Assembly (NCBI GenBank): GCA_016183815.1
Contig: JACPDW010000008.1
Location: 124,001 to 188,000 of the forward strand
Origin: Flavobacteriia bacterium
Lineage (GTDB): Bacteria > Bacteroidota > Bacteroidia > Flavobacteriales_D > Crocinitomicaceae
Length of the DNA stretch: 64,000 bases
Reading direction: 5' to 3'
A program made the position numbers and the translations under genes. The notes below the pieces were generated by a model. It saw nothing but the letters and a program-made list of their open reading frames with translations. It was not told the origin of the DNA and ran no database searches. Position 1 is the first letter of the stretch. Each line of letters opens with the position of its first letter. Shown here piece by piece: positions 1 to 64,000 of this stretch.

Positions 1-508
1 GAAATTCTTTTTTAAGAAACTCAATGGTTATTTCGGAAGGAAGTTGACCTACTTCATTACATATTTCAAAAATCTTACTACTCAAATCAGTTGAAGTTGC
101 AATAGTCCCCATTTGATTACCAGCAATATTGATGATTTTTATTGTTTCTTCTTTAGATTTTTTCACCATCTCCCAACTTTGAATAGATACAAATAATTGT
201 TGAGCAACATTATGTTCAAACTCTTCACGAATGGCTTTAAGTAGCTCACTTTGCATCATTTTTGCTGGATAAGCAGGATTATGTAAACGCATTACAAGTG
301 AATTGGGATGTATTCGTTCTAGAAACAATACTAATCGTTGATATGACTCTAACCTATTGGGTAAAAAGAATTTCTGTCTTTCTTTTTTTAAATCAAACTG
401 CAACATTTTTTTTTCTTTATCTTCTTGTTTTTTTAAAAAAATATAAGTGGTTAAAAACACACCGAGTGACGGAAAGATAATTAATGAGATATAAAGAAGG
501 ATTTCCAT
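1..508 (-). CDS. Membrane-anchored conserved protein, DUF7935-like (3' end cut by window)
   Basis: The ATG at 506-508 opens 169 codons that run off the left edge without a stop. Residues 1-25 form one hydrophobic segment (MEILLYISLIIFPSLGVFL), followed by a charged, coiled-coil-like stretch (KKQEDKEKK) and a helical body with LESYQRLVLFLERI, EEFEHNVAQQLF and a final FLKKEF. This architecture resembles the roughly 175-residue Flavobacteria family I know as DUF7935, whose function is unknown. If so, only a few C-terminal residues are missing. The protein is expected to be anchored in the inner membrane with a cytoplasmic helical domain. A promoter-like TTTG-N19-TAnnTTTG arrangement lies just upstream (527-557). 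Family assignment is from memory of the sequence pattern; the reading frame itself is solid. Confidence 0.75.
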   Translation of the reverse strand, partial: MEILLYISLIIFPSLGVFLTTYIFLKKQEDKEKKMLQFDLKKERQKFFLPNRLESYQRLVLFLERIHPNSLVMRLHNPAYPAKMMQSELLKAIREEFEHNVAQQLFVSIQSWEMVKKSKEETIKIINIAGNQMGTIATSTDLSSKIFEICNEVGQLPSEITIEFLKKEF

Positions 509-526
509 ATGGTATTTTACAAAGTA

Positions 527-557
527 CAAATGTATTAATATTTATTCTTTATCCAAA
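527..557 (-). promoter_or_regulatory. Bacteroidota-type promoter for the DUF7935-like gene
   Basis: On the minus strand, TTTG (554-557) is followed after 19 bases by TACATTTG (527-534), a full match to the Bacteroidota -33/-7 consensus TTTG-N19-TAnnTTTG. The start codon at 508 lies about 12 bases past the expected transcription start, giving a short leader. Confidence 0.7.
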
Positions 558-695
558 ATTGAATTCATTGACTTCTCTGAACATGTGTTTTGGAACATTT
601 TTAAATAAGTTATTGTTTCAAATTCACATTAAGTTAAATAATAGGCTTACCAACATTAGTCGCAATCCATACCTCATGCTTATATACTAATTTTT

Positions 696-953
696 ACTTT
701 TCTTTTTATCAGCAGAGCTGATGAGATCGCTTCGCTAAGTTCCGCAAAAGAAAAGTAACAAAAGAAAACTCGGCACTTATTGTTAGTAAATGCACTCCAC
801 AAAAGTAACAAAAGAAAACTCGGCACTTATTGTTAGTAAATGCACTCCACTCGGCTATTTGCGACCGATTCGGTGATTCCGTCATCTCTGACGGACTTCC
901 TCTCGGTTCCAGCAATAGCCATCGCTTCGCTTTTTACTAACAATTAGGTGCCA
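696..953. repeat. Composite structured intergenic repeat element
   Basis: This noncoding stretch is packed with inverted repeats. An 11-bp stem (696-706 with 746-756) encloses a smaller perfect hairpin, ATCAGC-AGA-GCTGAT (708-722). A second nested structure pairs GGCACTTATTGTTAG (822-836) with the near-complement at 938-953, then GGCTATTTGC (853-862) with GCAATAGCC (911-919), and has CCGTCA-TCTC-TGACGG (878-893) at its tip. A 50-bp tandem duplication sits inside it. No convincing gene is present; a 68-codon minus-strand frame here only reads through the repeat. It resembles the repetitive intergenic elements common in Flavobacteriales, but the family cannot be named. Confidence 0.6.
751..850. 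repeat. Perfect 50-bp tandem duplication
   Basis: The 50 bases at 751-800 are repeated exactly at 801-850 (each copy begins AAAAGTAACAAAAGAAAACT and ends TGCACTCCAC). The copies are identical, so the duplication is recent or conserved by copying. It lies within the structured element at 696-953. Confidence 0.9.
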
Positions 954-973
954 TTGATTATCGTTAAACCTGT

Positions 974-1011
974 AATTTTCAACTAATAATTTATATTGCA
1001 CTCTATCTTGT
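974..1011. repeat. 38-bp dispersed repeat, copy 1
   Basis: These 38 bases (starting AATTTTCAACTAATAATT) recur exactly at 38074-38111 in the same orientation, 37 kb away, with weaker similarity continuing for about 10 bases. This copy lies between the structured element and the end of the EEP-family gene. Confidence 0.85.
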
Positions 1012-1046
1012 TGTCCCATTTAAATAATTAACATCAAAAATAAGTT

Positions 1047-1994
1047 TTACAATTTAATACTTATTTGAACTGGCAAATGATCCGAATAACCTCCTAAATA
1101 TTTTATTCCAGTATAAGTTCTTTTTGGCTGCATACTTTCTTTATCATTTTCCATTAAAAAATCGGGAGAAACAATCTTTCCATTGCCAATTAATTTTGGT
1201 TTTGATTTTGAGATTAAATTATTAGAAACCATGATATGATCTAAAACTTCCCACTCCTTTTTGTAACAATGAGTACCTCCGTAATCGCCGCTTTTTTCAG
1301 AAATTTGTGGAGACAACCTTTGACTGATTAATTTTGGAGCATCATCTTTTGGTCCGTCATTTAAATCTCCCATAAAGATTATTCTCGACATTGGTGAAAC
1401 TCTTTGCACAGAATCAATAAAATCAAAAGCTTTGTTTGCTGCAGTAAGACGTTTACTGTTCGATTCTTCCTTACCCCCAATTCTACTCGGCCAATGGTTC
1501 ACTAAAACAAAAAAGGTATCCTTTTTGACTAAAAATTTTGCCCACAAAATATCTCTACTACTTGCTTTTTGTTTTTGAGGTAAAATAAAACGAAGATACC
1601 CAGATTCAAAATATTTAAATACATCAGTATGATAAATTAAACCTACATCTATGCCACGTTCATCTTCGGATTCATAGTGTACAATGCCGTATTTTTTTCT
1701 ATTATTTGAATTTTGAAGTAACAATTCTAATACTTTTTTATTTTCAATTTCACAAAAACCAACTAATGCAGGAAAATCAAAATAATCTAATACCTGATTG
1801 ATGTGAGAGATTTTTTCAAACATTTTTTGTGAATTCCACCCTTTTTTGTAAGAAGGTAAAAATTCATTGTCATTTTTTTTTGGATCATCAATCGTATCAA
1901 ATAAATTCTCTACATTATAAAAAATCACCTCAACTTTTTGAGTAAAACTAAAATTGTGTAGAAAAAAAAGTAAGCTTATAAATAAAAATCGCAT
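1047..1994 (-). CDS. Secreted endonuclease/exonuclease/phosphatase (EEP) family protein
   Basis: The 315-residue protein begins with a signal peptide (MRFLFISLLFFLHNFSFTQ, probable cleavage before Gln19), so it should act outside the cytoplasm. The rest carries the EEP metal-dependent phosphodiesterase motifs in order: YNVEN near residue 27, GFCEIEN, RGIDVGLIY, NHWPSR, GDLND, DH and a terminal SDHLP. These supply the usual metal-binding Asn/Glu, catalytic Asp/His and final Asp-His. Such proteins hydrolyse phosphodiester bonds in nucleic acids or related substrates; which one cannot be read here. The length is normal for a single-domain secreted EEP protein. It is divergent from the MFS gene at 2047 and appears to be a single-gene unit. 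Confidence 0.88.
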   Translation of the reverse strand: MRFLFISLLFFLHNFSFTQKVEVIFYNVENLFDTIDDPKKNDNEFLPSYKKGWNSQKMFEKISHINQVLDYFDFPALVGFCEIENKKVLELLLQNSNNRKKYGIVHYESEDERGIDVGLIYHTDVFKYFESGYLRFILPQKQKASSRDILWAKFLVKKDTFFVLVNHWPSRIGGKEESNSKRLTAANKAFDFIDSVQRVSPMSRIIFMGDLNDGPKDDAPKLISQRLSPQISEKSGDYGGTHCYKKEWEVLDHIMVSNNLISKSKPKLIGNGKIVSPDFLMENDKESMQPKRTYTGIKYLGGYSDHLPVQISIKL

Positions 1995-2008
1995 TTAGAA
2001 AAATTCTT

Positions 2009-2016
2009 TAAGTTTG
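2009..2016 (+). promoter_or_regulatory. Promoter -7 box for the MFS gene
   Basis: TAAGTTTG matches the TAnnTTTG -7 consensus, about 30 bases before the ATG at 2047. No clear TTTG lies 19 bases upstream, so only the -7 half is supported. Confidence 0.45.
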
Positions 2017-2046
2017 TACGAATTTAGTTAAAATTTCATTCACCAC

Positions 2047-3291
2047 ATGAATAGTAAAGAAAAAAGGAAATATTTATTCAGTTTACCTGTAATCATTGCT
2101 GCATTAGGTTATTTTGTTGACATTTACGACTTGTTATTATTTGGTATCGTTCGAATTCCTAGTTTAAAAGATTTGCAACTAGACCCGGACACATTAGGAG
2201 TATCTATTCTTAATTGGCAAATGATTGGATTATTACTGGGTGGAATATTATGGGGCATTTTAGGTGATAAAAAAGGTCGATTATCCGTCTTATTTGGTTC
2301 AATTATCACTTATTCATTAGCAAATATTGCCTGTGGTTTTTTACCAAATATCCATTTTATGGATAAAGGTCATGCCTACATAATTCTTAGATTTATAGCA
2401 GGAATTGGGTTGGCAGGTGAACTTGGAGCTGGAATTACCTTAGTTTCAGAGTCTTTACCTAAAGAATTAAGGGCTATTGGGACTTCATTAGTAGCTGGAT
2501 TTGGACTTTTAGGTGCAGTTTTTGCAAATTTTACAGTTTTACTAACCAATGAAAATTGGTCATTGGCCTATTGGATTGGTGGTGCAATGGGATTAGCATT
2601 ACTATTTTTGCGAATTGGGGTATTAGAGTCAGGAATGTTTAAAGATATAAAAAATAAAAACGAGTTAAAAAAAGGCAGTTTATGGATGTTGTTCAACAAC
2701 AAAAGACGTTTTATTTTATATATAAAATGTATTGGAATAGGTTTACCAACATGGTTTAGCATAGGTATATTGGCCATGTTAGGAAATGAATTTGGGGAAG
2801 CAATGGGATTAAATGAAAAAATTAACCCCGGAATGGCAATAATGTGGGCTTATGTTGGTATTTCAGCAGGAGATTTTTTAAGCGGTTTTATTAGCCATTG
2901 GTTAAAATCAAGAAAAAAAGCCATTTTTTGGATGATGATGTTTACTCTTTTAGGGATTGTATTAATGCTCGGTCTTCCATATAAAAGTGCTGGTATCTAT
3001 TATTTTTTCTGTTCTTGGCTTGGACTTGGAACAGGTTATTGGGCAATGTTTGTAACTGTTGGAGCTGAACAGTTTGGCACGAACATACGCTCAACGGCAG
3101 CTACAACTATACCAAATATGGTACGAGGTACTTTAGTTTTAATGACAAGTATGTATTTATTGCTCAAACCGAATAGCGGAGTTCTTGTAGCGGGAATTTT
3201 AGTTGGATTAGTTTGTTTTTTTATTGGAACATACTCAACTTTGACAATTCCTGAAACACATGATAAAGACCTGGATTTTATTGAAAATTGA
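2047..3291 (+). CDS. Major facilitator superfamily transporter
   Basis: The 414-residue protein has about 12 hydrophobic segments and the MFS loop 2-3 signature GDKKGR near residues 73-79, following a Gly-rich helix (LLLGGILWGIL). The N-terminal DIYDLLLFG and the AGIGLAGELGAGI segment resemble the metabolite:H+ symporter/sugar-transporter branch (MFS_1/Sugar_tr). The substrate cannot be told from sequence. The gene stands alone, divergent from the EEP-family gene and convergent with the defence operon that follows. It marks the left core-genome flank of that island. Confidence 0.88.
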   Translation: MNSKEKRKYLFSLPVIIAALGYFVDIYDLLLFGIVRIPSLKDLQLDPDTLGVSILNWQMIGLLLGGILWGILGDKKGRLSVLFGSIITYSLANIACGFLPNIHFMDKGHAYIILRFIAGIGLAGELGAGITLVSESLPKELRAIGTSLVAGFGLLGAVFANFTVLLTNENWSLAYWIGGAMGLALLFLRIGVLESGMFKDIKNKNELKKGSLWMLFNNKRRFILYIKCIGIGLPTWFSIGILAMLGNEFGEAMGLNEKINPGMAIMWAYVGISAGDFLSGFISHWLKSRKKAIFWMMMFTLLGIVLMLGLPYKSAGIYYFFCSWLGLGTGYWAMFVTVGAEQFGTNIRSTAATTIPNMVRGTLVLMTSMYLLLKPNSGVLVAGILVGLVCFFIGTYSTLTIPETHDKDLDFIEN

Positions 3292-3385
3292 CACGTTGTA
3301 AGAGTTTCTTAAAATAATCTTTTGATAACTTTTCTCTCTCCTTCAATCTTAACTTTTCAGAAATCCCAAACAGCTGGATGTTTTG

Positions 3386-3411
3386 AACTTGTAAGAATTT
3401 TTATACAAGTT
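3386..3411. terminator. Hairpin between convergent units
   Basis: AACTTGTA (3386-3393) pairs perfectly with TACAAGTT (3404-3411) around a 10-base loop. It lies between the MFS gene and the end of the defence operon. The T-run that follows is poor, so termination is only possible. Confidence 0.3.
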
Positions 3412-3455
3412 GTGACTTTACTTTCTATGAGTTTTATATTTTGAAATTTCAATAC

Positions 3456-3999
3456 TCATAAATTCTTCATTTTTAGTTCTTCCCCTTTTTCTGTAAGGTA
3501 ATATTTTTGTTTGGAAGTTGTTGGCGTTTCTGGGTACTTCATTTGTATTAACTCTGCTTGGATGGCGGGGTTTAAATAATTTTCTCTAAAGTTACCTTCA
3601 TGCTTTAAATCTAATGCTTGCAGAAGTTCTTTTCTACTCATTTCTCCTTCTAATACTTTTAGTAAATTTTTAATTTCTACTTCCTTACTGAGTGGGAACT
3701 GGGTGGGTGCTTGGTGGGTGCTTGGTGGTTTCTTAGACGTTACTTGGTCGCTACTTGGTCGGAGCTTGGTCGGAGCTTGGTCGGAAAATGATTGTTTTAA
3801 AATCTTCTTGTTGTTCAAATTCAGGTTCTTGTAAGTTGTTTTCATGAGCAATTCTGACAATATCTGCTGTGCCTGTTCCCATTCTTTCAATGTATCCTTT
3901 TAAATACATAGGGTCTGCTAAAATATAGTCATGTAGGGCTTGCCTTTCTGCTGCAAACTCTTGTTGAACACTACTTATGAAGATTTTTTGTTTTGCCAT
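3456..3999 (-). pseudogene. Decayed DUF4062/AlbA_2 (Schlafen-like) ATP-binding protein, internally deleted and frameshifted
   Basis: Reading from the ATG at 3999, the first ~24 residues (MAKQKIFISSVQQEFAAERQ) match the start of DUF4062 proteins. The sequence then jumps to the tail of an AlbA_2/RecG-like protein (YIERMGTGTADIVR), so several hundred residues between are missing without breaking the frame. The frame stops at a TAG (3751-3753). The neighbouring frame, open from 3890 to 3456, carries the rest of the family's C-terminus: a repetitive SDQAPTK/STHQAPTQ linker and a winged-helix domain (EGEMSRKELLQALDL to KYYLTEKG). The break falls in an 11-bp tandem repeat. It lies 15 bases after the unknown gene at 4015, so it may end the same transcript. 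Confidence 0.75.
3702..3784. repeat. 11-bp-period tandem array in the linker of the decayed AlbA_2 gene
   Basis: Seven units of 11 bp and a partial eighth can be read on the + strand, e.g. GGTGGGTGCTT (3702-3712 and 3713-3723) and GGTCGGAGCTT (3757-3767 and 3768-3778), with more diverged units between. Because 11 is not a multiple of three, gain or loss of one unit shifts the frame; three units encode an 11-residue repeat. Confidence 0.85.
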
Positions 4000-4014
4000 T
4001 TGTTTAATTATTTA

Positions 4015-4515
4015 TTATCTTGGTAATAAATGCTCCATACGTGTAATTGAAATGGTGGGGTCTGACATATCAATCTGAAACATATCACCAACTTTACCAA
4101 GAGAGGAAACTAAAAGAGATTCACCAATGGCTTTCACGAAAAATACATGATTCGTTTTGAAGAATAAAACAAAATAAATGCTGTTTGTAGATTCATCAAT
4201 CATTACTTTTACTTCTGATAAATTAGTGTGAAGTGACAAATAGTTTCTACATTTAATTTCAAATTTATTTTTATCCTTCAGCTCCATTCTGATAAAGGAT
4301 GTAGCATAAGAAGACAAATCATTTTGAAGGGCAAGAATACCGCTATAAACTTCAATCCATTCAGGTATTTTGTCCAATGGAATATTGTTTGTGATCATTT
4401 TAAAATGATCGATTAAATGATTATGCAATGTGTCAAATAATTTTGACTCAAAAGATTGTTTATCTGCAGAATCTTTTATTACAACTGTTTTTGTGATAAT
4501 AATTTCGTTCATCAT
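4015..4515 (-). CDS. Unknown protein of the defence operon
   Basis: The 166-residue protein (MMNEIIITKTVVIKDSADKQ...) has no signal peptide or membrane segment and no motif I recognise. It has an N-terminal beta-like segment, a helical middle (KLFDTLHNHLIDHF, YSGILALQNDLSSYATSF) and a beta-rich second half (SIYFVLFFKTNHVFFVKAIG). It begins 3 bases after the stop of the membrane protein gene at 4519 and is on the same strand, so it is almost certainly co-transcribed with the restriction-modification genes. The spacing suggests a partner of the membrane protein or an operon accessory. No function is proposed. Confidence 0.7.
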   Translation of the reverse strand: MMNEIIITKTVVIKDSADKQSFESKLFDTLHNHLIDHFKMITNNIPLDKIPEWIEVYSGILALQNDLSSYATSFIRMELKDKNKFEIKCRNYLSLHTNLSEVKVMIDESTNSIYFVLFFKTNHVFFVKAIGESLLVSSLGKVGDMFQIDMSDPTISITRMEHLLPR

Positions 4516-4518
4516 ATT

Positions 4519-5187
4519 TTAAATTTTAACATTGGTTTTATTTACTATTTCTGGAAACTCATCATTTTTACTAAAAAGTACATATTTTGGGATGATAACA
4601 CTAAGTATCAGAATTGCAAAAATGGAACTTAGCATTGACAACAGAATTATAAAAACAGAATTACATGTACAATTTAAGCTTTCATAGCATTTAAAAAAAA
4701 GTAGGAACCCCCAAAAAAGTGTAATAACATAAGCAAAAAGTATTGCAATTTTTGAAGTTGAAATATTAGCTCCACTTACAGGACTCATATAATTATTTTG
4801 AAGTGACTTATCATAAAAAACTTTGTAAACTCTTTCTTCTGGTTTCCAATCAAAAATCACGCTTTCATAAAAGTTAACCATTGAAATAAAATTGATATTC
4901 CAATAATAATATCCTTTACTACTCCAATACCATAATAAACTGACAATAAAACCAATGACCAGCAATGAAAATTGCAATAAATCTTGATTTTCAATTTCAG
5001 CATTTGTTTTACTCGAAATGGTATAAAATGAAACAAAAAGGGCACTAATTGCCACATAAAAATAGGTCATCCATTTGCTGTAATTCTCATAATGAAAATT
5101 TCTTGCTTTTATTAAAATTTCGTATCTCTCTTTTATTGAAGGAGCTTCTATTTCATTTGTTTTGTTATCTTTTTCTTCGTTTTCCAT
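4519..5187 (-). CDS. Four-helix membrane protein of the defence operon, possibly RipA-like
   Basis: The 222-residue protein has a charged N-terminus (to residue 20), then hydrophobic segments around residues 40-60, 70-90, 145-168 and 172-200, so probably four membrane helices with a cytoplasmic loop (residues 90-145, containing FYESVIFDWKPEERVYKVFY). The pattern YEILIKARNFHYEN before helix 1 and LLWYWSSKGYYYWN after helix 2 recalls small octameric RipA-type membrane proteins, which I recall occurring near type I-like systems; this link is tentative. It starts 6 bases after the hsdS stop. A membrane protein co-transcribed with a modification system is compatible with an abortive or signalling role, but that is inference. 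Confidence 0.65.
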   Translation of the reverse strand: MENEEKDNKTNEIEAPSIKERYEILIKARNFHYENYSKWMTYFYVAISALFVSFYTISSKTNAEIENQDLLQFSLLVIGFIVSLLWYWSSKGYYYWNINFISMVNFYESVIFDWKPEERVYKVFYDKSLQNNYMSPVSGANISTSKIAILFAYVITLFWGFLLFFKCYESLNCTCNSVFIILLSMLSSIFAILILSVIIPKYVLFSKNDEFPEIVNKTNVKI

Positions 5188-5193
5188 AACATT

Positions 5194-6519
5194 TTATCCT
5201 ATTATCATTTTTTCAATTTCTTTTTTCATATCATCTACTATTTGAATAGATTCTTTCCTTAAAGAATTTGCTGTTTTTCTGATTTCTTTAATATAATTAG
5301 CTATTTCATTCTGCTTTTGAAGAGGGGGAATAGGGATATTTAATTCTTTTAAGTCACGAGAATAAACGTGAGGTTGTCCTGCACCCTGTTGTAAGTGATA
5401 AATTTCTTGCTGTTTTGTTTTTAATATTTCTGAGAGAAAAAAAGTTGAAATTTCAGTTTCATCTTTTGAGAATATTACTGTACAATCAGATGCAAAAATT
5501 GGATAAGTATGATACCAAACAAAACCTGAATAAGCACCAGATGCACTTACAGTTATAATGTTTCCTTCGTAATTATATTCATTATGACTATATGGACTTG
5601 TTTGTCCTCCTGCTATTACAGGAAATTCGCCTTCAATTATTTTGTCAGAAGTGATACTTTTACCTTTAAGTAAAAATGCAATATGCTTTAATTTTTTATT
5701 TTTGAATTTGCCTCCTTCAATTTTGAAATCTTTGTTTAAAATCGCAAAAGCATCAAATCTACCGCCTGTTAAGTGACTGAATTGTGTTGTAAAAACCCTG
5801 TTTTCAATACTATGGTCTTTTTGAGGTAGTACAATTCCTAATTCATTAAGTAAATAATTATCTATTCCTTCTAAAAGTTTTTCTGCTTCAGATAACATTT
5901 TTTGACTTTTAGCAATACTATGTTCATGTAAATCAATAATTTTTTTCTGAATACGGGTATCTGGAACTACTATAGGAATATTTGCCAGCTGTTGATAATT
6001 AATATTTTTTTGAGCAGATTGCGGAGCCAAATCATTTAAATAGTTTTTTAAATATTTGAAATAAATATTTAAGTATTTTAAATTGAGATTAGATTCATCT
6101 TTTGGTATCATTGTAATTAAACTATCTGGAAAACATGCTGGATAATCTAATATCGCAGTATCTCCAATGTTTGCAGCAATCGTAATTACCAAACAATCTT
6201 TATCAAATAATCTACTCGTTTTTAATCCTAATTCATTTAATGTTTGACTGTACTCAATTTTTGAACCCGAAATACTTGCTTTCACAATATCACCAGTTTG
6301 AATAAAAGGATATTGACCACCATAAAAGCGAGGGTCATTTCTTGGGCGATGACCAAACCTACCTCGTTGCATATTAATAACATCTGTTAATTTGAAAACT
6401 TTAAACTTAGTATTATATGCAATATCAAGATTGTTTACTGTTTTGTAATACAATGGGTCAAAACGAACATCTAACGAAGAACGTTTTAGTAAAAAAATAT
6501 TTTCTGATACGTTTTCCAT
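5194..6519 (-). CDS. hsdS: Restriction-modification specificity subunit (HsdS-like)
   Basis: The 441-residue protein has the classical two-half HsdS layout. Target-recognition domain 1 covers about residues 1-185 (FKLTDVINMQRGRF, YPFIQTGDIVKA, IPIVVPDTRIQKKIIDLHE). A coiled-coil spacer follows (SIAKSQKMLSEAEKLLEGI). Domain 2 covers about residues 240-415 (GEFPVIAGGQTSPYS, NIPIPPLQKQNEIANYI), and a second helix ends the protein (TANSLRKESIQIVDDM). It would give sequence specificity to the methyltransferase/nuclease encoded at 7974. Its ATG abuts the stop of the preceding gene directly (CTA at 6520-6522 is that stop). The order M, two-domain gene, S is unusual because M and S normally adjoin. 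The recognised DNA sequence cannot be predicted. Confidence 0.9.
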   Translation of the reverse strand: MENVSENIFLLKRSSLDVRFDPLYYKTVNNLDIAYNTKFKVFKLTDVINMQRGRFGHRPRNDPRFYGGQYPFIQTGDIVKASISGSKIEYSQTLNELGLKTSRLFDKDCLVITIAANIGDTAILDYPACFPDSLITMIPKDESNLNLKYLNIYFKYLKNYLNDLAPQSAQKNINYQQLANIPIVVPDTRIQKKIIDLHEHSIAKSQKMLSEAEKLLEGIDNYLLNELGIVLPQKDHSIENRVFTTQFSHLTGGRFDAFAILNKDFKIEGGKFKNKKLKHIAFLLKGKSITSDKIIEGEFPVIAGGQTSPYSHNEYNYEGNIITVSASGAYSGFVWYHTYPIFASDCTVIFSKDETEISTFFLSEILKTKQQEIYHLQQGAGQPHVYSRDLKELNIPIPPLQKQNEIANYIKEIRKTANSLRKESIQIVDDMKKEIEKMIIG

Positions 6520-7977
6520 CTAATCAATTATATTAAAATCTTTAGTTAGAATAGCCAATATATTACCTGTTAATTTAGTCTTAATGTCATTGTAATAAAT
6601 TTCCTTTTTATAAGGTAAATATTGTAATTTATCCATGTCAAAAGGAACATCACAATAATCTGATTCCTCTTTTAGCAGGATAATTGGAACACCTTTATGG
6701 TCAGCATAACCAACTTCAAAAACAACATTTAAATTGTTCCCAGTAATGTTCGCCACAAATATGTCACATTCATTAATACAATCCAATAATCTTTGGTCTA
6801 TTCTTTGACTTTTACCTCTAAATCTCATAATTGGGATCAACTCCAAATTAATTTTTGCTTTTTCTGAGACTTTAGAACAGATTTCTTTAAACAAAGAATT
6901 ATATTCATTCACTTCACCATGACTCCAATATGGCATTGCAACAAATAATTTATAAATTTTTTTCGAAATAAGTTTATTGTATATTTCAATTATGTTATTT
7001 GCTTTTATTTTTTTTATGTCATATATAATGTTTTTCAAAACCCATTCTTTAAATTTCTCATAAAAAGTAGGATTAGTGATTTTGTAATACATTAAACAGA
7101 TAAGAATATTAAAATTTGAAATTTTTGATAATTTATTGTCTGTAGAAAATTCTGTATTTAAAAAATGTAATGTTGATATGATTTTTTGAGTATCAATTGG
7201 TTCATTAAAATATGAAAAAATATATGAACAAGTTAAAGCAAAAGTTCTTTGATTTTCATTTATCAAGTAAAACAAGTTTTCAAAATGAAAATTATCAAAA
7301 TATTCAATCAAATCTTTTACATCAAGAGCATTTTTACCAATAATTTCTATTAATTCTGCATCAGAAAATAAAGCGTTTGAGAAAATAGCTTTTAAGTTTT
7401 CTTCTGATGTTAATTTTACTGATTTTGAATTTATAAGATGAAAATAAGCATGCTCATGTTTTTTTGCATCATCAGATTCTTGTTGAATAATTATACAAAA
7501 AGAAACGAGGTAGTTTAATTTTTCAAAATCTTTTGGGTTAGAGGCATCAAGTGAATCTACAGCAGATAGTCTATGATTTCCATCAATTCTTGAAAGATAT
7601 TTGTATTCCTTATCTGGAAACTCCAATGAAATTCTTCTTAGGAGAGGTGAATCAAATTTGTCTGATTGTAAATAATCTTTAAAGTCTTTAGTATTTATTT
7701 CCAATTTTATACTATTACTAAAAGTACATCTTTTGCCATTAATAATATTAGGTATTGCTGATTCGTCAGGCACTTGAAGACCAAATGTCAGCTCTGAAAA
7801 AAATCTATACTTTCCATTTTGTAAAAAATCTAGTATATCTTCGGTTCTATTATCGTTTACATCTCTTTGATAAGTTTTATCAGAAGAAGAAATTAGTGCT
7901 AAATCACCAATTTTTGCAAATCCTCGAAAACATAAAGCTCCTCCGAAAGTATTTTCTATTACACCTCTTAAAATCAT
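6520..7977 (-). CDS. Two-domain defence protein: DGQHR/ParB-like N-terminus and nucleotide-hydrolase-like C-terminus
   Basis: The 485-residue protein is embedded between the methyltransferase and hsdS genes. In the N-terminal half, TYQRDVNDNRTEDILDFL and RIDGNHRLSAVD (DGNHR at residues 132-136) match the layout of the DGQHR/DndB-like branch of the ParB superfamily. The middle (residues ~165-330) is helical and not recognised. From about residue 340 a second domain begins (KIYKLFVAMPYW). Its CDIFVANITGNNLNVVFEVGY segment (Glu421) resembles nucleoside 2-deoxyribosyltransferase/TIR-like folds that cleave N-glycosidic bonds of nucleosides or NAD. The ATG overlaps the methyltransferase stop (ATGA at 7974-7977). 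The fusion suggests a sensor-plus-effector or nucleotide-modifying role, which is inference; domain calls are by eye. Confidence 0.75.
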   Translation of the reverse strand: MILRGVIENTFGGALCFRGFAKIGDLALISSSDKTYQRDVNDNRTEDILDFLQNGKYRFFSELTFGLQVPDESAIPNIINGKRCTFSNSIKLEINTKDFKDYLQSDKFDSPLLRRISLEFPDKEYKYLSRIDGNHRLSAVDSLDASNPKDFEKLNYLVSFCIIIQQESDDAKKHEHAYFHLINSKSVKLTSEENLKAIFSNALFSDAELIEIIGKNALDVKDLIEYFDNFHFENLFYLINENQRTFALTCSYIFSYFNEPIDTQKIISTLHFLNTEFSTDNKLSKISNFNILICLMYYKITNPTFYEKFKEWVLKNIIYDIKKIKANNIIEIYNKLISKKIYKLFVAMPYWSHGEVNEYNSLFKEICSKVSEKAKINLELIPIMRFRGKSQRIDQRLLDCINECDIFVANITGNNLNVVFEVGYADHKGVPIILLKEESDYCDVPFDMDKLQYLPYKKEIYYNDIKTKLTGNILAILTKDFNIID

Positions 7978-10145
7978 AAATCTTCATTTTTAATTGATAC
8001 AATGAATTTTTCCAATTCAACACCAATTGTATTTAATTCATTGTTATTCGTTTTCTTTCCAGTTGCATCATAGCCAATATCATTTGCTATTGCCATAAAA
8101 ATTTTATAATCAGGAAGTTTTTTTCTTTTGTTTTCAATAAATGAATTTTGAAGTTGCTCTTTAAACTCATTTAGCAAATCTGAATATTTAGATTGAATTT
8201 CAACTTTAGCTTCTTTTATAGCTTCTGCTATTTCTTTTTTATTTGCTGTTGGATTTTTAAGTGAATATTGATGCTCGAGTTTTTTAATTTCAATTTTTTT
8301 ATTTTTCTCAAATTCTTCACATTTCTTTTTGAACTCTGTTGTTTGAATGATTTTGAATTTTAATGAGCTTTTTATTTCTCTAATTTTGTCGGTAGTTGAA
8401 CTTTTAAGTTTTCTTAAAAATAAAACTGAACATTTAACTCCTGCGCCAGTTGCTGTAAAAGCAGTTTGAGGAATGGAAACAACAGCAACAATTCTAAATG
8501 TTTCCTCAATATTGTCACGTACATATTGTAAACTACTATTCGTTAAAATACCATCAGGAATTACAATTGCTAAATAACCACCTTCCGCAAGAAAATTATA
8601 ACATTGTTCAATGAAAAGTATTTCTGTGTTTTGATTCTCTCTATTTGTTGCTGGTTTTGTGCTTAGGGCTAACCAATCTTCTTCTTTTTTACCTAAATTA
8701 AATTCTTTCAGATAAGCCTTTTCCGTTTGTTTCACAATACTTCCAAAAGGAGGATTTGTAATGATGTAATTGAAATGATTGAATTTAAATCCTTTGTTAG
8801 CAGTTAATTTTTCAATTTCTTGAGGATTTAGTAATCCATCTGCTGTGATTACATTCGTATGACCGTCATCGTGAATAATCATATTCATTTTTGCTGCTCT
8901 ACTAATTTGTTCATTTATTTCAATGCCAAACAAGTTTTTTTCAGCGAAATCATGCCAATATCTGAAATGTTTTAATTTTTGATTTACATCCGATTTATGA
9001 CGCGGATATAATGCATCTGCTTGTTTTCTAACTTTATTTAATGCATACAATAAGAAACCTCCACTACCACAAGATGTATCTAAAACAAAATCCTCATTTG
9101 TAATTGGAAGAACTCCAACTGTGAAATCAACAATCGGACGAGGTGTAAAGTATTGCCCGAAATTCCCTCTAAAAAATGCCCCCATAAAGGTTTCAAAAGC
9201 ACGTCCTTTAGCATCTAAATCTGTTTCACCTATATTAATGTCCTGTAAATATCCTACTACTGTTCTTATCTTCTCGGGAGACAAACGGATATTATCCCTA
9301 AAAACTTCTGGATCTTTTTTTCTGCCTTCCTCATACAGTTTTCTGACTCTTTCAGATAAGTTGTCATTTTCTTTATTTCTTCTAACGACATCGTCTTTGA
9401 TTTCATTTGGGTCTATGGTAATGATTTGAAAATCATAGGGAACACCTGCTAAACGGTCTTTTTTCTCGTCCCATATTTTACAAAATATTAACTTGTCCAG
9501 TTCATCAAATGCCTCTGACGGGTTTAATTGACCACCTCCCCAAAGTGAATCATGGGCTTGTTTAAAACGACGTGTTAAATCTTCTTCATCTATAATTTGA
9601 AGATCGAAAAATTTTTGCTTGCCTTTTTCAGTCTTCAAAGATTCGGCTTCATAAACAAACTTATAATTTGCTAATTTTTTGACACCATACTGTGGAATAT
9701 CAGGTAAAATAATACGAGAATGTTTCCCTTTATCTACTTCAAAATATTCATTTTTGACCATCGAACTAACCCAAACAAATTTAACTTGATTAGGAAGTGC
9801 ATAAGCGTAACTGTATGCTTGCTCAATGGCTTGCAAAAATTCTTGCTCAGTTATATCCTTTTTTTTGCATTCTACTAAAATGTGAGGTTCTGTTAATTCA
9901 TCATCATTGTAAACAACAATATCAGCCTCTTTAGTTTCAACACCCATTTTAACTGAAACAAAGTTTACAATTCTTTCAACTGGGTAATTGTACTGTAAAA
10001 CCAAAGCACAAAAAGTTTCTGCTTGTACTTGTTCTTCAGGATTTGTGAAATTTCTTTTTTTATTTTGATAAATGTAGGTAATAACCTTTCTTTCTTCATC
10101 AAAACTTATTAAACCTGCTAAAATGCCTTTATCAATTAAACTCAT
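7974..10145 (-). CDS. Fused PD-(D/E)xK nuclease and N6-adenine DNA methyltransferase (HsdM-like)
   Basis: With the ATG at 10145 the protein is 724 residues; an upstream ATG at 10250 would add 35 basic residues unlike the family, so I prefer the inner start. Residues 1-150 resemble the HsdR N-terminal nuclease domain, with Asp75 (EADIVV) and Glu92-Cys-Lys94 (ILVECKKKD) as a plausible PD-(D/E)xK site. Residues ~180-310 are helical like HsdM_N. The N6-methyltransferase domain follows: FTPRPIVDFTVG, SAM motif DTSCGSGGF (from Asp356) and catalytic NPPFG (from Asn464). The tail (residues 590-660) is coiled coil. No separate HsdR helicase is nearby, so the arrangement resembles BcgI-like type IIB enzymes (fused nuclease-methylase plus S subunit). 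Confidence 0.88.
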   Translation of the reverse strand: MSLIDKGILAGLISFDEERKVITYIYQNKKRNFTNPEEQVQAETFCALVLQYNYPVERIVNFVSVKMGVETKEADIVVYNDDELTEPHILVECKKKDITEQEFLQAIEQAYSYAYALPNQVKFVWVSSMVKNEYFEVDKGKHSRIILPDIPQYGVKKLANYKFVYEAESLKTEKGKQKFFDLQIIDEEDLTRRFKQAHDSLWGGGQLNPSEAFDELDKLIFCKIWDEKKDRLAGVPYDFQIITIDPNEIKDDVVRRNKENDNLSERVRKLYEEGRKKDPEVFRDNIRLSPEKIRTVVGYLQDINIGETDLDAKGRAFETFMGAFFRGNFGQYFTPRPIVDFTVGVLPITNEDFVLDTSCGSGGFLLYALNKVRKQADALYPRHKSDVNQKLKHFRYWHDFAEKNLFGIEINEQISRAAKMNMIIHDDGHTNVITADGLLNPQEIEKLTANKGFKFNHFNYIITNPPFGSIVKQTEKAYLKEFNLGKKEEDWLALSTKPATNRENQNTEILFIEQCYNFLAEGGYLAIVIPDGILTNSSLQYVRDNIEETFRIVAVVSIPQTAFTATGAGVKCSVLFLRKLKSSTTDKIREIKSSLKFKIIQTTEFKKKCEEFEKNKKIEIKKLEHQYSLKNPTANKKEIAEAIKEAKVEIQSKYSDLLNEFKEQLQNSFIENKRKKLPDYKIFMAIANDIGYDATGKKTNNNELNTIGVELEKFIVSIKNEDL

Positions 10146-10158
10146 GATATATATTGAA

Positions 10159-10302
10159 TTATTTTCCGTATTTAACTTTTTCTTCCGCAACCCTAAGTAT
10201 TTCATCTGGGTTGTCTTCTTCTTTAATGATTTCATACACTTGCTCTGCAAACCAAAGCGTGAAAAGTTCTTTTTCAGTTGTATGAAATAATTTTTTTATA
10301 TA
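10159..10302 (-). pseudogene. C-terminal remnant of an unidentified gene upstream of the defence operon
   Basis: One minus-strand frame is open from 10302 to a TAA at 10159-10161 and reads like protein, including TTEKELFTLWFAEQVYEII and DEILRVAEEKVKYGK, but it contains no ATG. It ends 14 bases before the methyltransferase start codon. It could be the tail of a gene lost when the island inserted or decayed, or a short gene with a non-standard start. The annotation rests only on the protein-like composition of about 45 codons. Confidence 0.35.
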
Positions 10303-10489
10303 TTAATTCTTTTTCTCATAGTGTTTTATTTTTAAACTTATTGAATAACACTTTTAAACGATATTATTCAATTGTAGCATGTTTTGATTGAATATTTATC
10401 TAACTTAGATATAAATTTTAACATTGATACAAAGCTATATTTTATTTTTCAGAAATCAAAATAAATATAAAGATTAGGGAATACAAATT

Positions 10490-11545
10490 TCACAAAACAA
10501 TAAAACCATTTTTTACTTGAAGACTGCTTTTAATGTTGTTTAAATAGATTTTCCCTGTTCCTAGTCCATGTGGTAAGACAATTGGATAATTGGCTGTAAA
10601 TTGAGTAATAGCATTTAAGCCAATATTTGATTCAAGTGCAGATGTAATCCACCAAGCAATTTGTGATTTTTCAGCTAACTCAATCCATTCTTCACATCCA
10701 ATAAAACCACCATGCAAACTAGGTTTTAAAACTATAAATTGAGGTTTGATTTTCTCTAAAAGTGCTTTTTTGTCTTCTTTTTTAAAAACAGCTATAAGTT
10801 CTTCGTCTAAAGCTATTGGAATTGGTGATTTTTCGCATAGTGTATTCATTAAATCCCAATGTCCTTTTGCAATAGGTTGTTCAATGGAATGAATGTTAAA
10901 ATGAGCTAATTCACTTAATTTATCTAAGGCATTAGAAAATGAAAATGCTCCATTTGCATCTAAACGTAAAACCAAAGAATCACCGTATTTTTTTCTAATT
11001 TTACTCAATAAGGCACATTCTTTTTCAAAATCTAAACCACCAATCTTTAATTTTATACATCGATAGGATTGGTTAATTTTATCTTCTATTTGTTGCCACA
11101 TAAAATCCTCCTCGCCCATCCAAATCAATCCGTTAATTGGAATTTTAGTGACTTTTTTAACAAAATCATTTATAAAAATTATTCTGTTTCCCCCATTTTT
11201 TAAATCTAAAACAGCCGTTTCTAAAGCAACTAATATTGAGGGAAATTGGCGTAGATTATTATCTGATTGAATGTGTTGTAACAGTTCATTCTCATCGTAA
11301 AAAGGATTATTTTTGGAAAAATATTCATTACAGAAAAAGGAAATACTTTTCAAATGTTCCTCATCAGATTGAAAATCAGGACTTAATCCTGGAATTACAC
11401 TTACTTCACCAATTCCTTTAATAAGTGGGTAATTTTTGTTATATAATTCTATAAAAAATGAAGTTTTGTGTTTTAAAATTCCTCTACTTGTCCCTGCTGG
11501 AAAAGCAAAATCTAAGACATATTTGCTGATTTTATATTCCCACAT
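10490..11545 (-). CDS. menC: o-Succinylbenzoate synthase
   Basis: MenC dehydrates SHCHC to o-succinylbenzoate in menaquinone synthesis in the cytoplasm. The 351-residue protein shows the enolase-superfamily set in order: FPAGTSRGIL near the N-terminus, the catalytic Lys pair in CIKLKIGG (about residue 165), metal ligands in RLDANGAF, EQPI and ALDEEL, and the second catalytic Lys in LKPSLHGG (about residue 270). The ending SALESNIGLNAI...LPHGLGTG is also typical. It follows menA with a 1-base gap, so the two menaquinone genes form an operon. It is the first core gene after the defence island. Confidence 0.93.
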   Translation of the reverse strand: MWEYKISKYVLDFAFPAGTSRGILKHKTSFFIELYNKNYPLIKGIGEVSVIPGLSPDFQSDEEHLKSISFFCNEYFSKNNPFYDENELLQHIQSDNNLRQFPSILVALETAVLDLKNGGNRIIFINDFVKKVTKIPINGLIWMGEEDFMWQQIEDKINQSYRCIKLKIGGLDFEKECALLSKIRKKYGDSLVLRLDANGAFSFSNALDKLSELAHFNIHSIEQPIAKGHWDLMNTLCEKSPIPIALDEELIAVFKKEDKKALLEKIKPQFIVLKPSLHGGFIGCEEWIELAEKSQIAWWITSALESNIGLNAITQFTANYPIVLPHGLGTGKIYLNNIKSSLQVKNGFIVL

Positions 11546-11546
11546 T

Positions 11547-12476
11547 TTAATTTGATTGATGTTGAATTATAGCAACAAGTATAAACAAAATGGCTAAAAA
11601 AAAAGTGTTGAGTGCAACTACTTTTAATTGTGAGTCCATTTCTTTTTCATTTTTGTTTTTCCAAACAAATTTTAAATGAATAAACAATCTCAAAAATGGA
11701 ATTAATACAAACAGATAAACCAATGATTTAAATATCAAAAAATAAAGCAACAATGAAAAAAAACTAGTTAAAATCAAAAAGAAATGGTATTTTTTTGCGT
11801 TTTTAAGTCCTATCTGCACAACCAATGTTTTTTTATTGGATAGTTTATCGTTTTGTATGTCTCTCATGTTGTTTAAATTCAACACCGCAACACTTAATAG
11901 ACCAATCGTAATAGCAGGAAAAAGATTCTGATACATAAAAAAATGTGTATATAAAGTAAACACACCTAAAACACTTATCAATCCAAAAAAAACAAATACA
12001 AAAACATCACCAAAACCAAAATATCCGTAAGCTTTTTTTCCTAAAGTATAAAAGAGGGCAGCCAAAATTGCAAAAACAGCTAAAAAAATATAAATAATTT
12101 GAATAGTTAAATTTGCATTGAATAAAGATAGATAAATTAATGATAATGAAGAAATAACAGAAAGTAAAATAAAAATGAATACAGCAGTTTTCATTTGTTT
12201 AACACTAATTTTTCCAGATTGAACAGCTCTTTGTGGTCCAACACGATTTTCATTGTCCGTACCTTTTAAATGATCTCCTAAATCATTTGCCAAATTAGAG
12301 AGTATTTGAAAACATAAAGTTGTGGAAAGTGACAAAATAAAAATTGATAAATTCCAATGTTCTGTATTTAAAACAAGAGCAGAACCAAGAATTATTCCAC
12401 TTAAAGAAAGTGGTAAAGTACGCAAACGAAACGCTTTAATCCAAATACTAATTTTTGTTATTATTAATGCTGACAA
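11547..12476 (-). CDS. menA: 1,4-Dihydroxy-2-naphthoate polyprenyltransferase
   Basis: MenA attaches the isoprenoid tail to DHNA at the inner membrane, making demethylmenaquinone. The 309-residue protein has about nine membrane segments and both UbiA-family Asp-rich motifs: NLANDLGDHLKGTD in the first half and NNMRDIQNDKLSNKKT in the second, which bind Mg-diphosphate. The N-terminal WIKAFRLRTLPLSLSG and GPQRAVQSGKIS are characteristic of MenA rather than other UbiA enzymes. It is the first gene of the menA-menC operon; a TAnnTTTG box lies just upstream. Confidence 0.92.
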   Translation of the reverse strand: MSALIITKISIWIKAFRLRTLPLSLSGIILGSALVLNTEHWNLSIFILSLSTTLCFQILSNLANDLGDHLKGTDNENRVGPQRAVQSGKISVKQMKTAVFIFILLSVISSLSLIYLSLFNANLTIQIIYIFLAVFAILAALFYTLGKKAYGYFGFGDVFVFVFFGLISVLGVFTLYTHFFMYQNLFPAITIGLLSVAVLNLNNMRDIQNDKLSNKKTLVVQIGLKNAKKYHFFLILTSFFSLLLYFLIFKSLVYLFVLIPFLRLFIHLKFVWKNKNEKEMDSQLKVVALNTFFLAILFILVAIIQHQSN

Positions 12477-12496
12477 TACTTTTAATCTTTAGTTTG

Positions 12497-12504
12497 CAAA
12501 ACTA
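12497..12504 (-). promoter_or_regulatory. Promoter -7 box for menA-menC
   Basis: On the minus strand this reads TAGTTTTG, matching TAnnTTTG, 21 bases before the menA start. A TTG lies at 12529-12531, but the spacing (24) is longer than usual. Confidence 0.4.
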
Positions 12505-12576
12505 ATATTTTAAAAAGATATTTTCTCACAATATTAATTTTTCAAGTGGGGTTCCAAAATTTGGATTCATTAACAT

Positions 12577-13584
12577 CTACTCACCTTCAGCATGGTGTTT
12601 TTTATTATCTGAAACATTATCTAAATTCCATGATATTCTTTTCACAAAAGCTTTTTTCCTAAAAGTACAATCAGATATAGAACAAATTTCACATGAAAAA
12701 GATAAACAAGGGTCAGAATGAATAGACATATCTACTTTTTCATGATAATAATTATTAATACTTTCTTGAATCATCTCCATTTCATCATGTGCTTGTTGAA
12801 CAGTAAAATAAAATGGTAAAGTCAAATGAACATCAATATGCAATTTAGGACCATATTGCTGAACTCTTAGATGATGTAAATCAATCCAGCATTCCCTTCT
12901 GCTTTTTTCAAAATATCCAATAAGTTCATTCATTAATTTTTCATCTTTTTCGTCCATAATCCCTTTTATTGATTTACGAATTATTAAAATTCCAGTAAAC
13001 AAAAGGAACAATGACAATAACATACCGATTAAACTGTCGATCCAATAAATATGAGTAAAATAGACTATTACCAAACCGATTACAATTCCAAAAGTCGTAT
13101 AACTATCAGAAATTAAATGTTTTCCTCCTGAATACAAAACAGGTGAATTGTATTTTTTTCCTTTTTTAAGGGAAATTAAACCAATCCATAAATGAATTAA
13201 AGCTGTAACAAGTACAATGATGATTCCGTAATCAATTCTTTCCAATTCGCTTTTGCTTAAAAATTTATGAAAAGACTCAATACAAATCATTACTCCAGCA
13301 ATTATAATTAGCAGTCCTTCTAAACCAGAAGTTAGAAACTCGATTTTTCCATGTCCATAAGGATGATTTTTATCTAAGGGAATTGAAGTGAGATACAGGC
13401 TATATAATCCAATTAGAGCACCGATAATATTGACTACACTTTCTAATGCATCAGAATAAATAGCAACAGATGAAGTGATTAACCAAGCGGCGATTTTTAC
13501 AACAAACAAAATGAAAGCGAGGTAAACCAATTTCTTTTGGAAACTAAAATTCAGTTTACTTAAGTTTTGATCTTTAATTGTCAT
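12577..13584 (-). CDS. Cation diffusion facilitator (zinc/metal efflux) transporter
   Basis: The 335-residue protein has six membrane segments and both metal-site motifs of the CDF family, SDALES in TM2 (about residue 44) and HLISDS in TM5 (about residue 155), plus the HPYGHGKIEFL signature between TM2 and TM3. It should export divalent cations such as Zn in exchange for protons. The cytoplasmic C-terminal domain (from residue ~215) ends with a Cys-rich cluster (DPCLSFSCEICSISDC, then another Cys-free tail), unusual for the family core and possibly an extra metal-sensing site. Its start overlaps the end of yqgE by 11 bases, so the two are co-transcribed. Confidence 0.9.
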   Translation of the reverse strand: MTIKDQNLSKLNFSFQKKLVYLAFILFVVKIAAWLITSSVAIYSDALESVVNIIGALIGLYSLYLTSIPLDKNHPYGHGKIEFLTSGLEGLLIIIAGVMICIESFHKFLSKSELERIDYGIIIVLVTALIHLWIGLISLKKGKKYNSPVLYSGGKHLISDSYTTFGIVIGLVIVYFTHIYWIDSLIGMLLSLFLLFTGILIIRKSIKGIMDEKDEKLMNELIGYFEKSRRECWIDLHHLRVQQYGPKLHIDVHLTLPFYFTVQQAHDEMEMIQESINNYYHEKVDMSIHSDPCLSFSCEICSISDCTFRKKAFVKRISWNLDNVSDNKKHHAEGE

Positions 13585-14155
13585 TTGGATTAATAGGGAA
13601 ATAAGTCATTAATTTAAATTTTTTTCCTTGTCTTTGCATTAATATTTTCCATAAATCTTTTTGCATAGCATCCATGATATCGTTTGCTTTTTCAATTGGA
13701 GAAACAATCCAGGAATGATTTTTTAATTCTGAATCTAACTGATCTTTATCCCAACCAGAATAACCGATAAAAAATCTAATTTCATTTTTTTCAATATGTT
13801 CTTGAGTGATAAAATGATATAAAAAATCAAAATTTCCACCCATATACACTCCTTTTTCTTCATCAATTACAATACTTTCAGGAATTAAATTTCCTAAAGT
13901 ATGGATAAAAAATATACTTTCTTTGTCCACAGGACCTCCTATACTCAACGTTACTTGAATTGAGGGAAATTTGTCGTGTAAATCTTTTAGGTTAAAATTT
14001 ATATAATTATTTAAAACAAAACCAAAACTTCCATGTTTGGAATGTTCGCATAAATACACCACCGATCTTTCAAAATATTCATCACCCATAAAAGGATCTG
14101 AAATTAAAATTCTGCCTTTTTGTGGTTTTAATTTATTTTCAAAACTTATATCCAT
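13574..14155 (-). CDS. YqgE/AlgH family protein
   Basis: The 193-residue protein matches the YqgE/AlgH (DUF179) family over its length: KGRILISDPFMGDEYFERSVVYLCEH at the N-terminus, GSFGFVLNN, GGPVDKESIFFIHT and FFIGYSGWDKDQL. AlgH was named as a regulator of alginate genes in Pseudomonas, but the molecular function of the family is not settled. The length is normal. It is upstream of, and overlaps by 11 bases, the CDF transporter gene. Confidence 0.9.
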   Translation of the reverse strand: MDISFENKLKPQKGRILISDPFMGDEYFERSVVYLCEHSKHGSFGFVLNNYINFNLKDLHDKFPSIQVTLSIGGPVDKESIFFIHTLGNLIPESIVIDEEKGVYMGGNFDFLYHFITQEHIEKNEIRFFIGYSGWDKDQLDSELKNHSWIVSPIEKANDIMDAMQKDLWKILMQRQGKKFKLMTYFPINPNDN

Positions 14156-14242
14156 AAATAATCAAATGCATGTAGTAAAATTAAAAATTAAAAATAAATT
14201 AATAAATGATATTCATCAGCAAACATGCAATTTTATTTTCTT

Positions 14243-16189
14243 TTATGAAAAGATAATAATTTTTGCACCATCCTTTAATGAATTATTTGAATTTTTTATC
14301 CAAGAAGCATAAACAGTATTTTTAATTTTAAAATTTGAAATGTTGGTTGTAGCAATAAAATAATCGATTGTATTAATTAAAATATGATAACCTCCTTTAA
14401 CTCTGCTAATGTAAATGTTATTATTTGAATTAGTTAGCTTCGTCATCTTAATGTTTTGTAATGGAACATAAAACAAAGTTACACCGTTTGTCTTTCTATA
14501 ATTTTCTGCTAAAAATTCTATTTTATTTTTGTATTGTTCTTTATTGTAAAAAATATAAGCATTTTGTTTGATTTTTATACTAAAAGCAACTTGATTTTCA
14601 TTAAAAAAACAAATGTGATTTTCATACATTTTTTGCCATCGAATAAAAACTATAGAAACTACAGTAAGAAAAGCACAAGTCAATGATAATAAAACCAACT
14701 TAATATTTCTTTTTTGAAACGAGAAATAGAATAAAAATAAAAGTATAAAAATTAAAACGACTTGAAACATACTTAAATGAAATCCATTAGCAACAGCTCC
14801 TGGAAGAGAATCTATCCACGAAATAACAAAAAGCATTATTACTAAATTAATCCAAAGTCCAAATGCTACAATTTTAGATAAAATTGGAATATAAAAGCTT
14901 GAAAATAAAGCTATACCTAATGCTAAAACCCAAAATGAGGAAAACATTAAACCTATATTGCTCAATATGAAGTAGTTTGGAAATTGATGAAAATAGTACA
15001 GTGTAAAAGGAACAGTCAACAGTTGAGCTGCTATTCCAACCATAGTTCCTTCCCAAATTTTTTGGACAATTTTATTTTTAAAAGTCAGCAAAACGGATAA
15101 ATCTTGATAAAATAAAAATATGCCCACCATTGCTAAAAATGAAAGCTGAAATCCAATATCAAATAAGAAGGCAGGTTTCCAGATTAATATTATCAAACAA
15201 GCCAAAGCTAATGAATTAAAATTTTGAGAATTTTTAGAAAAAAGTGTTCCACAAGTGATTATAGAAAACATTAATACTGAGCGAACAATCGAAGGAGAAA
15301 AGCCAGTTAAAAAGGAATAACACCAAACCAAAATTAAAGTAATTACAATGGCCTGATTTTTTGTGATAAATCTTTTAAAAAAGCCCAAAAACAGTAATAA
15401 TATCTCCATTAAAATTCCCACATGCAAACCTGAAACTGCCAAAACATGCATTGCACCAGTATTTCCAAATTTAGATGTAATTTCAGAGTCCAATGAACTT
15501 CTATCGCCTAAAATTAGGGCTTTTGCGACCGAGGCTTCGTTTCCTGATAAAAATCGATCAATTATGGATGAAAAATACACTTGTAAATCAGAAAAATAAT
15601 CAAATAACCCTTTAGTTGAACTTCCAATTTCTTTAATATTGTTTTCCTCAATAAAACCAACTTGTTTAATCCCTTTGTTTTCCCAAAAAGAAGCCGCATT
15701 AAATTCGCCAGGGTTGTTTTTATTTTTTATAGTACTCAAATCGCATTGAAATAGTATGACTGGTTTTGAGAATTTCCATTTTTGCTTTTTTACAAAGAGT
15801 AAAACTTTTCCATTAGCAGAAATTTGTTTTTTATTTCTTAATAATGCTAACACATTTACTTCGCATTTATAGTAAGAACTTTTTGTTTTTTTAAAATTTT
15901 CTACCTCCCCTTTTATTACATCTCCTGACAAATAAACTTTAGAATAATGTTTATCGTGATGAAATGGATTGCTTAAATGCGTTAAAAATTTTGCTGAAAA
16001 AAGTAGAATTAATAGAAGAGAATAGTGAATTGTAAACTTTAAAAAATGAATTTTATTTAAAAAAAAATAAGTGCAAAAAAAGAATAAAATCAACGACAAA
16101 TTTAATCCAAAACTCAAAGGAAAATATACATCTAGCAGTATTCCAGATATCCAACACAAAGAAATAATGATCATTGGATTTTTAAACAT
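14243..16189 (-). CDS. comEC: ComEC/Rec2 family competence membrane protein
   Basis: ComEC forms the inner-membrane channel for single-stranded DNA uptake. The 648-residue protein has an N-terminal membrane region and a soluble DUF4131-like domain (about residues 75-200, KGEVENFKKTKSSYYKCEVNV). The core Competence domain follows (about residues 225-490), with ALILGDRS, the signature MHVLAVSGLHVGI and multiple helices (FLTGFSPSIVRSVLMF, FDIGFQLSFLAMVGI). The C-terminal ~130 residues lack the metallo-beta-lactamase domain found in long ComEC proteins, as is usual in Bacteroidota. It is transcribed alone from a strong promoter (16219-16249), divergent from the lipoprotein gene at 16306. Confidence 0.9.
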   Translation of the reverse strand: MFKNPMIIISLCWISGILLDVYFPLSFGLNLSLILFFFCTYFFLNKIHFLKFTIHYSLLLILLFSAKFLTHLSNPFHHDKHYSKVYLSGDVIKGEVENFKKTKSSYYKCEVNVLALLRNKKQISANGKVLLFVKKQKWKFSKPVILFQCDLSTIKNKNNPGEFNAASFWENKGIKQVGFIEENNIKEIGSSTKGLFDYFSDLQVYFSSIIDRFLSGNEASVAKALILGDRSSLDSEITSKFGNTGAMHVLAVSGLHVGILMEILLLFLGFFKRFITKNQAIVITLILVWCYSFLTGFSPSIVRSVLMFSIITCGTLFSKNSQNFNSLALACLIILIWKPAFLFDIGFQLSFLAMVGIFLFYQDLSVLLTFKNKIVQKIWEGTMVGIAAQLLTVPFTLYYFHQFPNYFILSNIGLMFSSFWVLALGIALFSSFYIPILSKIVAFGLWINLVIMLFVISWIDSLPGAVANGFHLSMFQVVLIFILLFLFYFSFQKRNIKLVLLSLTCAFLTVVSIVFIRWQKMYENHICFFNENQVAFSIKIKQNAYIFYNKEQYKNKIEFLAENYRKTNGVTLFYVPLQNIKMTKLTNSNNNIYISRVKGGYHILINTIDYFIATTNISNFKIKNTVYASWIKNSNNSLKDGAKIIIFS

Positions 16190-16218
16190 TTTTGTTTAAA
16201 TTTTTAAAAAATAAATTA

Positions 16219-16249
16219 CAAATCTAAAAACTTTGTTATTTTTACCAAA
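16219..16249 (-). promoter_or_regulatory. Promoter for comEC
   Basis: On the minus strand TTTG (16246-16249) is followed after 19 bases by TAGATTTG (16219-16226), a full match to TTTG-N19-TAnnTTTG. The start codon is 30 bases further on. Confidence 0.7.
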
Positions 16250-16252
16250 TCA

Positions 16253-16287
16253 TTTGCTATTTAAAAAATTTAAAAATTATAATTTTG
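16253..16287 (+). promoter_or_regulatory. Promoter for the lipoprotein operon at 16306
   Basis: TTTG (16253-16256) and TAATTTTG (16280-16287) match the -33 and -7 boxes, with a somewhat long spacing of 23. The region overlaps the upstream side of the comEC promoter, giving back-to-back divergent promoters within 70 bases. Confidence 0.5.
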
Positions 16288-16305
16288 TTTAAAAATTGAA
16301 TCAAT

Positions 16306-17169
16306 ATGAATATTGTAATAAAAAACAAATTTACTTTTATACTACTTTGCAATCTATTTTTTCTGTCTTGTAGCGGTGAAAATAAAAATGTTGACAAAGA
16401 AGTTAAAGTTGAAGCTCAAGTAGAAAATACTTTTAATTCCGATGATTATGACTTTGTTCTTCCTCAACCAATTTCATTAGCAAAAGCTTTTCAAGCATCT
16501 GGTTTGTCTTATCACCCAAATTTAACACATGATGTTTCAAAAAAAGATAAATATTTTGATAAAGTAAAACAACTTTTAAACCTTGGTGTTTATTCAACAG
16601 ATTTGGCTTATTCCGCCATTAATGAACACGCTAACGAAGCAAGAGCATATTTAAAAGCTATCCAACTTTTAGGCAATCAAGTAGGATTAAAACCTGTTTT
16701 TTCTGACAAAGATCTTATAGATCGTTTTGATAAAAGTTTGAACAATATGGAGTCAGTAGAAGAATTGATTTATGAAATTCAAGAAAGATCTGAAGAATAT
16801 ATGCAAGACAACGATTTACGTTATCTCTCCATTGTTCAATTTTCAGGAGCATGGTCTGAAGGTATGTATTTAGGTATTAAAGATATCGAGCTAAGTAAAG
16901 AAAAAAATGAAAAAATGTCAGTAACTGTTGTTGATCAAATGAATCTACTTAAAAATATTATCAAAGGATTAAGTACTTATCCAAATTCTGATACCGTATT
17001 AAAAAATGTAAATAAAAAATTAAATCAAATTTTAACTGAATATAATGAATTTGAGTCAGTTAAAAAATCAACATCCAATGATGTTTTTGTTTCACCTGTA
17101 CTTACAGACTCCGAATTAAAAAAATTATCTTTGATGATTTATGAATTAAGAACTTTTATCATTCAATAG
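16306..17169 (+). CDS. Putative lipoprotein of unknown function
   Basis: The 287-residue protein has a lipoprotein signal (FLLCNLFFLSCSGEN equivalent, lipid-attached Cys22) and so should be anchored to a membrane facing the periplasm. After an acidic linker comes a mostly helical domain: FDKVKQLLNLGVYSTDLAYS, NEARAYLKAIQLL, FDKSLNNMESVEEL, LSIVQFSGAWSEGMYLGIKD. I recall similar lipoproteins in other Bacteroidota but no known function. The next gene starts 2 bases after its stop, so the two form a pair and may work together in the envelope. Confidence 0.75.
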   Translation: MNIVIKNKFTFILLCNLFFLSCSGENKNVDKEVKVEAQVENTFNSDDYDFVLPQPISLAKAFQASGLSYHPNLTHDVSKKDKYFDKVKQLLNLGVYSTDLAYSAINEHANEARAYLKAIQLLGNQVGLKPVFSDKDLIDRFDKSLNNMESVEELIYEIQERSEEYMQDNDLRYLSIVQFSGAWSEGMYLGIKDIELSKEKNEKMSVTVVDQMNLLKNIIKGLSTYPNSDTVLKNVNKKLNQILTEYNEFESVKKSTSNDVFVSPVLTDSELKKLSLMIYELRTFIIQ

Positions 17170-17171
17170 TT

Positions 17172-17675
17172 ATGAAAAATATTTACCTTACCCTTGTATT
17201 ATTTTTTTCGCTAGTATTACTATTATCAAGTACAATTAGTGAACCTGGAGATCCTGCATTTAACGCTCGTATTAACACCTATAAACACGAATGTAAACAA
17301 CTTATCAAACCTGCTAGATATGAAGGTTCTCGTGTTACTTTTTATACTGCTTCAAAAAATAGTCAAAAAAAGAGTATCGAAACTTATTTTTTAATGGATA
17401 CTGAGTATCGCATTGCCTTTAGTGGTAAAGAAAGTTCTGTAAAATTGAATGTTGAAATTTATACATCAATGGATCCTGAAAAAAGAGTATTATTAAAGGA
17501 AATAAAAAATCTTCAGGGTAAAAATACAAGTGTTTCTTCTATTGAATTGAATAAGGTTTTTCATAAAAAAGTCAATCAAACAGATAGACTTAAATCAGTG
17601 TATATTGAATATAAAATTGAAGGTGGAAATGAAAAAAATGAAGCCATTGTGATGGTTTTAGGATTTATGGATTAA
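17172..17675 (+). CDS. Secreted or periplasmic protein of unknown function
   Basis: The 167-residue protein begins with a signal peptide-like segment (IYLTLVLFFSLVLLLSST). The mature part is beta-rich (RVTFYTASKN, YFLMDTEYRIAFSG, VKLNVEIYTSMD, VYIEYKIEGG) and ends VMVLGFMD. I do not recognise a family. It lies 2 bases after the lipoprotein gene and is surely co-transcribed with it, which suggests a shared envelope role. A promoter for the downstream radC begins at its stop codon. Confidence 0.72.
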   Translation: MKNIYLTLVLFFSLVLLLSSTISEPGDPAFNARINTYKHECKQLIKPARYEGSRVTFYTASKNSQKKSIETYFLMDTEYRIAFSGKESSVKLNVEIYTSMDPEKRVLLKEIKNLQGKNTSVSSIELNKVFHKKVNQTDRLKSVYIEYKIEGGNEKNEAIVMVLGFMD

Positions 17676-17677
17676 AA

Positions 17678-17709
17678 TTTGGTTTTGTAAAAAACTTTTT
17701 TTATCTTTG
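17678..17709 (+). promoter_or_regulatory. Promoter for radC
   Basis: TTTG (17678-17681), 20 bases, then TATCTTTG (17702-17709), matching TTTG-N19/20-TAnnTTTG. The radC start codon is 16 bases after the -7 box. Confidence 0.65.
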
Positions 17710-17725
17710 GGTAAACCTATTTTTT

Positions 17726-18421
17726 ATGTATCAAACCAAATTACCCAAAATCAGCTTATGGGCTGAAGATGATCGCCCACGTGAAAAGTTTCAACAAAAA
17801 GGTCCTTTTTCACTTTCTGACTCCGAACTTTTAGCTATCTTTCTAAACTCAGGAATTCCAAACAAATCAGCTATTGATGTTGCAAAAGAATTATTAGCCA
17901 AAGCTAAAAACGACTTGCAACTGTTAGATAATTTTTCAATTAATGATTATAAAAGTATAAAAGGTATTGGTACAGCTAAAGCGACAACACTTTTAGCATT
18001 AATAGAATTTTCCAAAAGAAAAAATCTTAAAAATAAAAACAAAAAATTAAAAGTCTCCTCCGCCTCTCAAGTGTATGAGTTTTTGAAATATAAAATGTCC
18101 TCATTAAATCAAGAAGAATTTCATTTGATAATGTTAAATAAACAATTGGAAATAATTGATTCTATCTGTATTGCTAAAGGAAATATAGATATGGTTATTC
18201 TTGACCAAAGAGTACTTTTTAAGCATTGTTTTGATTGTTATGCTTGTAATTTTATTGTTGCTCACAATCACCCAAGTGGTTCATTGAAACCTAGTGAAAG
18301 TGATAAAAAGTTAACAGAAAAACTAATAAATTCATCTAAAATATTAAATTTAGGATTTATTGACCATATTATTTTTACAGATGATTCGTATTTTAGTTTT
18401 ACTGATAATGGTTTTATTTAA
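17726..18421 (+). CDS. radC: RadC family JAB/MPN-domain protein
   Basis: The 231-residue protein matches RadC along its length: an N-terminal helix-hairpin-helix region (SDSELLAIFLNSG, IKGIGTAKATTLLALIEF) and a C-terminal JAMM metalloprotease-like domain with the metal signature AHNHPSGSLKPSESD. Despite the name, a role in DNA repair is doubtful and its substrate is unknown. The first ~20 residues (LPKISLWAEDDRPREKFQQ) are the usual start of this family. It has its own promoter and stands alone. Confidence 0.92.
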   Translation: MYQTKLPKISLWAEDDRPREKFQQKGPFSLSDSELLAIFLNSGIPNKSAIDVAKELLAKAKNDLQLLDNFSINDYKSIKGIGTAKATTLLALIEFSKRKNLKNKNKKLKVSSASQVYEFLKYKMSSLNQEEFHLIMLNKQLEIIDSICIAKGNIDMVILDQRVLFKHCFDCYACNFIVAHNHPSGSLKPSESDKKLTEKLINSSKILNLGFIDHIIFTDDSYFSFTDNGFI

Positions 18422-18451
18422 AATTCAAATTACCATTTACTAAAAACCATA

Positions 18452-18479
18452 TTGGTATTAAATACTTTTATTAATTTTG
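18452..18479 (+). promoter_or_regulatory. Promoter for wecB
   Basis: TTGG (18452-18455) and TAATTTTG (18472-18479), spaced 16, resemble the -33 and -7 boxes. The start codon is at 18527. Confidence 0.45.
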
Positions 18480-18526
18480 TTCTAATAGTTTTCGGAATTA
18501 TTTCAATAATCCAACTCAGTTAGAAT

Positions 18527-19681
18527 ATGTTAAAATTAATTACCATTATAGGTGCTCGTCCACAAATAATTAAATCAGCAGCAATCAGTAGAGCAATCAA
18601 AAATCATTTTCAATCGGACATTGAGGAATACATTATTCATACTGGTCAACATTACGACGAAAATATGTCTGAAGTTTTTTTTGAGGAAATGGAAATTCCA
18701 AAACCTTACATAAACCTACAAATAGGAAGTGGTTCTCATGCTCAACAAACCGCTGGAATGATGAATGCTTTGGAAAAACATCTTCAAGAAATACAAGCAG
18801 ATGCTCTCTTGATATATGGAGATACTAATTCTACCATTGCTGCTGCTCTTACTTGTTCAAAAATTGGTATTCCGGTCATTCACGTAGAAGCAGGTTTGAG
18901 AAGTTTTAATAAATCTATGCCAGAAGAAATTAACAGAATATTAAGTGATCATGTGTCCACATTACTTTTTTGTCCGACCCAAACGGCTGTTGAAAATTTA
19001 AAAAAAGAAGGATTCGATTTGAATATTAAATATCCATCAAATATTGACAATCCTAGCGTCTATCATTGTGGAGATATCATGTACGACAACAGCATGTTTT
19101 TTTCTCAAAAAGCAATGGAACAATCTTCTATTCTTCAAAAACTTCAATTAAATTCAGATGAATTTATTTTGGCTACAATTCATAGAAACAACAATACAGA
19201 CATTAATGAACGACTTGTTTCCATAGTAGAAATATTCTTACATTTAGTAGAAACTTATTCTTATAAAATTGTGTTTCCAATCCATCCGAGAACGCAAAAA
19301 AATTTTTCTGAGAATCTTCCAAAAGAATTATGGAACAAATTTTCAACACATCCTAAAATTATTTGTATCCCACCAGCAGGTTTTTTAGATATGATTCAGT
19401 TGGAACGAAATGCTAAATACATCGTTACAGACTCTGGGGGAGTACAAAAAGAATCTTATTTCTTCAAAAAACCTTGTTTCATATTACGTTCTGAAACCGA
19501 ATGGGTGGAAATTGTAACAAACGGAAATGCTGTTGTTTGCGATGTTAATAAAGATTTATTTTTTAACAGTTTTCAATACTTTGAAAAAAATCAAAACCTA
19601 ACTTATCCTCCTTTTTTTGGAGACGGAAAAGCAGCTGATTTTATTGTGCAAGAAATTGTTAAACAACTTAAAAAATGCTGA
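18527..19681 (+). CDS. wecB: UDP-N-acetylglucosamine 2-epimerase (non-hydrolysing)
   Basis: WecB interconverts UDP-GlcNAc and UDP-ManNAc in the cytoplasm for surface polysaccharide synthesis. The 384-residue protein has the family motifs in order: GARPQIIKSAAIS, HTGQHYDENMSEVFFEE, YGDTNSTIAAAL, HVEAGLRSFNKSMPEEINR, TIHRNNNTD and the UDP-binding DSGGVQKESYFFKKP near the C-terminus. The length is typical. Its end overlaps the start of the next gene by 7 bases, so it is co-transcribed with a deacetylase-like gene, suggesting a small glycan-synthesis operon. Confidence 0.92.
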   Translation: MLKLITIIGARPQIIKSAAISRAIKNHFQSDIEEYIIHTGQHYDENMSEVFFEEMEIPKPYINLQIGSGSHAQQTAGMMNALEKHLQEIQADALLIYGDTNSTIAAALTCSKIGIPVIHVEAGLRSFNKSMPEEINRILSDHVSTLLFCPTQTAVENLKKEGFDLNIKYPSNIDNPSVYHCGDIMYDNSMFFSQKAMEQSSILQKLQLNSDEFILATIHRNNNTDINERLVSIVEIFLHLVETYSYKIVFPIHPRTQKNFSENLPKELWNKFSTHPKIICIPPAGFLDMIQLERNAKYIVTDSGGVQKESYFFKKPCFILRSETEWVEIVTNGNAVVCDVNKDLFFNSFQYFEKNQNLTYPPFFGDGKAADFIVQEIVKQLKKC

Positions 19682-20949
19682 TTTTTGTTGAACAAATAAG
19701 TAATCGTCTGAACTATGTTTTTCAATTTGTTTTCAAAGAAAGAAATGTTTATTATCAATTTACCAACGACAAAAAAGAATTTGAAAATTATCAAGGAATA
19801 AAATTTGTTTATGCTTCAAGAAGTATCGAAGACAATTTTCACATAGAGTCCTCTTCATTATTATTTGATGAACAAATCAAAAATTATTCCATTGAAAAAT
19901 CCGATTTTCATCATTTTTCCTGTTTAAGTTTTGACAATATAAGCGATCCTTTTGCTTCAATCTTTTTTGTATTAAGTCGTTATGAAGAATATTTGATAAA
20001 AACAAGAGATGTTCATGGAAGATTTATGGCTAAAGAAAGTTATCAATATAAATATTCATGGTTACAACAATGTATTTGTGATAGATGGTCTGAAAATATT
20101 TTAGAACTAATCAACTTAAAAATCAGTCCTTTTTACCAAAAAAAAGAAACTAATGTCAAGCTAATTCCCACCTTTGATATTGATAATACTTTCGCCTTTC
20201 AATGGAAAAATATTTTTAGAAGTTTTTTGAGCAAATGGAAAGACATTATTAAAAAAGAAGATGATAGAATTGTAGCCAGAAAATGGTTTGAAGAAGGTAA
20301 AATTAAAGACCCTTATGATACATTTGACTTGATTCAGAGTGTACAAAAAAAAATGGAAACAATTGTATTTTGGCATGTAGGTAAATATGGCCCATACGAT
20401 AAAAATATTTCTATACTAGACCCAAGACACCAAACACTTATAAAATCAATGTCTGCTTTTGGTGAAATTGGAATACATCCTAGTTATCGATCTTCTGAAA
20501 ATTTTGCTCATCTCACCAACGAAGTATTTTCATTACAACAAATATTACAAAAAAAAATTACTTTGTCAAGACAACATTTTCTAAAACTCTCTATACCTAG
20601 CACATACAGGTATCTTATGGAACAAGGGATTGCTCATGACTATTCTATGGGTTTTGCTGATGAAGTAGGTTTTAGAATAGGTACAGCCAAATCAATTCCA
20701 TTTTTTGACTTAATAGAGAACAAACAAAAAGAATTTTGGATACACCCTTTTGCTTATATGGACGGCACTTTACTCGAATATAAAAATTGGAGTACCGAAG
20801 AAGCAAAAAAGCAAATCACTTTTTTATATAAAGAAGTGAAAGAATTAGGAGGAGATTTTATTTTCATCTGGCACAATGAAACTATCGGGGATTTTGGGAA
20901 ATGGAAAGGTTGGAGTGAAGTATTAAAACATTCATTACAATTGAATTAA
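19675..20949 (+). CDS. Polysaccharide deacetylase-like protein
   Basis: The 424-residue protein has no signal peptide. The first ~140 residues contain the conserved DPFASIFFVLSRYEEYL segment of the DUF7033-type N-terminal domain. From about residue 165 a deacetylase-like barrel follows, with LIPTFDIDNTFAF (first metal Asp), IGIHPSYRSS and, near the C-terminus, FIWHNETIGDFGKWKGW. Such proteins are commonly found beside WecB-type epimerases in Bacteroidota and probably act on a surface glycan or lipid-linked sugar. It overlaps wecB by 7 bases. The precise substrate is not known. Confidence 0.78.
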   Translation: MLIFVEQISNRLNYVFQFVFKERNVYYQFTNDKKEFENYQGIKFVYASRSIEDNFHIESSSLLFDEQIKNYSIEKSDFHHFSCLSFDNISDPFASIFFVLSRYEEYLIKTRDVHGRFMAKESYQYKYSWLQQCICDRWSENILELINLKISPFYQKKETNVKLIPTFDIDNTFAFQWKNIFRSFLSKWKDIIKKEDDRIVARKWFEEGKIKDPYDTFDLIQSVQKKMETIVFWHVGKYGPYDKNISILDPRHQTLIKSMSAFGEIGIHPSYRSSENFAHLTNEVFSLQQILQKKITLSRQHFLKLSIPSTYRYLMEQGIAHDYSMGFADEVGFRIGTAKSIPFFDLIENKQKEFWIHPFAYMDGTLLEYKNWSTEEAKKQITFLYKEVKELGGDFIFIWHNETIGDFGKWKGWSEVLKHSLQLN

Positions 20950-21106
20950 TCTACTATCACGAATTGAATTTATATTTATAAATGATTTTACAAAGAAATA
21001 TAAATATTGTACGCTACTTTTCACTCTTTTTCAAAAATTATAAACTTTAAAATTTTTGATATTAGGGATTATTACCAATTACAAATCATTTTTGACTAAT
21101 AAAATT

Positions 21107-21130
21107 GGCCTCGTAGTTCAATTGTATAGA
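21107..21130 (+). pseudogene. 5' fragment of tRNA-Arg
   Basis: These 24 bases (starting GGCCTCGTAG) match the 5' end of the tRNA-Arg gene at 31238-31311 with one mismatch (C to T at 21117), covering the acceptor 5' strand and D arm including the unusual U19. The similarity stops in the D stem; no anticodon or T arm follows. It is therefore a truncated tRNA copy in the intergenic region between the deacetylase-like gene and the MATE gene. The rest of 20950-21166 shows nothing else. Confidence 0.7.
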
Positions 21131-21166
21131 AAACAGGTTTAGTGAAACAAATTTAAGAACTATAAA

Positions 21167-22495
21167 TCACACTTTTTTCTTTTTCCAATCAAAAAATCGT
21201 AAATAGCTTAGTGAAAATAATCCTAAACTTAAAAAATAGATGTACTCAACAGACCAAATCCAAAAAATATCCCACTGAAAAACTTTTATAAATAGGTAAC
21301 AACAAGTGAGGTAAATACTTACGCTAATCAACTCTATAAAAAAAGTAACTTTTGTGTTTCCAGAGCCGTTAATGGTATGAAATTTTATTGCCACAAATCC
21401 AAAAATTAAAATAGATCCACATATAAATTGTAGGATTGCTACACTTTTTTCAGTAAACTCATGATTTGGATTAATTAAAGTAACTAACTTTTCTGGATAA
21501 AAAATCGCTCCATGAAAAAATAGAAATAAAAAAAAAAGACACAAAAATTGTATTCTACGCTGAATAATTATGAGTTCGGAGAATTTTTTTGCTCCTAAAT
21601 ATTGTGAAATATAAGTCTTTGTTGTTGCAGAAAATCCCCAAATTGGAACAAAAGCTAACATATAAATAGATCGAATAGTTTGTGAAACGGTTAATTCAAA
21701 TTTTCCTATTTGTTCAATCCAAGTGAAAAAGATTGTCCAAGTTGCTAAGGCAATAAATCCTTGAAAAAATAAAGGAAAGCCAATATTTAAAATCTGAATT
21801 ATTTTGTTGTAGTTGAATGATATTTGTTTAAACAATTCAAACTCTTTTCTTTCTCTTGAAAACAATAAAAATGTAAACAAAAAAAGCATTCCCATTCCGT
21901 CAGCAATACAAGAGGCAAGTGCTGCTCCTTTTATTCCCATTTCGGGAAAAATGGAGATACCGAAAATTAAATAATAATCGAGAAAAATGTTTGTAACAGC
22001 TATTATTAAGGCACTAATTAATACTACCCATGTTTTACCAATAGCGAAAAAGAAGGCCTGTATTGGAAGTGAAATTAGTGTAAAAAATAGTGCATAACTT
22101 CGTACAGACAAAAATTCAATCTGTGCTAATGTAATGTCTTCATGCTTTGCATATAAAGGTAACACAGAAGGCATAATCAAATGCAAGACTAAAAATAACA
22201 CACTGGCTAAAAATCCAATTGTTAAGATAGAATTAAAAAAGATACTTGCTACTTCAATCTTGTTTTTTTCGCCTATTCTTCTCGCAATCAATATTTGAAC
22301 CGCATCGCTCATGCCTAATAAAGCAACAAATACACTCACGTATAAAAGTCCTGCATTTCCAGAAGCATCAAAGGCTAAAGTGCTGTACCTACTTAAAAAA
22401 GAGGAATCAGTAATCATCACAATGGATTGAATGAAACTAGAAACCATCAGTGGAACAGCAACACTTAAAATTGTTTTATACGAATAGTTAAGCAT
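21167..22495 (-). CDS. MATE family efflux transporter
   Basis: The 442-residue protein has about 12 hydrophobic segments in two similar halves, starting YKTILSVAVPLMVSSFIQSIVMITDSSFLSRYS, the typical MATE opening with the D in TM1. Later segments (LLGMSDAVQILIARRIGE; AFVPIWGFSATTKTYISQYLGA) match the paired MATE motifs. MATE proteins expel cationic compounds using Na+ or H+ gradients; the substrate is unknown. Its ATG directly abuts the stop of rlmI upstream (22496-22498), so the two are probably co-transcribed. Confidence 0.88.
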   Translation of the reverse strand: MLNYSYKTILSVAVPLMVSSFIQSIVMITDSSFLSRYSTLAFDASGNAGLLYVSVFVALLGMSDAVQILIARRIGEKNKIEVASIFFNSILTIGFLASVLFLVLHLIMPSVLPLYAKHEDITLAQIEFLSVRSYALFFTLISLPIQAFFFAIGKTWVVLISALIIAVTNIFLDYYLIFGISIFPEMGIKGAALASCIADGMGMLFLFTFLLFSRERKEFELFKQISFNYNKIIQILNIGFPLFFQGFIALATWTIFFTWIEQIGKFELTVSQTIRSIYMLAFVPIWGFSATTKTYISQYLGAKKFSELIIIQRRIQFLCLFFLFLFFHGAIFYPEKLVTLINPNHEFTEKSVAILQFICGSILIFGFVAIKFHTINGSGNTKVTFFIELISVSIYLTCCYLFIKVFQWDIFWIWSVEYIYFLSLGLFSLSYLRFFDWKKKKV

Positions 22496-23668
22496 CTATT
22501 GAATCTCCAAAATTAATCCTTTTAGATATTCACCTTCTTTATGGTATATGTTAATGGGATGATCAACCGGTTGATGAAGTTGCTCCAATATTCTCACATC
22601 TCGACCACAATCAATAGCAGCTGAAAGAATTGTATGTTGAAATAAATATTTATCAACTACTTGCGAACAGGAGAAAGTGAACAACAGTCCACCTTTTTTA
22701 ATTTTTTTTATCGCAGAGCTGTTGAGTCTTTTATATGCTTGAACCGCTTGATGTCTTTTTCCTAAGCTTTTGGCAAAAGCTGGTGGGTCTAAAACAATAA
22801 TGTCGTATTCTTCTTGTATATTTTTAACAAAATCAATAGCATCTTGTTGAAAAGCAACATGATTTTTATTAAAACCATTGATTTGAATATTTTGTTCACA
22901 AATTTCTATCGCTTTTGGTGAACTATCTACTGAATGAACTAATGTAGCTCCTCCACTTAAAGCCGCTAAACTAAATCCTCCTGTGTAGCAAAAAGTATTT
23001 AACACTTTTTTATTATTAGCTAAGCTTTTTAAACGACTTCTATTTTCCCTTTGATCAATGAAAAAGCCCGTTTTTTGTCCATTTTCCCAATCAATTAAAT
23101 AATTTATGTCATTTTCTTTTACTAAATAAGGGCATTCAATTTTTTGATAAATGTATTTGTTTTCAATGTTATGCGAACCAGGAAGTGTATCGTTTGATTT
23201 TAAATATATGGCTTTTAGATTTTTTTTAAGCACATTTTTAAAACTTTCAACTAACATGTTGATTGAAAGATACATACCATAACTATGACATTGAAGCACC
23301 AAAACGCCATGATAATAATCGACTATCAAACCCGGCAGAAAATCTCCTTCTCCATGAATTAGACGAAAAACTTGATTGTTTTGATTTAATAAATCAAGTT
23401 GTAATCTTAAATTTAAGGCATTTTGTACTCTGTTTTGAAAGAATTTTACATCAATCTTTTCTTGTATAAAGGATAAAATTCTAACACAAATACTTCCTTC
23501 TTCTTGATAGTGACCAATGGCTAAAAACTGTAAATTTTCATCTAACACTTGTACAAGTTCCCCATCTTGAATTGAATTGTCTTGAAATTTAACAGCACCA
23601 GTAAAAATCCAAGGATGTCTTCTTAAAAGAGAAGCAGTTTTATTTTTTTTTAATACAATTTTGTTCAT
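22496..23668 (-). CDS. rlmI: 23S rRNA (cytosine) methyltransferase, RlmI-like
   Basis: The 390-residue protein has an N-terminal PUA-like RNA-binding domain (about residues 1-75, LLRRHPWIFTGAVKF, GSICVRIL). A Rossmann methyltransferase domain follows, with GQKTGFFIDQRENR, SAM motif NTFCYTGGFSLAAL, an acidic VDSSPKAIEI and the catalytic-region VLDPPAFAKS, then FSCSQVV. This is the class I SAM-dependent RlmI/YccW layout, which makes m5C1962 in E. coli 23S rRNA; the exact target here is inferred from the family. It precedes the MATE gene without a gap. Confidence 0.88.
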   Translation of the reverse strand: MNKIVLKKNKTASLLRRHPWIFTGAVKFQDNSIQDGELVQVLDENLQFLAIGHYQEEGSICVRILSFIQEKIDVKFFQNRVQNALNLRLQLDLLNQNNQVFRLIHGEGDFLPGLIVDYYHGVLVLQCHSYGMYLSINMLVESFKNVLKKNLKAIYLKSNDTLPGSHNIENKYIYQKIECPYLVKENDINYLIDWENGQKTGFFIDQRENRSRLKSLANNKKVLNTFCYTGGFSLAALSGGATLVHSVDSSPKAIEICEQNIQINGFNKNHVAFQQDAIDFVKNIQEEYDIIVLDPPAFAKSLGKRHQAVQAYKRLNSSAIKKIKKGGLLFTFSCSQVVDKYLFQHTILSAAIDCGRDVRILEQLHQPVDHPINIYHKEGEYLKGLILEIQ

Positions 23669-23824
23669 GTATTATTGTCTTAATGAGAGATTTTTCTAAT
23701 TTTAATTAAGTTTAAAAATAGATTTGTTAAAGATGTAAAATTACATTTAGTTTTTCATTTATTTTAATAATTAGTTTATATAAAAAAATCTTTATTTTAA
23801 ATTAACAACAGAGTATATTTTTGC

Positions 23825-23832
23825 TAATTTTG
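23825..23832 (+). promoter_or_regulatory. Candidate promoter -7 box for the phase-variable surface protein operon
   Basis: TAATTTTG matches TAnnTTTG. It is 108 bases before the proposed ATG at 23940. No clear -33 box was found. The rest of 23669-23939 is extremely AT-rich with long T runs and no gene. Confidence 0.35.
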
Positions 23833-23947
23833 TTCGATAAAACTTTAATTTTTTTCTTTTAAACCAAAAAAAAAATAATTTTTTCTTGTTTATTTAATTT
23901 TTTTATTTTAATTTTACTTAAATTTTAAAAAGAAAAGTGATGAGTAA

Positions 23948-23986
<39 letters not shown>

Positions 23987-24004
23987 ACATTAATTTTTAA
24001 TGAG

Positions 24005-27000
24005 GTGAGGGCACAGATTTTTACAAAAGTTACCAATAGTGTTTTAGTTCAAGATTCGAGTAATCATCATTCAACAGCGTGGGGTGATTACGACAATGAC
24101 GGCGATTTGGATTTGTATGTTTCAAATTGGTTTTCATCTGTTTCTAATCCTTTTGGTTTAAATTTTTTATACCAAAACTCTTGTAATAATGAATTTACAA
24201 AAGTGAGAAAGATTCCAACTGATTTGGTTACGGATTTTAATAATAAATACGAAGTGAATTGGATAGATTATGATGCAGATGGTGATTTAGATTTGTATTT
24301 TACCAATGCTTTATATGAAAATAATGGAAACGGTACTTTTTCAAGAGTAAATAAAACAATTACCAATTTGCCAGATTATACAATTTCTAATACAGGAGGT
24401 ACATTTAATGTAAGGTGGGGTAATGCAGCTTGGTTAGATTATGACAACGATGGGAAATTGGATGTATATTTTGGTCGAAAAGAATTGTACCATAATAATG
24501 GTTTAGGAGATTATGATATAATTAACTCTCCTTCTTTCTCAAATATGAATAGATATCTAAGAGGTGAGTCAATGACTGTTGCTGATGCTAATAATGACGG
24601 TCTGATGGATATATTTATGTGTTCAGCACGTAGTCAATTTGGAAGTAATAAATATTCAATGTTTTATCAAAATGCAGGAAATGGGGTTTTTAATGAAAAT
24701 AATTCAAATGGTTTAACCAATCATTATTCTCATTCTTATGGATGTACATGGGGTGATATTGATAATGATTTGGATTTAGATGTTTGGCTGAGTATTAATT
24801 TAGGAAATTACGATAAACTTTTAATCAACGATGGTACAGGAAATTTTACTCCTAATTTAACAGATCCAGTTGCAAATATTTTAAATACCAATCAAGCGGG
24901 GGCTTCTTTTGCTGATTTTGATAACGATGGTGATTTAGATTTGGTTGTACCTAGTTTCTCCAATAATTTTGTGTATCAAAATGATGGGCAAGGCAATTTT
25001 GTTCGTTTAATAAATGAAGTGGTTGAAACTGATGTTACACCTGAATCGTACAGTGCTTCATGGTCGGATTACGACAACGATGGGGATTTGGATTTGTTTA
25101 TCGTTACTGCTTTTGGAGATCCAAATGACTTGTTTTATACCAATAATATTTATCAAAATAATACCTCAAACAGCAATTGGATAAAATTTGATTTAGACGG
25201 TGTTCAAAGTAACAGACAAGCAATTGGTACAAGAGTTTATGTAAAAGCCCTTATTAATGGCACTTCTAAATGGCAAATGCGTGAAGTTAATTTAAATGGA
25301 ACAGGTGGTGGTGAATCTGGTGGAGCATCAGGGCATGTTGTACATTTTGGTTTAGGAGACGCAACAACTATTGATTCAATTAAAGTTTTTTGGCCAGCAT
25401 CGGGCATTACTCAATATTTCACCAACGTGGCTTCCAATCAGTTTCTTAAAATAATGGAAAATGTAAATGCCCTTTCAAATGTAGAAGTTTGCAGACCTGA
25501 TTTACCCCTCTTAAACCCAGCTATTGTGGAAGGAAGAGTATATAGTGACGTTAACTCAAACTGTGTTTACGATAATGGAATTGATTACCCTATTGCCAAT
25601 ACAGCTGTTTATGATTCTCTAAATGGTCATTATGCCTATACAAATGATGAAGGTTTATATCAAATAGAATTACCATCAGGAAACTTTAACTTGCAGGTGT
25701 TATTTAAAAACGATCTATTTCAGAATTCTACTTGTCTTTTAAATGGCAAATACAATATTATTGCCAATTTGGGTGATTTATTTACTGAAAAAGATTTTCC
25801 TTTATTACCTAGTTTAAGCCCTTGTAGTGGGAATTTTGATTTAAATATTACTTCTAATGGTTTAGTTGATGGACCTTGCCCTGATGGTATTATAATGACT
25901 TCTCCTTGTCCATTATATCCATATGAATACTGTTTTCAACTTACTAATAACAGCACTCAAGCTGCTTTACCTAACGGTGTTTTAAACATTGATTTTCCTA
26001 CTGGGTTTAGTATTGTTGATGAACAAGCTATTGTTCCTGAATTATATTGGAATACCAATCATGCAGAAATTATAGTTCCAACTGCTTTAGCGGTTGGAGC
26101 AACATTTGAAGTGTGTATTACAATTATGGTTGATGCAAATTTTTTTAGTCCTTATGTGACCACTGCAAGTTACGGTGGCATTCCTTTATCTGGTAATTTA
26201 ATTGTAAATGGTGGTTTTGAAGGGGGTGATGTGGGCTTTTCTAGTGACTATACTCCTGATTTGGTTACAACAGGTTCGTTACACGATAGATATGCTGTTG
26301 GATCTAATGCAAATTATAATAGTGTGCATACAGGAACTGCAAATGAAGGAACAAATTTTCTTTTTGCCGATGGATCAATAACCTCTAATACAAATGTTTG
26401 GTGTCAAGCTATTGCTGTTAATGCAAATACCTTTTACCAATTTTCTGGAGATTTTTGTAATACTTTACTTCAAAGCAATTCCAATCCGAATTATCCAAAT
26501 TTAGCTGTTACCATTAACGGAATTCAATCTTTTAATACTGGACCTATACCACAAGATCCTGATATTTGGTTGAATGATCAATCCTTTGTTTTTTGTTCTG
26601 ATGAAAATCAAACAATTGAACTTTGTATTCTGGATTTAAACACATTGGCAGTGGGAAATGATTTTGGAATTGATGATTTAAGTTTAATTGAATTAGAAGG
26701 AAATACTGCCGTTTTTGCTAGTTTAACTCAAAACGATATGTGTTCTTGCGACCCAAATGATAAATTAAATACTCCTGTGGGTTGTGGACCAAATGGGAAT
26801 ATAGAAAAAGATCAAGAATTAACGTATCATATACGATTTCAAAATGAAGGATCTGGACCTGCACACGATGTGTTGTTAAGAGATGCACTTGACGAGGATT
26901 TAGATTTAAGTACTTTACAGATTTTATCTAGTTCTCATACAATTAGTTCAGTACAAATTATTCCAAATAATACTTTAATTGTTAAATTTAATGGAATAGA

Positions 27001-27853
27001 GCTTCCACCAAAATCATTTAGTGAAGAGGAAAGTAAAGGGTTTTTTACTTTTAAAATAAAAGCAAAAACAAATTTAGTTGATGGCACTCCTATTCAAAAT
27101 CAAACTGGAATTTATTTTGATTTGAATGAGGTTGTATTAACCAATTCAACCCTAAATACTTTAGTTGATCAAGCCATTCCTGAAGCAAATTTCACTTATA
27201 ATAACGATTGCTCAGCATTAAATACTTTATATGATTTTTATTTTACTGGAAGTGAAAATCCACTAAATAGCTATACTTGGAGTTTTGAAGATGGAAATCC
27301 TTTGCAATCTAATCTGAAAGACCCTTCTGGAATAATGTTTTCAAGTACTGGATATAAGGAAGTGTATTTAGAAGTAGATAAAGAAGGTTGCAAAGGATAT
27401 GCATTGGACACAATAGAGATTAAAAGCTATTATAACAATATTAAGAAAAAAGTACAAATTTGTCATAATGGAAAACTTATAGAGGTCAATGAAAATGCTT
27501 TAGCAGCACATTTAGCCCATGGCGATTGTGTAGGTGAATGTGAAGGATTAAATCTCAATAAATCAATCCAATTTGTAGAAAAAAATGAGAAAAACTTGAA
27601 CTCTATTGATTTCCTTATATACCCTAACCCTAGTACTGGTCTTATTAGTATCCAAGGTAATAAGCTACAAAGTATTGATTATCTTGAAGTGTTAAATTTG
27701 CAAGGTCAAGTTGTTTTTAATACAAAATTACATGTGGAAAATGTAAGTAAACAAATCGACTTAGACTTAAATTCTTTACATTCTGGAGTGTATCTCTTAC
27801 AGTTTGACACAAAAAAGGAAAAATTAATTTATAAGATTAATATACAAAAATAA
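24005..27853 (+). CDS. Giant FG-GAP/ASPIC T9SS surface protein, phase-variable and out of frame (OFF) here
   Basis: The 1282-residue frame opens only with a GTG at 24005 and lacks a signal peptide. The likely true start is the ATG at 23940 (MSKSIYLS...): adding one TATC unit, or removing two, would join it to this frame and give a normal signal peptide ending EVRA before Gln. Domains: seven calcium-binding FG-GAP/VCBS repeats with DYDNDGDLDL (residues ~25-380); an ASPIC/UnbV domain (~400-485, HFGLGD, FWPASG); an SdrD_B-like segment (~505-580, VYSDVNSNCVYD); a long middle region; a conserved-repeat domain (~925-1040, ELTYHIRFQNEGSGPAHDV); a PKD-like domain; and a T9SS tail (YPNPSTGLISI). It is expected on the cell surface or secreted. 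Two T9SS cargo genes follow within 8 bases. Confidence 0.88.
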   Translation: MRAQIFTKVTNSVLVQDSSNHHSTAWGDYDNDGDLDLYVSNWFSSVSNPFGLNFLYQNSCNNEFTKVRKIPTDLVTDFNNKYEVNWIDYDADGDLDLYFTNALYENNGNGTFSRVNKTITNLPDYTISNTGGTFNVRWGNAAWLDYDNDGKLDVYFGRKELYHNNGLGDYDIINSPSFSNMNRYLRGESMTVADANNDGLMDIFMCSARSQFGSNKYSMFYQNAGNGVFNENNSNGLTNHYSHSYGCTWGDIDNDLDLDVWLSINLGNYDKLLINDGTGNFTPNLTDPVANILNTNQAGASFADFDNDGDLDLVVPSFSNNFVYQNDGQGNFVRLINEVVETDVTPESYSASWSDYDNDGDLDLFIVTAFGDPNDLFYTNNIYQNNTSNSNWIKFDLDGVQSNRQAIGTRVYVKALINGTSKWQMREVNLNGTGGGESGGASGHVVHFGLGDATTIDSIKVFWPASGITQYFTNVASNQFLKIMENVNALSNVEVCRPDLPLLNPAIVEGRVYSDVNSNCVYDNGIDYPIANTAVYDSLNGHYAYTNDEGLYQIELPSGNFNLQVLFKNDLFQNSTCLLNGKYNIIANLGDLFTEKDFPLLPSLSPCSGNFDLNITSNGLVDGPCPDGIIMTSPCPLYPYEYCFQLTNNSTQAALPNGVLNIDFPTGFSIVDEQAIVPELYWNTNHAEIIVPTALAVGATFEVCITIMVDANFFSPYVTTASYGGIPLSGNLIVNGGFEGGDVGFSSDYTPDLVTTGSLHDRYAVGSNANYNSVHTGTANEGTNFLFADGSITSNTNVWCQAIAVNANTFYQFSGDFCNTLLQSNSNPNYPNLAVTINGIQSFNTGPIPQDPDIWLNDQSFVFCSDENQTIELCILDLNTLAVGNDFGIDDLSLIELEGNTAVFASLTQNDMCSCDPNDKLNTPVGCGPNGNIEKDQELTYHIRFQNEGSGPAHDVLLRDALDEDLDLSTLQILSSSHTISSVQIIPNNTLIVKFNGIELPPKSFSEEESKGFFTFKIKAKTNLVDGTPIQNQTGIYFDLNEVVLTNSTLNTLVDQAIPEANFTYNNDCSALNTLYDFYFTGSENPLNSYTWSFEDGNPLQSNLKDPSGIMFSSTGYKEVYLEVDKEGCKGYALDTIEIKSYYNNIKKKVQICHNGKLIEVNENALAAHLAHGDCVGECEGLNLNKSIQFVEKNEKNLNSIDFLIYPNPSTGLISIQGNKLQSIDYLEVLNLQGQVVFNTKLHVENVSKQIDLDLNSLHSGVYLLQFDTKKEKLIYKINIQK

Positions 27854-27856
27854 GCC

Positions 27857-28576
27857 ATGAAAAATTGTATTGTAACTATAATATTAGCGTACAGCTGTAT
27901 TATACAAAGTGTATTATTTTCTCAGGTTTTAGAAGCTAAAATAGCTTACCAAGTGTATGATGAAAACAGAGAATTTAAATACGAAGACAGTGTGATGGTG
28001 AAATTTTGTGGATTAAATAGCATAGACTATGAACTTTTTTATTCAAAAAGAGATTCAGCTGAAATTGTCGAATTAAATCCGGGTGATTCTTTGTTTATGT
28101 TTATTAATTACCCTCTTGGGACAAATTCCTATAAAGCTATCCATAGCACTTATTTTGATGAAGTTTTTTTTCAAGTACCAATATATAGTTCAAATGGTCA
28201 AGGAGTAATTCGTTTAGCTTTTGATACACTAACTGTATATGATACTTTGTTAGTTATTTTAAGTGATTCAGGACCAGTGTTAACAAATCCATATCATTGT
28301 TACTTTTTTAAAATACAGTTTAAAGAAAATGTGGCATTATTAGGAGAAAATAAAACTCAAAAATTAATGTTTTATCCAAACCCAAGTAGTGGTTTTGTAT
28401 ATCATAATTCAAAAAAGAAACTCAACTTTTTGTCATTAAAAAATGTCTTAGGGCAAACTCAGTTAATTAATGAAACTAATCCTTTAGATTTAAGTTTAAT
28501 TACAAATGGTACTTACTATTTATGGTATGAGTTGGAGGATAAATTGTATTGTGAAAAGATTGTTTTAATAAAATAA
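27857..28576 (+). CDS. T9SS cargo protein of unknown function
   Basis: The 239-residue protein starts with a signal peptide (CIVTIILAYSCIIQSVLFSQ) and ends with a T9SS type A sorting domain (about residues 165-239: LMFYPNPSSGFVYHN, NVLGQTQLI, ITNGTYYLWYE, KIVLIK). The ~140-residue middle is beta-rich (IAYQVYDENREFKYEDSV, DSLFMFINYP) and not recognised. It starts 3 bases after the giant FG-GAP gene and 6 bases before the next, so all three T9SS cargo genes share a transcript and might share a role at the cell surface. Confidence 0.8.
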   Translation: MKNCIVTIILAYSCIIQSVLFSQVLEAKIAYQVYDENREFKYEDSVMVKFCGLNSIDYELFYSKRDSAEIVELNPGDSLFMFINYPLGTNSYKAIHSTYFDEVFFQVPIYSSNGQGVIRLAFDTLTVYDTLLVILSDSGPVLTNPYHCYFFKIQFKENVALLGENKTQKLMFYPNPSSGFVYHNSKKKLNFLSLKNVLGQTQLINETNPLDLSLITNGTYYLWYELEDKLYCEKIVLIK

Positions 28577-28582
28577 AGGAAT

Positions 28583-30085
28583 ATGAAAAAGATTAAACAA
28601 ATTTGTTTCTTTATTTATGTTTGTACCTATTTACAAATGTTTTCTCAAATCCCAGTAGGTTTTAGTTTTGAATCCATCACAACACCTATTCGAGACAACG
28701 ACTCCCCTTATCCTTTTCTTAATCAATACGTTGCTTATTATAAAGCCAGCAACTACAACCCAATCACCTCACCTTTAGTATTTGTAAACCACGGTGTTGG
28801 TGGAACAGGTTTTGGTGCTTGTAATGACTTTAAAACCATAGCCGATAGAAGAGGAGCATTAGTGGTAGGGATTTATTTTGATTCTATTTCAGGGTCGTTG
28901 AGTCATCAAGGTGCTGAAACTTATCCCACGCCCATTGATACAAACTATAGTTGTGATATTAAATTACCCCCTACTAGTGTACTTAAAACCATTTACAGAA
29001 CTGTATTAGCCCACGAAAATCGAAGTGAAATTCCTACATATATGATTGGTTTTTCAGCTGGTGGGCAATTTGCCAATCGCTATAATGTTCATCGTCAGAT
29101 TTACCCCGATTCCATTCCCTTTCGGATGATAGTTTCAAGTAGTGCCTATGCCTATCTTTTCCCTACCGATACTCTGAATGGAGAACATCTTTATGGCTAT
29201 TTTGGATTTGGGGCTAGTCAAGATCAGTTTTTTCCATGTGATGAATATTCTTATCTTTTTAATAATCGATGTGAAACTCATATTGCAGAATATTACCAAT
29301 CTAATTATGGTATATTGATAGGCACTGCAGACAATGCCTTTTTAGCAGAATATGTACAAGGAGATAACCGATATGAAAGAGCCTATAATTTGTATCACTT
29401 TGGTTTAGAGGATGCACAGCAACAAGGTCTAGAATTCAATTGGCATTATGAAGAAATACCCGGTATTGGTCATGATACTTATGGTATGTACAATACTTTT
29501 AGAAATCCTGAGGATACTAGTTCAATTGCAGAGACACTTCTTTTTGATACACCTTACGTAGAACCAATTGAAAAAGCTCCTTATGCTAGTTTTAAAGTAG
29601 GTGAAAAGTTGGGTTCAAGCGTCTCATTTATTAATACTAGTAACATTTTTGCGAACAGTTATTATTGGGATTTTGGCGACGGACATATAAGTACTGAAGA
29701 AAACCCAACACATCTCTATACTGTTCCAGGCACTTTTACCGTTCAGCTTACTGTAACAAACAATGGAGCATGTAAAAACTGGATTTTTTTACTAAATGTT
29801 GTTGAAATAACACTTGAAGACATTGCTTCAAATTCTTTGTATGAGAATCAAGAGAACTTTTTAAAGATTTATCCAAATCCGTCAAATGGAATTTTTTTAA
29901 TAGAAAATCAAATTAATGAACCCTTTGAAATAAAAGTATATAATAGTTTTGGCCAAGAAGTTGAATGTATTGTGTCATATTTAACTAAAAATAAATTTCA
30001 AATTGAAATAAATCAAAAAGGAATTTTTTACTTAGAATATATCAATTTAAAAGGTAAATTGATTAAAAAACTGCTTAGTTTTTAA
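28583..30085 (+). CDS. Secreted alpha/beta-hydrolase with PKD domain and T9SS tail
   Basis: The 500-residue protein has a signal peptide (to FSQ, about residue 22). An alpha/beta-hydrolase domain spans about residues 25-330: oxyanion-side SPLVFVNHGVGGTGFG, nucleophile elbow GFSAGG and a late catalytic His in IPGIGHDTYG. This resembles secreted esterases of the PHB-depolymerase/tannase type. A PKD domain follows (about residues 340-410, YYWDFGDGHISTEENPTHLY), then a T9SS sorting domain (IYPNPSNGIFLIEN, QKGIFYLEYI). It should cleave an ester outside the cell; the substrate is unknown. It is the last gene of the three-gene T9SS cargo operon. Confidence 0.8.
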   Translation: MKKIKQICFFIYVCTYLQMFSQIPVGFSFESITTPIRDNDSPYPFLNQYVAYYKASNYNPITSPLVFVNHGVGGTGFGACNDFKTIADRRGALVVGIYFDSISGSLSHQGAETYPTPIDTNYSCDIKLPPTSVLKTIYRTVLAHENRSEIPTYMIGFSAGGQFANRYNVHRQIYPDSIPFRMIVSSSAYAYLFPTDTLNGEHLYGYFGFGASQDQFFPCDEYSYLFNNRCETHIAEYYQSNYGILIGTADNAFLAEYVQGDNRYERAYNLYHFGLEDAQQQGLEFNWHYEEIPGIGHDTYGMYNTFRNPEDTSSIAETLLFDTPYVEPIEKAPYASFKVGEKLGSSVSFINTSNIFANSYYWDFGDGHISTEENPTHLYTVPGTFTVQLTVTNNGACKNWIFLLNVVEITLEDIASNSLYENQENFLKIYPNPSNGIFLIENQINEPFEIKVYNSFGQEVECIVSYLTKNKFQIEINQKGIFYLEYINLKGKLIKKLLSF

Positions 30086-30279
30086 TTTTATGTTTCACTA
30101 GTGTGCAAGAAAAAAATAATGCTTTGCTTTCAAACTAAGCATAATTAGGGTTCAAATCAAATTTAAATAAATAGAACTTACTTCGAATATATATTCAATT
30201 AAAATTTTCTTCGTTGCTTAAAATTTTATTTTTGAAGTAGATCAAGTCGCATTTTATTTTAAAATGAAAGAAAGGAAAT

Positions 30280-30436
30280 GAAATATGGGCTCCATGAGAT
30301 AGCCGAAGCTTTTGTTAGTGAAACGTGAAAGCGTAGGATCATTGAAATGGACATATTTCAGGACTGAAATGAATGGAAAAATATATAGCGACGAGTTTTT
30401 TCTTTGCTTCTTTCTTTTTTGCGGAAAAAAAGAAAG
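30280..30436. repeat. Structured intergenic repeat element, related in style to 696-953
   Basis: This part of the 30086-30547 gap contains a strong hairpin, CTTTCTTTTTT (30410-30420) with AAAAAAGAAAG (30426-30436) around GCGGA, and weaker inverted repeats around TGAAAT/ATTTCA (30342-30378). The pyrimidine-rich strand next to CGAGTTTT and the loop TTGCGGA recall the minus strand of the element near 745-775 (CGAGTTTTCTTTTGTTAC, TTTTGCGGA). No gene is seen in 30086-30547; an 85-codon minus-strand frame here reads only the repeat. Confidence 0.45.
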
Positions 30437-30547
30437 AATATTTATCGGACAATAATGTTTTTGTTTGTAAAAACACATATTTTTTACACTGTCTTTATAA
30501 AATAGTATCAAGATTAAAAATTAAATTTTATTTTTATCGAAAAAAAT

Positions 30548-31225
30548 ATGAAAATTGCGGTTTTACTTTCAGGTTGTGGAGTTTATGACGGAGCTGAAAT
30601 TCAAGAAAGTGTGTTAAGTTTATTAGCTATTGAGGAAGAAGGTCATCAAGCTCAATGTTTTTCTTTAGATGAAAATCAATTTCATGTCGTCAATCATTTA
30701 AATGGGGAGGAAATGAATGAAAAAAGAAACATGTTAATTGAATCGGCACGTATCAGTAGAGGGAATTCATTAAATTTATCCAGTATCAATCTTGATGAAT
30801 GGGATGTCTTATTAATTCCTGGTGGCTTTGGTAGTGCTAAAAATTTTTCAGATTGGGCTTTTAATGGAACTCAAGCACAAATTCATCCATTAATCAAAAA
30901 AACTTTAGTGGGATTTTATGAATTAAAAAAACCGATTGTTGCATTGTGCGTTAGTCCAATATTATTGGCAAAAGCTTTTGAAAACACATCCAATCATTTG
31001 AATATTACTTTAGGAACTAATAGTGAAAACTCACCTTATGACATTCAATCTTTTCATCAAAGTGTTGAAAGTTTAGGATGTGTTGCTCATGAAAAAACAG
31101 TGAGAGAGGTGTTAGTTGATAAAGAAAATAAAATCATAACAGCTCCATGTTATATGATGGAAACAAGTATTCTAGAGATAAGAAAAGCCATATCCCTTGC
31201 AGTTAAAGAATTAAAAAATCTTTGA
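30548..31225 (+). CDS. elbB: ElbB-like DJ-1/PfpI family protein
   Basis: The 225-residue protein matches ElbB (isoprenoid biosynthesis glyoxalase-like) throughout: MKIAVLLSGCGVYDGAEIQE at the start, LLIPGGFGSAKNFSDWAF, and VALCVSPILLAKAF, with the Cys at the nucleophile elbow of the DJ-1/PfpI fold. E. coli ElbB has glyoxalase activity, and its link to isoprenoids is historical. The length is typical. It lies alone between the T9SS cargo operon and a convergent tRNA gene. Confidence 0.9.
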   Translation: MKIAVLLSGCGVYDGAEIQESVLSLLAIEEEGHQAQCFSLDENQFHVVNHLNGEEMNEKRNMLIESARISRGNSLNLSSINLDEWDVLLIPGGFGSAKNFSDWAFNGTQAQIHPLIKKTLVGFYELKKPIVALCVSPILLAKAFENTSNHLNITLGTNSENSPYDIQSFHQSVESLGCVAHEKTVREVLVDKENKIITAPCYMMETSILEIRKAISLAVKELKNL

Positions 31226-31237
31226 TTGAATAAAAAG

Positions 31238-31311
31238 TGACCTCGGAGGGAGTCTAACCCCCAACCGCTGGAGCCGAAATCCAGTGCTCTATACAATTGA
31301 GCTACGAGGCC
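31238..31311 (-). tRNA. tRNA-Arg (anticodon TCG), with unusual U19-A56
   Basis: On the minus strand, 74 bases fold into a cloverleaf: acceptor GGCCTCG/CGAGGTC (one G-U pair), D stem GCTC/GAGC with loop AATTGTATA, anticodon stem CTGGA/TCCAG with loop TTTCGGC (anticodon TCG), five-base variable loop and T stem GGGGG/CCCTC with loop TTAGACT. The usual G19 and C56 are replaced by U19 and A56, which keeps the tertiary pair complementary. CCA is not encoded. All stems are intact, so the gene is likely functional. Confidence 0.92.
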
Positions 31312-31398
31312 AATATTATTTAATGCAAATTTAGAAAGAAAAAGCAAACTTAATGTATTCTATAAAATAATGGTATTAATTTTACGTTTTTAAGTTTT

Positions 31399-33714
31399 AT
31401 GAAGTTTTTTTTATTTTTCTTTTCTTATTTAATTTTTTATACTCAAATTTTCTCTCAATTAGAAACAGGGTCGTGGAGAATGCACCTTACTCAAAGGGGG
31501 TTTGACATCGCAAGTAACGGGGTAGAAGTGATGATGATCGTAGATAATGGTCTAGTGGAATTTGATCTCAATTACAACGAAATTTCAGAATGGTCGAAAA
31601 CAAATGCCTTATCTGATATTAATCCAAGTTGTATTACTTATGATTCCTATTCTTCTTCATTTTTTGTGGGTTATAAAAATGGTAATATCGATAAAATAAA
31701 AAATGGAGTGGTGACAAATATTCCAGCTATTAAGCTCAGTTCAGTTGGTGGAGACAAAAAAATCAATTGTTTTTATTCTTATAATAAATTACTTTACGCA
31801 GGAACAGGATTTGGTGTCGTCGTAATCAATCCAGATAAAAATGAAGTGAAAGACACGTATTATCCAAATCAAGTTAACCAAGCAGTAAAAGATATTGTAG
31901 TGCTTGAAAATCAAATCATTGTATTGCAAAAAGATAAGGCGAAATCGGCAAACGTTAATCAGTTTAATTTAATCGATTATCAACAATGGTCGGATTACAA
32001 TTTGCTACCCGAATTAGGCACAGAACACGAATACAAAAATATTCTTTCTTGGAACAATCGATTGTATGTGTTAAAAAACAATGATGCTTATGCACAAGAT
32101 TCAGTATTTGAAATCACTAACAATGGACTGATCAATCAAATTAATTTAACTTTTGGTCTTGAAATAAACAGTATTCAGTTGATGAACGACAAAATGTATG
32201 TGAATATTACTTATGGAGGTGTTTTTGTTTTTAATCAAAATTTCGATTTAGTTGAAACAAAATACTTAAGTAATACTTACATTAACAAATCTACTATGGT
32301 TCAAGATAGATTGTTTTCTGCTGATGAAAATTTATCTATGCTTGAGTTTACTGATGGAAATGTATTTTTTCATACACATACTGCTTGTCCAAGAAATACT
32401 TTTTATTCTTTGACTGCTGGAAAGAAGAAAATGATAGTCTCAGGTGGTGCATACCTCGGCTCATCATTAAGTGCTTTTAATGGAGATGGATTTTACGTGT
32501 TTGAAGAGGAAAGATGGACGCATATTTATAGAGAAAATCAGAAATTATGGAAAAACAAACTCATCTTTGATGTGTTAAAAGTGGCTATAAATCCGAATAA
32601 TGAAAATCAAATGGCTGTTGGTTCCTATTGTGAATATCCATTGGCTTTAATAAATGATGGAAAAAATATCGATCAAATTTTTCACATGGACAGTAGCATT
32701 TTGGTTGAAGTAAATGTGAATAATGGAAAAGCATGTATTTCAGATTTATTATACGACGATAATGGAAATTTGTGGATTATTCATTCTTTTTCCAAAAGAC
32801 CACTTAAAGTACTTACATCAGATAATCAATGGATTGATTTTGATTTAGGGAATAACATCATCGATAAAATGGGAGGAGAGATACTCATTGATGACAATGG
32901 ATTAAAGTGGTTTACTATCCATCAAAAGGGAATAACTGTGTTTGATGATAAAGGGACGTTAGATGATGTCACTGATGATGAATACAAACAAATTAATGAC
33001 GGTGCAAATTCAGGTGCTTTGCCAAGTAATACTGTAACTTCTATTGTTATGGATAAAAATAATGAGTTATGGATTGGAACATCAGAAGGATTTGCTATTT
33101 TAAATAATACTTCAGGTATAATGGATGCACTACCTGGTGAATATAATGCAAACCGTATAAAGTTGGAATATGAGGGTAATGTAGAATTTTTATTAGGAAA
33201 TACCTATATCAATGACATTGAAGTAGATGGTGGGAATAGAAAATGGATTGCTACTGCAAATTCAGGATTATTTTTGTTAAGTCCTTCTGGAAATGAAATT
33301 TTAGCTTCTTACACAAATTCTAACAGTCCTTTAATTTCAAATACTATTTTAGATATTTGTTTCCAAGCTGAATCGGGAGAATTATTTATTGTAACTGATT
33401 TGGGATTAGTCTCGCTTAGAACTGATGCATCTGAAGGTAAATCTGATTTTAAAGAAGTAGCTATTTTTCCCAACCCTGTTTTACCTGATTTTGATGGGGT
33501 AATAACTGTTCAAGGAATGATGGAAAATTCTGATGTTAAATTTACAGATGCAGCAGGAAATTTAGTTTATCAAACTACCTCTATGGGTGGAACTGCTATT
33601 TGGAGCGGAAAAAATTGGAAAAATGAAAAAGTTGCTCCAGGTACTTATTTTGTTTGGATGTCTTCTAACACAGAGAAAGGTAGAAAAGTTGGAAAAGTAG
33701 TTATAATAAATTAA
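31399..33714 (+). CDS. porZ: Type IX secretion system protein PorZ
   Basis: PorZ is a surface component of the T9SS attachment complex that, in Porphyromonas gingivalis, delivers anionic LPS to cargo. The 771-residue protein has a signal peptide (to FSQ), the N-terminal signature LETGSWRMHLTQ, two seven-bladed propeller regions (blades such as LWIIHSFS, LWIGTSEGFAILNN, KWIATANSGLFLL) and a C-terminal domain with IFPNPVLPDF and YFVWMSS, itself a T9SS tail. The length matches known PorZ (about 770 residues). recO starts 6 bases later, so the two are co-transcribed. It processes or anchors the many T9SS cargo proteins encoded in this window. Confidence 0.9.
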   Translation: MKFFLFFFSYLIFYTQIFSQLETGSWRMHLTQRGFDIASNGVEVMMIVDNGLVEFDLNYNEISEWSKTNALSDINPSCITYDSYSSSFFVGYKNGNIDKIKNGVVTNIPAIKLSSVGGDKKINCFYSYNKLLYAGTGFGVVVINPDKNEVKDTYYPNQVNQAVKDIVVLENQIIVLQKDKAKSANVNQFNLIDYQQWSDYNLLPELGTEHEYKNILSWNNRLYVLKNNDAYAQDSVFEITNNGLINQINLTFGLEINSIQLMNDKMYVNITYGGVFVFNQNFDLVETKYLSNTYINKSTMVQDRLFSADENLSMLEFTDGNVFFHTHTACPRNTFYSLTAGKKKMIVSGGAYLGSSLSAFNGDGFYVFEEERWTHIYRENQKLWKNKLIFDVLKVAINPNNENQMAVGSYCEYPLALINDGKNIDQIFHMDSSILVEVNVNNGKACISDLLYDDNGNLWIIHSFSKRPLKVLTSDNQWIDFDLGNNIIDKMGGEILIDDNGLKWFTIHQKGITVFDDKGTLDDVTDDEYKQINDGANSGALPSNTVTSIVMDKNNELWIGTSEGFAILNNTSGIMDALPGEYNANRIKLEYEGNVEFLLGNTYINDIEVDGGNRKWIATANSGLFLLSPSGNEILASYTNSNSPLISNTILDICFQAESGELFIVTDLGLVSLRTDASEGKSDFKEVAIFPNPVLPDFDGVITVQGMMENSDVKFTDAAGNLVYQTTSMGGTAIWSGKNWKNEKVAPGTYFVWMSSNTEKGRKVGKVVIIN

Positions 33715-33720
33715 CGTCTT

Positions 33721-34368
33721 TTGTTAGTACAGGAAAAGGCCTTTTTATTATCGAGAATTCATCATTCCGACTCCAGTTTTATAATTAATTGTTTTACAGA
33801 AAATTACGGATATAAGACCTTCATTTTAAAAGGAGCAAAAAAAAAATATGCTGCTTATATTCAATCTATGTCACCAATTTTAATCACTTTTAGAACAAGT
33901 GAAAAAGACAATTTACAAGTGCTTTATCAGATTGATTTTTTTGCTTTACCTATTTCAATTCAGGATCAAATCAATAAAACGGGAATATTATTTTTTCAAA
34001 ACGAAATTCTAAAAAATGTACTTTTTGAAGGTCAGGTTGATAAAGAATTATTTGAATTTTTAGAACAAGAATACAATTGGTTATATCATGCAAATAATGT
34101 TAAAAATTATATGTTTTTTTGGTTGTTTGAATGTATTGCTAAAATTGGTTTTTCAGCTAATAATTACGTAGATTCATTTCAAGATTCTATTGAAAACAAA
34201 CTGTTTCATCAATTTAAAGAGTTGAGTAAAAAAGAAATTTTAGAAATTAAAATTTCATCTATTGAAAAAGAAAAACTTTTATCTGCAATACTACATTATT
34301 ATCAACTTAAAATTCCAAATTTTAAAAAAATCAATTCTATTTCGACTTTTAAAGAAATTTGGGAGTAG
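33721..34368 (+). CDS. recO: DNA repair protein RecO
   Basis: RecO loads RecA at gaps together with RecR. The 215-residue protein starts with TTG, 6 bases after porZ, and opens with the RecO_N fold (EKAFLLSRIHHSDSSFIINCFTENYG, then FILKGAKKKYAAYIQSMSPI). The remainder is the helical RecO_C region (FFLNEILKNVLFE-like, WLYHANNVKNYMFFWLF). No zinc-finger cysteines are present, as in other Bacteroidota RecO. It is slightly shorter than the usual ~240 residues. No in-frame ATG occurs between the porZ stop and the TTG. Confidence 0.85.
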   Translation: MLVQEKAFLLSRIHHSDSSFIINCFTENYGYKTFILKGAKKKYAAYIQSMSPILITFRTSEKDNLQVLYQIDFFALPISIQDQINKTGILFFQNEILKNVLFEGQVDKELFEFLEQEYNWLYHANNVKNYMFFWLFECIAKIGFSANNYVDSFQDSIENKLFHQFKELSKKEILEIKISSIEKEKLLSAILHYYQLKIPNFKKINSISTFKEIWE

Positions 34369-34388
34369 GGAAGAGGTATGAATAAGTT

Positions 34389-35117
34389 TTATTCACGTAA
34401 AACAACATGGAAACAACTTTGATTTTTTTCATAAGTTACAAAACATCTTTTTTGCAATTTGTATTGATACAAAACTTTTGCTAAAATATGTTTAAGATAA
34501 AAAACATCATAAGCACTTAACTCATTATTAAATGAATAACGAAGGTAATCAATATCGAAAGTTGTGCCGTGCAAATGAGAGCTGATACGAACAGAATTGT
34601 TGTTTTTTTTTCTTAATTTTTTAATGGACATTTTTGTCCTAAGTAATGAGCTTATATGAATAATTTTTCCTTTAAATTTGGTATTTTGTAATTGATATTG
34701 AAAAGATTTTGAAATGTCGTTTAATAATTTTAAAGTTTTTGGAGTTAAAAAGGAAAAACTATAATACAAAGTATCAATTGTAAATAACGGCGAGGAATTT
34801 ATGTGAACCAAACGATTATTTTCAACATACTTTTTTATTTCTTTGGAATGTTTTAATTCGTCTCCAAATTTTAATTTGTCAGAAGTTGATATATAATCTC
34901 GATAGTTATTATTCAAAAAACTTGCATAGTCTTTTTCAATATAACAGGATTTTGTAAAAGTGAAAAAGTAATTCGTTATTTTAATTTGTGGAAAAAATGA
35001 ACTTGCTTGAAGTTTAACGTATTCAGGGTGAGTATAATAGGAGCAAATTAATGCGAAAGAACTAAATACAAATGATAGAAAAAATAGTTTTATAACTTTT
35101 TTAATGTTTGACCACAT
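34389..35117 (-). CDS. DUF5715 family protein (peptidase M15-like fold)
   Basis: The 242-residue protein has one N-terminal hydrophobic segment (VIKLFFLSFVFSSFALICSYY), either a signal peptide or an anchor. The C-terminal ~110 residues carry the DUF5715 pattern: IHISSLLRTKMSIKKLRKKN, then SSHLHGTTFDIDY and the terminal CFHVVL. The spaced His/Asp residues resemble the zinc site of D-Ala-D-Ala carboxypeptidase-like M15 proteins, so an action on peptidoglycan is possible but unproven. It converges on recO; a 7-bp hairpin (34379-34395) lies at the junction. Confidence 0.75.
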   Translation of the reverse strand: MWSNIKKVIKLFFLSFVFSSFALICSYYTHPEYVKLQASSFFPQIKITNYFFTFTKSCYIEKDYASFLNNNYRDYISTSDKLKFGDELKHSKEIKKYVENNRLVHINSSPLFTIDTLYYSFSFLTPKTLKLLNDISKSFQYQLQNTKFKGKIIHISSLLRTKMSIKKLRKKNNNSVRISSHLHGTTFDIDYLRYSFNNELSAYDVFYLKHILAKVLYQYKLQKRCFVTYEKNQSCFHVVLRE

Positions 35118-35197
35118 TTTTATTAAAGATAGACCTTTTTAAACTTTTATTAAGAAGATTAAAACCAGTTTATATTTGAAAAAATTAAAAATAAATT

Positions 35198-36256
35198 CTA
35201 CAAAATCAACATGGCATCTCCGTAAGAGTAAAATCTATATTTTTCTTTTATTGCACTTTTATAAGCTTCAACCATTAACTCATGACCGCAAAAAGCGGAA
35301 ATCATCATCAATAAAGTGGAAAGAGGAGTATGAAAATTAGTTATCATCGCATCTGCGATATTAAAATCATAAGGTGGATAGATAAATTTATTTGACCAAC
35401 CACTAAATGGCTTAAGTAATCCTTCAGAAGAGACTGATGTTTCTATCGCTCGCATACTGGTTGTGCCTACAGAACACACTTTTTTCTTGTTGTCTTTTGC
35501 TTTGTTCACAAGATTTGCACATCTTTCGTCTATTATTACCTGTTCAGAATCCATTTTATGTTTAGTAAGGTCTTCAACCTCAACTGTTCTAAAAGTTCCT
35601 AAACCTGTATGTAATGTTAATTCAGCAAAATTTATTCCTTTTATTTCAAGACGTTTCATTAATTCCCTAGAAAAATGTAAACCTGCTGTAGGTGCGGCAA
35701 CAGCACCTTCGTGTTTTGCATAGATAGTTTGGTATCTAAATTCATCTTCAGGATTGACTTCTCTTTTGATGTATTTTGGAAGAGGTGTTTCTCCAAGGTC
35801 TGTGATTTTTTGTTTAAACTCTTCGTATGTCCCATCGTATAAAAATCGAATAGTTCTACCTCTAGAAGTTGTATTATCAATTACCTCAGCTACTAAAGAT
35901 TCATCATCCCCAAAATAAAGTTTATTTCCAATTCGAATTTTTCTGGCTGGATCTACTAAAACATCCCACAAAAGACTTTCTCTATTTAATTCTCTTAGTA
36001 AAAAAACTTCAATTCTAGCACCCGTTTTTTCTTTATTACCGTATAACCTAGCTGGAAAAACTCTTGTGTTGTTCATTATCATTACATCACCTTCAGCAAA
36101 ATAGTTGATTATATCTTTAAAGATTTTATGTTCAATTTTACCTGTGCTACGGTGTAAGACCATTAATCTTGATTCGTCTCTATTTTCTTGTGGATGTTCA
36201 GCAATCAAATCGCTTGGAAGTTCGAAGTCAAACTCCGATAGTTTCATTTTACTCAT
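35198..36256 (-). CDS. queA: tRNA preQ1(34) S-adenosylmethionine ribosyltransferase-isomerase
   Basis: QueA transfers the ribose of SAM to preQ1 in tRNA to give epoxyqueuosine. The 352-residue protein has the family's opening [29 protein letters not shown], the mid-region [23 protein letters not shown], and [20 protein letters not shown] near the C-terminus, all hallmark QueA sequences. Either the ATG at 36256 or the one three codons later could be the start. It lies downstream of gltA on the same strand with a 90-base gap. Confidence 0.95.
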
Positions 36257-36346
36257 TTCTATATAAAAAAGGAGTGCAAAGATACGAAATCAAAAGCCGT
36301 TTGTCAAGTGAAATGAGAAAAAATAAAATAATCTGTGAAGAAAGAA

Positions 36347-37633
36347 CTATCTTTGATCTATTGGAATATAATCTCTATTAACAATTCCAGTATAAATTTG
36401 CCGAGGACGACCAATAGGTTCATTGTTTTCAGTCATTTCTTTCCATTGAGCAATCCAACCTGGAAGTCTTCCTAAAGCAAACATTACTGTAAACATTTCA
36501 GTAGGAATTCCAAGAGCTTTGTATATAATTCCAGAGTAAAAATCCACGTTAGGATAAAGGTTACGTGATTTAAAATAATCGTCTTCAAGAGCAACCTTTT
36601 CTAATTTTTTAGCAATTTCTAATAAAGGGTCGTTAATTTTTAGTTTTTCTAAGACATCATCACAAGCTTTTTTAATGATAGTGGCACGAGGGTCAAAATT
36701 TTTGTACACTCTGTGACCAAATCCCATCAATCTAAATGAATCGTCTTTATCTTTTGCTTTTAGTACCCATTTGTCAACATCTCCACCATCGTTGTGAATT
36801 TTCTCTAGCATTTCTATTACAGCTTGGTTAGCACCTCCGTGAAGTGGACCCCATAATGCTGCAATTCCCGCAGCAATAGTTGCATAAAGATTTGCTTGAG
36901 AAGAACCAACTATTCTAACAGTAGAAGTAGAGCAATTTTGTTCGTGATCAGCATGTAAAATCAATAATTTATTTAAAGCATCGACAACTACAGGATCTAC
37001 TTTGTAATCCGCTGTTGGTAATGCAAACATCATATATAAAAAGTTTTTACAATAATCATAATCATTTTTTGGATAAATAAAAGGATGACGCATTGCATTT
37101 TTATAGGCCCAAGCTGCTAATGTTGGTGCTTTTCCTAATAATCTCAAAATAGTTAAATTTTTTGCTTCAGGACTTCTATTTGGATCTAATGATTCAGGAT
37201 AAAAAGTAGATAAAGAACAAATAATTGAAGAAAGAACTCCCATTGGATGAGCTTTTGCTGGGTAAGCTTCAAAAAATTGTTTAACATCTTCATGTACTAG
37301 TGTATGATTAGTAATATCTGCCTGAAAACTTTCTAATTGTGTTTTATTTGGTAAATCACCGTAAATTAAAAGATATGCAACTTCTAAAAAAGAAGCTTTT
37401 TCAGCCAATTGTTCAATAGGATATCCTCTATATTTCAAAATTCCTTTTTCACCATCTAAAAAAGTAATGGCACTTTTGGTTGCTCCTGTGTTTTTATATC
37501 CAGTATCTAATGTAACGTATCCAGTAACTGCTCTTAAATTTCCTATATCGATAGCTTTTTCATTTTCTGTCCCTTCAAAAACGGGAAATTCATAGGATTT
37601 TCCTTCTAACTCAATTTTGGCAATTTCACTCAT
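36347..37633 (-). CDS. gltA: Citrate synthase
   Basis: GltA condenses acetyl-CoA with oxaloacetate, the first step of the TCA cycle. The 428-residue protein is of the hexameric Gram-negative type, with the catalytic motifs GPLHGGANQAV (His), MGFGHRVYKNFDPRA (His) and YPNVDFYSG (Asp), and the start SYEFPVFEGTENEKAIDI. The length is standard. Its upstream region (37634 onward) is long and marks the start of the second accessory region; no convincing promoter box lies close to the ATG. Confidence 0.96.
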   Translation of the reverse strand: MSEIAKIELEGKSYEFPVFEGTENEKAIDIGNLRAVTGYVTLDTGYKNTGATKSAITFLDGEKGILKYRGYPIEQLAEKASFLEVAYLLIYGDLPNKTQLESFQADITNHTLVHEDVKQFFEAYPAKAHPMGVLSSIICSLSTFYPESLDPNRSPEAKNLTILRLLGKAPTLAAWAYKNAMRHPFIYPKNDYDYCKNFLYMMFALPTADYKVDPVVVDALNKLLILHADHEQNCSTSTVRIVGSSQANLYATIAAGIAALWGPLHGGANQAVIEMLEKIHNDGGDVDKWVLKAKDKDDSFRLMGFGHRVYKNFDPRATIIKKACDDVLEKLKINDPLLEIAKKLEKVALEDDYFKSRNLYPNVDFYSGIIYKALGIPTEMFTVMFALGRLPGWIAQWKEMTENNEPIGRPRQIYTGIVNRDYIPIDQR

Positions 37634-38073
37634 TTATCTTTGATAATTTATAGTTTTTTTTAATGCAATAAAAGTACTACTATTTTTATTCATAAAAGCA
37701 AAATTCAAAATATTTTTTATTTTTTTTTTAACTATGAAATGTTAATACATCTAATAAATTGATTTAAATGCTACGAATTTTTTTAAAACTTTATTAATCA
37801 ATTATTAAAATTTTAACTAAATAAAAACAAAAATTTTTTGTATAAATTTTTTTTGAATATGCACAAACGTACTACTAATAATACAAATTTATATAAATTG
37901 GAATTTTTTTATTTTGAGATGCTGAAGTAAAAAAACATTGTTTAATACCATATACATATTCTATATTAACCAATTTAATTGGTCTATTTTCATATTGAAT
38001 CGGCATTTTATAATTTTATTTTTTGGCTAAATGATAATTGTAATTAGTATAATTTTCACAATAAGTAAGGACA

Positions 38074-38111
38074 AATTTTCAACTAATAATTTATATTGCA
38101 CTCTATCTTGT
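38074..38111. repeat. 38-bp dispersed repeat, copy 2
   Basis: Exact copy, in the same orientation, of 974-1011. Confidence 0.85.
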
Positions 38112-38187
38112 ATCTCATTTATTTTATTTACAATTTATTGTTTAGCATTTAAATCAGTTGAAAATCAGACCCGAATTTTCAAAAATC

Positions 38188-38217
38188 AAATCCGTGAAAA
38201 TCCGTGAAATTCGTGGC
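38188..38217. repeat. 10-bp-period repeat, three units
   Basis: AAATCCGTGA, AAATCCGTGA and the diverged AATTCGTGGC follow head to tail. The 10-bp spacing equals one helical turn. Variants of this CCGTG-rich string are familiar from Bacteroidota intergenic regions, which is recollection rather than a search result. Confidence 0.6.
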
Positions 38218-38311
38218 TTAATTTTTTAGTAAAAGTAAAGAATGTCCATAGAAAATGGCTCAGTTCAACTTGGTTTTATACATTATTTTTGCCTTATACT
38301 ATTTTTGTGCA

Positions 38312-38359
38312 ATTTTGAAAAATTCAAGATTTTCACTTAACTTGTACAAAAACAATGAA
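38312..38359 (+). promoter_or_regulatory. Degenerate copy of a promoter-leader module
   Basis: Aligned without gaps to 38821-38868, 41 of 48 bases are identical, including an 18-base block TTGTACAAAAACAATGAA. Here the -33 TTTG (38314-38317) is kept but the -7 box reads TTAACTTG with two mismatches, so this copy is probably inactive. Confidence 0.55.
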
Positions 38360-38486
38360 AAAAACGCTAATGAGTTGGAAGCAACTTCAGTGACGAGAGC
38401 ACAACCAATGACAAAAAGAAAAGTTTTAAATTCGCTTTCTTTCAAACTTATTACTTAAAGAGAATTTTTCGCTCAAAAATCGTGAA

Positions 38487-38711
38487 ATGCACTTACTTTT
38501 TGACACTGTAAAACCACAAATTGACACTGTAAATGACACTGTATTTTTATTGATCAAGCAAGACAAGAATATAACGGCTAAAGAAATTTGTGAACGCTTA
38601 AAAATGAGTTTAAGCACTGTAAAACGTATAATTAAAGTACTTAGAAAAAACGGCAAAATAGAACGCATTGGTAGTGATAAAACAGGATATTGGAGAATTG
38701 ACTTGACATAA
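38487..38711 (+). pseudogene. Winged-helix remnant of an AlbA_2-type protein
   Basis: The 74-residue frame begins with a repetitive DTVKPQIDTVNDTV segment and continues with a winged helix-turn-helix (DKNITAKEICERLKMSLSTV, then KTGYWRI). This is the C-terminal layout of AlbA_2/RecG-like ATP-binding proteins, in which a repetitive linker leads into a wHTH; the DNA-binding and ATPase parts are absent. It is most likely a decayed gene end. A small free-standing regulator cannot be excluded, because the frame is intact and has an ATG. The second accessory region thus contains a remnant of the same kind as the pseudogene at 3456-3999. Confidence 0.55.
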
Positions 38712-38822
38712 TGTTAATATTATCACAAAAAATAGATTTACATATTTTAAATTATTAAGATGTGAAAAAAAATAAAAAAAAGTTAAGTGATTATTAGGAC
38801 AAGACATTATTTTTTTTGCTAT

Positions 38823-38853
38823 TTTGAAAATTTTATGATTTTTGCTAAATTTG
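38823..38853 (+). promoter_or_regulatory. Promoter of the orphan gene at 38919 (intact copy of the module)
   Basis: TTTG (38823-38826), 19 bases, then TAAATTTG (38846-38853): a full match to TTTG-N19-TAnnTTTG. The start codon is 66 bases after the -7 box, leaving a leader of about 55-60 bases that begins with the conserved 18-base block. Confidence 0.7.
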
Positions 38854-38918
38854 TACAAAAACAATGAATATAATGTCGATGAGATGTTAGAAATGTTATT
38901 AAAAATCCGCAAAACCAT

Positions 38919-40415
38919 ATGAACCAAGAAAATATCTTAAACGGAATTAAACTGAGAAGTTTATTCGACTCATTCAGTCACGAATTCAAATCATCAACTG
39001 TTGAAAATAAAATTTTGACTTTGTCTGCATTGAATCATTTTGGATTTTTGAAAAAAATTATCAAAGAATACGAAAAAAATTACAAAGAAAATGGACGAAA
39101 TGACATTGTAAAAGAGATTAACACAACTTTGTGTTTTTATATTACAACATTAAATCCTAAAAATGTTCAAGATAAAGAAAAACTAAATAAAATTATAGTA
39201 GTTCTTGAAAATGAACTTAAAATTTTTTCTGATAAAAATTTCTCGAAAGAAAAATTCATAAACGCTTTTCTTGATAATAATGAAGAAGAATATAAAAAAC
39301 AAAAGAATTTTTTTAAAATAGACCTTAATAAAGATTTAACTTCTGCTCTAAATCAAAGAGATGAAGATGAGTGCAAAGAATTTCAAGAGCAATATTTTCA
39401 TTTGTATAAATTTCTAAAACACAATTTAATATCAAATTATCGTTTGAATAATTTTATTGGATTTATGATTGATATGGGTTTTGACTATCAAAGTGAATAT
39501 GTTGTAAGGTATTTTCTTCAAAATCCTTCCAAAGAGAATTATTTTGAAGCAATAAAATACTCAATCGACATATTATTTTTCGGGAAGGAACCCTATCATA
39601 AGTTTGTCTTGTTTAGAAACAATTTTGGACATTCTGAACAGATTAAAAAATTCTACAACAATGATGAAACTGCAATACATTTAGATACTGAAAAAGATTT
39701 TGAAGATTGGGAAAAATATATAAAAGGAGAAAATCCTAAACAACAATATATACAACGTTGGAAATCTTTAACTGACTTGAATAGCAAACAAGATGTAATC
39801 ATCATTTCAAGTTTTCAAGGAATTGGTTACAAAATTGGCAAAATAAAAAAGGGGGCAAAATTCGAAAAAATAGTAAACGGAACATCCGTTTATTATCTTT
39901 TCAAATTAGAAAATGCAAAAGCAATAAATTTGGATTTATACCAATTTGTTCAAACAATTTTGCCCGCAAATGTTACTTTAAGTAATGTAAACAGAAAAAA
40001 TTATTCCTTAAGAAAAATATTTCCCGGTGTTGTTTGCAATGTTTCAAACTTTGAAATGGACGATATAGCAATTGAAATTCTTGTTGCAGAATGGTTGAGA
40101 AGCAAATATGCACCAAAAAAATACAAAATAAAATTTCAAATTCTAAAGACCGGTGGAAATAAGAAAGACATTGACATTTCTGGTATTACAGAAAATGACG
40201 AAAATTTAATCGTTCAAGTTTCGAATACCGAAAATTTAGGAACAATAAAGAATAAAATAGCAAAAATGGAAAAATACGATGATTGCAAGAAAATTTTCTT
40301 TTTCAACATTCAAAGTCAAGAAATTAATGGACACAAAATTATTGATATAAAAAACGTAATTGAAGATTTTAAAAAAGACAAATATTATGATAAATTATTG
40401 AGAGAATTAACCTAA
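38919..40415 (+). CDS. Unknown accessory protein with possible C-terminal PD-(D/E)xK nuclease domain
   Basis: The 498-residue protein has no signal peptide or membrane segment. The N-terminal ~250 residues are helical and charged (HFGFLKKIIKEYEKNY, FQEQYFHLYKFLKHN) and not recognised. A small domain around residues 280-330 has SSFQGIGYKIGKIKKG. The C-terminal ~130 residues look like a restriction-endonuclease fold: a helix EILVAEWLRSKYA, a Gly-rich turn TGGNKKDIDISG (Asp417, Asp419) and a strand ending LIVQVSN (Gln433), like the D-x(n)-QxS/QxK variant of PD-(D/E)xK nucleases. This would suit a DNA-cutting defence effector, but the call is by eye. It stands alone behind its own promoter in the accessory region. 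Confidence 0.6.
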   Translation: MNQENILNGIKLRSLFDSFSHEFKSSTVENKILTLSALNHFGFLKKIIKEYEKNYKENGRNDIVKEINTTLCFYITTLNPKNVQDKEKLNKIIVVLENELKIFSDKNFSKEKFINAFLDNNEEEYKKQKNFFKIDLNKDLTSALNQRDEDECKEFQEQYFHLYKFLKHNLISNYRLNNFIGFMIDMGFDYQSEYVVRYFLQNPSKENYFEAIKYSIDILFFGKEPYHKFVLFRNNFGHSEQIKKFYNNDETAIHLDTEKDFEDWEKYIKGENPKQQYIQRWKSLTDLNSKQDVIIISSFQGIGYKIGKIKKGAKFEKIVNGTSVYYLFKLENAKAINLDLYQFVQTILPANVTLSNVNRKNYSLRKIFPGVVCNVSNFEMDDIAIEILVAEWLRSKYAPKKYKIKFQILKTGGNKKDIDISGITENDENLIVQVSNTENLGTIKNKIAKMEKYDDCKKIFFFNIQSQEINGHKIIDIKNVIEDFKKDKYYDKLLRELT

Positions 40416-40603
40416 ATAAACCACAACTCATAAACTTTTATCCAATTATTTACAAAAGCTTAAAAAAACAAAATGTATTTTAAATTTGTAAAAAATTTTG
40501 AATGATTATTATTAAATAATAAGCTATTTGTTTAAATGAAACATATTATCACCTGTATTATAGTTAAAAAAAAATGTAACTATTAATAAACTTAATTTTC
40601 CTT

Positions 40604-41059
40604 TTGCAAACACTTAATTTTGAATCGGTTCACTTAAAAATAAAGGCACAACAACAATCTTTTCAAGTTTGGTGTCTTGTCAGGAAAAAGTATATTATTT
40701 TGACTCCAGAAGAATGGGTTCGTCAACATTTAATACATTATTTGATTGATTACAAACATTATCCTATGTCTTGGATGACTTGTGAGATGCCAATTAAATT
40801 GGAAAATTTATCCAAAAAACGTTGTGATGTACTGATTCTAAATGCTGATTTATCTGTGCATACCTTAATAGAATGTAAAGCTACCTCTGTCAAATTAAAT
40901 CAAAATCATGTAAATCAGTTAATGCAATACAATCGAAAGGTTAATGCGAAAAGAATTATTTTAACTAATGGTTTGCAACATGAAATATTTGAAATTGATT
41001 ACAATAATCAAAAAGTGGATAAACTGTTAGAATTTCCTGAATGGGGAAAAAATCAATAA
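40604..41059 (+). CDS. HsdR N-terminal-domain protein (PD-(D/E)xK-like), conserved in Bacteroidota
   Basis: The 151-residue protein starts with TTG (no in-frame ATG fits) and opens MQTLNF, as do its relatives. It matches the stand-alone HSDR_N_2 family: KYIILTPEEWVRQHLIHYLI, KRCDVLILNADLSVHTLIECKA (Asp and Glu-Cys-Lys of a PD-(D/E)xK site), and IILTNGLQHEIFEID. Such genes are part of the Bacteroidota core genome, not of a restriction system; their role is unknown but may be DNA-related. It marks the right edge of accessory region 2 and converges on the anti-sigma gene with a 7-base overlap. Confidence 0.82.
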   Translation: MQTLNFESVHLKIKAQQQSFQVWCLVRKKYIILTPEEWVRQHLIHYLIDYKHYPMSWMTCEMPIKLENLSKKRCDVLILNADLSVHTLIECKATSVKLNQNHVNQLMQYNRKVNAKRIILTNGLQHEIFEIDYNNQKVDKLLEFPEWGKNQ

Positions 41060-41838
41060 CAAGCTTTTAAATATTTTAATAAATTACTATTGTTTTTTAC
41101 AGAATACATTTTATTTTCTAAAATATCGTCTTTATCAATTTTTGCTCCTTCTTCTTTTTTATATATTCCGTCAGGATGTTTAAAAGTATCTACTGCGGCT
41201 CCCATTGTACTTTCCGCTGGAATTACACTTTGTGGATTATAATCTTTTTCCTCATAAGAAAGTACATCTTCTATTTGTTCAGCTACTGGTGCTGGAGGGA
41301 AGCTAATGAATTCTTCTTTTTCTGCCATTGTTAGATTCAATGTTTCTTCACTTGTATCCTTAGTATTGATGTTGTCATCGGTGTGATTAGTTTTTGAAGT
41401 TTCAGATTTTTTTTCGAGTGAAGTTGTTTCTTCTTTTTGAATTTTTTCGTTCGAAGCTGTTTGAATTATTGGTTCGTTTTTAATTGGTACAAACGGTAAA
41501 ATCGTTAAAATGATGATTAAAACAGCGGCAATCTTCAGAGCATTTTGTTGAGTCCATTTTTTATTATCGTTCCACAAAAAAAGTAATGAGGAATTATACC
41601 AAAGATTTCCTTTAGCTTGTTTTTGATTGTCAATTAATTGGTCTAATTGGATTTTAATGTCGGGAGAAAGTGTAAGCTCATTTTGTTTTTTTTGCATATT
41701 CTTCGCAGATTTTAATACCTGTTGAACAGCAAAAAATTCTTGTTCATTGGTGAATAAAGAATCTGCTTCTTCCTTTTCAGAATTAGTCAAATCATCTAAT
41801 TGATTGTCTAATATTTTTTGATATATGTCCTTTTTCAT
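41053..41838 (-). CDS. Putative anti-sigma factor
   Basis: The 261-residue protein follows the ECF sigma gene after one base. Residues 1-85 are a charged helical domain (ILDNQLDDLTNSEKEEADSL), in the place of an anti-sigma domain. One membrane helix lies near residues 100-120 (ALKIAAVLIIILTILPFV), and the rest is an acidic, low-complexity periplasmic part. The membrane topology and operon position fit an anti-sigma factor that holds the sigma factor at the membrane; no zinc HxxxC site is seen, so this is inference from context. Confidence 0.6.
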   Translation of the reverse strand: MKKDIYQKILDNQLDDLTNSEKEEADSLFTNEQEFFAVQQVLKSAKNMQKKQNELTLSPDIKIQLDQLIDNQKQAKGNLWYNSSLLFLWNDNKKWTQQNALKIAAVLIIILTILPFVPIKNEPIIQTASNEKIQKEETTSLEKKSETSKTNHTDDNINTKDTSEETLNLTMAEKEEFISFPPAPVAEQIEDVLSYEEKDYNPQSVIPAESTMGAAVDTFKHPDGIYKKEEGAKIDKDDILENKMYSVKNNSNLLKYLKACY

Positions 41839-41839
41839 A

Positions 41840-42433
41840 TTATTCGTGATACGTTTCTTGAAACATTTTTAATTTTTCTGCTAAAGTTTTTGTTGCATAA
41901 AACAATCGTGATTTAACGGTTCCTTCATTGATTTCCATAAAATCAGCAATTTCTTTAATAGACAAACCGTCTAAATGCCTTAATTCAAATACTTCTTTAT
42001 GTTTATCGTCTAATAAATTCAACTCTTTTTCAAATAAACGGCTAAAATCTTGTTCTTGTGTTAGGATAGTTAAATTTTTCTTTTGGTCAGCTATAAGATG
42101 TTGAACATCTTCCACATAATATTGAGTATTTTTTCTTACAGATTGTTTTTTATACTCATTTTTGCACATATTATTAGCCACAGCATAAATCCAAGTTTTA
42201 AAATTTCGATTACGATCAAAAAGTTGGTTTTGTTGAATAATTTTGGTAAATAAATCTTGAACAAAATCTTCTGCTTTTTCGTGATCGTTCCATAATAAAC
42301 GTTTAAAATAAATTAACATCGGCTTTGAATAGCGTTCATACAATTCAGTAAAAGCACTTTTATTCAATTTAGAAATCATTTCCATGAGTTCTTCATCAGA
42401 ATAATTTTTATATGTCTTTTTATTCCAAATCAT
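41840..42433 (-). CDS. ECF-type RNA polymerase sigma factor
   Basis: The 197-residue protein has the two sigma-70 domains of extracytoplasmic-function factors. Region 2 covers about residues 20-95 (FTELYERYSKPMLIYFKR, KAEDFVQDLFTKI, FKTWIYAVANNMCKNEY). Region 4 has a helix-turn-helix near the C-terminus (LDGLSIKEIADFMEINEGTV, then KSRLFYATKTL). It should direct transcription in response to an envelope signal. It sits between the unknown secreted protein gene (5-base gap) and the putative anti-sigma gene (1-base gap), making a three-gene operon. Confidence 0.9.
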   Translation of the reverse strand: MIWNKKTYKNYSDEELMEMISKLNKSAFTELYERYSKPMLIYFKRLLWNDHEKAEDFVQDLFTKIIQQNQLFDRNRNFKTWIYAVANNMCKNEYKKQSVRKNTQYYVEDVQHLIADQKKNLTILTQEQDFSRLFEKELNLLDDKHKEVFELRHLDGLSIKEIADFMEINEGTVKSRLFYATKTLAEKLKMFQETYHE

Positions 42434-42438
42434 TGATT

Positions 42439-43485
42439 TTAATCACATTGAATTTTTATTTTTTCAATTATTTCATTTATTTTTTGCACTTTTTCGTTTT
42501 GATTTTGATTTGAGTATTCCTCTGATAGGAGAATTAAAAATGGTAGATAGTTTGAAGAGATTTTTTTTGTTTTAGTTTTGTTGAAATAATAAAAATCTTT
42601 GTCTTTTATTAAGATATCATATATATTTTTATTACTAAAACTTGAATTTTGTGTTGCAATACTCAATCCTTTAAAATACCAGTTTGAATTGAGTTTTTCA
42701 ATATAATTAGTGGGTACGGTTAAACTTATTTGAATACTTTTATTCGAATTATTTTGCATCATTTCTTTAAAAAATTGTGTATCCACGACTTTTTGATTTG
42801 GAATATTTAAGCCTTCCCCTCTCCATTTTTGTTTGTAATCTTCATTTCTTAGTAAATCTAAAGAAATTAACTTTACATCTTTTCTTAATTGTAACACATC
42901 TTGGACATACAGTAAAGGTAAAAAATCGTCTTTTCCATGAATTAATAAATAAGCCGATTGTTCAACTGAATAAAGCAAGTGTTTTGCATATTTAATTAAC
43001 TCATCATCAATTAATTGATTATTGTATAATAATTGTAAGTGTTCTATTTTTTTCTCTTTATTTGGATAAATTACGTAGTGATAAACAAAATAATAATCGA
43101 GTTCTTTTACTTTTGGATTTAATTTTTTGGCATTTATCAAATGTGAAAAATAGTCTTTAGAAAAATCAGAAAAAACATAAGAATAAAAAGAATATTCATA
43201 AGTTTGATTGTCTTTTAAATCCTCAATAAGTGGTTCTATTTCACTTTTTTGAGCTGGGCTGAGGTTCTTTTGATTGTTTTGATATTGTGTGTTTCTATAA
43301 ATGCTATTCAAATCTGAATTTTTGGTAGCTCCTTTTGTTTTATTTTTTTTGTTTGTATTTACTTTTTCTTCTCTAACAGGAAACAGTGTAGAATCTTGGA
43401 TATTAGGACTTTTAATCTCTTGATTTTGAGAGTAAATCAGTGGGGAAAAAAGGATGATAAAGAATAAGAGTTGTGCAATTTTCAT
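42439..43485 (-). CDS. Secreted protein of unknown function, first gene of the sigma operon
   Basis: The 348-residue protein has a signal peptide (IAQLLFFIILFSPLIYSQ) and a mature part that starts with a charged, low-complexity linker (NTNKKNKTKGATKNS) and continues with helical segments (YSFYSYVFSDFSKDYFSHLI, EHLQLLYNNQLIDDELIKY), somewhat like TPR-type repeats. No family is recognised. As first gene in the operon with an ECF sigma factor and a putative anti-sigma, it could take part in the envelope signal that controls them; this is inference from position. Confidence 0.72.
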   Translation of the reverse strand: MKIAQLLFFIILFSPLIYSQNQEIKSPNIQDSTLFPVREEKVNTNKKNKTKGATKNSDLNSIYRNTQYQNNQKNLSPAQKSEIEPLIEDLKDNQTYEYSFYSYVFSDFSKDYFSHLINAKKLNPKVKELDYYFVYHYVIYPNKEKKIEHLQLLYNNQLIDDELIKYAKHLLYSVEQSAYLLIHGKDDFLPLLYVQDVLQLRKDVKLISLDLLRNEDYKQKWRGEGLNIPNQKVVDTQFFKEMMQNNSNKSIQISLTVPTNYIEKLNSNWYFKGLSIATQNSSFSNKNIYDILIKDKDFYYFNKTKTKKISSNYLPFLILLSEEYSNQNQNEKVQKINEIIEKIKIQCD

Positions 43486-43529
43486 TTTCTTTTTTTATTA
43501 GATACAACTAAATTAAAAAAAAGTTCATT

Positions 43530-44852
43530 CTATTTTTCAACGCTTTGATATTTAGGTAAAAATAACATTATTATCAAACCTATGAAGAAAAATATAGAGA
43601 TGGAAATAACTGAAAAACGAATAGAACCAAAATAAATTTCAGAAAAACCAAAGAAAAACACACCACAAACAATTCCGATTTTTTCTGTTGCATCGTAAAA
43701 AGAAAAATAACTGGCGTGATCTGTTGTTTCAGGTAAAAATTTAGAATATGTAGATCTAGAAATGGCTTGAATACCTCCCATTACTAAACCTACTCCAGCT
43801 GCTAGGAGGTAAAACTCAATAGGTTTTTTAATAAAATAGGCGGAAATGCACAAAAGTAACCAAATGCTAATTGACAGAATTAAAGTGCGAATATTTCCAA
43901 CTTTTGATGAGATTTTGGACATTAAAAATGCACCTAAAGCACCTAAAATTTGAATCAATAAAATAGAAATAATTAATCCTGTCGCTCCTTTTCCTTCTTC
44001 CCATTCTATTTCTTTGTTTGCAAAAATTGTTGCCATTAACATAACGGTTTGTACTCCAGTATTGTAAAAAAAGAATGAAAGTAAAAATATTTTCAGTCGT
44101 TTGATATGTCTAAATTCTTGATATACTTTTTTTAGTTCAATAAATCCTTTCCAAATGTAGTTTTTATCAGGTTTTTTATGATAAACATTGTTTGGTAATC
44201 GAAAAAAGGTAATCTGACTAAATCCTACCCACCAAATACTTACCAAAACAAAACACCATGGGGCGGGCATATCAAAACCTTTCATAGCAATTAAACATAT
44301 AATAAGTAAAATCATTGAACCAAAATATCCCATAGAAAACCCTTTTGCTGAAATTCTATCAAAATCTTTGCTTTCAGAAATCTCAGGCAGGAAAGCATTG
44401 TAAAAAACCAAACTGTTCCAAAATCCTATGCTTGCAAAAAAGACTGACATCATTCCCCATTCAAGGTAATTTGGATCAAAGTAAAACAAGGTAAAACAAG
44501 AAAAGGCACCCACATAGCAGAAGAAACGCATAAATCTTTTTTTGCTTCCTGTATAATCGGCTATTCCTGAAAGCATTGGCGACAATATGGAAACAACTAA
44601 AAAAGATGCAGAAAGAACAAAAGAAAACAAAGCAGAATTGGAAAGTTCCATTCCATAAAAAAGTACTTTAACTTGTTCACCTTCTTTAAGAGCTTGTTCT
44701 GAATTTCCATACATTCTATTTAAATAATGTTTGGTGGTAACTGCATCGTAAAAAATTGGAAAAATAGCAGAAGAAACAACTAAATTATAAACAGAATTAG
44801 CCCAATCATAAAAAATCCATGCTTTGATTGTTTTTTTGTCTCCTTTAAGCAT
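43530..44852 (-). CDS. UMF1/Atg22-type MFS transporter
   Basis: The 440-residue protein has about 12 membrane segments and begins with KAWIFYDWANSVYNLVVSSAIFP, the signature of the UMF1/Atg22-like branch of the MFS (Atg22 is a vacuolar amino acid exporter in yeast). FVLSASFLVVSILSPMLSGIADYTGSKKR and GGIQAISRSTYSKFLP are also typical. In bacteria the substrate is undetermined. It starts 1 base before the end of the SthA-like gene, so both share a transcript. Confidence 0.85.
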   Translation of the reverse strand: MLKGDKKTIKAWIFYDWANSVYNLVVSSAIFPIFYDAVTTKHYLNRMYGNSEQALKEGEQVKVLFYGMELSNSALFSFVLSASFLVVSILSPMLSGIADYTGSKKRFMRFFCYVGAFSCFTLFYFDPNYLEWGMMSVFFASIGFWNSLVFYNAFLPEISESKDFDRISAKGFSMGYFGSMILLIICLIAMKGFDMPAPWCFVLVSIWWVGFSQITFFRLPNNVYHKKPDKNYIWKGFIELKKVYQEFRHIKRLKIFLLSFFFYNTGVQTVMLMATIFANKEIEWEEGKGATGLIISILLIQILGALGAFLMSKISSKVGNIRTLILSISIWLLLCISAYFIKKPIEFYLLAAGVGLVMGGIQAISRSTYSKFLPETTDHASYFSFYDATEKIGIVCGVFFFGFSEIYFGSIRFSVISISIFFFIGLIIMLFLPKYQSVEK

Positions 44853-44853
44853 T

Positions 44854-46344
44854 TTATAATTTATTTATTTCTCTTTTTACTCCGTTGATAACTGAATAAC
44901 AAGACATTTTATCTTTAAAAACGGTTGACTTAAATATGGATTCTTTCATTAACATTCTCACACATTCTTGAATTCCTTCAACAATAGAAGGATGAGGGTG
45001 AATCAAATGAGATAATTCTTTTATTCCTAAATTTTGTTGAATTAAAAAAGCGATTTCTTGAATTGCAGAAGAAGCGTGTTCACCAACTACCCTCATTCCT
45101 AATATTTTCATTTCGTTGTCGTTGCTCACAATCATCTTAAAAAAACCTTCTGTTTTTCTCATAGCTATTGCCCGAGGTATTAAAGAATAATCAATTTTTA
45201 CTATTTTAACAGGGATGTTTTTTTTAACACAATCTTGTTCGTTTAGTCCGACGGTTGCTACTTCTGGATGAAGAAACATTATAGAACTAAGATTGTTATA
45301 GTTTAAACGCTGACGGGTATTTTCAAAAATTTTTTCTACGGCATGACGAGCTTCCATCTCTGCGATGTTTACTAATGCAATTCTTCCTGAAACATCACCT
45401 ACAGCATAAATATGAGGAATATTGGTACGTGTATCGTCATCGCCAATATGAACTCCTCTTTTAGACATAAGAACCCCAGCATTTTCAATTTTAAGTTCTT
45501 CAATATTTGGAACACGTCCAACAGCTAAAAGAGCTTTATCGACTTTGATAGTTTCTTTTTTACCATCGTCGTACAAAATTTCATACACTACTTTACTGTC
45601 TATAATTTCAATATTGTTTAAGTTAGAATTATGGTGAATGTGAATGCCTTTTTTTTCCATTTTATTACTGATTAAATCAGAAACATCTTTATCTTCAAAA
45701 GGCAATATTCTATCTTGACGATCAATAATATAGACTTTAGTTTTTCCAAAATTTGAAAAGATAGTTGCGTATTCACAACCCACGATACCCGCACCAATGA
45801 TTACCAGACTTTCTGGATAATCTTCAATGTCTTCAATCCCATTACTGGTCATGATTATTTTTTCATCGACAGGAATATTAGGTAAAATTCTAGGTTTTGA
45901 ACCAGAAGCAATAATTATGTTTTCACCATAAATTATTTTATTTCCATCTGGATGCTGAATCAATATTTGATGTGTGTCAATAAAACTTGCTTCTCCTTTG
46001 AGTAAGGTAAAGTTTACTTGTTTAGCTTCATTTTGTAACAAAGCCAAATGACTTACGTATTGTAATTTTCTTTCAAAAATGGCTTCATTAAGCGTTTTTT
46101 TAACTTGCGACCAAGGAAGAAAAAATTGTTCTTTGTTGCTAGTATGAAAAGTTTCATTGATATTGTTAACTTTTTCCGACAATTCCCATAAAGTTTTGGA
46201 AGACAAGGCACCATTAAATAATCCAGCACCACCAATTCTTTTTTTTTCAATCAGGCAAACTTTCTTTTTAAAGTCAATAGCACGCATAGCCGCTGAATAT
46301 CCAGCAGGACCTCCTCCAATTATTATTACATCATAATTTTCCAT
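44854..46344 (-). CDS. SthA-like pyridine nucleotide-disulfide oxidoreductase lacking the redox cysteines
   Basis: With the inner ATG (46344) the protein is 496 residues; an upstream ATG at 46383 would add 13 residues not typical of the family. It has an FAD-binding Rossmann motif (DVIIIGGGPAGYSAAMRAI), an NAD-binding one (LVIIGAGIVGCEYATIF), IYAVGDV and the C-terminal dimer domain (IHPHPSIVEGIQE). The lipoamide-dehydrogenase CxxxxC motif is replaced by GGAGLFNGALSSKTL, so there is no active disulfide. That fits soluble transhydrogenase (SthA/UdhA) or a related NAD(P)H dehydrogenase. It is upstream of and 1 base from the UMF1 transporter gene. Confidence 0.78.
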   Translation of the reverse strand: MENYDVIIIGGGPAGYSAAMRAIDFKKKVCLIEKKRIGGAGLFNGALSSKTLWELSEKVNNINETFHTSNKEQFFLPWSQVKKTLNEAIFERKLQYVSHLALLQNEAKQVNFTLLKGEASFIDTHQILIQHPDGNKIIYGENIIIASGSKPRILPNIPVDEKIIMTSNGIEDIEDYPESLVIIGAGIVGCEYATIFSNFGKTKVYIIDRQDRILPFEDKDVSDLISNKMEKKGIHIHHNSNLNNIEIIDSKVVYEILYDDGKKETIKVDKALLAVGRVPNIEELKIENAGVLMSKRGVHIGDDDTRTNIPHIYAVGDVSGRIALVNIAEMEARHAVEKIFENTRQRLNYNNLSSIMFLHPEVATVGLNEQDCVKKNIPVKIVKIDYSLIPRAIAMRKTEGFFKMIVSNDNEMKILGMRVVGEHASSAIQEIAFLIQQNLGIKELSHLIHPHPSIVEGIQECVRMLMKESIFKSTVFKDKMSCYSVINGVKREINKL

Positions 46345-46467
46345 CTTTAAAGTTATGAGTGTAAAATTATAAATAAATACCAAAAAAAAAGACTAACCTT
46401 AATTGGCAGTCTCTTTTCTATTTATTGTTAAATTGGTTGGGACAAAATTAGATACTTTAGAAATAGA

Positions 46468-46493
46468 TTAAATAAGGCAAATGCCTTATTTAA
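46468..46493. promoter_or_regulatory. Perfect 12-bp dyad, candidate operator
   Basis: TTAAATAAGGCA (46468-46479) and its exact complement TGCCTTATTTAA (46482-46493) flank two bases. It lies in the divergent intergenic region between the SthA-like gene and the lipoprotein gene. No T run adjoins it in a way that suggests termination, so a binding site for a dimeric regulator is the more likely reading. Confidence 0.5.
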
Positions 46494-46654
46494 TAAAGTT
46501 GAATATTTACCCTTTGTGTTATTTTACGTAATATTTTTTATTAAAATTACGTTTTTTCACGTAGAAATAAGTCAATTGAAGTGCCTAATTTTGATTTAAA
46601 TAAAGGCGGAATCCGAAAAGCCTTATGAGTAGGAAAAACTAAATCTTTATTATT

Positions 46655-47161
46655 ATGAAAAAAACAATCTTTATTTTCGCCTTGATTGGCCTAGCTTTAG
46701 TTTCTTGTAAAAAGAAGGACAAAGATCCAGAACCTGAACCAGAGCCGACTCCTACTAATTACAATCTTACCTACATGGTTGATGGTGTTACAATTAATTG
46801 TACTGATGGAAAAGGAACTGCAGATGGTTGGTTTACAATTGACGGAAAAGACGTTAATAATCCAACTACACGTTATTTTAGAATTATACTTCCTTTGTAT
46901 GATTCGATTAAAGTTACAACTTATTATCTTGCAGAACACCCTGAATATCCTAAAGCAACTGCATATTATTTAGACTACATGCTTACTGGAGAAAATGAGT
47001 TTGAATCAAAAGATGGAAGTCCCACAACAGATAAAATAACAATAACCAAATTTGATAAAACTGCAAAAAAGATTTCTGGAACTTTTAATTTTTCTTTAGA
47101 AGATGATAATGGAGCAAAAAAAGTTTTTACTAACGGTACGTTTACAGATTTAACCTGGTAA
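46655..47161 (+). CDS. Putative lipoprotein of unknown function
   Basis: The 168-residue protein has a lipobox (ALVSCKKKDKD, lipid-attached Cys18) and a Pro/Glu-rich linker (DPEPEPEPTPT). A compact beta-rich domain follows, with NYNLTYMVDGVTINC at the start and ISGTFNFSLEDDNGAKKVFT near the end, where ISGTFNF and the closing GTFTDL are common in Bacteroidota lipoproteins of the DUF6252 kind. It is expected at the outer membrane. It ends before a strong terminator (47183-47213), so it is a single-gene unit. Confidence 0.75.
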   Translation: MKKTIFIFALIGLALVSCKKKDKDPEPEPEPTPTNYNLTYMVDGVTINCTDGKGTADGWFTIDGKDVNNPTTRYFRIILPLYDSIKVTTYYLAEHPEYPKATAYYLDYMLTGENEFESKDGSPTTDKITITKFDKTAKKISGTFNFSLEDDNGAKKVFTNGTFTDLTW

Positions 47162-47182
47162 ATAATTTTATTTTTTTATGGA

Positions 47183-47213
47183 AGACATGCTATTTTAGTG
47201 TGTCTTTTTTTTT
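47183..47213 (+). terminator. Rho-independent terminator after the lipoprotein gene
   Basis: AGACATGC (47183-47190) pairs with GTGTGTCT (47198-47205) around a 7-base loop, with two G-T pairs, followed by eight or nine T. Confidence 0.75.
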
Positions 47214-47224
47214 AATATTTAATT

Positions 47225-47232
47225 TATATTTG
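47225..47232 (+). promoter_or_regulatory. Promoter -7 box for the histidine kinase operon
   Basis: TATATTTG matches TAnnTTTG; the start codon at 47262 is 29 bases on. No clear -33 box. Confidence 0.45.
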
Positions 47233-47261
47233 TAAAATAAGTAGTTTAGCATAAAAAACGA

Positions 47262-48992
47262 ATGTTAAATCTTAAATTTTTTATTTTATTTTTTTATTTT
47301 ACACTTATTTTTTGTACTTTTTCTCAAAAAAATCGTTTTATCACTTTTTTTCAAGAAGTTGATTCAACATACGATGATAATGAAGCTATAGAAAAACTTC
47401 AAAAATTTAAAGAAATAAACAAATTAAATTTAACAGAACAGATAATATTTAATGATAAGATAATTGAATTATCTATAAACATTCAAAAATATAGTTTGGC
47501 TTTAAAATATTCATTAGATGGATTAAAAATGGCTGAAATAAATAAGATTGATTCTTTAATGTCTTATTATACGATGAAAATTGGTTCTTCCTATTATTTT
47601 TTGAATAAAAAAGACAAAGCAAAAGACTATTTTTATAAAGCGTATATTATTGCAAAAAAATCATACAATTGGACTCAAGAAGCAAAGACACTTAATAATC
47701 TAGCAACAATCTATTTAGAATCATCACAATATCAAAAAGCTGAAAAATATTTATTAAAATCAGTTGAAATTTTCCGTCAGCATGGACAATTGTATCAATT
47801 AGGATTAGTGCCATATCGTTTGTTGGCCACTTTATATTCAGATATAGGGAAATATAAAGAAGCTGAAAAAATTTATTTAGAAACCATCTCTCATGCCGAA
47901 AAGAATAAAGACACTTCAATGCTATGTTATTCAATGATGTATTATGCAGATTTGTTATCAAAAACCAATCAAACAAAAAAAGGAATCTCCATCGCTTACA
48001 AAGCATTAGGAATTCAAAATATTCAACAAAATAAAACGACAACAATTGTTGTATATAATGGACTTTCTAGCTTATTGATTAAAGACAAACAGTTTGAAAA
48101 AGCTAGTGCTACATTGATTAAATTAGAATTACTAAAAAGAGAAGTTTTTAATGATGACTTAGAAAAAAAAGTGGCCGAAACTGAGGTTAAATACAAAACA
48201 GCTAAAATTAAACAACAAAAAGAGTTAGCTGTAGCAAAAGCAAATGCAGAAAAAAGAAAAAAAAATAATTACATTCTGTTTTTTTTAAGTGTATTGCTTT
48301 TGATTTTTGTTTTTTTCATGACTTTTTATTACAAACTACAAGTTAAACGAAAAAAAATGGAGTTGGCTAATCAAAAACACATAATTGAATCTGTTGTGAA
48401 AGCACAAGAAGATGAAAAAAGAAGAATTGCCAGAGATTTACACGATGGGATTTGCCAAAAATTTGCAGCTACAAAACTCAAGTTTAGTAACATCAACATT
48501 AATGAAACGAATGAAAAAATTAAGTTTACTGAATCATTATCCTTATTAGATGAATCAACAAATGAACTAAGAAGTATTTCACATAATATAATGCCACCAG
48601 CTTTACATCAAAGTAATTTAGTTGAAGCGATAAAACAACTCGCAGCTCATTCTTTTTCAAATCAGATTAGTTACAGTTTTGAAGTTTTTGGAACGCCTAT
48701 TCTTTTTTCAGAAAACGAGCAAATAAACATATATAGAATTAGTCAAGAATTGTTTGCCAATATACTAAAACATTCAAAAGCAACAGAAGTAGCTATACAA
48801 ATAATATTTTCAAGCTCATCGATTAATTTATTAATTGAAGACAATGGTGTGGGCATTGGTAAACAAATTTCTGAAGGTATTGGTCTTAATAACATGAAAT
48901 TAAGAGCTGAGATAATCAATGCAAAATTAGAATTTTCATCCGGGGTTAATGCTGGTACTACTTCAAATCTAGTATTGGTAAAAAAAATGTAA
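47262..48992 (+). CDS. TPR-containing sensor histidine kinase (HisKA_3 type)
   Basis: The 576-residue protein has a signal peptide (to FSQ), a periplasmic array of tetratricopeptide repeats (about residues 60-290, e.g. LNNLATIYLESSQYQKAEKY), one membrane helix (about 338-360) and a cytoplasmic kinase. The phosphoacceptor His394 lies in QEDEKRRIARDLHDGI, the HisKA_3 pattern of NarX/DesK-type kinases. The ATPase domain has QELFANILKHSKAT and LLIEDNGVGIG. The kinase should sense an envelope signal and phosphorylate the response regulator that starts 9 bases downstream at 49002. Confidence 0.9.
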   Translation: MLNLKFFILFFYFTLIFCTFSQKNRFITFFQEVDSTYDDNEAIEKLQKFKEINKLNLTEQIIFNDKIIELSINIQKYSLALKYSLDGLKMAEINKIDSLMSYYTMKIGSSYYFLNKKDKAKDYFYKAYIIAKKSYNWTQEAKTLNNLATIYLESSQYQKAEKYLLKSVEIFRQHGQLYQLGLVPYRLLATLYSDIGKYKEAEKIYLETISHAEKNKDTSMLCYSMMYYADLLSKTNQTKKGISIAYKALGIQNIQQNKTTTIVVYNGLSSLLIKDKQFEKASATLIKLELLKREVFNDDLEKKVAETEVKYKTAKIKQQKELAVAKANAEKRKKNNYILFFLSVLLLIFVFFMTFYYKLQVKRKKMELANQKHIIESVVKAQEDEKRRIARDLHDGICQKFAATKLKFSNININETNEKIKFTESLSLLDESTNELRSISHNIMPPALHQSNLVEAIKQLAAHSFSNQISYSFEVFGTPILFSENEQINIYRISQELFANILKHSKATEVAIQIIFSSSSINLLIEDNGVGIGKQISEGIGLNNMKLRAEIINAKLEFSSGVNAGTTSNLVLVKKM

Positions 48993-49001
48993 ATTTGTGT
49001 C

Positions 49002-49637
49002 ATGCAGCAGTATAAAGTTATCATTGCCGACGACCATCAGTTAATTATAGATGGAATTATTTCTCTTCTTGAAAACGAAAACGAGTTCAAAATTATTGCT
49101 GGTGTAATAAATGGAAAAGAATTAATTGAAAAAACTAAACTTTTAATTCCCGATATTGTTATAACAGACATAGATATGCCCATTATGAGTGGTGAAGAAG
49201 CGGTTAAAATTTTAAGAAAAGAATTTCCTGATTTAAAAATTTTAGTTTTGTCCATGCATAAAGATTTAGCAAAATATGCTTTGATGAAAGTTGCTGGAGC
49301 AAATGGCTTTATTCATAAAAACACCGATAAAGAGGAGTTGATTTTTGCTTTACGTCAACTGATAAAAGGAAAAGAATATGTAAGTTCAGAAATAAATACT
49401 GAAAATATTGTTGTAAAAAAAGAAACAAGTCTAATGAAAGTAGATTTGACAAAAAGAGAAATAGAAATTATTCAATACATTGCTTTAGGACTATCAAACA
49501 ACGAAATTGGTACAAAATTATTCATAAGTGCTCGAACAGTGGATACCCATCGAACAAACATCATGCGAAAAATTAATGTAAACAATGTAGCTGGATTGAT
49601 TCGATTTGCCTATACAAGTAAAATTATTGAAAATTAA
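49002..49637 (+). CDS. NarL/FixJ-type response regulator
   Basis: The 211-residue protein has a complete receiver domain: acidic pair Asp10-Asp11 (IIADDHQ), phosphoacceptor Asp56 (VITDIDMPIMSG) and a conserved Lys in FIHKNTDKEEL. A LuxR-type DNA-binding domain follows (TKREIEIIQYIALGLSNNEI, TVDTHRTNIMRKI). It is the cognate partner of the kinase at 47262, which it follows after 9 bases, and should act as a phosphorylation-dependent transcription factor. The unit ends at the hairpin structure at 49692-49752. Confidence 0.93.
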   Translation: MQQYKVIIADDHQLIIDGIISLLENENEFKIIAGVINGKELIEKTKLLIPDIVITDIDMPIMSGEEAVKILRKEFPDLKILVLSMHKDLAKYALMKVAGANGFIHKNTDKEELIFALRQLIKGKEYVSSEINTENIVVKKETSLMKVDLTKREIEIIQYIALGLSNNEIGTKLFISARTVDTHRTNIMRKINVNNVAGLIRFAYTSKIIEN

Positions 49638-49691
49638 TTTATTGGCTTACCAATTTAAGTCGCTAAAATCATTTTTCTATTTTTACCACTA

Positions 49692-49752
49692 AGAAAGTAA
49701 GAACACTTTAGTACAACACCTGCGTTGTTTTTTCATTGTGATCTTACTTTCT
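49692..49752. terminator. Terminator nested inside an outer inverted repeat
   Basis: An inner hairpin ACAAC-ACCTGC-GTTGT (49713-49728) is followed by five further T, a standard terminator for the upstream regulator. It is enclosed by an outer perfect 11-bp stem, AGAAAGTAAGA (49692-49702) with TCTTACTTTCT (49742-49752). The two stems could form one long structure. Confidence 0.65.
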
Positions 49753-49911
49753 CATTGGTTAATTTTTTATATATAATTCTATAAATTAATTTTTTACTCT
49801 AACTTGATATCCCAATTAGTTTATAATAAGTTAAAACACTTCTATTTTTAAGGTTTTTACCTTAATTTTCTTCTTTAATTTCTTTATTATTTTGACGTTT
49901 AATAACTTTGA

Positions 49912-50541
49912 ATGGACAAAGTAAAAATAATAGTTTATGATCCTGATTTCTTGATTAGTTCTCAAATCGATGAAATGGAGCTTAATCTTTTTGATTTTTT
50001 TGTAGTAAATTCTAAATTATCTGGACAAGAGTTAATAAATTTGATAGATATTAAAGAGATTTCTATTTTTGTTTCTAATATTGATTATTCAATCTCTGAA
50101 TCTATACAACTCATAAAATTTATTAAAGAATCAATTCCAGGATTTTCAATTATATTAGTTACTTCTCATACATGTATCAAAATCTGTAATTTTTTAAAAG
50201 ATTCAAAAGTTGAAGCTATATTAAAAAGTCCATTAATTAAATTGGATTTTAATTATGCAATACATTCCATTTTAAAAGGTAAAAAATATTTTTTTTTTGA
50301 TAATTTCGACAAAACCCAAAATTCTAAAAAGAATTTAAATTTAATTTCCGAATTAACTAAAAGAGAAATAGAGGTCTTGAGGTTAATTGCTTTAGGAAAT
50401 ACTAATACTGATGTGGCTAAAATATTGTTTATAAGTCATAGAACAGTAGATACTCATAGAACAAATATCATGAGAAAAATAAAAACAAAAAATGTTGTTG
50501 AATTAATACATTTTGCATTAATCAACAAAATAATTCACTAA
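49912..50541 (+). CDS. LuxR-type regulator with degenerate receiver domain
   Basis: The 209-residue protein has the same layout as the regulator at 49002, and the LuxR domain is close to it (LTKREIEVLRLIALGNTNTD, TVDTHRTNIMRKI). The receiver, however, is degenerate: the phosphoacceptor site reads Asn56 (SNIDYS, Asp in the neighbour) and the acidic pair is Asp10-Pro11. It probably is not controlled by phosphorylation, acting instead constitutively, by dimerising with its neighbour, or through another ligand. It seems to be a paralogue duplicated from, and diverged beside, the intact regulator. A TAACTTTG string directly before its ATG is too close to be its promoter. Confidence 0.85.
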   Translation: MDKVKIIVYDPDFLISSQIDEMELNLFDFFVVNSKLSGQELINLIDIKEISIFVSNIDYSISESIQLIKFIKESIPGFSIILVTSHTCIKICNFLKDSKVEAILKSPLIKLDFNYAIHSILKGKKYFFFDNFDKTQNSKKNLNLISELTKREIEVLRLIALGNTNTDVAKILFISHRTVDTHRTNIMRKIKTKNVVELIHFALINKIIH

Positions 50542-50615
50542 TTCATCTATAAAAATAAGTGTTTTATGCCTAATAATTAAGGTGTTTTACGTAGTTTATG
50601 TTCCTGTTTTACTGG

Positions 50616-50623
50616 TAACTTTG
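50616..50623 (+). promoter_or_regulatory. Promoter -7 box for the gene at 50666
   Basis: TAACTTTG matches TAnnTTTG and lies 42 bases before the ATG at 50666. It supports that ATG over a longer frame opened at 50582, whose first codons would overlap the promoter. Confidence 0.5.
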
Positions 50624-50665
50624 TTGAGTAAAATAAAAAATTCATATAATTTAAAATCAATTCAA

Positions 50666-52381
50666 ATGAAAAGAAAAAATCTTTATTTATTATTAGTATT
50701 AGTTAGCATAAATTATAGTGCTTATAGTCAAAAACTCTTATCAAAATTAGTAGCAAAAACTGCTGGTGCACAAACTTCAAATGCTCCAGTTGTCAGTAAA
50801 CTAAGTGATATTACTCCAACTATTGGATATTCAAGTAATTTACATCCAGTTGAAGTTGGTACTGTATCTCAATCTTTTTTTGAAGGTTGGAAAACAGGTG
50901 CAGAATTAATTTTTGTTTTATTAAACAATAACAACAATATTGCTTCGTCAAAAGTTGATGGAAAAGTTACCATTGATGGAAATGAGGCTGCATTTTCAAG
51001 TGCAGGAATTTATTATATTGTTGCGGATCCTACAAATGCTCCTAGAAAAGTTGAAATAACAACGCTTTCTGGTGAAAAATCAAGTTTTGTTCTTGAACCA
51101 AATAAAAAACAGTTTAAAATTAAAAGTATCAATGGTTTAAGTGAAGAAATTATTTTGGATTTATCTAAAGATGTTGAAATTGAGTTAGATGACACAAATA
51201 TTCCTGAAAACACTTTGTTAAAAGTGAGCATAGCCATCAATCAAGTTGGCATAAAAAGTACGTATGATGTTTGTTACATTAAAAAAGGATCTAAAATCAC
51301 TGTTCCTGCAGCAGCATTTAGAAATATCAACATTCAAAGAGATGGAAAATTTAAGAAAAGTTTTATTTCTATTGGAATTGATGATGAAAAACCTGTTACA
51401 TCATTAGAAGGAAACATCAAGTCGCTTTATTACACTAGTAATTATAGTGATGGAAAGATAGTTACTGTAAAAGTTGAACCTAAATTAAACTTAGGATTAG
51501 AAGCAAAAGGAAAAGAAGGTCAAATGGAATATCAAATTCTTAAACCTAATGCATTTACCAGTCGTCCATTTAGTCATATAAAAAAACTTGGTTTTTCTTC
51601 ATTTTCAATAAAAGGAACAACTTATATTCAATCTTCAGTAATTGTTCAAGATAAAAATGTAGAAAAAGATTTAGCTCAAACAACAAAAACCACTACAATT
51701 ATTTTTCCTAAGCAAAGTGATGAAGTTTGGAACGCTGTTTTATCTAAAATGTTACCAGAAGTAAGTAAAACCTTTCAAACTGAATTTCAAGCAACAGTAG
51801 CTTCAATTGATGATATTTCGAAACAATCGAGCTTTAAAAAAATTAACTCATTTGTTGAAAATTCTAATACTGAAAAAGAATTTGTTAAAGGAATAGGAGC
51901 ATCTAAACATTTGAATCCTTTAACACATTTAGAAACGTACGGTATAAATAGTTTACAAGAGCAATTAATGAAAGAATCTAACACCGATGGTTTATGTAAG
52001 GTTAATTTAGAATTAATTATATCAGAAGACAAAGAAAAAGCATTTTTAACTCCAAAATTTACTTACGAAATAACTGGTAAAATTAATGGAGTAATGACCA
52101 ATACAAAGTATGTTTCTGGAACTATTACTGGCACACCAATTGAAAGTGATTTGATTGGCTTAACTATAGAATATTCGTCTTCAGGTGGTGGGAAAGCATT
52201 TAAAAAGGATCAAAAAAATGTGATTAATACACCAGCAAGTTCAATTTCTGCAGAACAATTGGAAAAATTAATTCGTTCATCAGATATTCTTGTTACTTTT
52301 TCTAAGTCTTTAAAACAAATCATAGAAGCCGAAAAACTAAATGGTGATTATGAAATAGTGTGGAATTTACAAAAACTGTAA
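50666..52381 (+). CDS. Secreted protein of unknown function
   Basis: With the ATG at 50666 the protein has 571 residues and a good signal peptide (LYLLLVLVSINYSAYSQ). A start at 50582 would add 28 residues without a matching signal. The mature part is beta-rich (ELIFVLLNNNNNIASSK, GKVTIDGNEAAFSSAGIYY, EVGTVSQSFFEGWKTG). Its C-terminal third contains ELIISEDKEKAFLTPKFTYE. I do not recognise a family. It has no T9SS tail, so it is probably periplasmic or outer-membrane associated. It lies alone between the degenerate regulator and the T9SS cargo gene at 52469. Confidence 0.75.
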   Translation: MKRKNLYLLLVLVSINYSAYSQKLLSKLVAKTAGAQTSNAPVVSKLSDITPTIGYSSNLHPVEVGTVSQSFFEGWKTGAELIFVLLNNNNNIASSKVDGKVTIDGNEAAFSSAGIYYIVADPTNAPRKVEITTLSGEKSSFVLEPNKKQFKIKSINGLSEEIILDLSKDVEIELDDTNIPENTLLKVSIAINQVGIKSTYDVCYIKKGSKITVPAAAFRNINIQRDGKFKKSFISIGIDDEKPVTSLEGNIKSLYYTSNYSDGKIVTVKVEPKLNLGLEAKGKEGQMEYQILKPNAFTSRPFSHIKKLGFSSFSIKGTTYIQSSVIVQDKNVEKDLAQTTKTTTIIFPKQSDEVWNAVLSKMLPEVSKTFQTEFQATVASIDDISKQSSFKKINSFVENSNTEKEFVKGIGASKHLNPLTHLETYGINSLQEQLMKESNTDGLCKVNLELIISEDKEKAFLTPKFTYEITGKINGVMTNTKYVSGTITGTPIESDLIGLTIEYSSSGGGKAFKKDQKNVINTPASSISAEQLEKLIRSSDILVTFSKSLKQIIEAEKLNGDYEIVWNLQKL

Positions 52382-52415
52382 AAATTAGCAAAAAAATAAG
52401 GTATTTACCTTACAA

Positions 52416-52442
52416 TTGAAAGTATATCGACGCTTAACTTTG
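52416..52442 (+). promoter_or_regulatory. Promoter for the ELWxxDGT protein gene
   Basis: TTG (52416-52418) and TAACTTTG (52435-52442) match the -33 and -7 boxes with a spacing of 16, near the usual 19. The start codon is 26 bases later. Confidence 0.5.
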
Positions 52443-52468
52443 TATAAAATAAATTAAATAGAAAAAAC

Positions 52469-54085
52469 ATGAAAAAAACGCTTACAATTTTAAATGCTAT
52501 TTTACTTTTATTCTTTATGAATAATAGTTTAGCACAATCTTTATTTAAAGATTTAATTCCCGGACCACACCCCGCTTCAAGTACACCTGATGATTTTATG
52601 AATGTCGGAAATACCATGTATTTTGTAACAGCAGTTTCAAGTACAGGATCAAGTCTTTATAATAACCAATTATGGAAGTCTGACGGTACTGTTGCTGGAA
52701 CGGTTTTATTAAAAGACAGTTTATCTGTTACAAATATTGCTCATCCTGTAAAACTTCGGGCAAATGCTAATGGTATTTTATATTTTACCGTAATAGATAA
52801 TCCAGGTTGTTCAGTTTGTGCTCCAGAATTATGGAAGTCGGATGGAACAGTAGCAGGGACAGTAATGATTACTACATTAGATTATACTTCTTATTGGGGA
52901 GGTGGAACTGGCTCAGAACCAACAAGTTTTGTTGCTTCTGGAAACAAATTATATTTTGTGTTTAATAATACCGACAATGATTATGAGTTGTGGACAAGTG
53001 ATGGGACAGCAAATGGAACTTTCGAAATTATCAATTTATGTGAAAGTTGTAGTGGAGTAGATCCTGAAACACCAATATTTTCTTATCATGAAAAAGTTTA
53101 TTTTTCAGGAACAACAACATCTTATGATAATTATGAATTATTTGTTTCGGATGGTACTTCCGGAGGTACTGGAATAGTTAAAGAGATAAACCCTGAAAAT
53201 CAATTTGGAATGAATTTTGGTTCAGAGTCAAATAATTGGTACATTTTTAATGACCACATATTTTTTACTGCAACTGATGGAACCAATTTTGGAATATGGA
53301 AAACAGATGGTACAGAAGTGGGAACAGTTTTAGTAAAAGCTCCCATTGATGGATTTACTCTTCCAATTATTTTCAAAAATAAATTGTATTTTGGAAATGG
53401 AAATACTGCATTATGGAAAACTGATGGTACTGAAGCAGGTACCGAATTAGTTAAAGAAAATATTGGAAATATTAGAGGAGCCAATAATGATTTTCTTTTT
53501 ACACATAATATGACTACTTTAACCTCCCCACCTTATTATGCAGATTTCACTTGGAAATCTGATGGAACTACCGCAGGCACAACTGAAGTTTCAAATCACA
53601 TTGGAATGTCGGCGTCAAGAAGTGTGATAGGAAATAATATGTATATAACTAGACTTGATTCTGCTGGTTCAACAAATATAGGTGTATGGGTAACTGATGG
53701 TACTGATTCGGGTACATCTAAGTTATTAGAAGGTTATGGGACAGGTTATGTTCATATTTTTAACAATAATGCATTTTTTACAAATTATGAAACAGCTACT
53801 GGTTATGAACTTTGGTCAATAAGTGGTTCAGGAACAAATAATTTGACTGAAAATAATAAAAACGAATTAATTCTTTATCCTAATCCTACAAATGGAGTTG
53901 TGTATTTAAAAAGTTCATCTTTAAAAAATACTAAAATCAGTATAACAAATATTTCAGGAAAACTACTTTTAGAAAAAGAAGAGGTTACAGAAATTGATTT
54001 ATCTACATTTGTTGATGGAGTTTATTTTGTCAACGTTTTAAACGATGGAATAAATTATACGCACAAAATCATTGTACAAAAATAA
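52469..54085 (+). CDS. ELWxxDGTxxGT-repeat protein with T9SS tail
   Basis: The 538-residue protein has a signal peptide (ILNAILLLFFMNNSLAQ) and about eight copies of the ELWxxDGTxxGT repeat (LWKSDGTVAGTVLL, LWTSDGTANGTFEI, IWKTDGTEVGTVLV, LWKTDGTEAGTELV, WKSDGTTAGTTEV and others), which probably form a propeller-like surface domain. The C-terminal ~75 residues are a T9SS sorting tail (LILYPNPTNGVVYL, VDGVYFVNVLNDG). It is exported and attached or released at the cell surface; its role is unknown, possibly binding. A strong terminator follows. Confidence 0.88.
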   Translation: MKKTLTILNAILLLFFMNNSLAQSLFKDLIPGPHPASSTPDDFMNVGNTMYFVTAVSSTGSSLYNNQLWKSDGTVAGTVLLKDSLSVTNIAHPVKLRANANGILYFTVIDNPGCSVCAPELWKSDGTVAGTVMITTLDYTSYWGGGTGSEPTSFVASGNKLYFVFNNTDNDYELWTSDGTANGTFEIINLCESCSGVDPETPIFSYHEKVYFSGTTTSYDNYELFVSDGTSGGTGIVKEINPENQFGMNFGSESNNWYIFNDHIFFTATDGTNFGIWKTDGTEVGTVLVKAPIDGFTLPIIFKNKLYFGNGNTALWKTDGTEAGTELVKENIGNIRGANNDFLFTHNMTTLTSPPYYADFTWKSDGTTAGTTEVSNHIGMSASRSVIGNNMYITRLDSAGSTNIGVWVTDGTDSGTSKLLEGYGTGYVHIFNNNAFFTNYETATGYELWSISGSGTNNLTENNKNELILYPNPTNGVVYLKSSSLKNTKISITNISGKLLLEKEEVTEIDLSTFVDGVYFVNVLNDGINYTHKIIVQK

Positions 54086-54133
54086 AAAATTAAATTTTTA
54101 ACTACTATTTGAATTTTTAAACTGAAAACTGAG

Positions 54134-54165
54134 AAAAGATTGTCTTTTTTGGCAATCTTTTTTTT
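54134..54165. terminator. Bidirectional Rho-independent terminator
   Basis: AAAAGATTG (54134-54142) pairs perfectly with CAATCTTTT (54153-54161), followed by more T and preceded by A. It lies between the convergent T9SS cargo gene and the sulfatase-like gene, and could serve both. Confidence 0.8.
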
Positions 54166-54186
54166 AATAAATGCCAATACTATCAA

Positions 54187-56547
54187 TTACTCAATATAGA
54201 AAGCTTTTAAAACAACATTCCTTGCGTTTAAATGCAATTTTTTGTTATTCCATAAAAATGGAATTATATCAAAATTTTTATGATGTTTTAAATTGTTTAG
54301 ATCAATTTCTATAAAAAAATCAAATTTATTCCACGAATTTGCTTTAAATTCCCCTATTAGTAATGGGTTTGCTTGTTTCCAAATTGAAAGATTTTTATTG
54401 TTTATACTACAGGTTAATATAGGAAGTGTTCCTAATTCTTTTTTGTTTTTTAAAAAATAATCTAGTTTAACATTTATTTTTAAAATTGAAATATCTTTAA
54501 GATGAATTGTATCAGATAATATATTATATACATTATTATTTGAAATTTCTTCTATAATTTGATAATCTAAAAATTTATACTTTTTATTGTATATAATTTT
54601 GTAATATAAGTCAAAAGGTATTATTTTATTTTCAAGAATACAATAAGAAGATAGACTAGTGTATTGCTTGATTTTATCATTTAAATATTTTATTTTTGTT
54701 TTGTCAACAAGTTTCGTTAATTTCAAATCATCTGAGATTTTAAATAGTTCTTTTTTTGCTAAAAAATGGTCTTTATAAATTAAGTAATTATTTAGATGAT
54801 CATAAGAAGAAATTACTTGATTTAATTTTTTTTGTTGATTATTCATTCTTAATCCAGAACCCATAAATGAAACTAAATCAGGCATCTTAATATAATAATT
54901 TTGATTTAATAAACATAACAAAGAAGGTAAAATATCTAAATGAGAAGATATAGCATCTACTCTTTTGTGAAATTTTAATAAGTCACTGTATATTATAATT
55001 GGCACTTTAAACTTATCTATCTCATATTGATTAAATAATTCAGTTCCATGATCTCCAGTAATAATAAAAATTGTATTATCTAATTTGCCATTTTTTTTAA
55101 GAGATTTAAAATATAATCGTAAACATTGATCGAGGTACCTAAAAGATGAATATGCTTTTGAATTATTTAATATAAATTTTTTGTGTCTAAAATTATTTTT
55201 TTTCTTCATTTCATCAATAAATTGACTTAAGATATATTTTTGATTTGGAAATGCATAAGGATAGTGTGTACTAATTGTAAGGAATACATCTAAAAATGGT
55301 TTTTTTATATTTTTAAAAATAGTTCTATCATCTACTATTGACTTATTAAATAAATCTTCATCAGGATAACCCCAAATATTCTCTTTTGAAAAATTTTTAT
55401 TAAATTTTTTTTCCCAAGAATGAACAATATAATTTGTTTTATGATATTTTAGAAAATTATTCATTTTATTGAATTCAATATCAACACCACAATAAAACCT
55501 TGAAAAATATTTTTTCTTAAGAATACTGATTAAAGATAAATGGTTTGGGAATTCAAGTTCTTGGAAAATAGAATATTCAGGGGAATTAGGTGTTGAAGCC
55601 AATATTGCTGGTAACACATTATATGTTTTTTCTGAGGTTGAAATAACATTTGGAAAATATAAACTTAAATCTGACAATGAATCTAAAAATGGCATTAAAT
55701 TTCCAAAATTATTCGCATTTTTTCCAATAAAATCACTAGATAGACTTTCTAGTATAATAATAACTATGTTTGGAGGGGATGATTTTTTATTAAACATAGA
55801 TACAAATTCGCTGTTTGATGCTAACCTATGTAATAATGGATAATTAGGATCAATTGGCACACCTCCTAGAAAATCTGAATTTATTTTTGATATGTCATAA
55901 TTAAGATTATCCACTCGATTTAAATATTCATTACTTCTTACAATAAAATAAATTAATTTATTGTTAACTATCTTATTAGCAATGTTTTTTTCACTTTGAT
56001 AATATGTAAATGAGATGAAGAATGAAGTGAAAAAGGTACAAAATAGCAATATTATTGACCTTTTTATAAGCTTGATTTTATTTAAAATAAAGTGAAAAAA
56101 GAAATATAAAAAAACTAAAACTATAATTTTTAAATAAAAAAATAGCGATTGATTTGACCCGCCAATTATAGTTTTTATTTCTTCACCTGAAAAACTAAAA
56201 ATCACTTCATTTAAAGGTTCTTTTACTATTATAAATATCTCAATTAATACGTAATAAACTGAAAAAATTATTACATTCATGATGTGAAAAAACAATTTTC
56301 TTTTTAAAATAATAAAATTGAATAAAGAGGTACAAAATCCAATTATAAATTGGAGAAAATTTGAAAAAACAAAATCAATAAGAATACCACCAAATAAATA
56401 TCCAATTTTTAATGATGAATTTGGATTAAAGAATTTAAATGAAAAATATTCATAAATTCTTAATATAACAAAAATGATAAAAATAGTATATACTAATGGG
56501 CTTATAAAAAATAAATTAAGTCTAAGTCTATTTTTATAATTCTGCAT
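54187..56547 (-). CDS. LTA synthase-like sulfatase-domain membrane protein
   Basis: The 786-residue protein has about five N-terminal membrane helices (residues 10-200), then a sulfatase/alkaline-phosphatase-like domain: NIVIIILESLSSDFIG with a metal Glu, SEKTYNVLPAIL with the candidate nucleophile Thr, and the metal motif ITGDHGTEL. This is the layout of lipoteichoic acid synthases and of phosphoethanolamine/phosphoglycerol transferases, so it may transfer a phospho-group to an envelope glycan or lipid. A ~180-residue C-terminal domain after the sulfatase part is not recognised. The gene appears even more AT-rich than its neighbours, which may hint at transfer. It stands alone. Confidence 0.8.
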   Translation of the reverse strand: MQNYKNRLRLNLFFISPLVYTIFIIFVILRIYEYFSFKFFNPNSSLKIGYLFGGILIDFVFSNFLQFIIGFCTSLFNFIILKRKLFFHIMNVIIFSVYYVLIEIFIIVKEPLNEVIFSFSGEEIKTIIGGSNQSLFFYLKIIVLVFLYFFFHFILNKIKLIKRSIILLFCTFFTSFFISFTYYQSEKNIANKIVNNKLIYFIVRSNEYLNRVDNLNYDISKINSDFLGGVPIDPNYPLLHRLASNSEFVSMFNKKSSPPNIVIIILESLSSDFIGKNANNFGNLMPFLDSLSDLSLYFPNVISTSEKTYNVLPAILASTPNSPEYSIFQELEFPNHLSLISILKKKYFSRFYCGVDIEFNKMNNFLKYHKTNYIVHSWEKKFNKNFSKENIWGYPDEDLFNKSIVDDRTIFKNIKKPFLDVFLTISTHYPYAFPNQKYILSQFIDEMKKKNNFRHKKFILNNSKAYSSFRYLDQCLRLYFKSLKKNGKLDNTIFIITGDHGTELFNQYEIDKFKVPIIIYSDLLKFHKRVDAISSHLDILPSLLCLLNQNYYIKMPDLVSFMGSGLRMNNQQKKLNQVISSYDHLNNYLIYKDHFLAKKELFKISDDLKLTKLVDKTKIKYLNDKIKQYTSLSSYCILENKIIPFDLYYKIIYNKKYKFLDYQIIEEISNNNVYNILSDTIHLKDISILKINVKLDYFLKNKKELGTLPILTCSINNKNLSIWKQANPLLIGEFKANSWNKFDFFIEIDLNNLKHHKNFDIIPFLWNNKKLHLNARNVVLKAFYIE

Positions 56548-56639
56548 ACTTTTATTAATCTTTCTATCTTTTTAATAAAAAAAATTGTTATGTTGTTTTT
56601 AAAAAGAATCTTTTTTTATTCAAAAAATTCTTAAAATAA

Positions 56640-57335
56640 TTATTTCAAAAACTCATTGATGAAAAATTTCTCCAATTCTTCTCCACCATTAAGGATTTTT
56701 TTACTCCATTCAATTTTTAATTGATTTTGATCAAATTCAGTCAATTTCCAATTAATATTTGATTTTTCTAAAATATTTCTTGTATGTTGTAAAATTAATG
56801 CAACTGAAACGGAAATGTTAAAACTTTCTGTAAATCCATACATTGGAATACATATAGTTTCATCTGCTTGATTCAATAAATAGGTGCTAAGTCCTTGTCT
56901 TTCTGTTCCAAACAAAAAAGCAGTTGGTTTAGACAAATCAATACTTTCTATGCTTTTTTCTGAATGAGGTGAAGTAGCTATTAGTTGAAAAGACTTTGTT
57001 TTTAAATAGTTTATGCAGTCATCTTGAACGTCATTGCCTTGATTAAATTGATGAACATCAACCCATCTTCCTGAACCGAGAGCTATATCTCTTTGGACTT
57101 TATATTTGACTCCTTTTTCTATAATATTTAAATCCTGAACTCCAAAACAATCACAAGTCCTTAAAACAGCACTTGCATTGTGTTCTTGATAAACATTTTC
57201 TAAAACCACAGTAATATGTCTTGTTCTTTGTGCTGCAATTTTGTTAAATAATTCAACCTTATGAGAACTTATGATTTTATAAAATTCATTTAATAAAAAA
57301 TTTTGTTGTTCACAATTTTTCAATAAAGAAGCCAT
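56640..57335 (-). CDS. trmH: SpoU-type RNA 2'-O-methyltransferase, TrmH-like
   Basis: The 231-residue protein matches the SPOUT family with the three motifs in order: ENVYQEHNASAVLRTCDCFGV (Asn-Arg motif 1), TAFLFGTERQGLS (motif 2) and IPMYGFTESFNISVSVALIL (motif 3). It corresponds to TrmH, which methylates the 2'-OH of G18 in tRNA; other SpoU targets cannot be excluded. The N- and C-terminal extensions are typical of TrmH. It is on the same strand as the HU gene but separated from it by a terminator, so it has its own unit. Confidence 0.88.
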   Translation of the reverse strand: MASLLKNCEQQNFLLNEFYKIISSHKVELFNKIAAQRTRHITVVLENVYQEHNASAVLRTCDCFGVQDLNIIEKGVKYKVQRDIALGSGRWVDVHQFNQGNDVQDDCINYLKTKSFQLIATSPHSEKSIESIDLSKPTAFLFGTERQGLSTYLLNQADETICIPMYGFTESFNISVSVALILQHTRNILEKSNINWKLTEFDQNQLKIEWSKKILNGGEELEKFFINEFLK

Positions 57336-57372
57336 TTAGACAGAATTTATTTCTCTTCTAATTATAGAAAAT

Positions 57373-57404
57373 AAAAAAGGGCGTTTGTAAGCAAACACCC
57401 TTTC
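57373..57404 (-). terminator. Rho-independent terminator of the HU gene
   Basis: On the minus strand AAAGGG-TGTTTG pairs with CAAAC-GCCCTTT (57376-57403, one mismatch) around a 4-base loop and continues into a T run (57373-57378). It lies just after the HU stop codon. Confidence 0.85.
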
Positions 57405-57420
57405 GTAATTTTTTGGTGAA

Positions 57421-57693
57421 TTAATTCACTTTATCAGATAATTCAGAACCCGCTTTAAAACGAACTACGTTTTTAGCTGCAATTTTGATTTCTTTACCTG
57501 TTTGTGGGTTACGACCTGTTCTAGCTTCTCTTTTAGAAACTGAAAAAGAACCGAATCCTACTAAAGAAATTCTGTCACCTTGTTTTAATGCACCAGCTGT
57601 TGCTGTTACAAATCCATCTAATGCTTTTTTAGCATCTGCTTTAGTCAAACCTGACTGTGATGCAATTGCATCAATCAATTCTGCTTTGTTCAT
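57421..57693 (-). CDS. HU family DNA-binding protein
   Basis: HU is a small nucleoid protein that bends and compacts DNA. The 90-residue protein is a standard HU: MNKAELIDAIASQSGLTKAD at the start, DRISLVGFGSFSVSKREARTG with the beta-arm signature GRNPQTGKEI, and the ending FKAGSELSDKVN. It has its own promoter (57725-57732) and terminator, so it is a single-gene unit, likely highly expressed. Confidence 0.95.
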   Translation of the reverse strand: MNKAELIDAIASQSGLTKADAKKALDGFVTATAGALKQGDRISLVGFGSFSVSKREARTGRNPQTGKEIKIAAKNVVRFKAGSELSDKVN

Positions 57694-57724
57694 AGTTTTG
57701 GTTTTAAAAAATTAAAATACAGGA

Positions 57725-57732
57725 CAAATATA
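57725..57732 (-). promoter_or_regulatory. Promoter -7 box for the HU gene
   Basis: On the minus strand this reads TATATTTG, matching TAnnTTTG, 31 bases before the start codon. A -33 box was not found. Confidence 0.5.
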
Positions 57733-57886
57733 GTCTAAAATCCTTGTAGAATGCGACTTTCAGAAAAAAAAATCATAAAATGTTGATAAATGAGGTGAAA
57801 TGTTAATAAGTAAAAAAACGCATTTCGTCGATATGATACTGAATATCAATAATATATGTGTTTTTTACATCAATTAAAAAAAATCA

Positions 57887-58834
57887 TCAATTTTCACTAA
57901 TTTTCCACTTTTTAAAGGAAAAACCGGCTAAAAACTCTTTAGTTTCCATTCTTTTTTTACCTTCTAACTGACATTCTTTTATGCGTAAATAGTAATTTTT
58001 ACATGGAAAAAGCAATTCGTTTTTATTTTCTAAAATTACATTTTCACATTTTAGTTTTGTTTTTTCAGTTTGAAAAATTTTCAAGATTTTAGTCTGTCCA
58101 TTTTCTATATTTTCAATACAAGTCCATGCAGAAGGATAAGGAGACAATCCTCTGCATAAATTGTGAATTTCATCAACATTTTTATTCCAGTTAATTTTAG
58201 TATTTTCTTTGTTTAGTTTTGGTGCTAATCTCAAAGGAGTATTTAATGTCAATTCATTTTGCTTGATGGGATTAATTTTTCCATTTTTAATCTGTAAAAC
58301 ACTTTTAAAAACAAGTTCTTTTCCTAACTCCATTAATTTATCGTGTAAAACTCCAGCTGTTTCATTTTCGTCAATTACTACAGTTTCTTTAAACAAAATG
58401 TCACCCGTGTCAATTTCTTTTTCAATAAAAAAAGTGCTTACTCCTGTTTCTTTATCGCCATTGATAATTGCCCAATTGATAGGTGCAGCTCCTCTGTATT
58501 GAGGTAATAGAGAAGCGTGAAGATTTATAGTCCCTTTAGATGGCATTATCCAAATGATTTCAGGTAACATTCTAAAAGCTACCACCACAAATAAATCAGC
58601 ATTAAGTTTTTTTAACTCTGAGACAAAAACATCGTCTTTTAAATTTAAAGGTTGTAAAATTGGTAAATTATGTAAAAGTGCGTATTCTTTTACCGCACTG
58701 AATGAAATTTTTTGACCTCTTCCAGTGGGTTTATCTGCAACAGTAACCACAGCTACAATCTCACATTTTTCTTTCACTAGTTTATCTAATATTCCAACGG
58801 CAAAAGTTGGCGTGCCCATAAAAACGATTTTCAT
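57887..58834 (-). CDS. fmt: Methionyl-tRNA formyltransferase
   Basis: Fmt adds a formyl group to initiator Met-tRNA using formyl-tetrahydrofolate. The 315-residue protein has the signature MKIVFMGTPTFAVGILDKL at the start and the catalytic region INLHASLLPQYRGAAPINWAII with Asn, His and a later Asp (KEIDTGDILF). The C-terminal domain (from about residue 205, LCRGLSPYPSAWTCIE) is complete. Its ATG overlaps the stop of the glycosyltransferase gene upstream by 4 bases, so the two are co-transcribed. Confidence 0.95.
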   Translation of the reverse strand: MKIVFMGTPTFAVGILDKLVKEKCEIVAVVTVADKPTGRGQKISFSAVKEYALLHNLPILQPLNLKDDVFVSELKKLNADLFVVVAFRMLPEIIWIMPSKGTINLHASLLPQYRGAAPINWAIINGDKETGVSTFFIEKEIDTGDILFKETVVIDENETAGVLHDKLMELGKELVFKSVLQIKNGKINPIKQNELTLNTPLRLAPKLNKENTKINWNKNVDEIHNLCRGLSPYPSAWTCIENIENGQTKILKIFQTEKTKLKCENVILENKNELLFPCKNYYLRIKECQLEGKKRMETKEFLAGFSFKKWKISEN

Positions 58835-60348
58835 TCGGTGAGTATTTGGTATATATAATTATTATGTTCCTTTCCTATAAGTTTCATATTTTTTTGTCTA
58901 TATTTTTCTAAATATGATTTGTCTGTAAAAAGAATATAATCAGGATTCTGACTAAGAAAATAAGGATATAAATGTATGGTTTCTGGGATTGTGTCAATTA
59001 TATTCCATCCTTTTCTTTTAATTTTGAGTAATGCTCCACTTGGAGAACGATCCGTAAATATAATCCACTTTGATTTTGGGGAAATTTTATGATTTTCAAT
59101 AAATAAAGAGGTATATTTAAGTTTATTTTCAATGTTTGCGTAATAATCTTTAGAAGTATCTATATTCCATCTGACCTCCATTTTTTTTTGAGTATGTTTA
59201 ACTGAAGCAAATAATAAAACAATTAATACTAAAATGTAAAATACATTCATTTTTTTTGGCAGAAAGCTATTTATTTTAGAAAAAGATAAAATTCCAATCA
59301 TCCAAAATAATGGATACATATTCAACATATAATAATCATGACTTTTGAATTGCATAAAAAACAATAGAAAATAAACACTTAGACCAAGAATTAAAAAAAC
59401 ACTTAAAAAATTATAGATCTTATCAGTTTTTTTCCAAAAAACTAAATGAATTCCAATCAAAAAATAAAAAACATGAATTAGAGATGGATAATAATAATCC
59501 GAAAACCAATAATTTCTAATTGAATCAAAAACTTCTTTTTTTCCTTGATAACTAGTTTCCCAATATGGCAAAGGAGAAGTAGTGAAATAATGTGCGTTAT
59601 TAAGATTATTATACCAATACATGAAAAAGTACCAAAAAAACAAAAGACATAATGATACAAAACAAGATATCAAAAACAAACGATTAAAATAAATTTTAAG
59701 ATTTTTCCTATTTTGAAAATAAATTGTAAAAAACAAAGCCAAAAAAGCAGCAATAGGATGTAAAAAATAGGTAGCTTTTAATAAAGAAGCTAAAGTAAAA
59801 AATCCTAAAGCAATTATCCAATGTTTTTGCTTATTGTTTTCATAAAATAAAGTAAAATAATACCATGCAATTACTGTACAAGCCAAACTAATGCTATCGG
59901 GTAAAAAATTAAAAAAATAATAAAGATAAATGGGAGAAGAAATGCACAATAAACATACTAGAGTTGCCAAAATATTATTTTTTATCCATTTATTGGCTAA
60001 TAAATACAAATAAATCAAAGAAATAAATGAAAACAAAAATGACCAAAATCGAAGTAGATATTCTTTTTCACCTAAAACTTTATACAATAAAGCCGTTAGA
60101 TAATAAAAAATTGGAAATTCACAAGCATTATTTCCATTGATAATTGATAAATTAAAAATTTCAGGATGAAAAAAGCGAAATCCATTACGATAATAATTAG
60201 CTACAAAAGAAATACTGTCTGTTTGTCTGATGTAATGAATTCCAAATGGACCTTGAAATAATATAGTAAAGGCAGAAAAAGAAAAAAATAAAATTATTAC
60301 AAAAAAAAGGAAAAAATAGAGTTGATATTTTGAGTAAAAATTCTTCAA
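58831..60348 (-). CDS. ArnT/PMT-like membrane glycosyltransferase (GT39 type)
   Basis: The 505-residue protein has about 10-12 membrane segments. An early periplasmic loop carries GIHYIRQTDSISFVANYYRNG, with an Asp following helix 1 like the catalytic Asp of GT39/PMT_2 enzymes (ArnT, protein mannosyltransferase). FLPDSISLACTVIAWYYF lies in the middle, and a soluble C-terminal part of about 90 residues follows. Such enzymes transfer sugars from polyprenyl-phosphate donors to lipids or proteins outside the inner membrane; the acceptor is unknown. It is co-transcribed with fmt (4-base overlap). Confidence 0.78.
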   Translation of the reverse strand: MKNFYSKYQLYFFLFFVIILFFSFSAFTILFQGPFGIHYIRQTDSISFVANYYRNGFRFFHPEIFNLSIINGNNACEFPIFYYLTALLYKVLGEKEYLLRFWSFLFSFISLIYLYLLANKWIKNNILATLVCLLCISSPIYLYYFFNFLPDSISLACTVIAWYYFTLFYENNKQKHWIIALGFFTLASLLKATYFLHPIAAFLALFFTIYFQNRKNLKIYFNRLFLISCFVSLCLLFFWYFFMYWYNNLNNAHYFTTSPLPYWETSYQGKKEVFDSIRNYWFSDYYYPSLIHVFYFLIGIHLVFWKKTDKIYNFLSVFLILGLSVYFLLFFMQFKSHDYYMLNMYPLFWMIGILSFSKINSFLPKKMNVFYILVLIVLLFASVKHTQKKMEVRWNIDTSKDYYANIENKLKYTSLFIENHKISPKSKWIIFTDRSPSGALLKIKRKGWNIIDTIPETIHLYPYFLSQNPDYILFTDKSYLEKYRQKNMKLIGKEHNNYIYQILTE

Positions 60349-60361
60349 ATTTTAAACTAGT

Positions 60362-61069
60362 TTATTTCAACTCATATTTAATATAAACTGTTGATTGTAA
60401 CTTAATTTTTTTAAAGCTCATTTCTTCATGACCTTCATAAGATTTTGAACTCATTTCACTTTCAGGTCTCATATCCATTGAAAAAGCTCTATTTGACATA
60501 TTAAAAGAATCAAAAGAAATAGGATAACTTTCATTAATAATCAAAGGTTTTCCAATACTATTACCAATTGCATTTGTAAGATATATAGCTTTTTCTTTAG
60601 CTTCTTTAATGGCTTTTATCCTTAAATCTCTTTTAAATTCTTCCATCTTGCTGTGGTAAACTTTTGAAATATAGGCATCATATATCTTAATTTCATATAG
60701 TCCATTAAACAAGTCATTTACCTCTTTAGCTGTACTTAATTTTAAGCTGTAAGTAACTTTTGATAAAACTTCTTTTTGTTTTATTCTCAATTTAACCTGG
60801 TCGGAATTAGCGTCTTCTAAACTTAGTTTTTCAGCATTAATGTTTATTTTTTTTAATAATTCTCGCACATTTTTTTCTTGAATTTCTAAAGTTATACGTT
60901 CTTTATTTTCAATTCTTTCTCTTAAAGTTATACTAACATAAATTTCATCTGGAATTATTTCCAATTCTGAAACACCATTTACTTCAATATATGGAATTTC
61001 ATGAATATTTTGAGTATTACCAAAAATGCTACTCAATATAAACAAATAAAATAATAGTTTTTTCATCAT
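60362..61069 (-). CDS. SIMPL domain-containing secreted protein
   Basis: The 235-residue protein has a signal peptide (LLFYLFILSSIFGNTQ) and a SIMPL/DUF541 domain: PYIEVNGVSELEIIPDEIYVSITL at the start, VTYSLKLSTAKEVNDL in the middle, and RDLRIKAIKEAKEKAIYLTNAIG near the C-terminus, followed by IGKPLIINES. SIMPL proteins are periplasmic; E. coli YggE is linked to oxidative stress resistance, but the mechanism is open. It ends 13 bases before the glycosyltransferase gene on the same strand, so it may be the first gene of that operon. Confidence 0.85.
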   Translation of the reverse strand: MMKKLLFYLFILSSIFGNTQNIHEIPYIEVNGVSELEIIPDEIYVSITLRERIENKERITLEIQEKNVRELLKKININAEKLSLEDANSDQVKLRIKQKEVLSKVTYSLKLSTAKEVNDLFNGLYEIKIYDAYISKVYHSKMEEFKRDLRIKAIKEAKEKAIYLTNAIGNSIGKPLIINESYPISFDSFNMSNRAFSMDMRPESEMSSKSYEGHEEMSFKKIKLQSTVYIKYELK

Positions 61070-61227
61070 TTTTTATTTACAAAAATACAGTTTTATATTG
61101 TTTTTTGATAGAAAAATTAAAATGCCTTTTAAAAAAGTTCATCTAAGAACTCAAAATCAATTATAAAATACTTTTTCTTTATCGATTTTTAAAATCAAAA
61201 GTTACTACACTTTAAGAAAAATAAAAA

Positions 61228-63621
61228 ATGAAAATTTTTGTTTCAAAAAAAAGTAGTATTTTCGGGCTTTATTTTTTAAACATGAGAATATTTATAACTG
61301 TACTAACATTTTTTTTCTTTGCACTTACTTTTTCACAAAACGGAACAATCAGAGGATTTGTTTATGAAAAAGAAAATGGAGAGCCAATACCTTTTTTGAA
61401 AGTCAAAGTAATTTCATTAAAAAACATCACTTTTGGAGCAATAACAGATGTAAATGGGTTTTATTCAGTTCCAAAACTTCCGATGGGTGAATTTCAAATA
61501 AAAGTTGAAAGTTCAGTTCATGAAACAATTGAAAAAAAAGTTGTTCTTTCAAAAGCCAATGAAATTGTTGATATAAAATTTGAATTAATAAAATCAGATG
61601 CCATTAGAGAAATTGAAGAGGTCAATGTTACTGCTGAAGGTAAAAGAAAGAAAACTGAGATTTCAATGTCGCAAATTAAACTAGATAAAAAGAGTTTAGA
61701 AAGAATCCCTAGTGTTGGTGCTGAAAATGACGTTGTAGGTGCATTTAGTGTAACCCCTGGAGTTGTTACAACTGGCGATCAGGGAGGTCAATTATACGTT
61801 CGTGGTGGAACTCCAATTCAAAACAAAATATTATTAGATGGTATGACAATCTATACTCCTTTTCACTCCATCGGATTTTTTTCCATTTTTGAGACAGAAT
61901 TAGTAAAAAATGTTGATATATATACTGGTGGATTTGACGCAAAATATGGGGGTAGGATATCTTCAGTGATGGATATTTCATATAAAGATGGAAATAAAAA
62001 TAAGCAAGGAGGTAAAATATCTGTCAGCCCTTTTTTAGCAAAATTAGTTTTAGAAGGTCCTATCAAAAAAGCCAAAGAGGGTAATTCAGGTCACAATTCC
62101 TACATTTTTTCTGCAAAACATTCCTTATTGGATTATACATCTGAAGGATTATATCCTAAAGTGAATGAGGGAAATGGATTACCGTTTAATTTCACTGATT
62201 TATACGCTAAAATCACTTTTTCTTCTAATGGTGGTTCGAAATTTAATTTATTTGGATTCAGTAATAACGATAAGGTAAATTATACTGATTTAGCAACAAT
62301 AGATTGGAAACAATATGGTGGTGGAATGAATTTTGTTTTATTACCTGCAGGTTCTCCAGTTTTTATCAGAGGGCATTTTAATCTCTCCAAATATGACTTA
62401 CGATTTAACGAAGTCAATGCTAAAGAAAGATATAGTTCAATTGGTGGAGCAGATTTAGGATTTGATTTTACTTTTTTTCAAAAGAATGAGGGTCAAATAG
62501 ACTTAGGTGTAAATTTAAATCTATTTAATACCGAATTTGAAACAGAAAATGAAGCTGCTAGATTAATCAAACAAGAAAATTCAAATGTCGAAATAGGTGG
62601 ATATTTGAATTATAAATTAATAAAAGGACGTTTTGTAATTCAACCAGGTATCAGAGTTCAATCTTATACAAGACAAAACGTCATTTCTCCTGAACCTAGA
62701 TTAGGTATTAAATATAATGCATCTGAGAACTTTAGATTAAAATTATCGGGTGGAAGATATTCACAAAATTTCACCTCTGCCTCCTCAGATCGAGATGTAG
62801 TGAATTTATTTAATGGCTTATTATCCGCTCCAACTAATTATCAAAATAAATTTACAGATGAAAATGGCAAAGAAAATGAAGTAAAAAGTGCTATACAATA
62901 TTCTTGGCATGCAATTATTGGAACAGAAATTGACCTTAATAAATATTTCAATATCAATCTTGAAGGATATTTTAAATACTTCCCACAATTAAGTAATATC
63001 AACCAAAACAAGTTGTACGATGACGATGACACCAAATTTGGAGACATTGATGATATTTATAAAAAAGACTTTATTATTGAATCAGGAAAAACATTTGGTG
63101 CCGACTTATTACTTAAATATTCAAAAGAAAGATGGTTTTTATGGGGAGTTTATTCTTACTCTTATTCCACACGTTGGGACGGCTTAATTTCCTACTATCC
63201 AGTTTTCGACAGAAGACATAATATAAACTTAGTAGCGACTTATTTGTTTGGAAAGAAAAAGAATTTAGAATTGAGTTTTAGATGGAATTTAGGTTCTGGA
63301 CTTCCATATACTCCAACAGCTGGGTTTTATCAAATGGAGACTTTTAATAATGGATTAAGCACAGACATTAGTACTTCTAACACTAGTGATCCAACCTTAG
63401 TTTTAGGTCAATTTAACAGCCAGCGTTTACCATTTTATCATCGTTTAGACATGACAGTTAAAAAACAGTTTATTTTTAAAAATAAAACTCAGATGGAGTT
63501 AATTTTCAGTATAACCAATGGTTACAACAGAAAAAATATTTTTTATAAAAACAGAGTAAACAACAAAACTATTTATCAATTTCCATTATTACCTAGTTTA
63601 GGTTTGAGTTATAAATTTTAA
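61228..63621 (+). CDS. TonB-dependent receptor with carboxypeptidase-regulatory-like domain
   Basis: The frame from 61228 gives 797 residues; the ATG at 61282 (19th codon) is the better start because its signal peptide (IFITVLTFFFFALTFSQ) is then N-terminal, giving 779 residues. After the signal comes a CarboxypepD_reg-like domain (GTIRGFVYEKENGEPIPF, FGAITDVNGFYSVPKLP), then a plug domain (EEVNVTAEG, DQGGQLYVRGGTPIQNKILLDGMTIY) and a long beta-barrel ending YKF with a terminal aromatic residue. It imports a large substrate across the outer membrane with TonB. No SusD partner is beside it, so it is not a standard Sus pair; the substrate is unknown. Confidence 0.9.
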   Translation: MKIFVSKKSSIFGLYFLNMRIFITVLTFFFFALTFSQNGTIRGFVYEKENGEPIPFLKVKVISLKNITFGAITDVNGFYSVPKLPMGEFQIKVESSVHETIEKKVVLSKANEIVDIKFELIKSDAIREIEEVNVTAEGKRKKTEISMSQIKLDKKSLERIPSVGAENDVVGAFSVTPGVVTTGDQGGQLYVRGGTPIQNKILLDGMTIYTPFHSIGFFSIFETELVKNVDIYTGGFDAKYGGRISSVMDISYKDGNKNKQGGKISVSPFLAKLVLEGPIKKAKEGNSGHNSYIFSAKHSLLDYTSEGLYPKVNEGNGLPFNFTDLYAKITFSSNGGSKFNLFGFSNNDKVNYTDLATIDWKQYGGGMNFVLLPAGSPVFIRGHFNLSKYDLRFNEVNAKERYSSIGGADLGFDFTFFQKNEGQIDLGVNLNLFNTEFETENEAARLIKQENSNVEIGGYLNYKLIKGRFVIQPGIRVQSYTRQNVISPEPRLGIKYNASENFRLKLSGGRYSQNFTSASSDRDVVNLFNGLLSAPTNYQNKFTDENGKENEVKSAIQYSWHAIIGTEIDLNKYFNINLEGYFKYFPQLSNINQNKLYDDDDTKFGDIDDIYKKDFIIESGKTFGADLLLKYSKERWFLWGVYSYSYSTRWDGLISYYPVFDRRHNINLVATYLFGKKKNLELSFRWNLGSGLPYTPTAGFYQMETFNNGLSTDISTSNTSDPTLVLGQFNSQRLPFYHRLDMTVKKQFIFKNKTQMELIFSITNGYNRKNIFYKNRVNNKTIYQFPLLPSLGLSYKF

Positions 63622-63690
63622 TTTTTTTAACTGATTTTCAATAGACTAAAAACAAATTTCAAAAAAAAACGTAAAAGTTGCTAAAATCAT

Positions 63691-63721
63691 TTTGTCAATC
63701 TAAATAAAGAGTGTATATTTG
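63691..63721 (+). promoter_or_regulatory. Promoter for tRNA-Lys
   Basis: TTTG (63691-63694), 19 bases, then TATATTTG (63714-63721): a full match to TTTG-N19-TAnnTTTG, 27 bases before the tRNA. Confidence 0.7.
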
Positions 63722-63748
63722 CACCCATTTTAACAGAAAAAGATTTTA

Positions 63749-63821
63749 GATTCCGTAGCTCAGCTGGTAGAGCAATACACTTTTAATGTATGGGTCCTGG
63801 GTTCGAATCCCAGCGGGATCA
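63749..63821 (+). tRNA. tRNA-Lys (anticodon TTT)
   Basis: The 73 bases fold as a cloverleaf: acceptor GATTCCG/CGGGATC (one G-T pair), D stem GCTC/GAGC with loop AGCTGGTA, anticodon stem ATACA/TGTAT with loop CTTTTAA (anticodon TTT), and T stem CTGGG/CCCAG with the standard loop TTCGAAT. CCA is not encoded. A promoter lies upstream and a terminator follows, so it is transcribed as a single tRNA gene. Confidence 0.96.
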
Positions 63822-63834
63822 CATAAAACACATG

Positions 63835-63866
63835 AAACCCTTTGATTATCAAGGGGTTTTATTTTT
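63835..63866 (+). terminator. Rho-independent terminator after tRNA-Lys
   Basis: AAACCCTTTG (63835-63844) pairs with CAAGGGGTTT (63850-63859) around ATTAT, with one G-T pair, followed by a T-rich run. Confidence 0.85.
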
Positions 63867-63909
63867 TAAATTGGTTTGGGTCAAACATAGGACAAAGGTT
63901 TTAAAATTT

Positions 63910-64000
63910 CTAGTATTTTTTATAAATTCCTCCCTTTACTTTTCTATCATGATTATGTAAGATTTGATACTTTAATAGTTCTGAACAGAAAAACTTATTA
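63910..64000 (-). CDS. C-terminal end of an unidentified gene (5' part beyond window)
   Basis: On the minus strand one frame runs open from the right edge to a TAG at 63910-63912 and encodes 29 residues that look protein-like (NKFFCSELLKYQIL, DRKVKGGIYKKY). The other two minus frames contain several stops in the same stretch. Too little is visible to name a family. It would converge on the tRNA-Lys gene, separated by its terminator. Confidence 0.35.
   Translation of the reverse strand, partial: NKFFCSELLKYQILHNHDRKVKGGIYKKY

Follow-up and report, generated by a model that had tools for sequence, protein, structure and literature searches.

The question raised by this locus is whether a tRNA-Arg(TCG) gene carrying U19 and A56 in place of G19-C56 is a decaying copy, a tRNA put to another use, or a working elongator tRNA whose elbow is closed by a different pair. 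Reviews describe G19-C56 as invariant or highly conserved, the exceptions being mitochondrial, Pyl and similar tRNAs (PMC4810234 and PMC7609411 among the sources). In known structures bases 19 and 56 form a Watson-Crick pair at the surface of the elbow and offer a flat docking face to the ribosome and to several RNAs and proteins (PMC4810234). The gene lies in the stretch of 64,000 nucleotides that was analysed (the window), and its features are as follows:

31238..31311, reverse strand: tRNA-Arg(TCG) gene, 74 nt (ARAGORN, Rfam RF00005 and direct reading)
31275-31277, reverse strand: anticodon TCG
31294, reverse strand: G18 (sequence)
31293, reverse strand: U19 in the D loop, partner of A56 (sequence and covariation)
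31292, reverse strand: A20, the main arginine identity base, kept (invariant in the alignment)
31255, reverse strand: A56, at the third position of the T loop, opposite U19 (sequence and covariation)

ARAGORN and Rfam agreed on a tRNA-Arg(TCG) at 31238-31311 of the reverse strand, and the match to RF00005 was full-length (model positions 1-71) and scored 62.6 bits against a gathering score of 29. The gene reads GGCCTCG TA GCTC AATTGTATA GAGC A CTGGA TTTCGGC TCCAG CGGTT GGGGG TTAGACT CCCTC CGAGGTC A, and the 3' CCA is absent from the DNA. An earlier, sequence-only reading of the window had reported U19 and A56 in this gene and had called all of its stems intact; direct reading of the 9 nt D loop (AATTGTATA), the T loop (TTAGACT) and the stems (4/4 paired) bore out both statements. 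G18 and U54-U55 are kept and 15-48 is A-U, so that the G18-psi55 half of the canonical elbow has its bases while the identities G19 and C56 are missing from the other half. The two bases found there are nevertheless Watson-Crick complementary, and relatives back this pairing by covariation. The arginine identity bases A20, C35, G36 and A73 are all present, A20 being the one read by ArgRS in the D loop (PMC9976931), and the NCG anticodon, A20 and discriminator A73 place the gene among the CGN-reading tRNA-Arg.

The window's family, the Crocinitomicaceae, was sampled with 60 genomes, which gave 97 CGN-type tRNA-Arg genes, one of them added from a search of the wider order. Positions 19 and 56 were complementary (A19-U56 or U19-A56) in 96 of the 97, and none of the 97 had G-C. 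The tRNA-Arg(ACG) genes comprised 41 with A-U, 6 with U-A and 1 with A/C, and the tRNA-Arg(TCG) genes 26 with A-U and 23 with U-A. The sole exception, A19/C56, belongs to the tRNA-Arg(ACG) of genome G016 (L037) and may represent a state of recent origin or an intermediate resembling a wobble pair; a close relative, G050, has A-U at the same place. All 49 of the TCG genes were paired, and when the T-loop base was shuffled among them the number of paired genes reached at most 41 in 100,000 trials, a test that takes no account of relatedness. Mapped onto a maximum-likelihood ArgRS tree, the TCG pair state required 8 changes, 7 of which were forced by well-supported branches; A-U and U-A have thus replaced each other at least 7-8 times on this tree. 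Both states occur even within single genera, including the window's own (U-A in G000 and G003, A-U in G004). The ArgRS of the window's genome (L243) sits on a long branch in this tree (1.11 changes per column), with a best identity of about 62% to the sampled family, and the ArgRS of G041 has a long branch likewise.

Beyond the family, other families of the order have both G-C and A-U, and many families of Bacteroidia still have G-C in their CGN tRNA-Arg, so that the class is a patchwork of the two. A scan of 109 genomes of the class, using a 9-nt D-loop frame in which position 19 was free and position 56 was anything but C, found 47 tRNAs without C56, every one of them complementary at position 19 (47/47). 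In the phylum sample, non-G19 CGN tRNA-Arg was present in 55 genomes, namely 2 of the window's family and 53 of the 70 others of its class, and in none of the 223 genomes of the phylum's other classes, as judged with a pattern in the Bacteroidia / E. coli-like frame, which genes in other frames would escape. A collection of 84,980 species genomes, scanned for any non-G19 combined with any non-C56, yielded at least 119 loci; among the matches listed, the 117 loci with complete genes all had A-U or U-A (117/117), and all 80 titles were Bacteroidota. C19-G56 was not seen in any sample scanned. The sequence-only reading had taken the double substitution for a compensated change rather than decay and had proposed a comparison with relatives; in that comparison positions 19 and 56 had changed together in many genes of relatives, and their covariation extended to CGN tRNA-Arg across the class Bacteroidia. 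Judged from these sequences, the exchange of G19-C56 for a matched A-U or U-A pair is a recurrent trait of CGN-reading tRNA-Arg in Bacteroidia and is not peculiar to the window's gene.

Covariation statistics were also calculated. Over 127 distinct full-length genes the normalised mutual information of 19-56 was 0.914, which ranks it among the stem pairs. An alignment of 29 sequences, picked to span the states, had A-U in 12, U-A in 10, G-C in 6 and no pair in 1, counts that consequently do not stand for frequencies. Across the cloverleaf together with 15-48 and 19-56, 99.9% of the cells in this alignment were standard pairs, 500 of 500 shuffles and all slides of the whole structure scored below the real one, and the helix pairs of the window's tRNA-Arg(TCG) were backed by covariation in its relatives.

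The explanation that we prefer, and hold to be very probable, is that the gene encodes a working, single-copy elongator tRNA-Arg whose elbow has an isosteric Watson-Crick pair under pairwise selection, and that it is neither a product of decay nor a new type of RNA. It starts from what was observed, namely the sequence itself, the covariation, the repeated switches, the single-copy status and the conserved locus beside porZ. Under this explanation tRNA-Arg(UCG) would read CGG and CGA with an elbow closed by U19-A56 instead of G19-C56, and in CGN tRNA-Arg of Bacteroidia 19-56 would evolve like a helix pair, G-C giving way to A-U, A-U and U-A then replacing each other many times, and unpaired states being removed by selection. 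G-C is presumably the ancestral state and the substitutions mostly neutral compensatory changes, A-U and U-A being in all likelihood isosteric with G-C and thus able to keep the shape of the elbow. We infer that the U19-A56 pair forms in the folded tRNA and turns a flat face to its elbow partners, the ribosome and RNase P among them, much as G19-C56 does, and that the gene yields a charged tRNA in the cell. Two points tell against this explanation. Neutral compensation leaves the hot spot in CGN tRNA-Arg, as against the G19-C56 of tRNA-Arg(TCT), unaccounted for, and a change from A-U to U-A needs a mismatched or a double step, which makes the number of switches surprising for a purely passive process.

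Compared with a canonical class I elongator such as the E. coli tRNA-Arg(ACG), the window's tRNA shares the cloverleaf, A20, C35, G36, A73, G18, U54-U55, G57, A58 and the R15-Y48 Levitt pair; it differs in having U-A at 19-56 where the canonical tRNA has G-C, and its sister ACG has A-U. In tRNA-Pyl and the metazoan mitochondrial tRNAs without G19-C56, the canonical contact between D and T loops is missing or rebuilt (PMC7609411). All of these lack G19 and C56, as the window's tRNA-Arg does, but in the latter the dimensions stay canonical and the pair is exchanged for another. Eukaryotic tRNA-Ala has unusual tertiary pairs at 15/48 and 54/58 with purine-purine changes (PMC7566577), which likewise amount to isoacceptor-specific variation of tertiary pairs found by comparative analysis, although they involve other pairs, occur in eukaryotes only and are purine-purine rather than the Watson-Crick swaps seen here. 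A published report of the Bacteroidia swap at 19-56 was not found in the open literature that was searched. The flat face of G19-C56 is the dock for the ribosome, RNase P and T-box RNAs, and the repeated exchange of G-C for A-U or U-A in needed tRNAs of Bacteroidia provides a test, set up by nature, of whether partners of the elbow recognise its shape or its bases; it suggests that what natural elbows require is a correctly shaped pair and not particular bases. The homologues form a ready series (G-C, A-U, U-A and one mismatched A/C) for assays of structure, decoding and modification, C56 being a known determinant for some T-loop enzymes. Holding G19 and C56 constant, as some tRNA models and designs of orthogonal tRNAs do, is too strict.

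Of the alternatives, the one that survives best is an adaptive, isoacceptor-specific A-U/U-A elbow: selection would favour a weaker or differently shaped elbow in CGN tRNA-Arg, for instance one that tunes recognition by ArgRS, a tRNA-modifying enzyme or the decoding of CGN codons. The swap is indeed concentrated, with 45 of the 47 non-C56 tRNAs of the class sample being Arg (ACG, TCG or CCG) and the other 2 Gly(TCC), and ArgRS relies on A20 of the D loop, immediately beside the pair (PMC9976931). Within the window's genome at least 29 tRNA matches were read by ARAGORN with their neighbours (a lower bound, the family search having scored part of the candidates), and two of them lacked G19-C56, the TCG gene with U19-A56 and its sister tRNA-Arg(ACG) on contig C14 with A19-U56, while tRNA-Arg(TCT) kept G19-C56. 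In the family, moreover, ACG has U-A solely in genomes where TCG also has U-A (6/6). Against an adaptive elbow, the genome has one copy of argS, and this one ArgRS must charge G-C (TCT), A-U (ACG) and U-A (TCG) in the same cell; no ArgRS residue tracked the switch in the TCG pair, the best alignment column reaching 72% against a base rate of 53%; the CGN tRNA-Arg of many Bacteroidia families retained G-C; and the change is also seen in certain Gly(TCC) and Ser(CGA) tRNAs. We consider such tuning unlikely, and because one ArgRS serves all three pair types and no ArgRS column follows the pair, compensatory evolution is preferred. A broader form of the idea, that Bacteroidia freed 19-56 in CGN tRNA-Arg because some component of their decoding, modification or RNA-surveillance apparatus handles the elbow of these tRNAs in a different way, whether by reading it or by ignoring it, A-U and U-A being functionally distinct and selected, also seems to us unlikely.

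In two families a tRNA-Gly(TCC) with an 8-nt D loop has A19-U56, and one tRNA-Ser(CGA) has this pair too, which extends the swap beyond arginine (loci L163, L170 and L086; genomes G450, G458, G608 and G565). Many further matches of an 8-nt D-loop scan were rejected as canonical tRNAs in a shifted register, with G18-G19 one base earlier; only Gly(TCC) was real. The rarity of CGN codons was considered as a reason for the swap and is weakened by A19-U56 in multi-copy ACG genes, of which G450 has three.

The change at the elbow might instead mark a tRNA specialised for a role outside translation. Staphylococcal non-proteinogenic tRNA-Gly, used for peptidoglycan, departs from the conservation of G18-G19 and T-psi-C, with the contacts lost, and by analogy with such tRNAs, which also deviate at D- and T-loop bases, the window's gene could be suspected of the same. 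Both deviate at the elbow, but the window's tRNA-Arg preserves the pairing, G18 and U55, and much of the class has an A-U pair in the ACG tRNA too. A loose pattern for any NCG anticodon, run over the whole genome (100% complete), found ACG and TCG only, with no tRNA-Arg(CCG), so under standard wobble rules CGG can be read by tRNA-Arg(TCG) alone. CGG is rare but used (5 of the 17,748 codons of the window's open reading frames, with 42 for CGA), and the gene is probably essential. A non-translational role is thus, in our judgement, very unlikely.

That the gene is a pseudogene or decaying copy, with a canonical tRNA-Arg(TCG) doing the work elsewhere, appears more improbable still. The non-textbook U19 and A56 and a truncated 5' copy nearby might suggest it; but the stems are unbroken, the constraint on 19-56 is retained as complementarity, and the second, canonical gene that the sequence-only reading had named as grounds for giving up its view was absent from the assembly, the loose NCG pattern finding ACG as the only other gene. 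The surroundings of the gene are listed here.

31399..33714, forward strand: porZ, coding for type IX secretion protein PorZ and divergent from the tRNA (NCBIfam T9SS_PorZ, 490 bits)
31326..31333, reverse strand: TAAATTTG, putative -7 promoter box (sequence match; the tRNA 5' end lies 14 nt downstream)
21107..21130, forward strand: lone copy of bases 1-24 of the tRNA gene (sequence match)

The locus beside porZ is conserved, which also argues against decay, porZ adjoining tRNA-Arg(TCG) in many relatives with all three states of 19-56 (G-C, A-U and U-A), and the substitutions thus took place at an orthologous locus and not through replacement by a foreign tRNA. As far as gene order in these genomes can tell, porZ is a marker of the ancestral site of the tRNA gene. 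An assembly or sequencing error has negligible probability, since the same pair recurs in many independent genomes, isolates included, and no support for an error was found.

The truncated copy at 21107-21130, which the earlier reading had noted as sharing U19, is real. It matches the tRNA 5' end in 23 of 24 bases, U19 included and with one change in the D stem, where the number of matches expected by chance is none. No anticodon or T arm follows it and ARAGORN calls no tRNA there, which rules it out as a second tRNA gene. The tRNA is 10 kb away and on the other strand; the fragment is flanked by genes for a MATE transporter and a VimE-like deacetylase. An inversion that split it from the tRNA was rejected, since the tRNA stands at its ancestral place beside porZ, and a hairpin like those of relatives is not supported at the fragment, whose fold was no better than those of shuffles (z 0.37). 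It is possibly the relic of a 5' duplication akin to repeats seen in the Flavobacteriaceae. In several members of that family the interval between promoter and tRNA-Arg contains tandem units of about 50-128 nt, each opening with the tRNA gene's initial 12-22 nt; such units were found upstream of tRNA-Arg at L008, L010, L014, L007 and L034, and single units at L006 and L033. They look like leader repeats of the tRNA 5' arm, and the three units tested folded into hairpins better than shuffles did (z -2.9 to -4.0).

The -7 promoter box of Bacteroidetes has the consensus TAnnTTTG, and boxes related to the TAAATTTG of the window precede the tRNA-Arg genes of several relatives. Elsewhere in the window, a DUF805b RNA motif (RF02914, 40.9 bits) lies at 46603-46635 on the forward strand, just upstream of an open reading frame at 46655.
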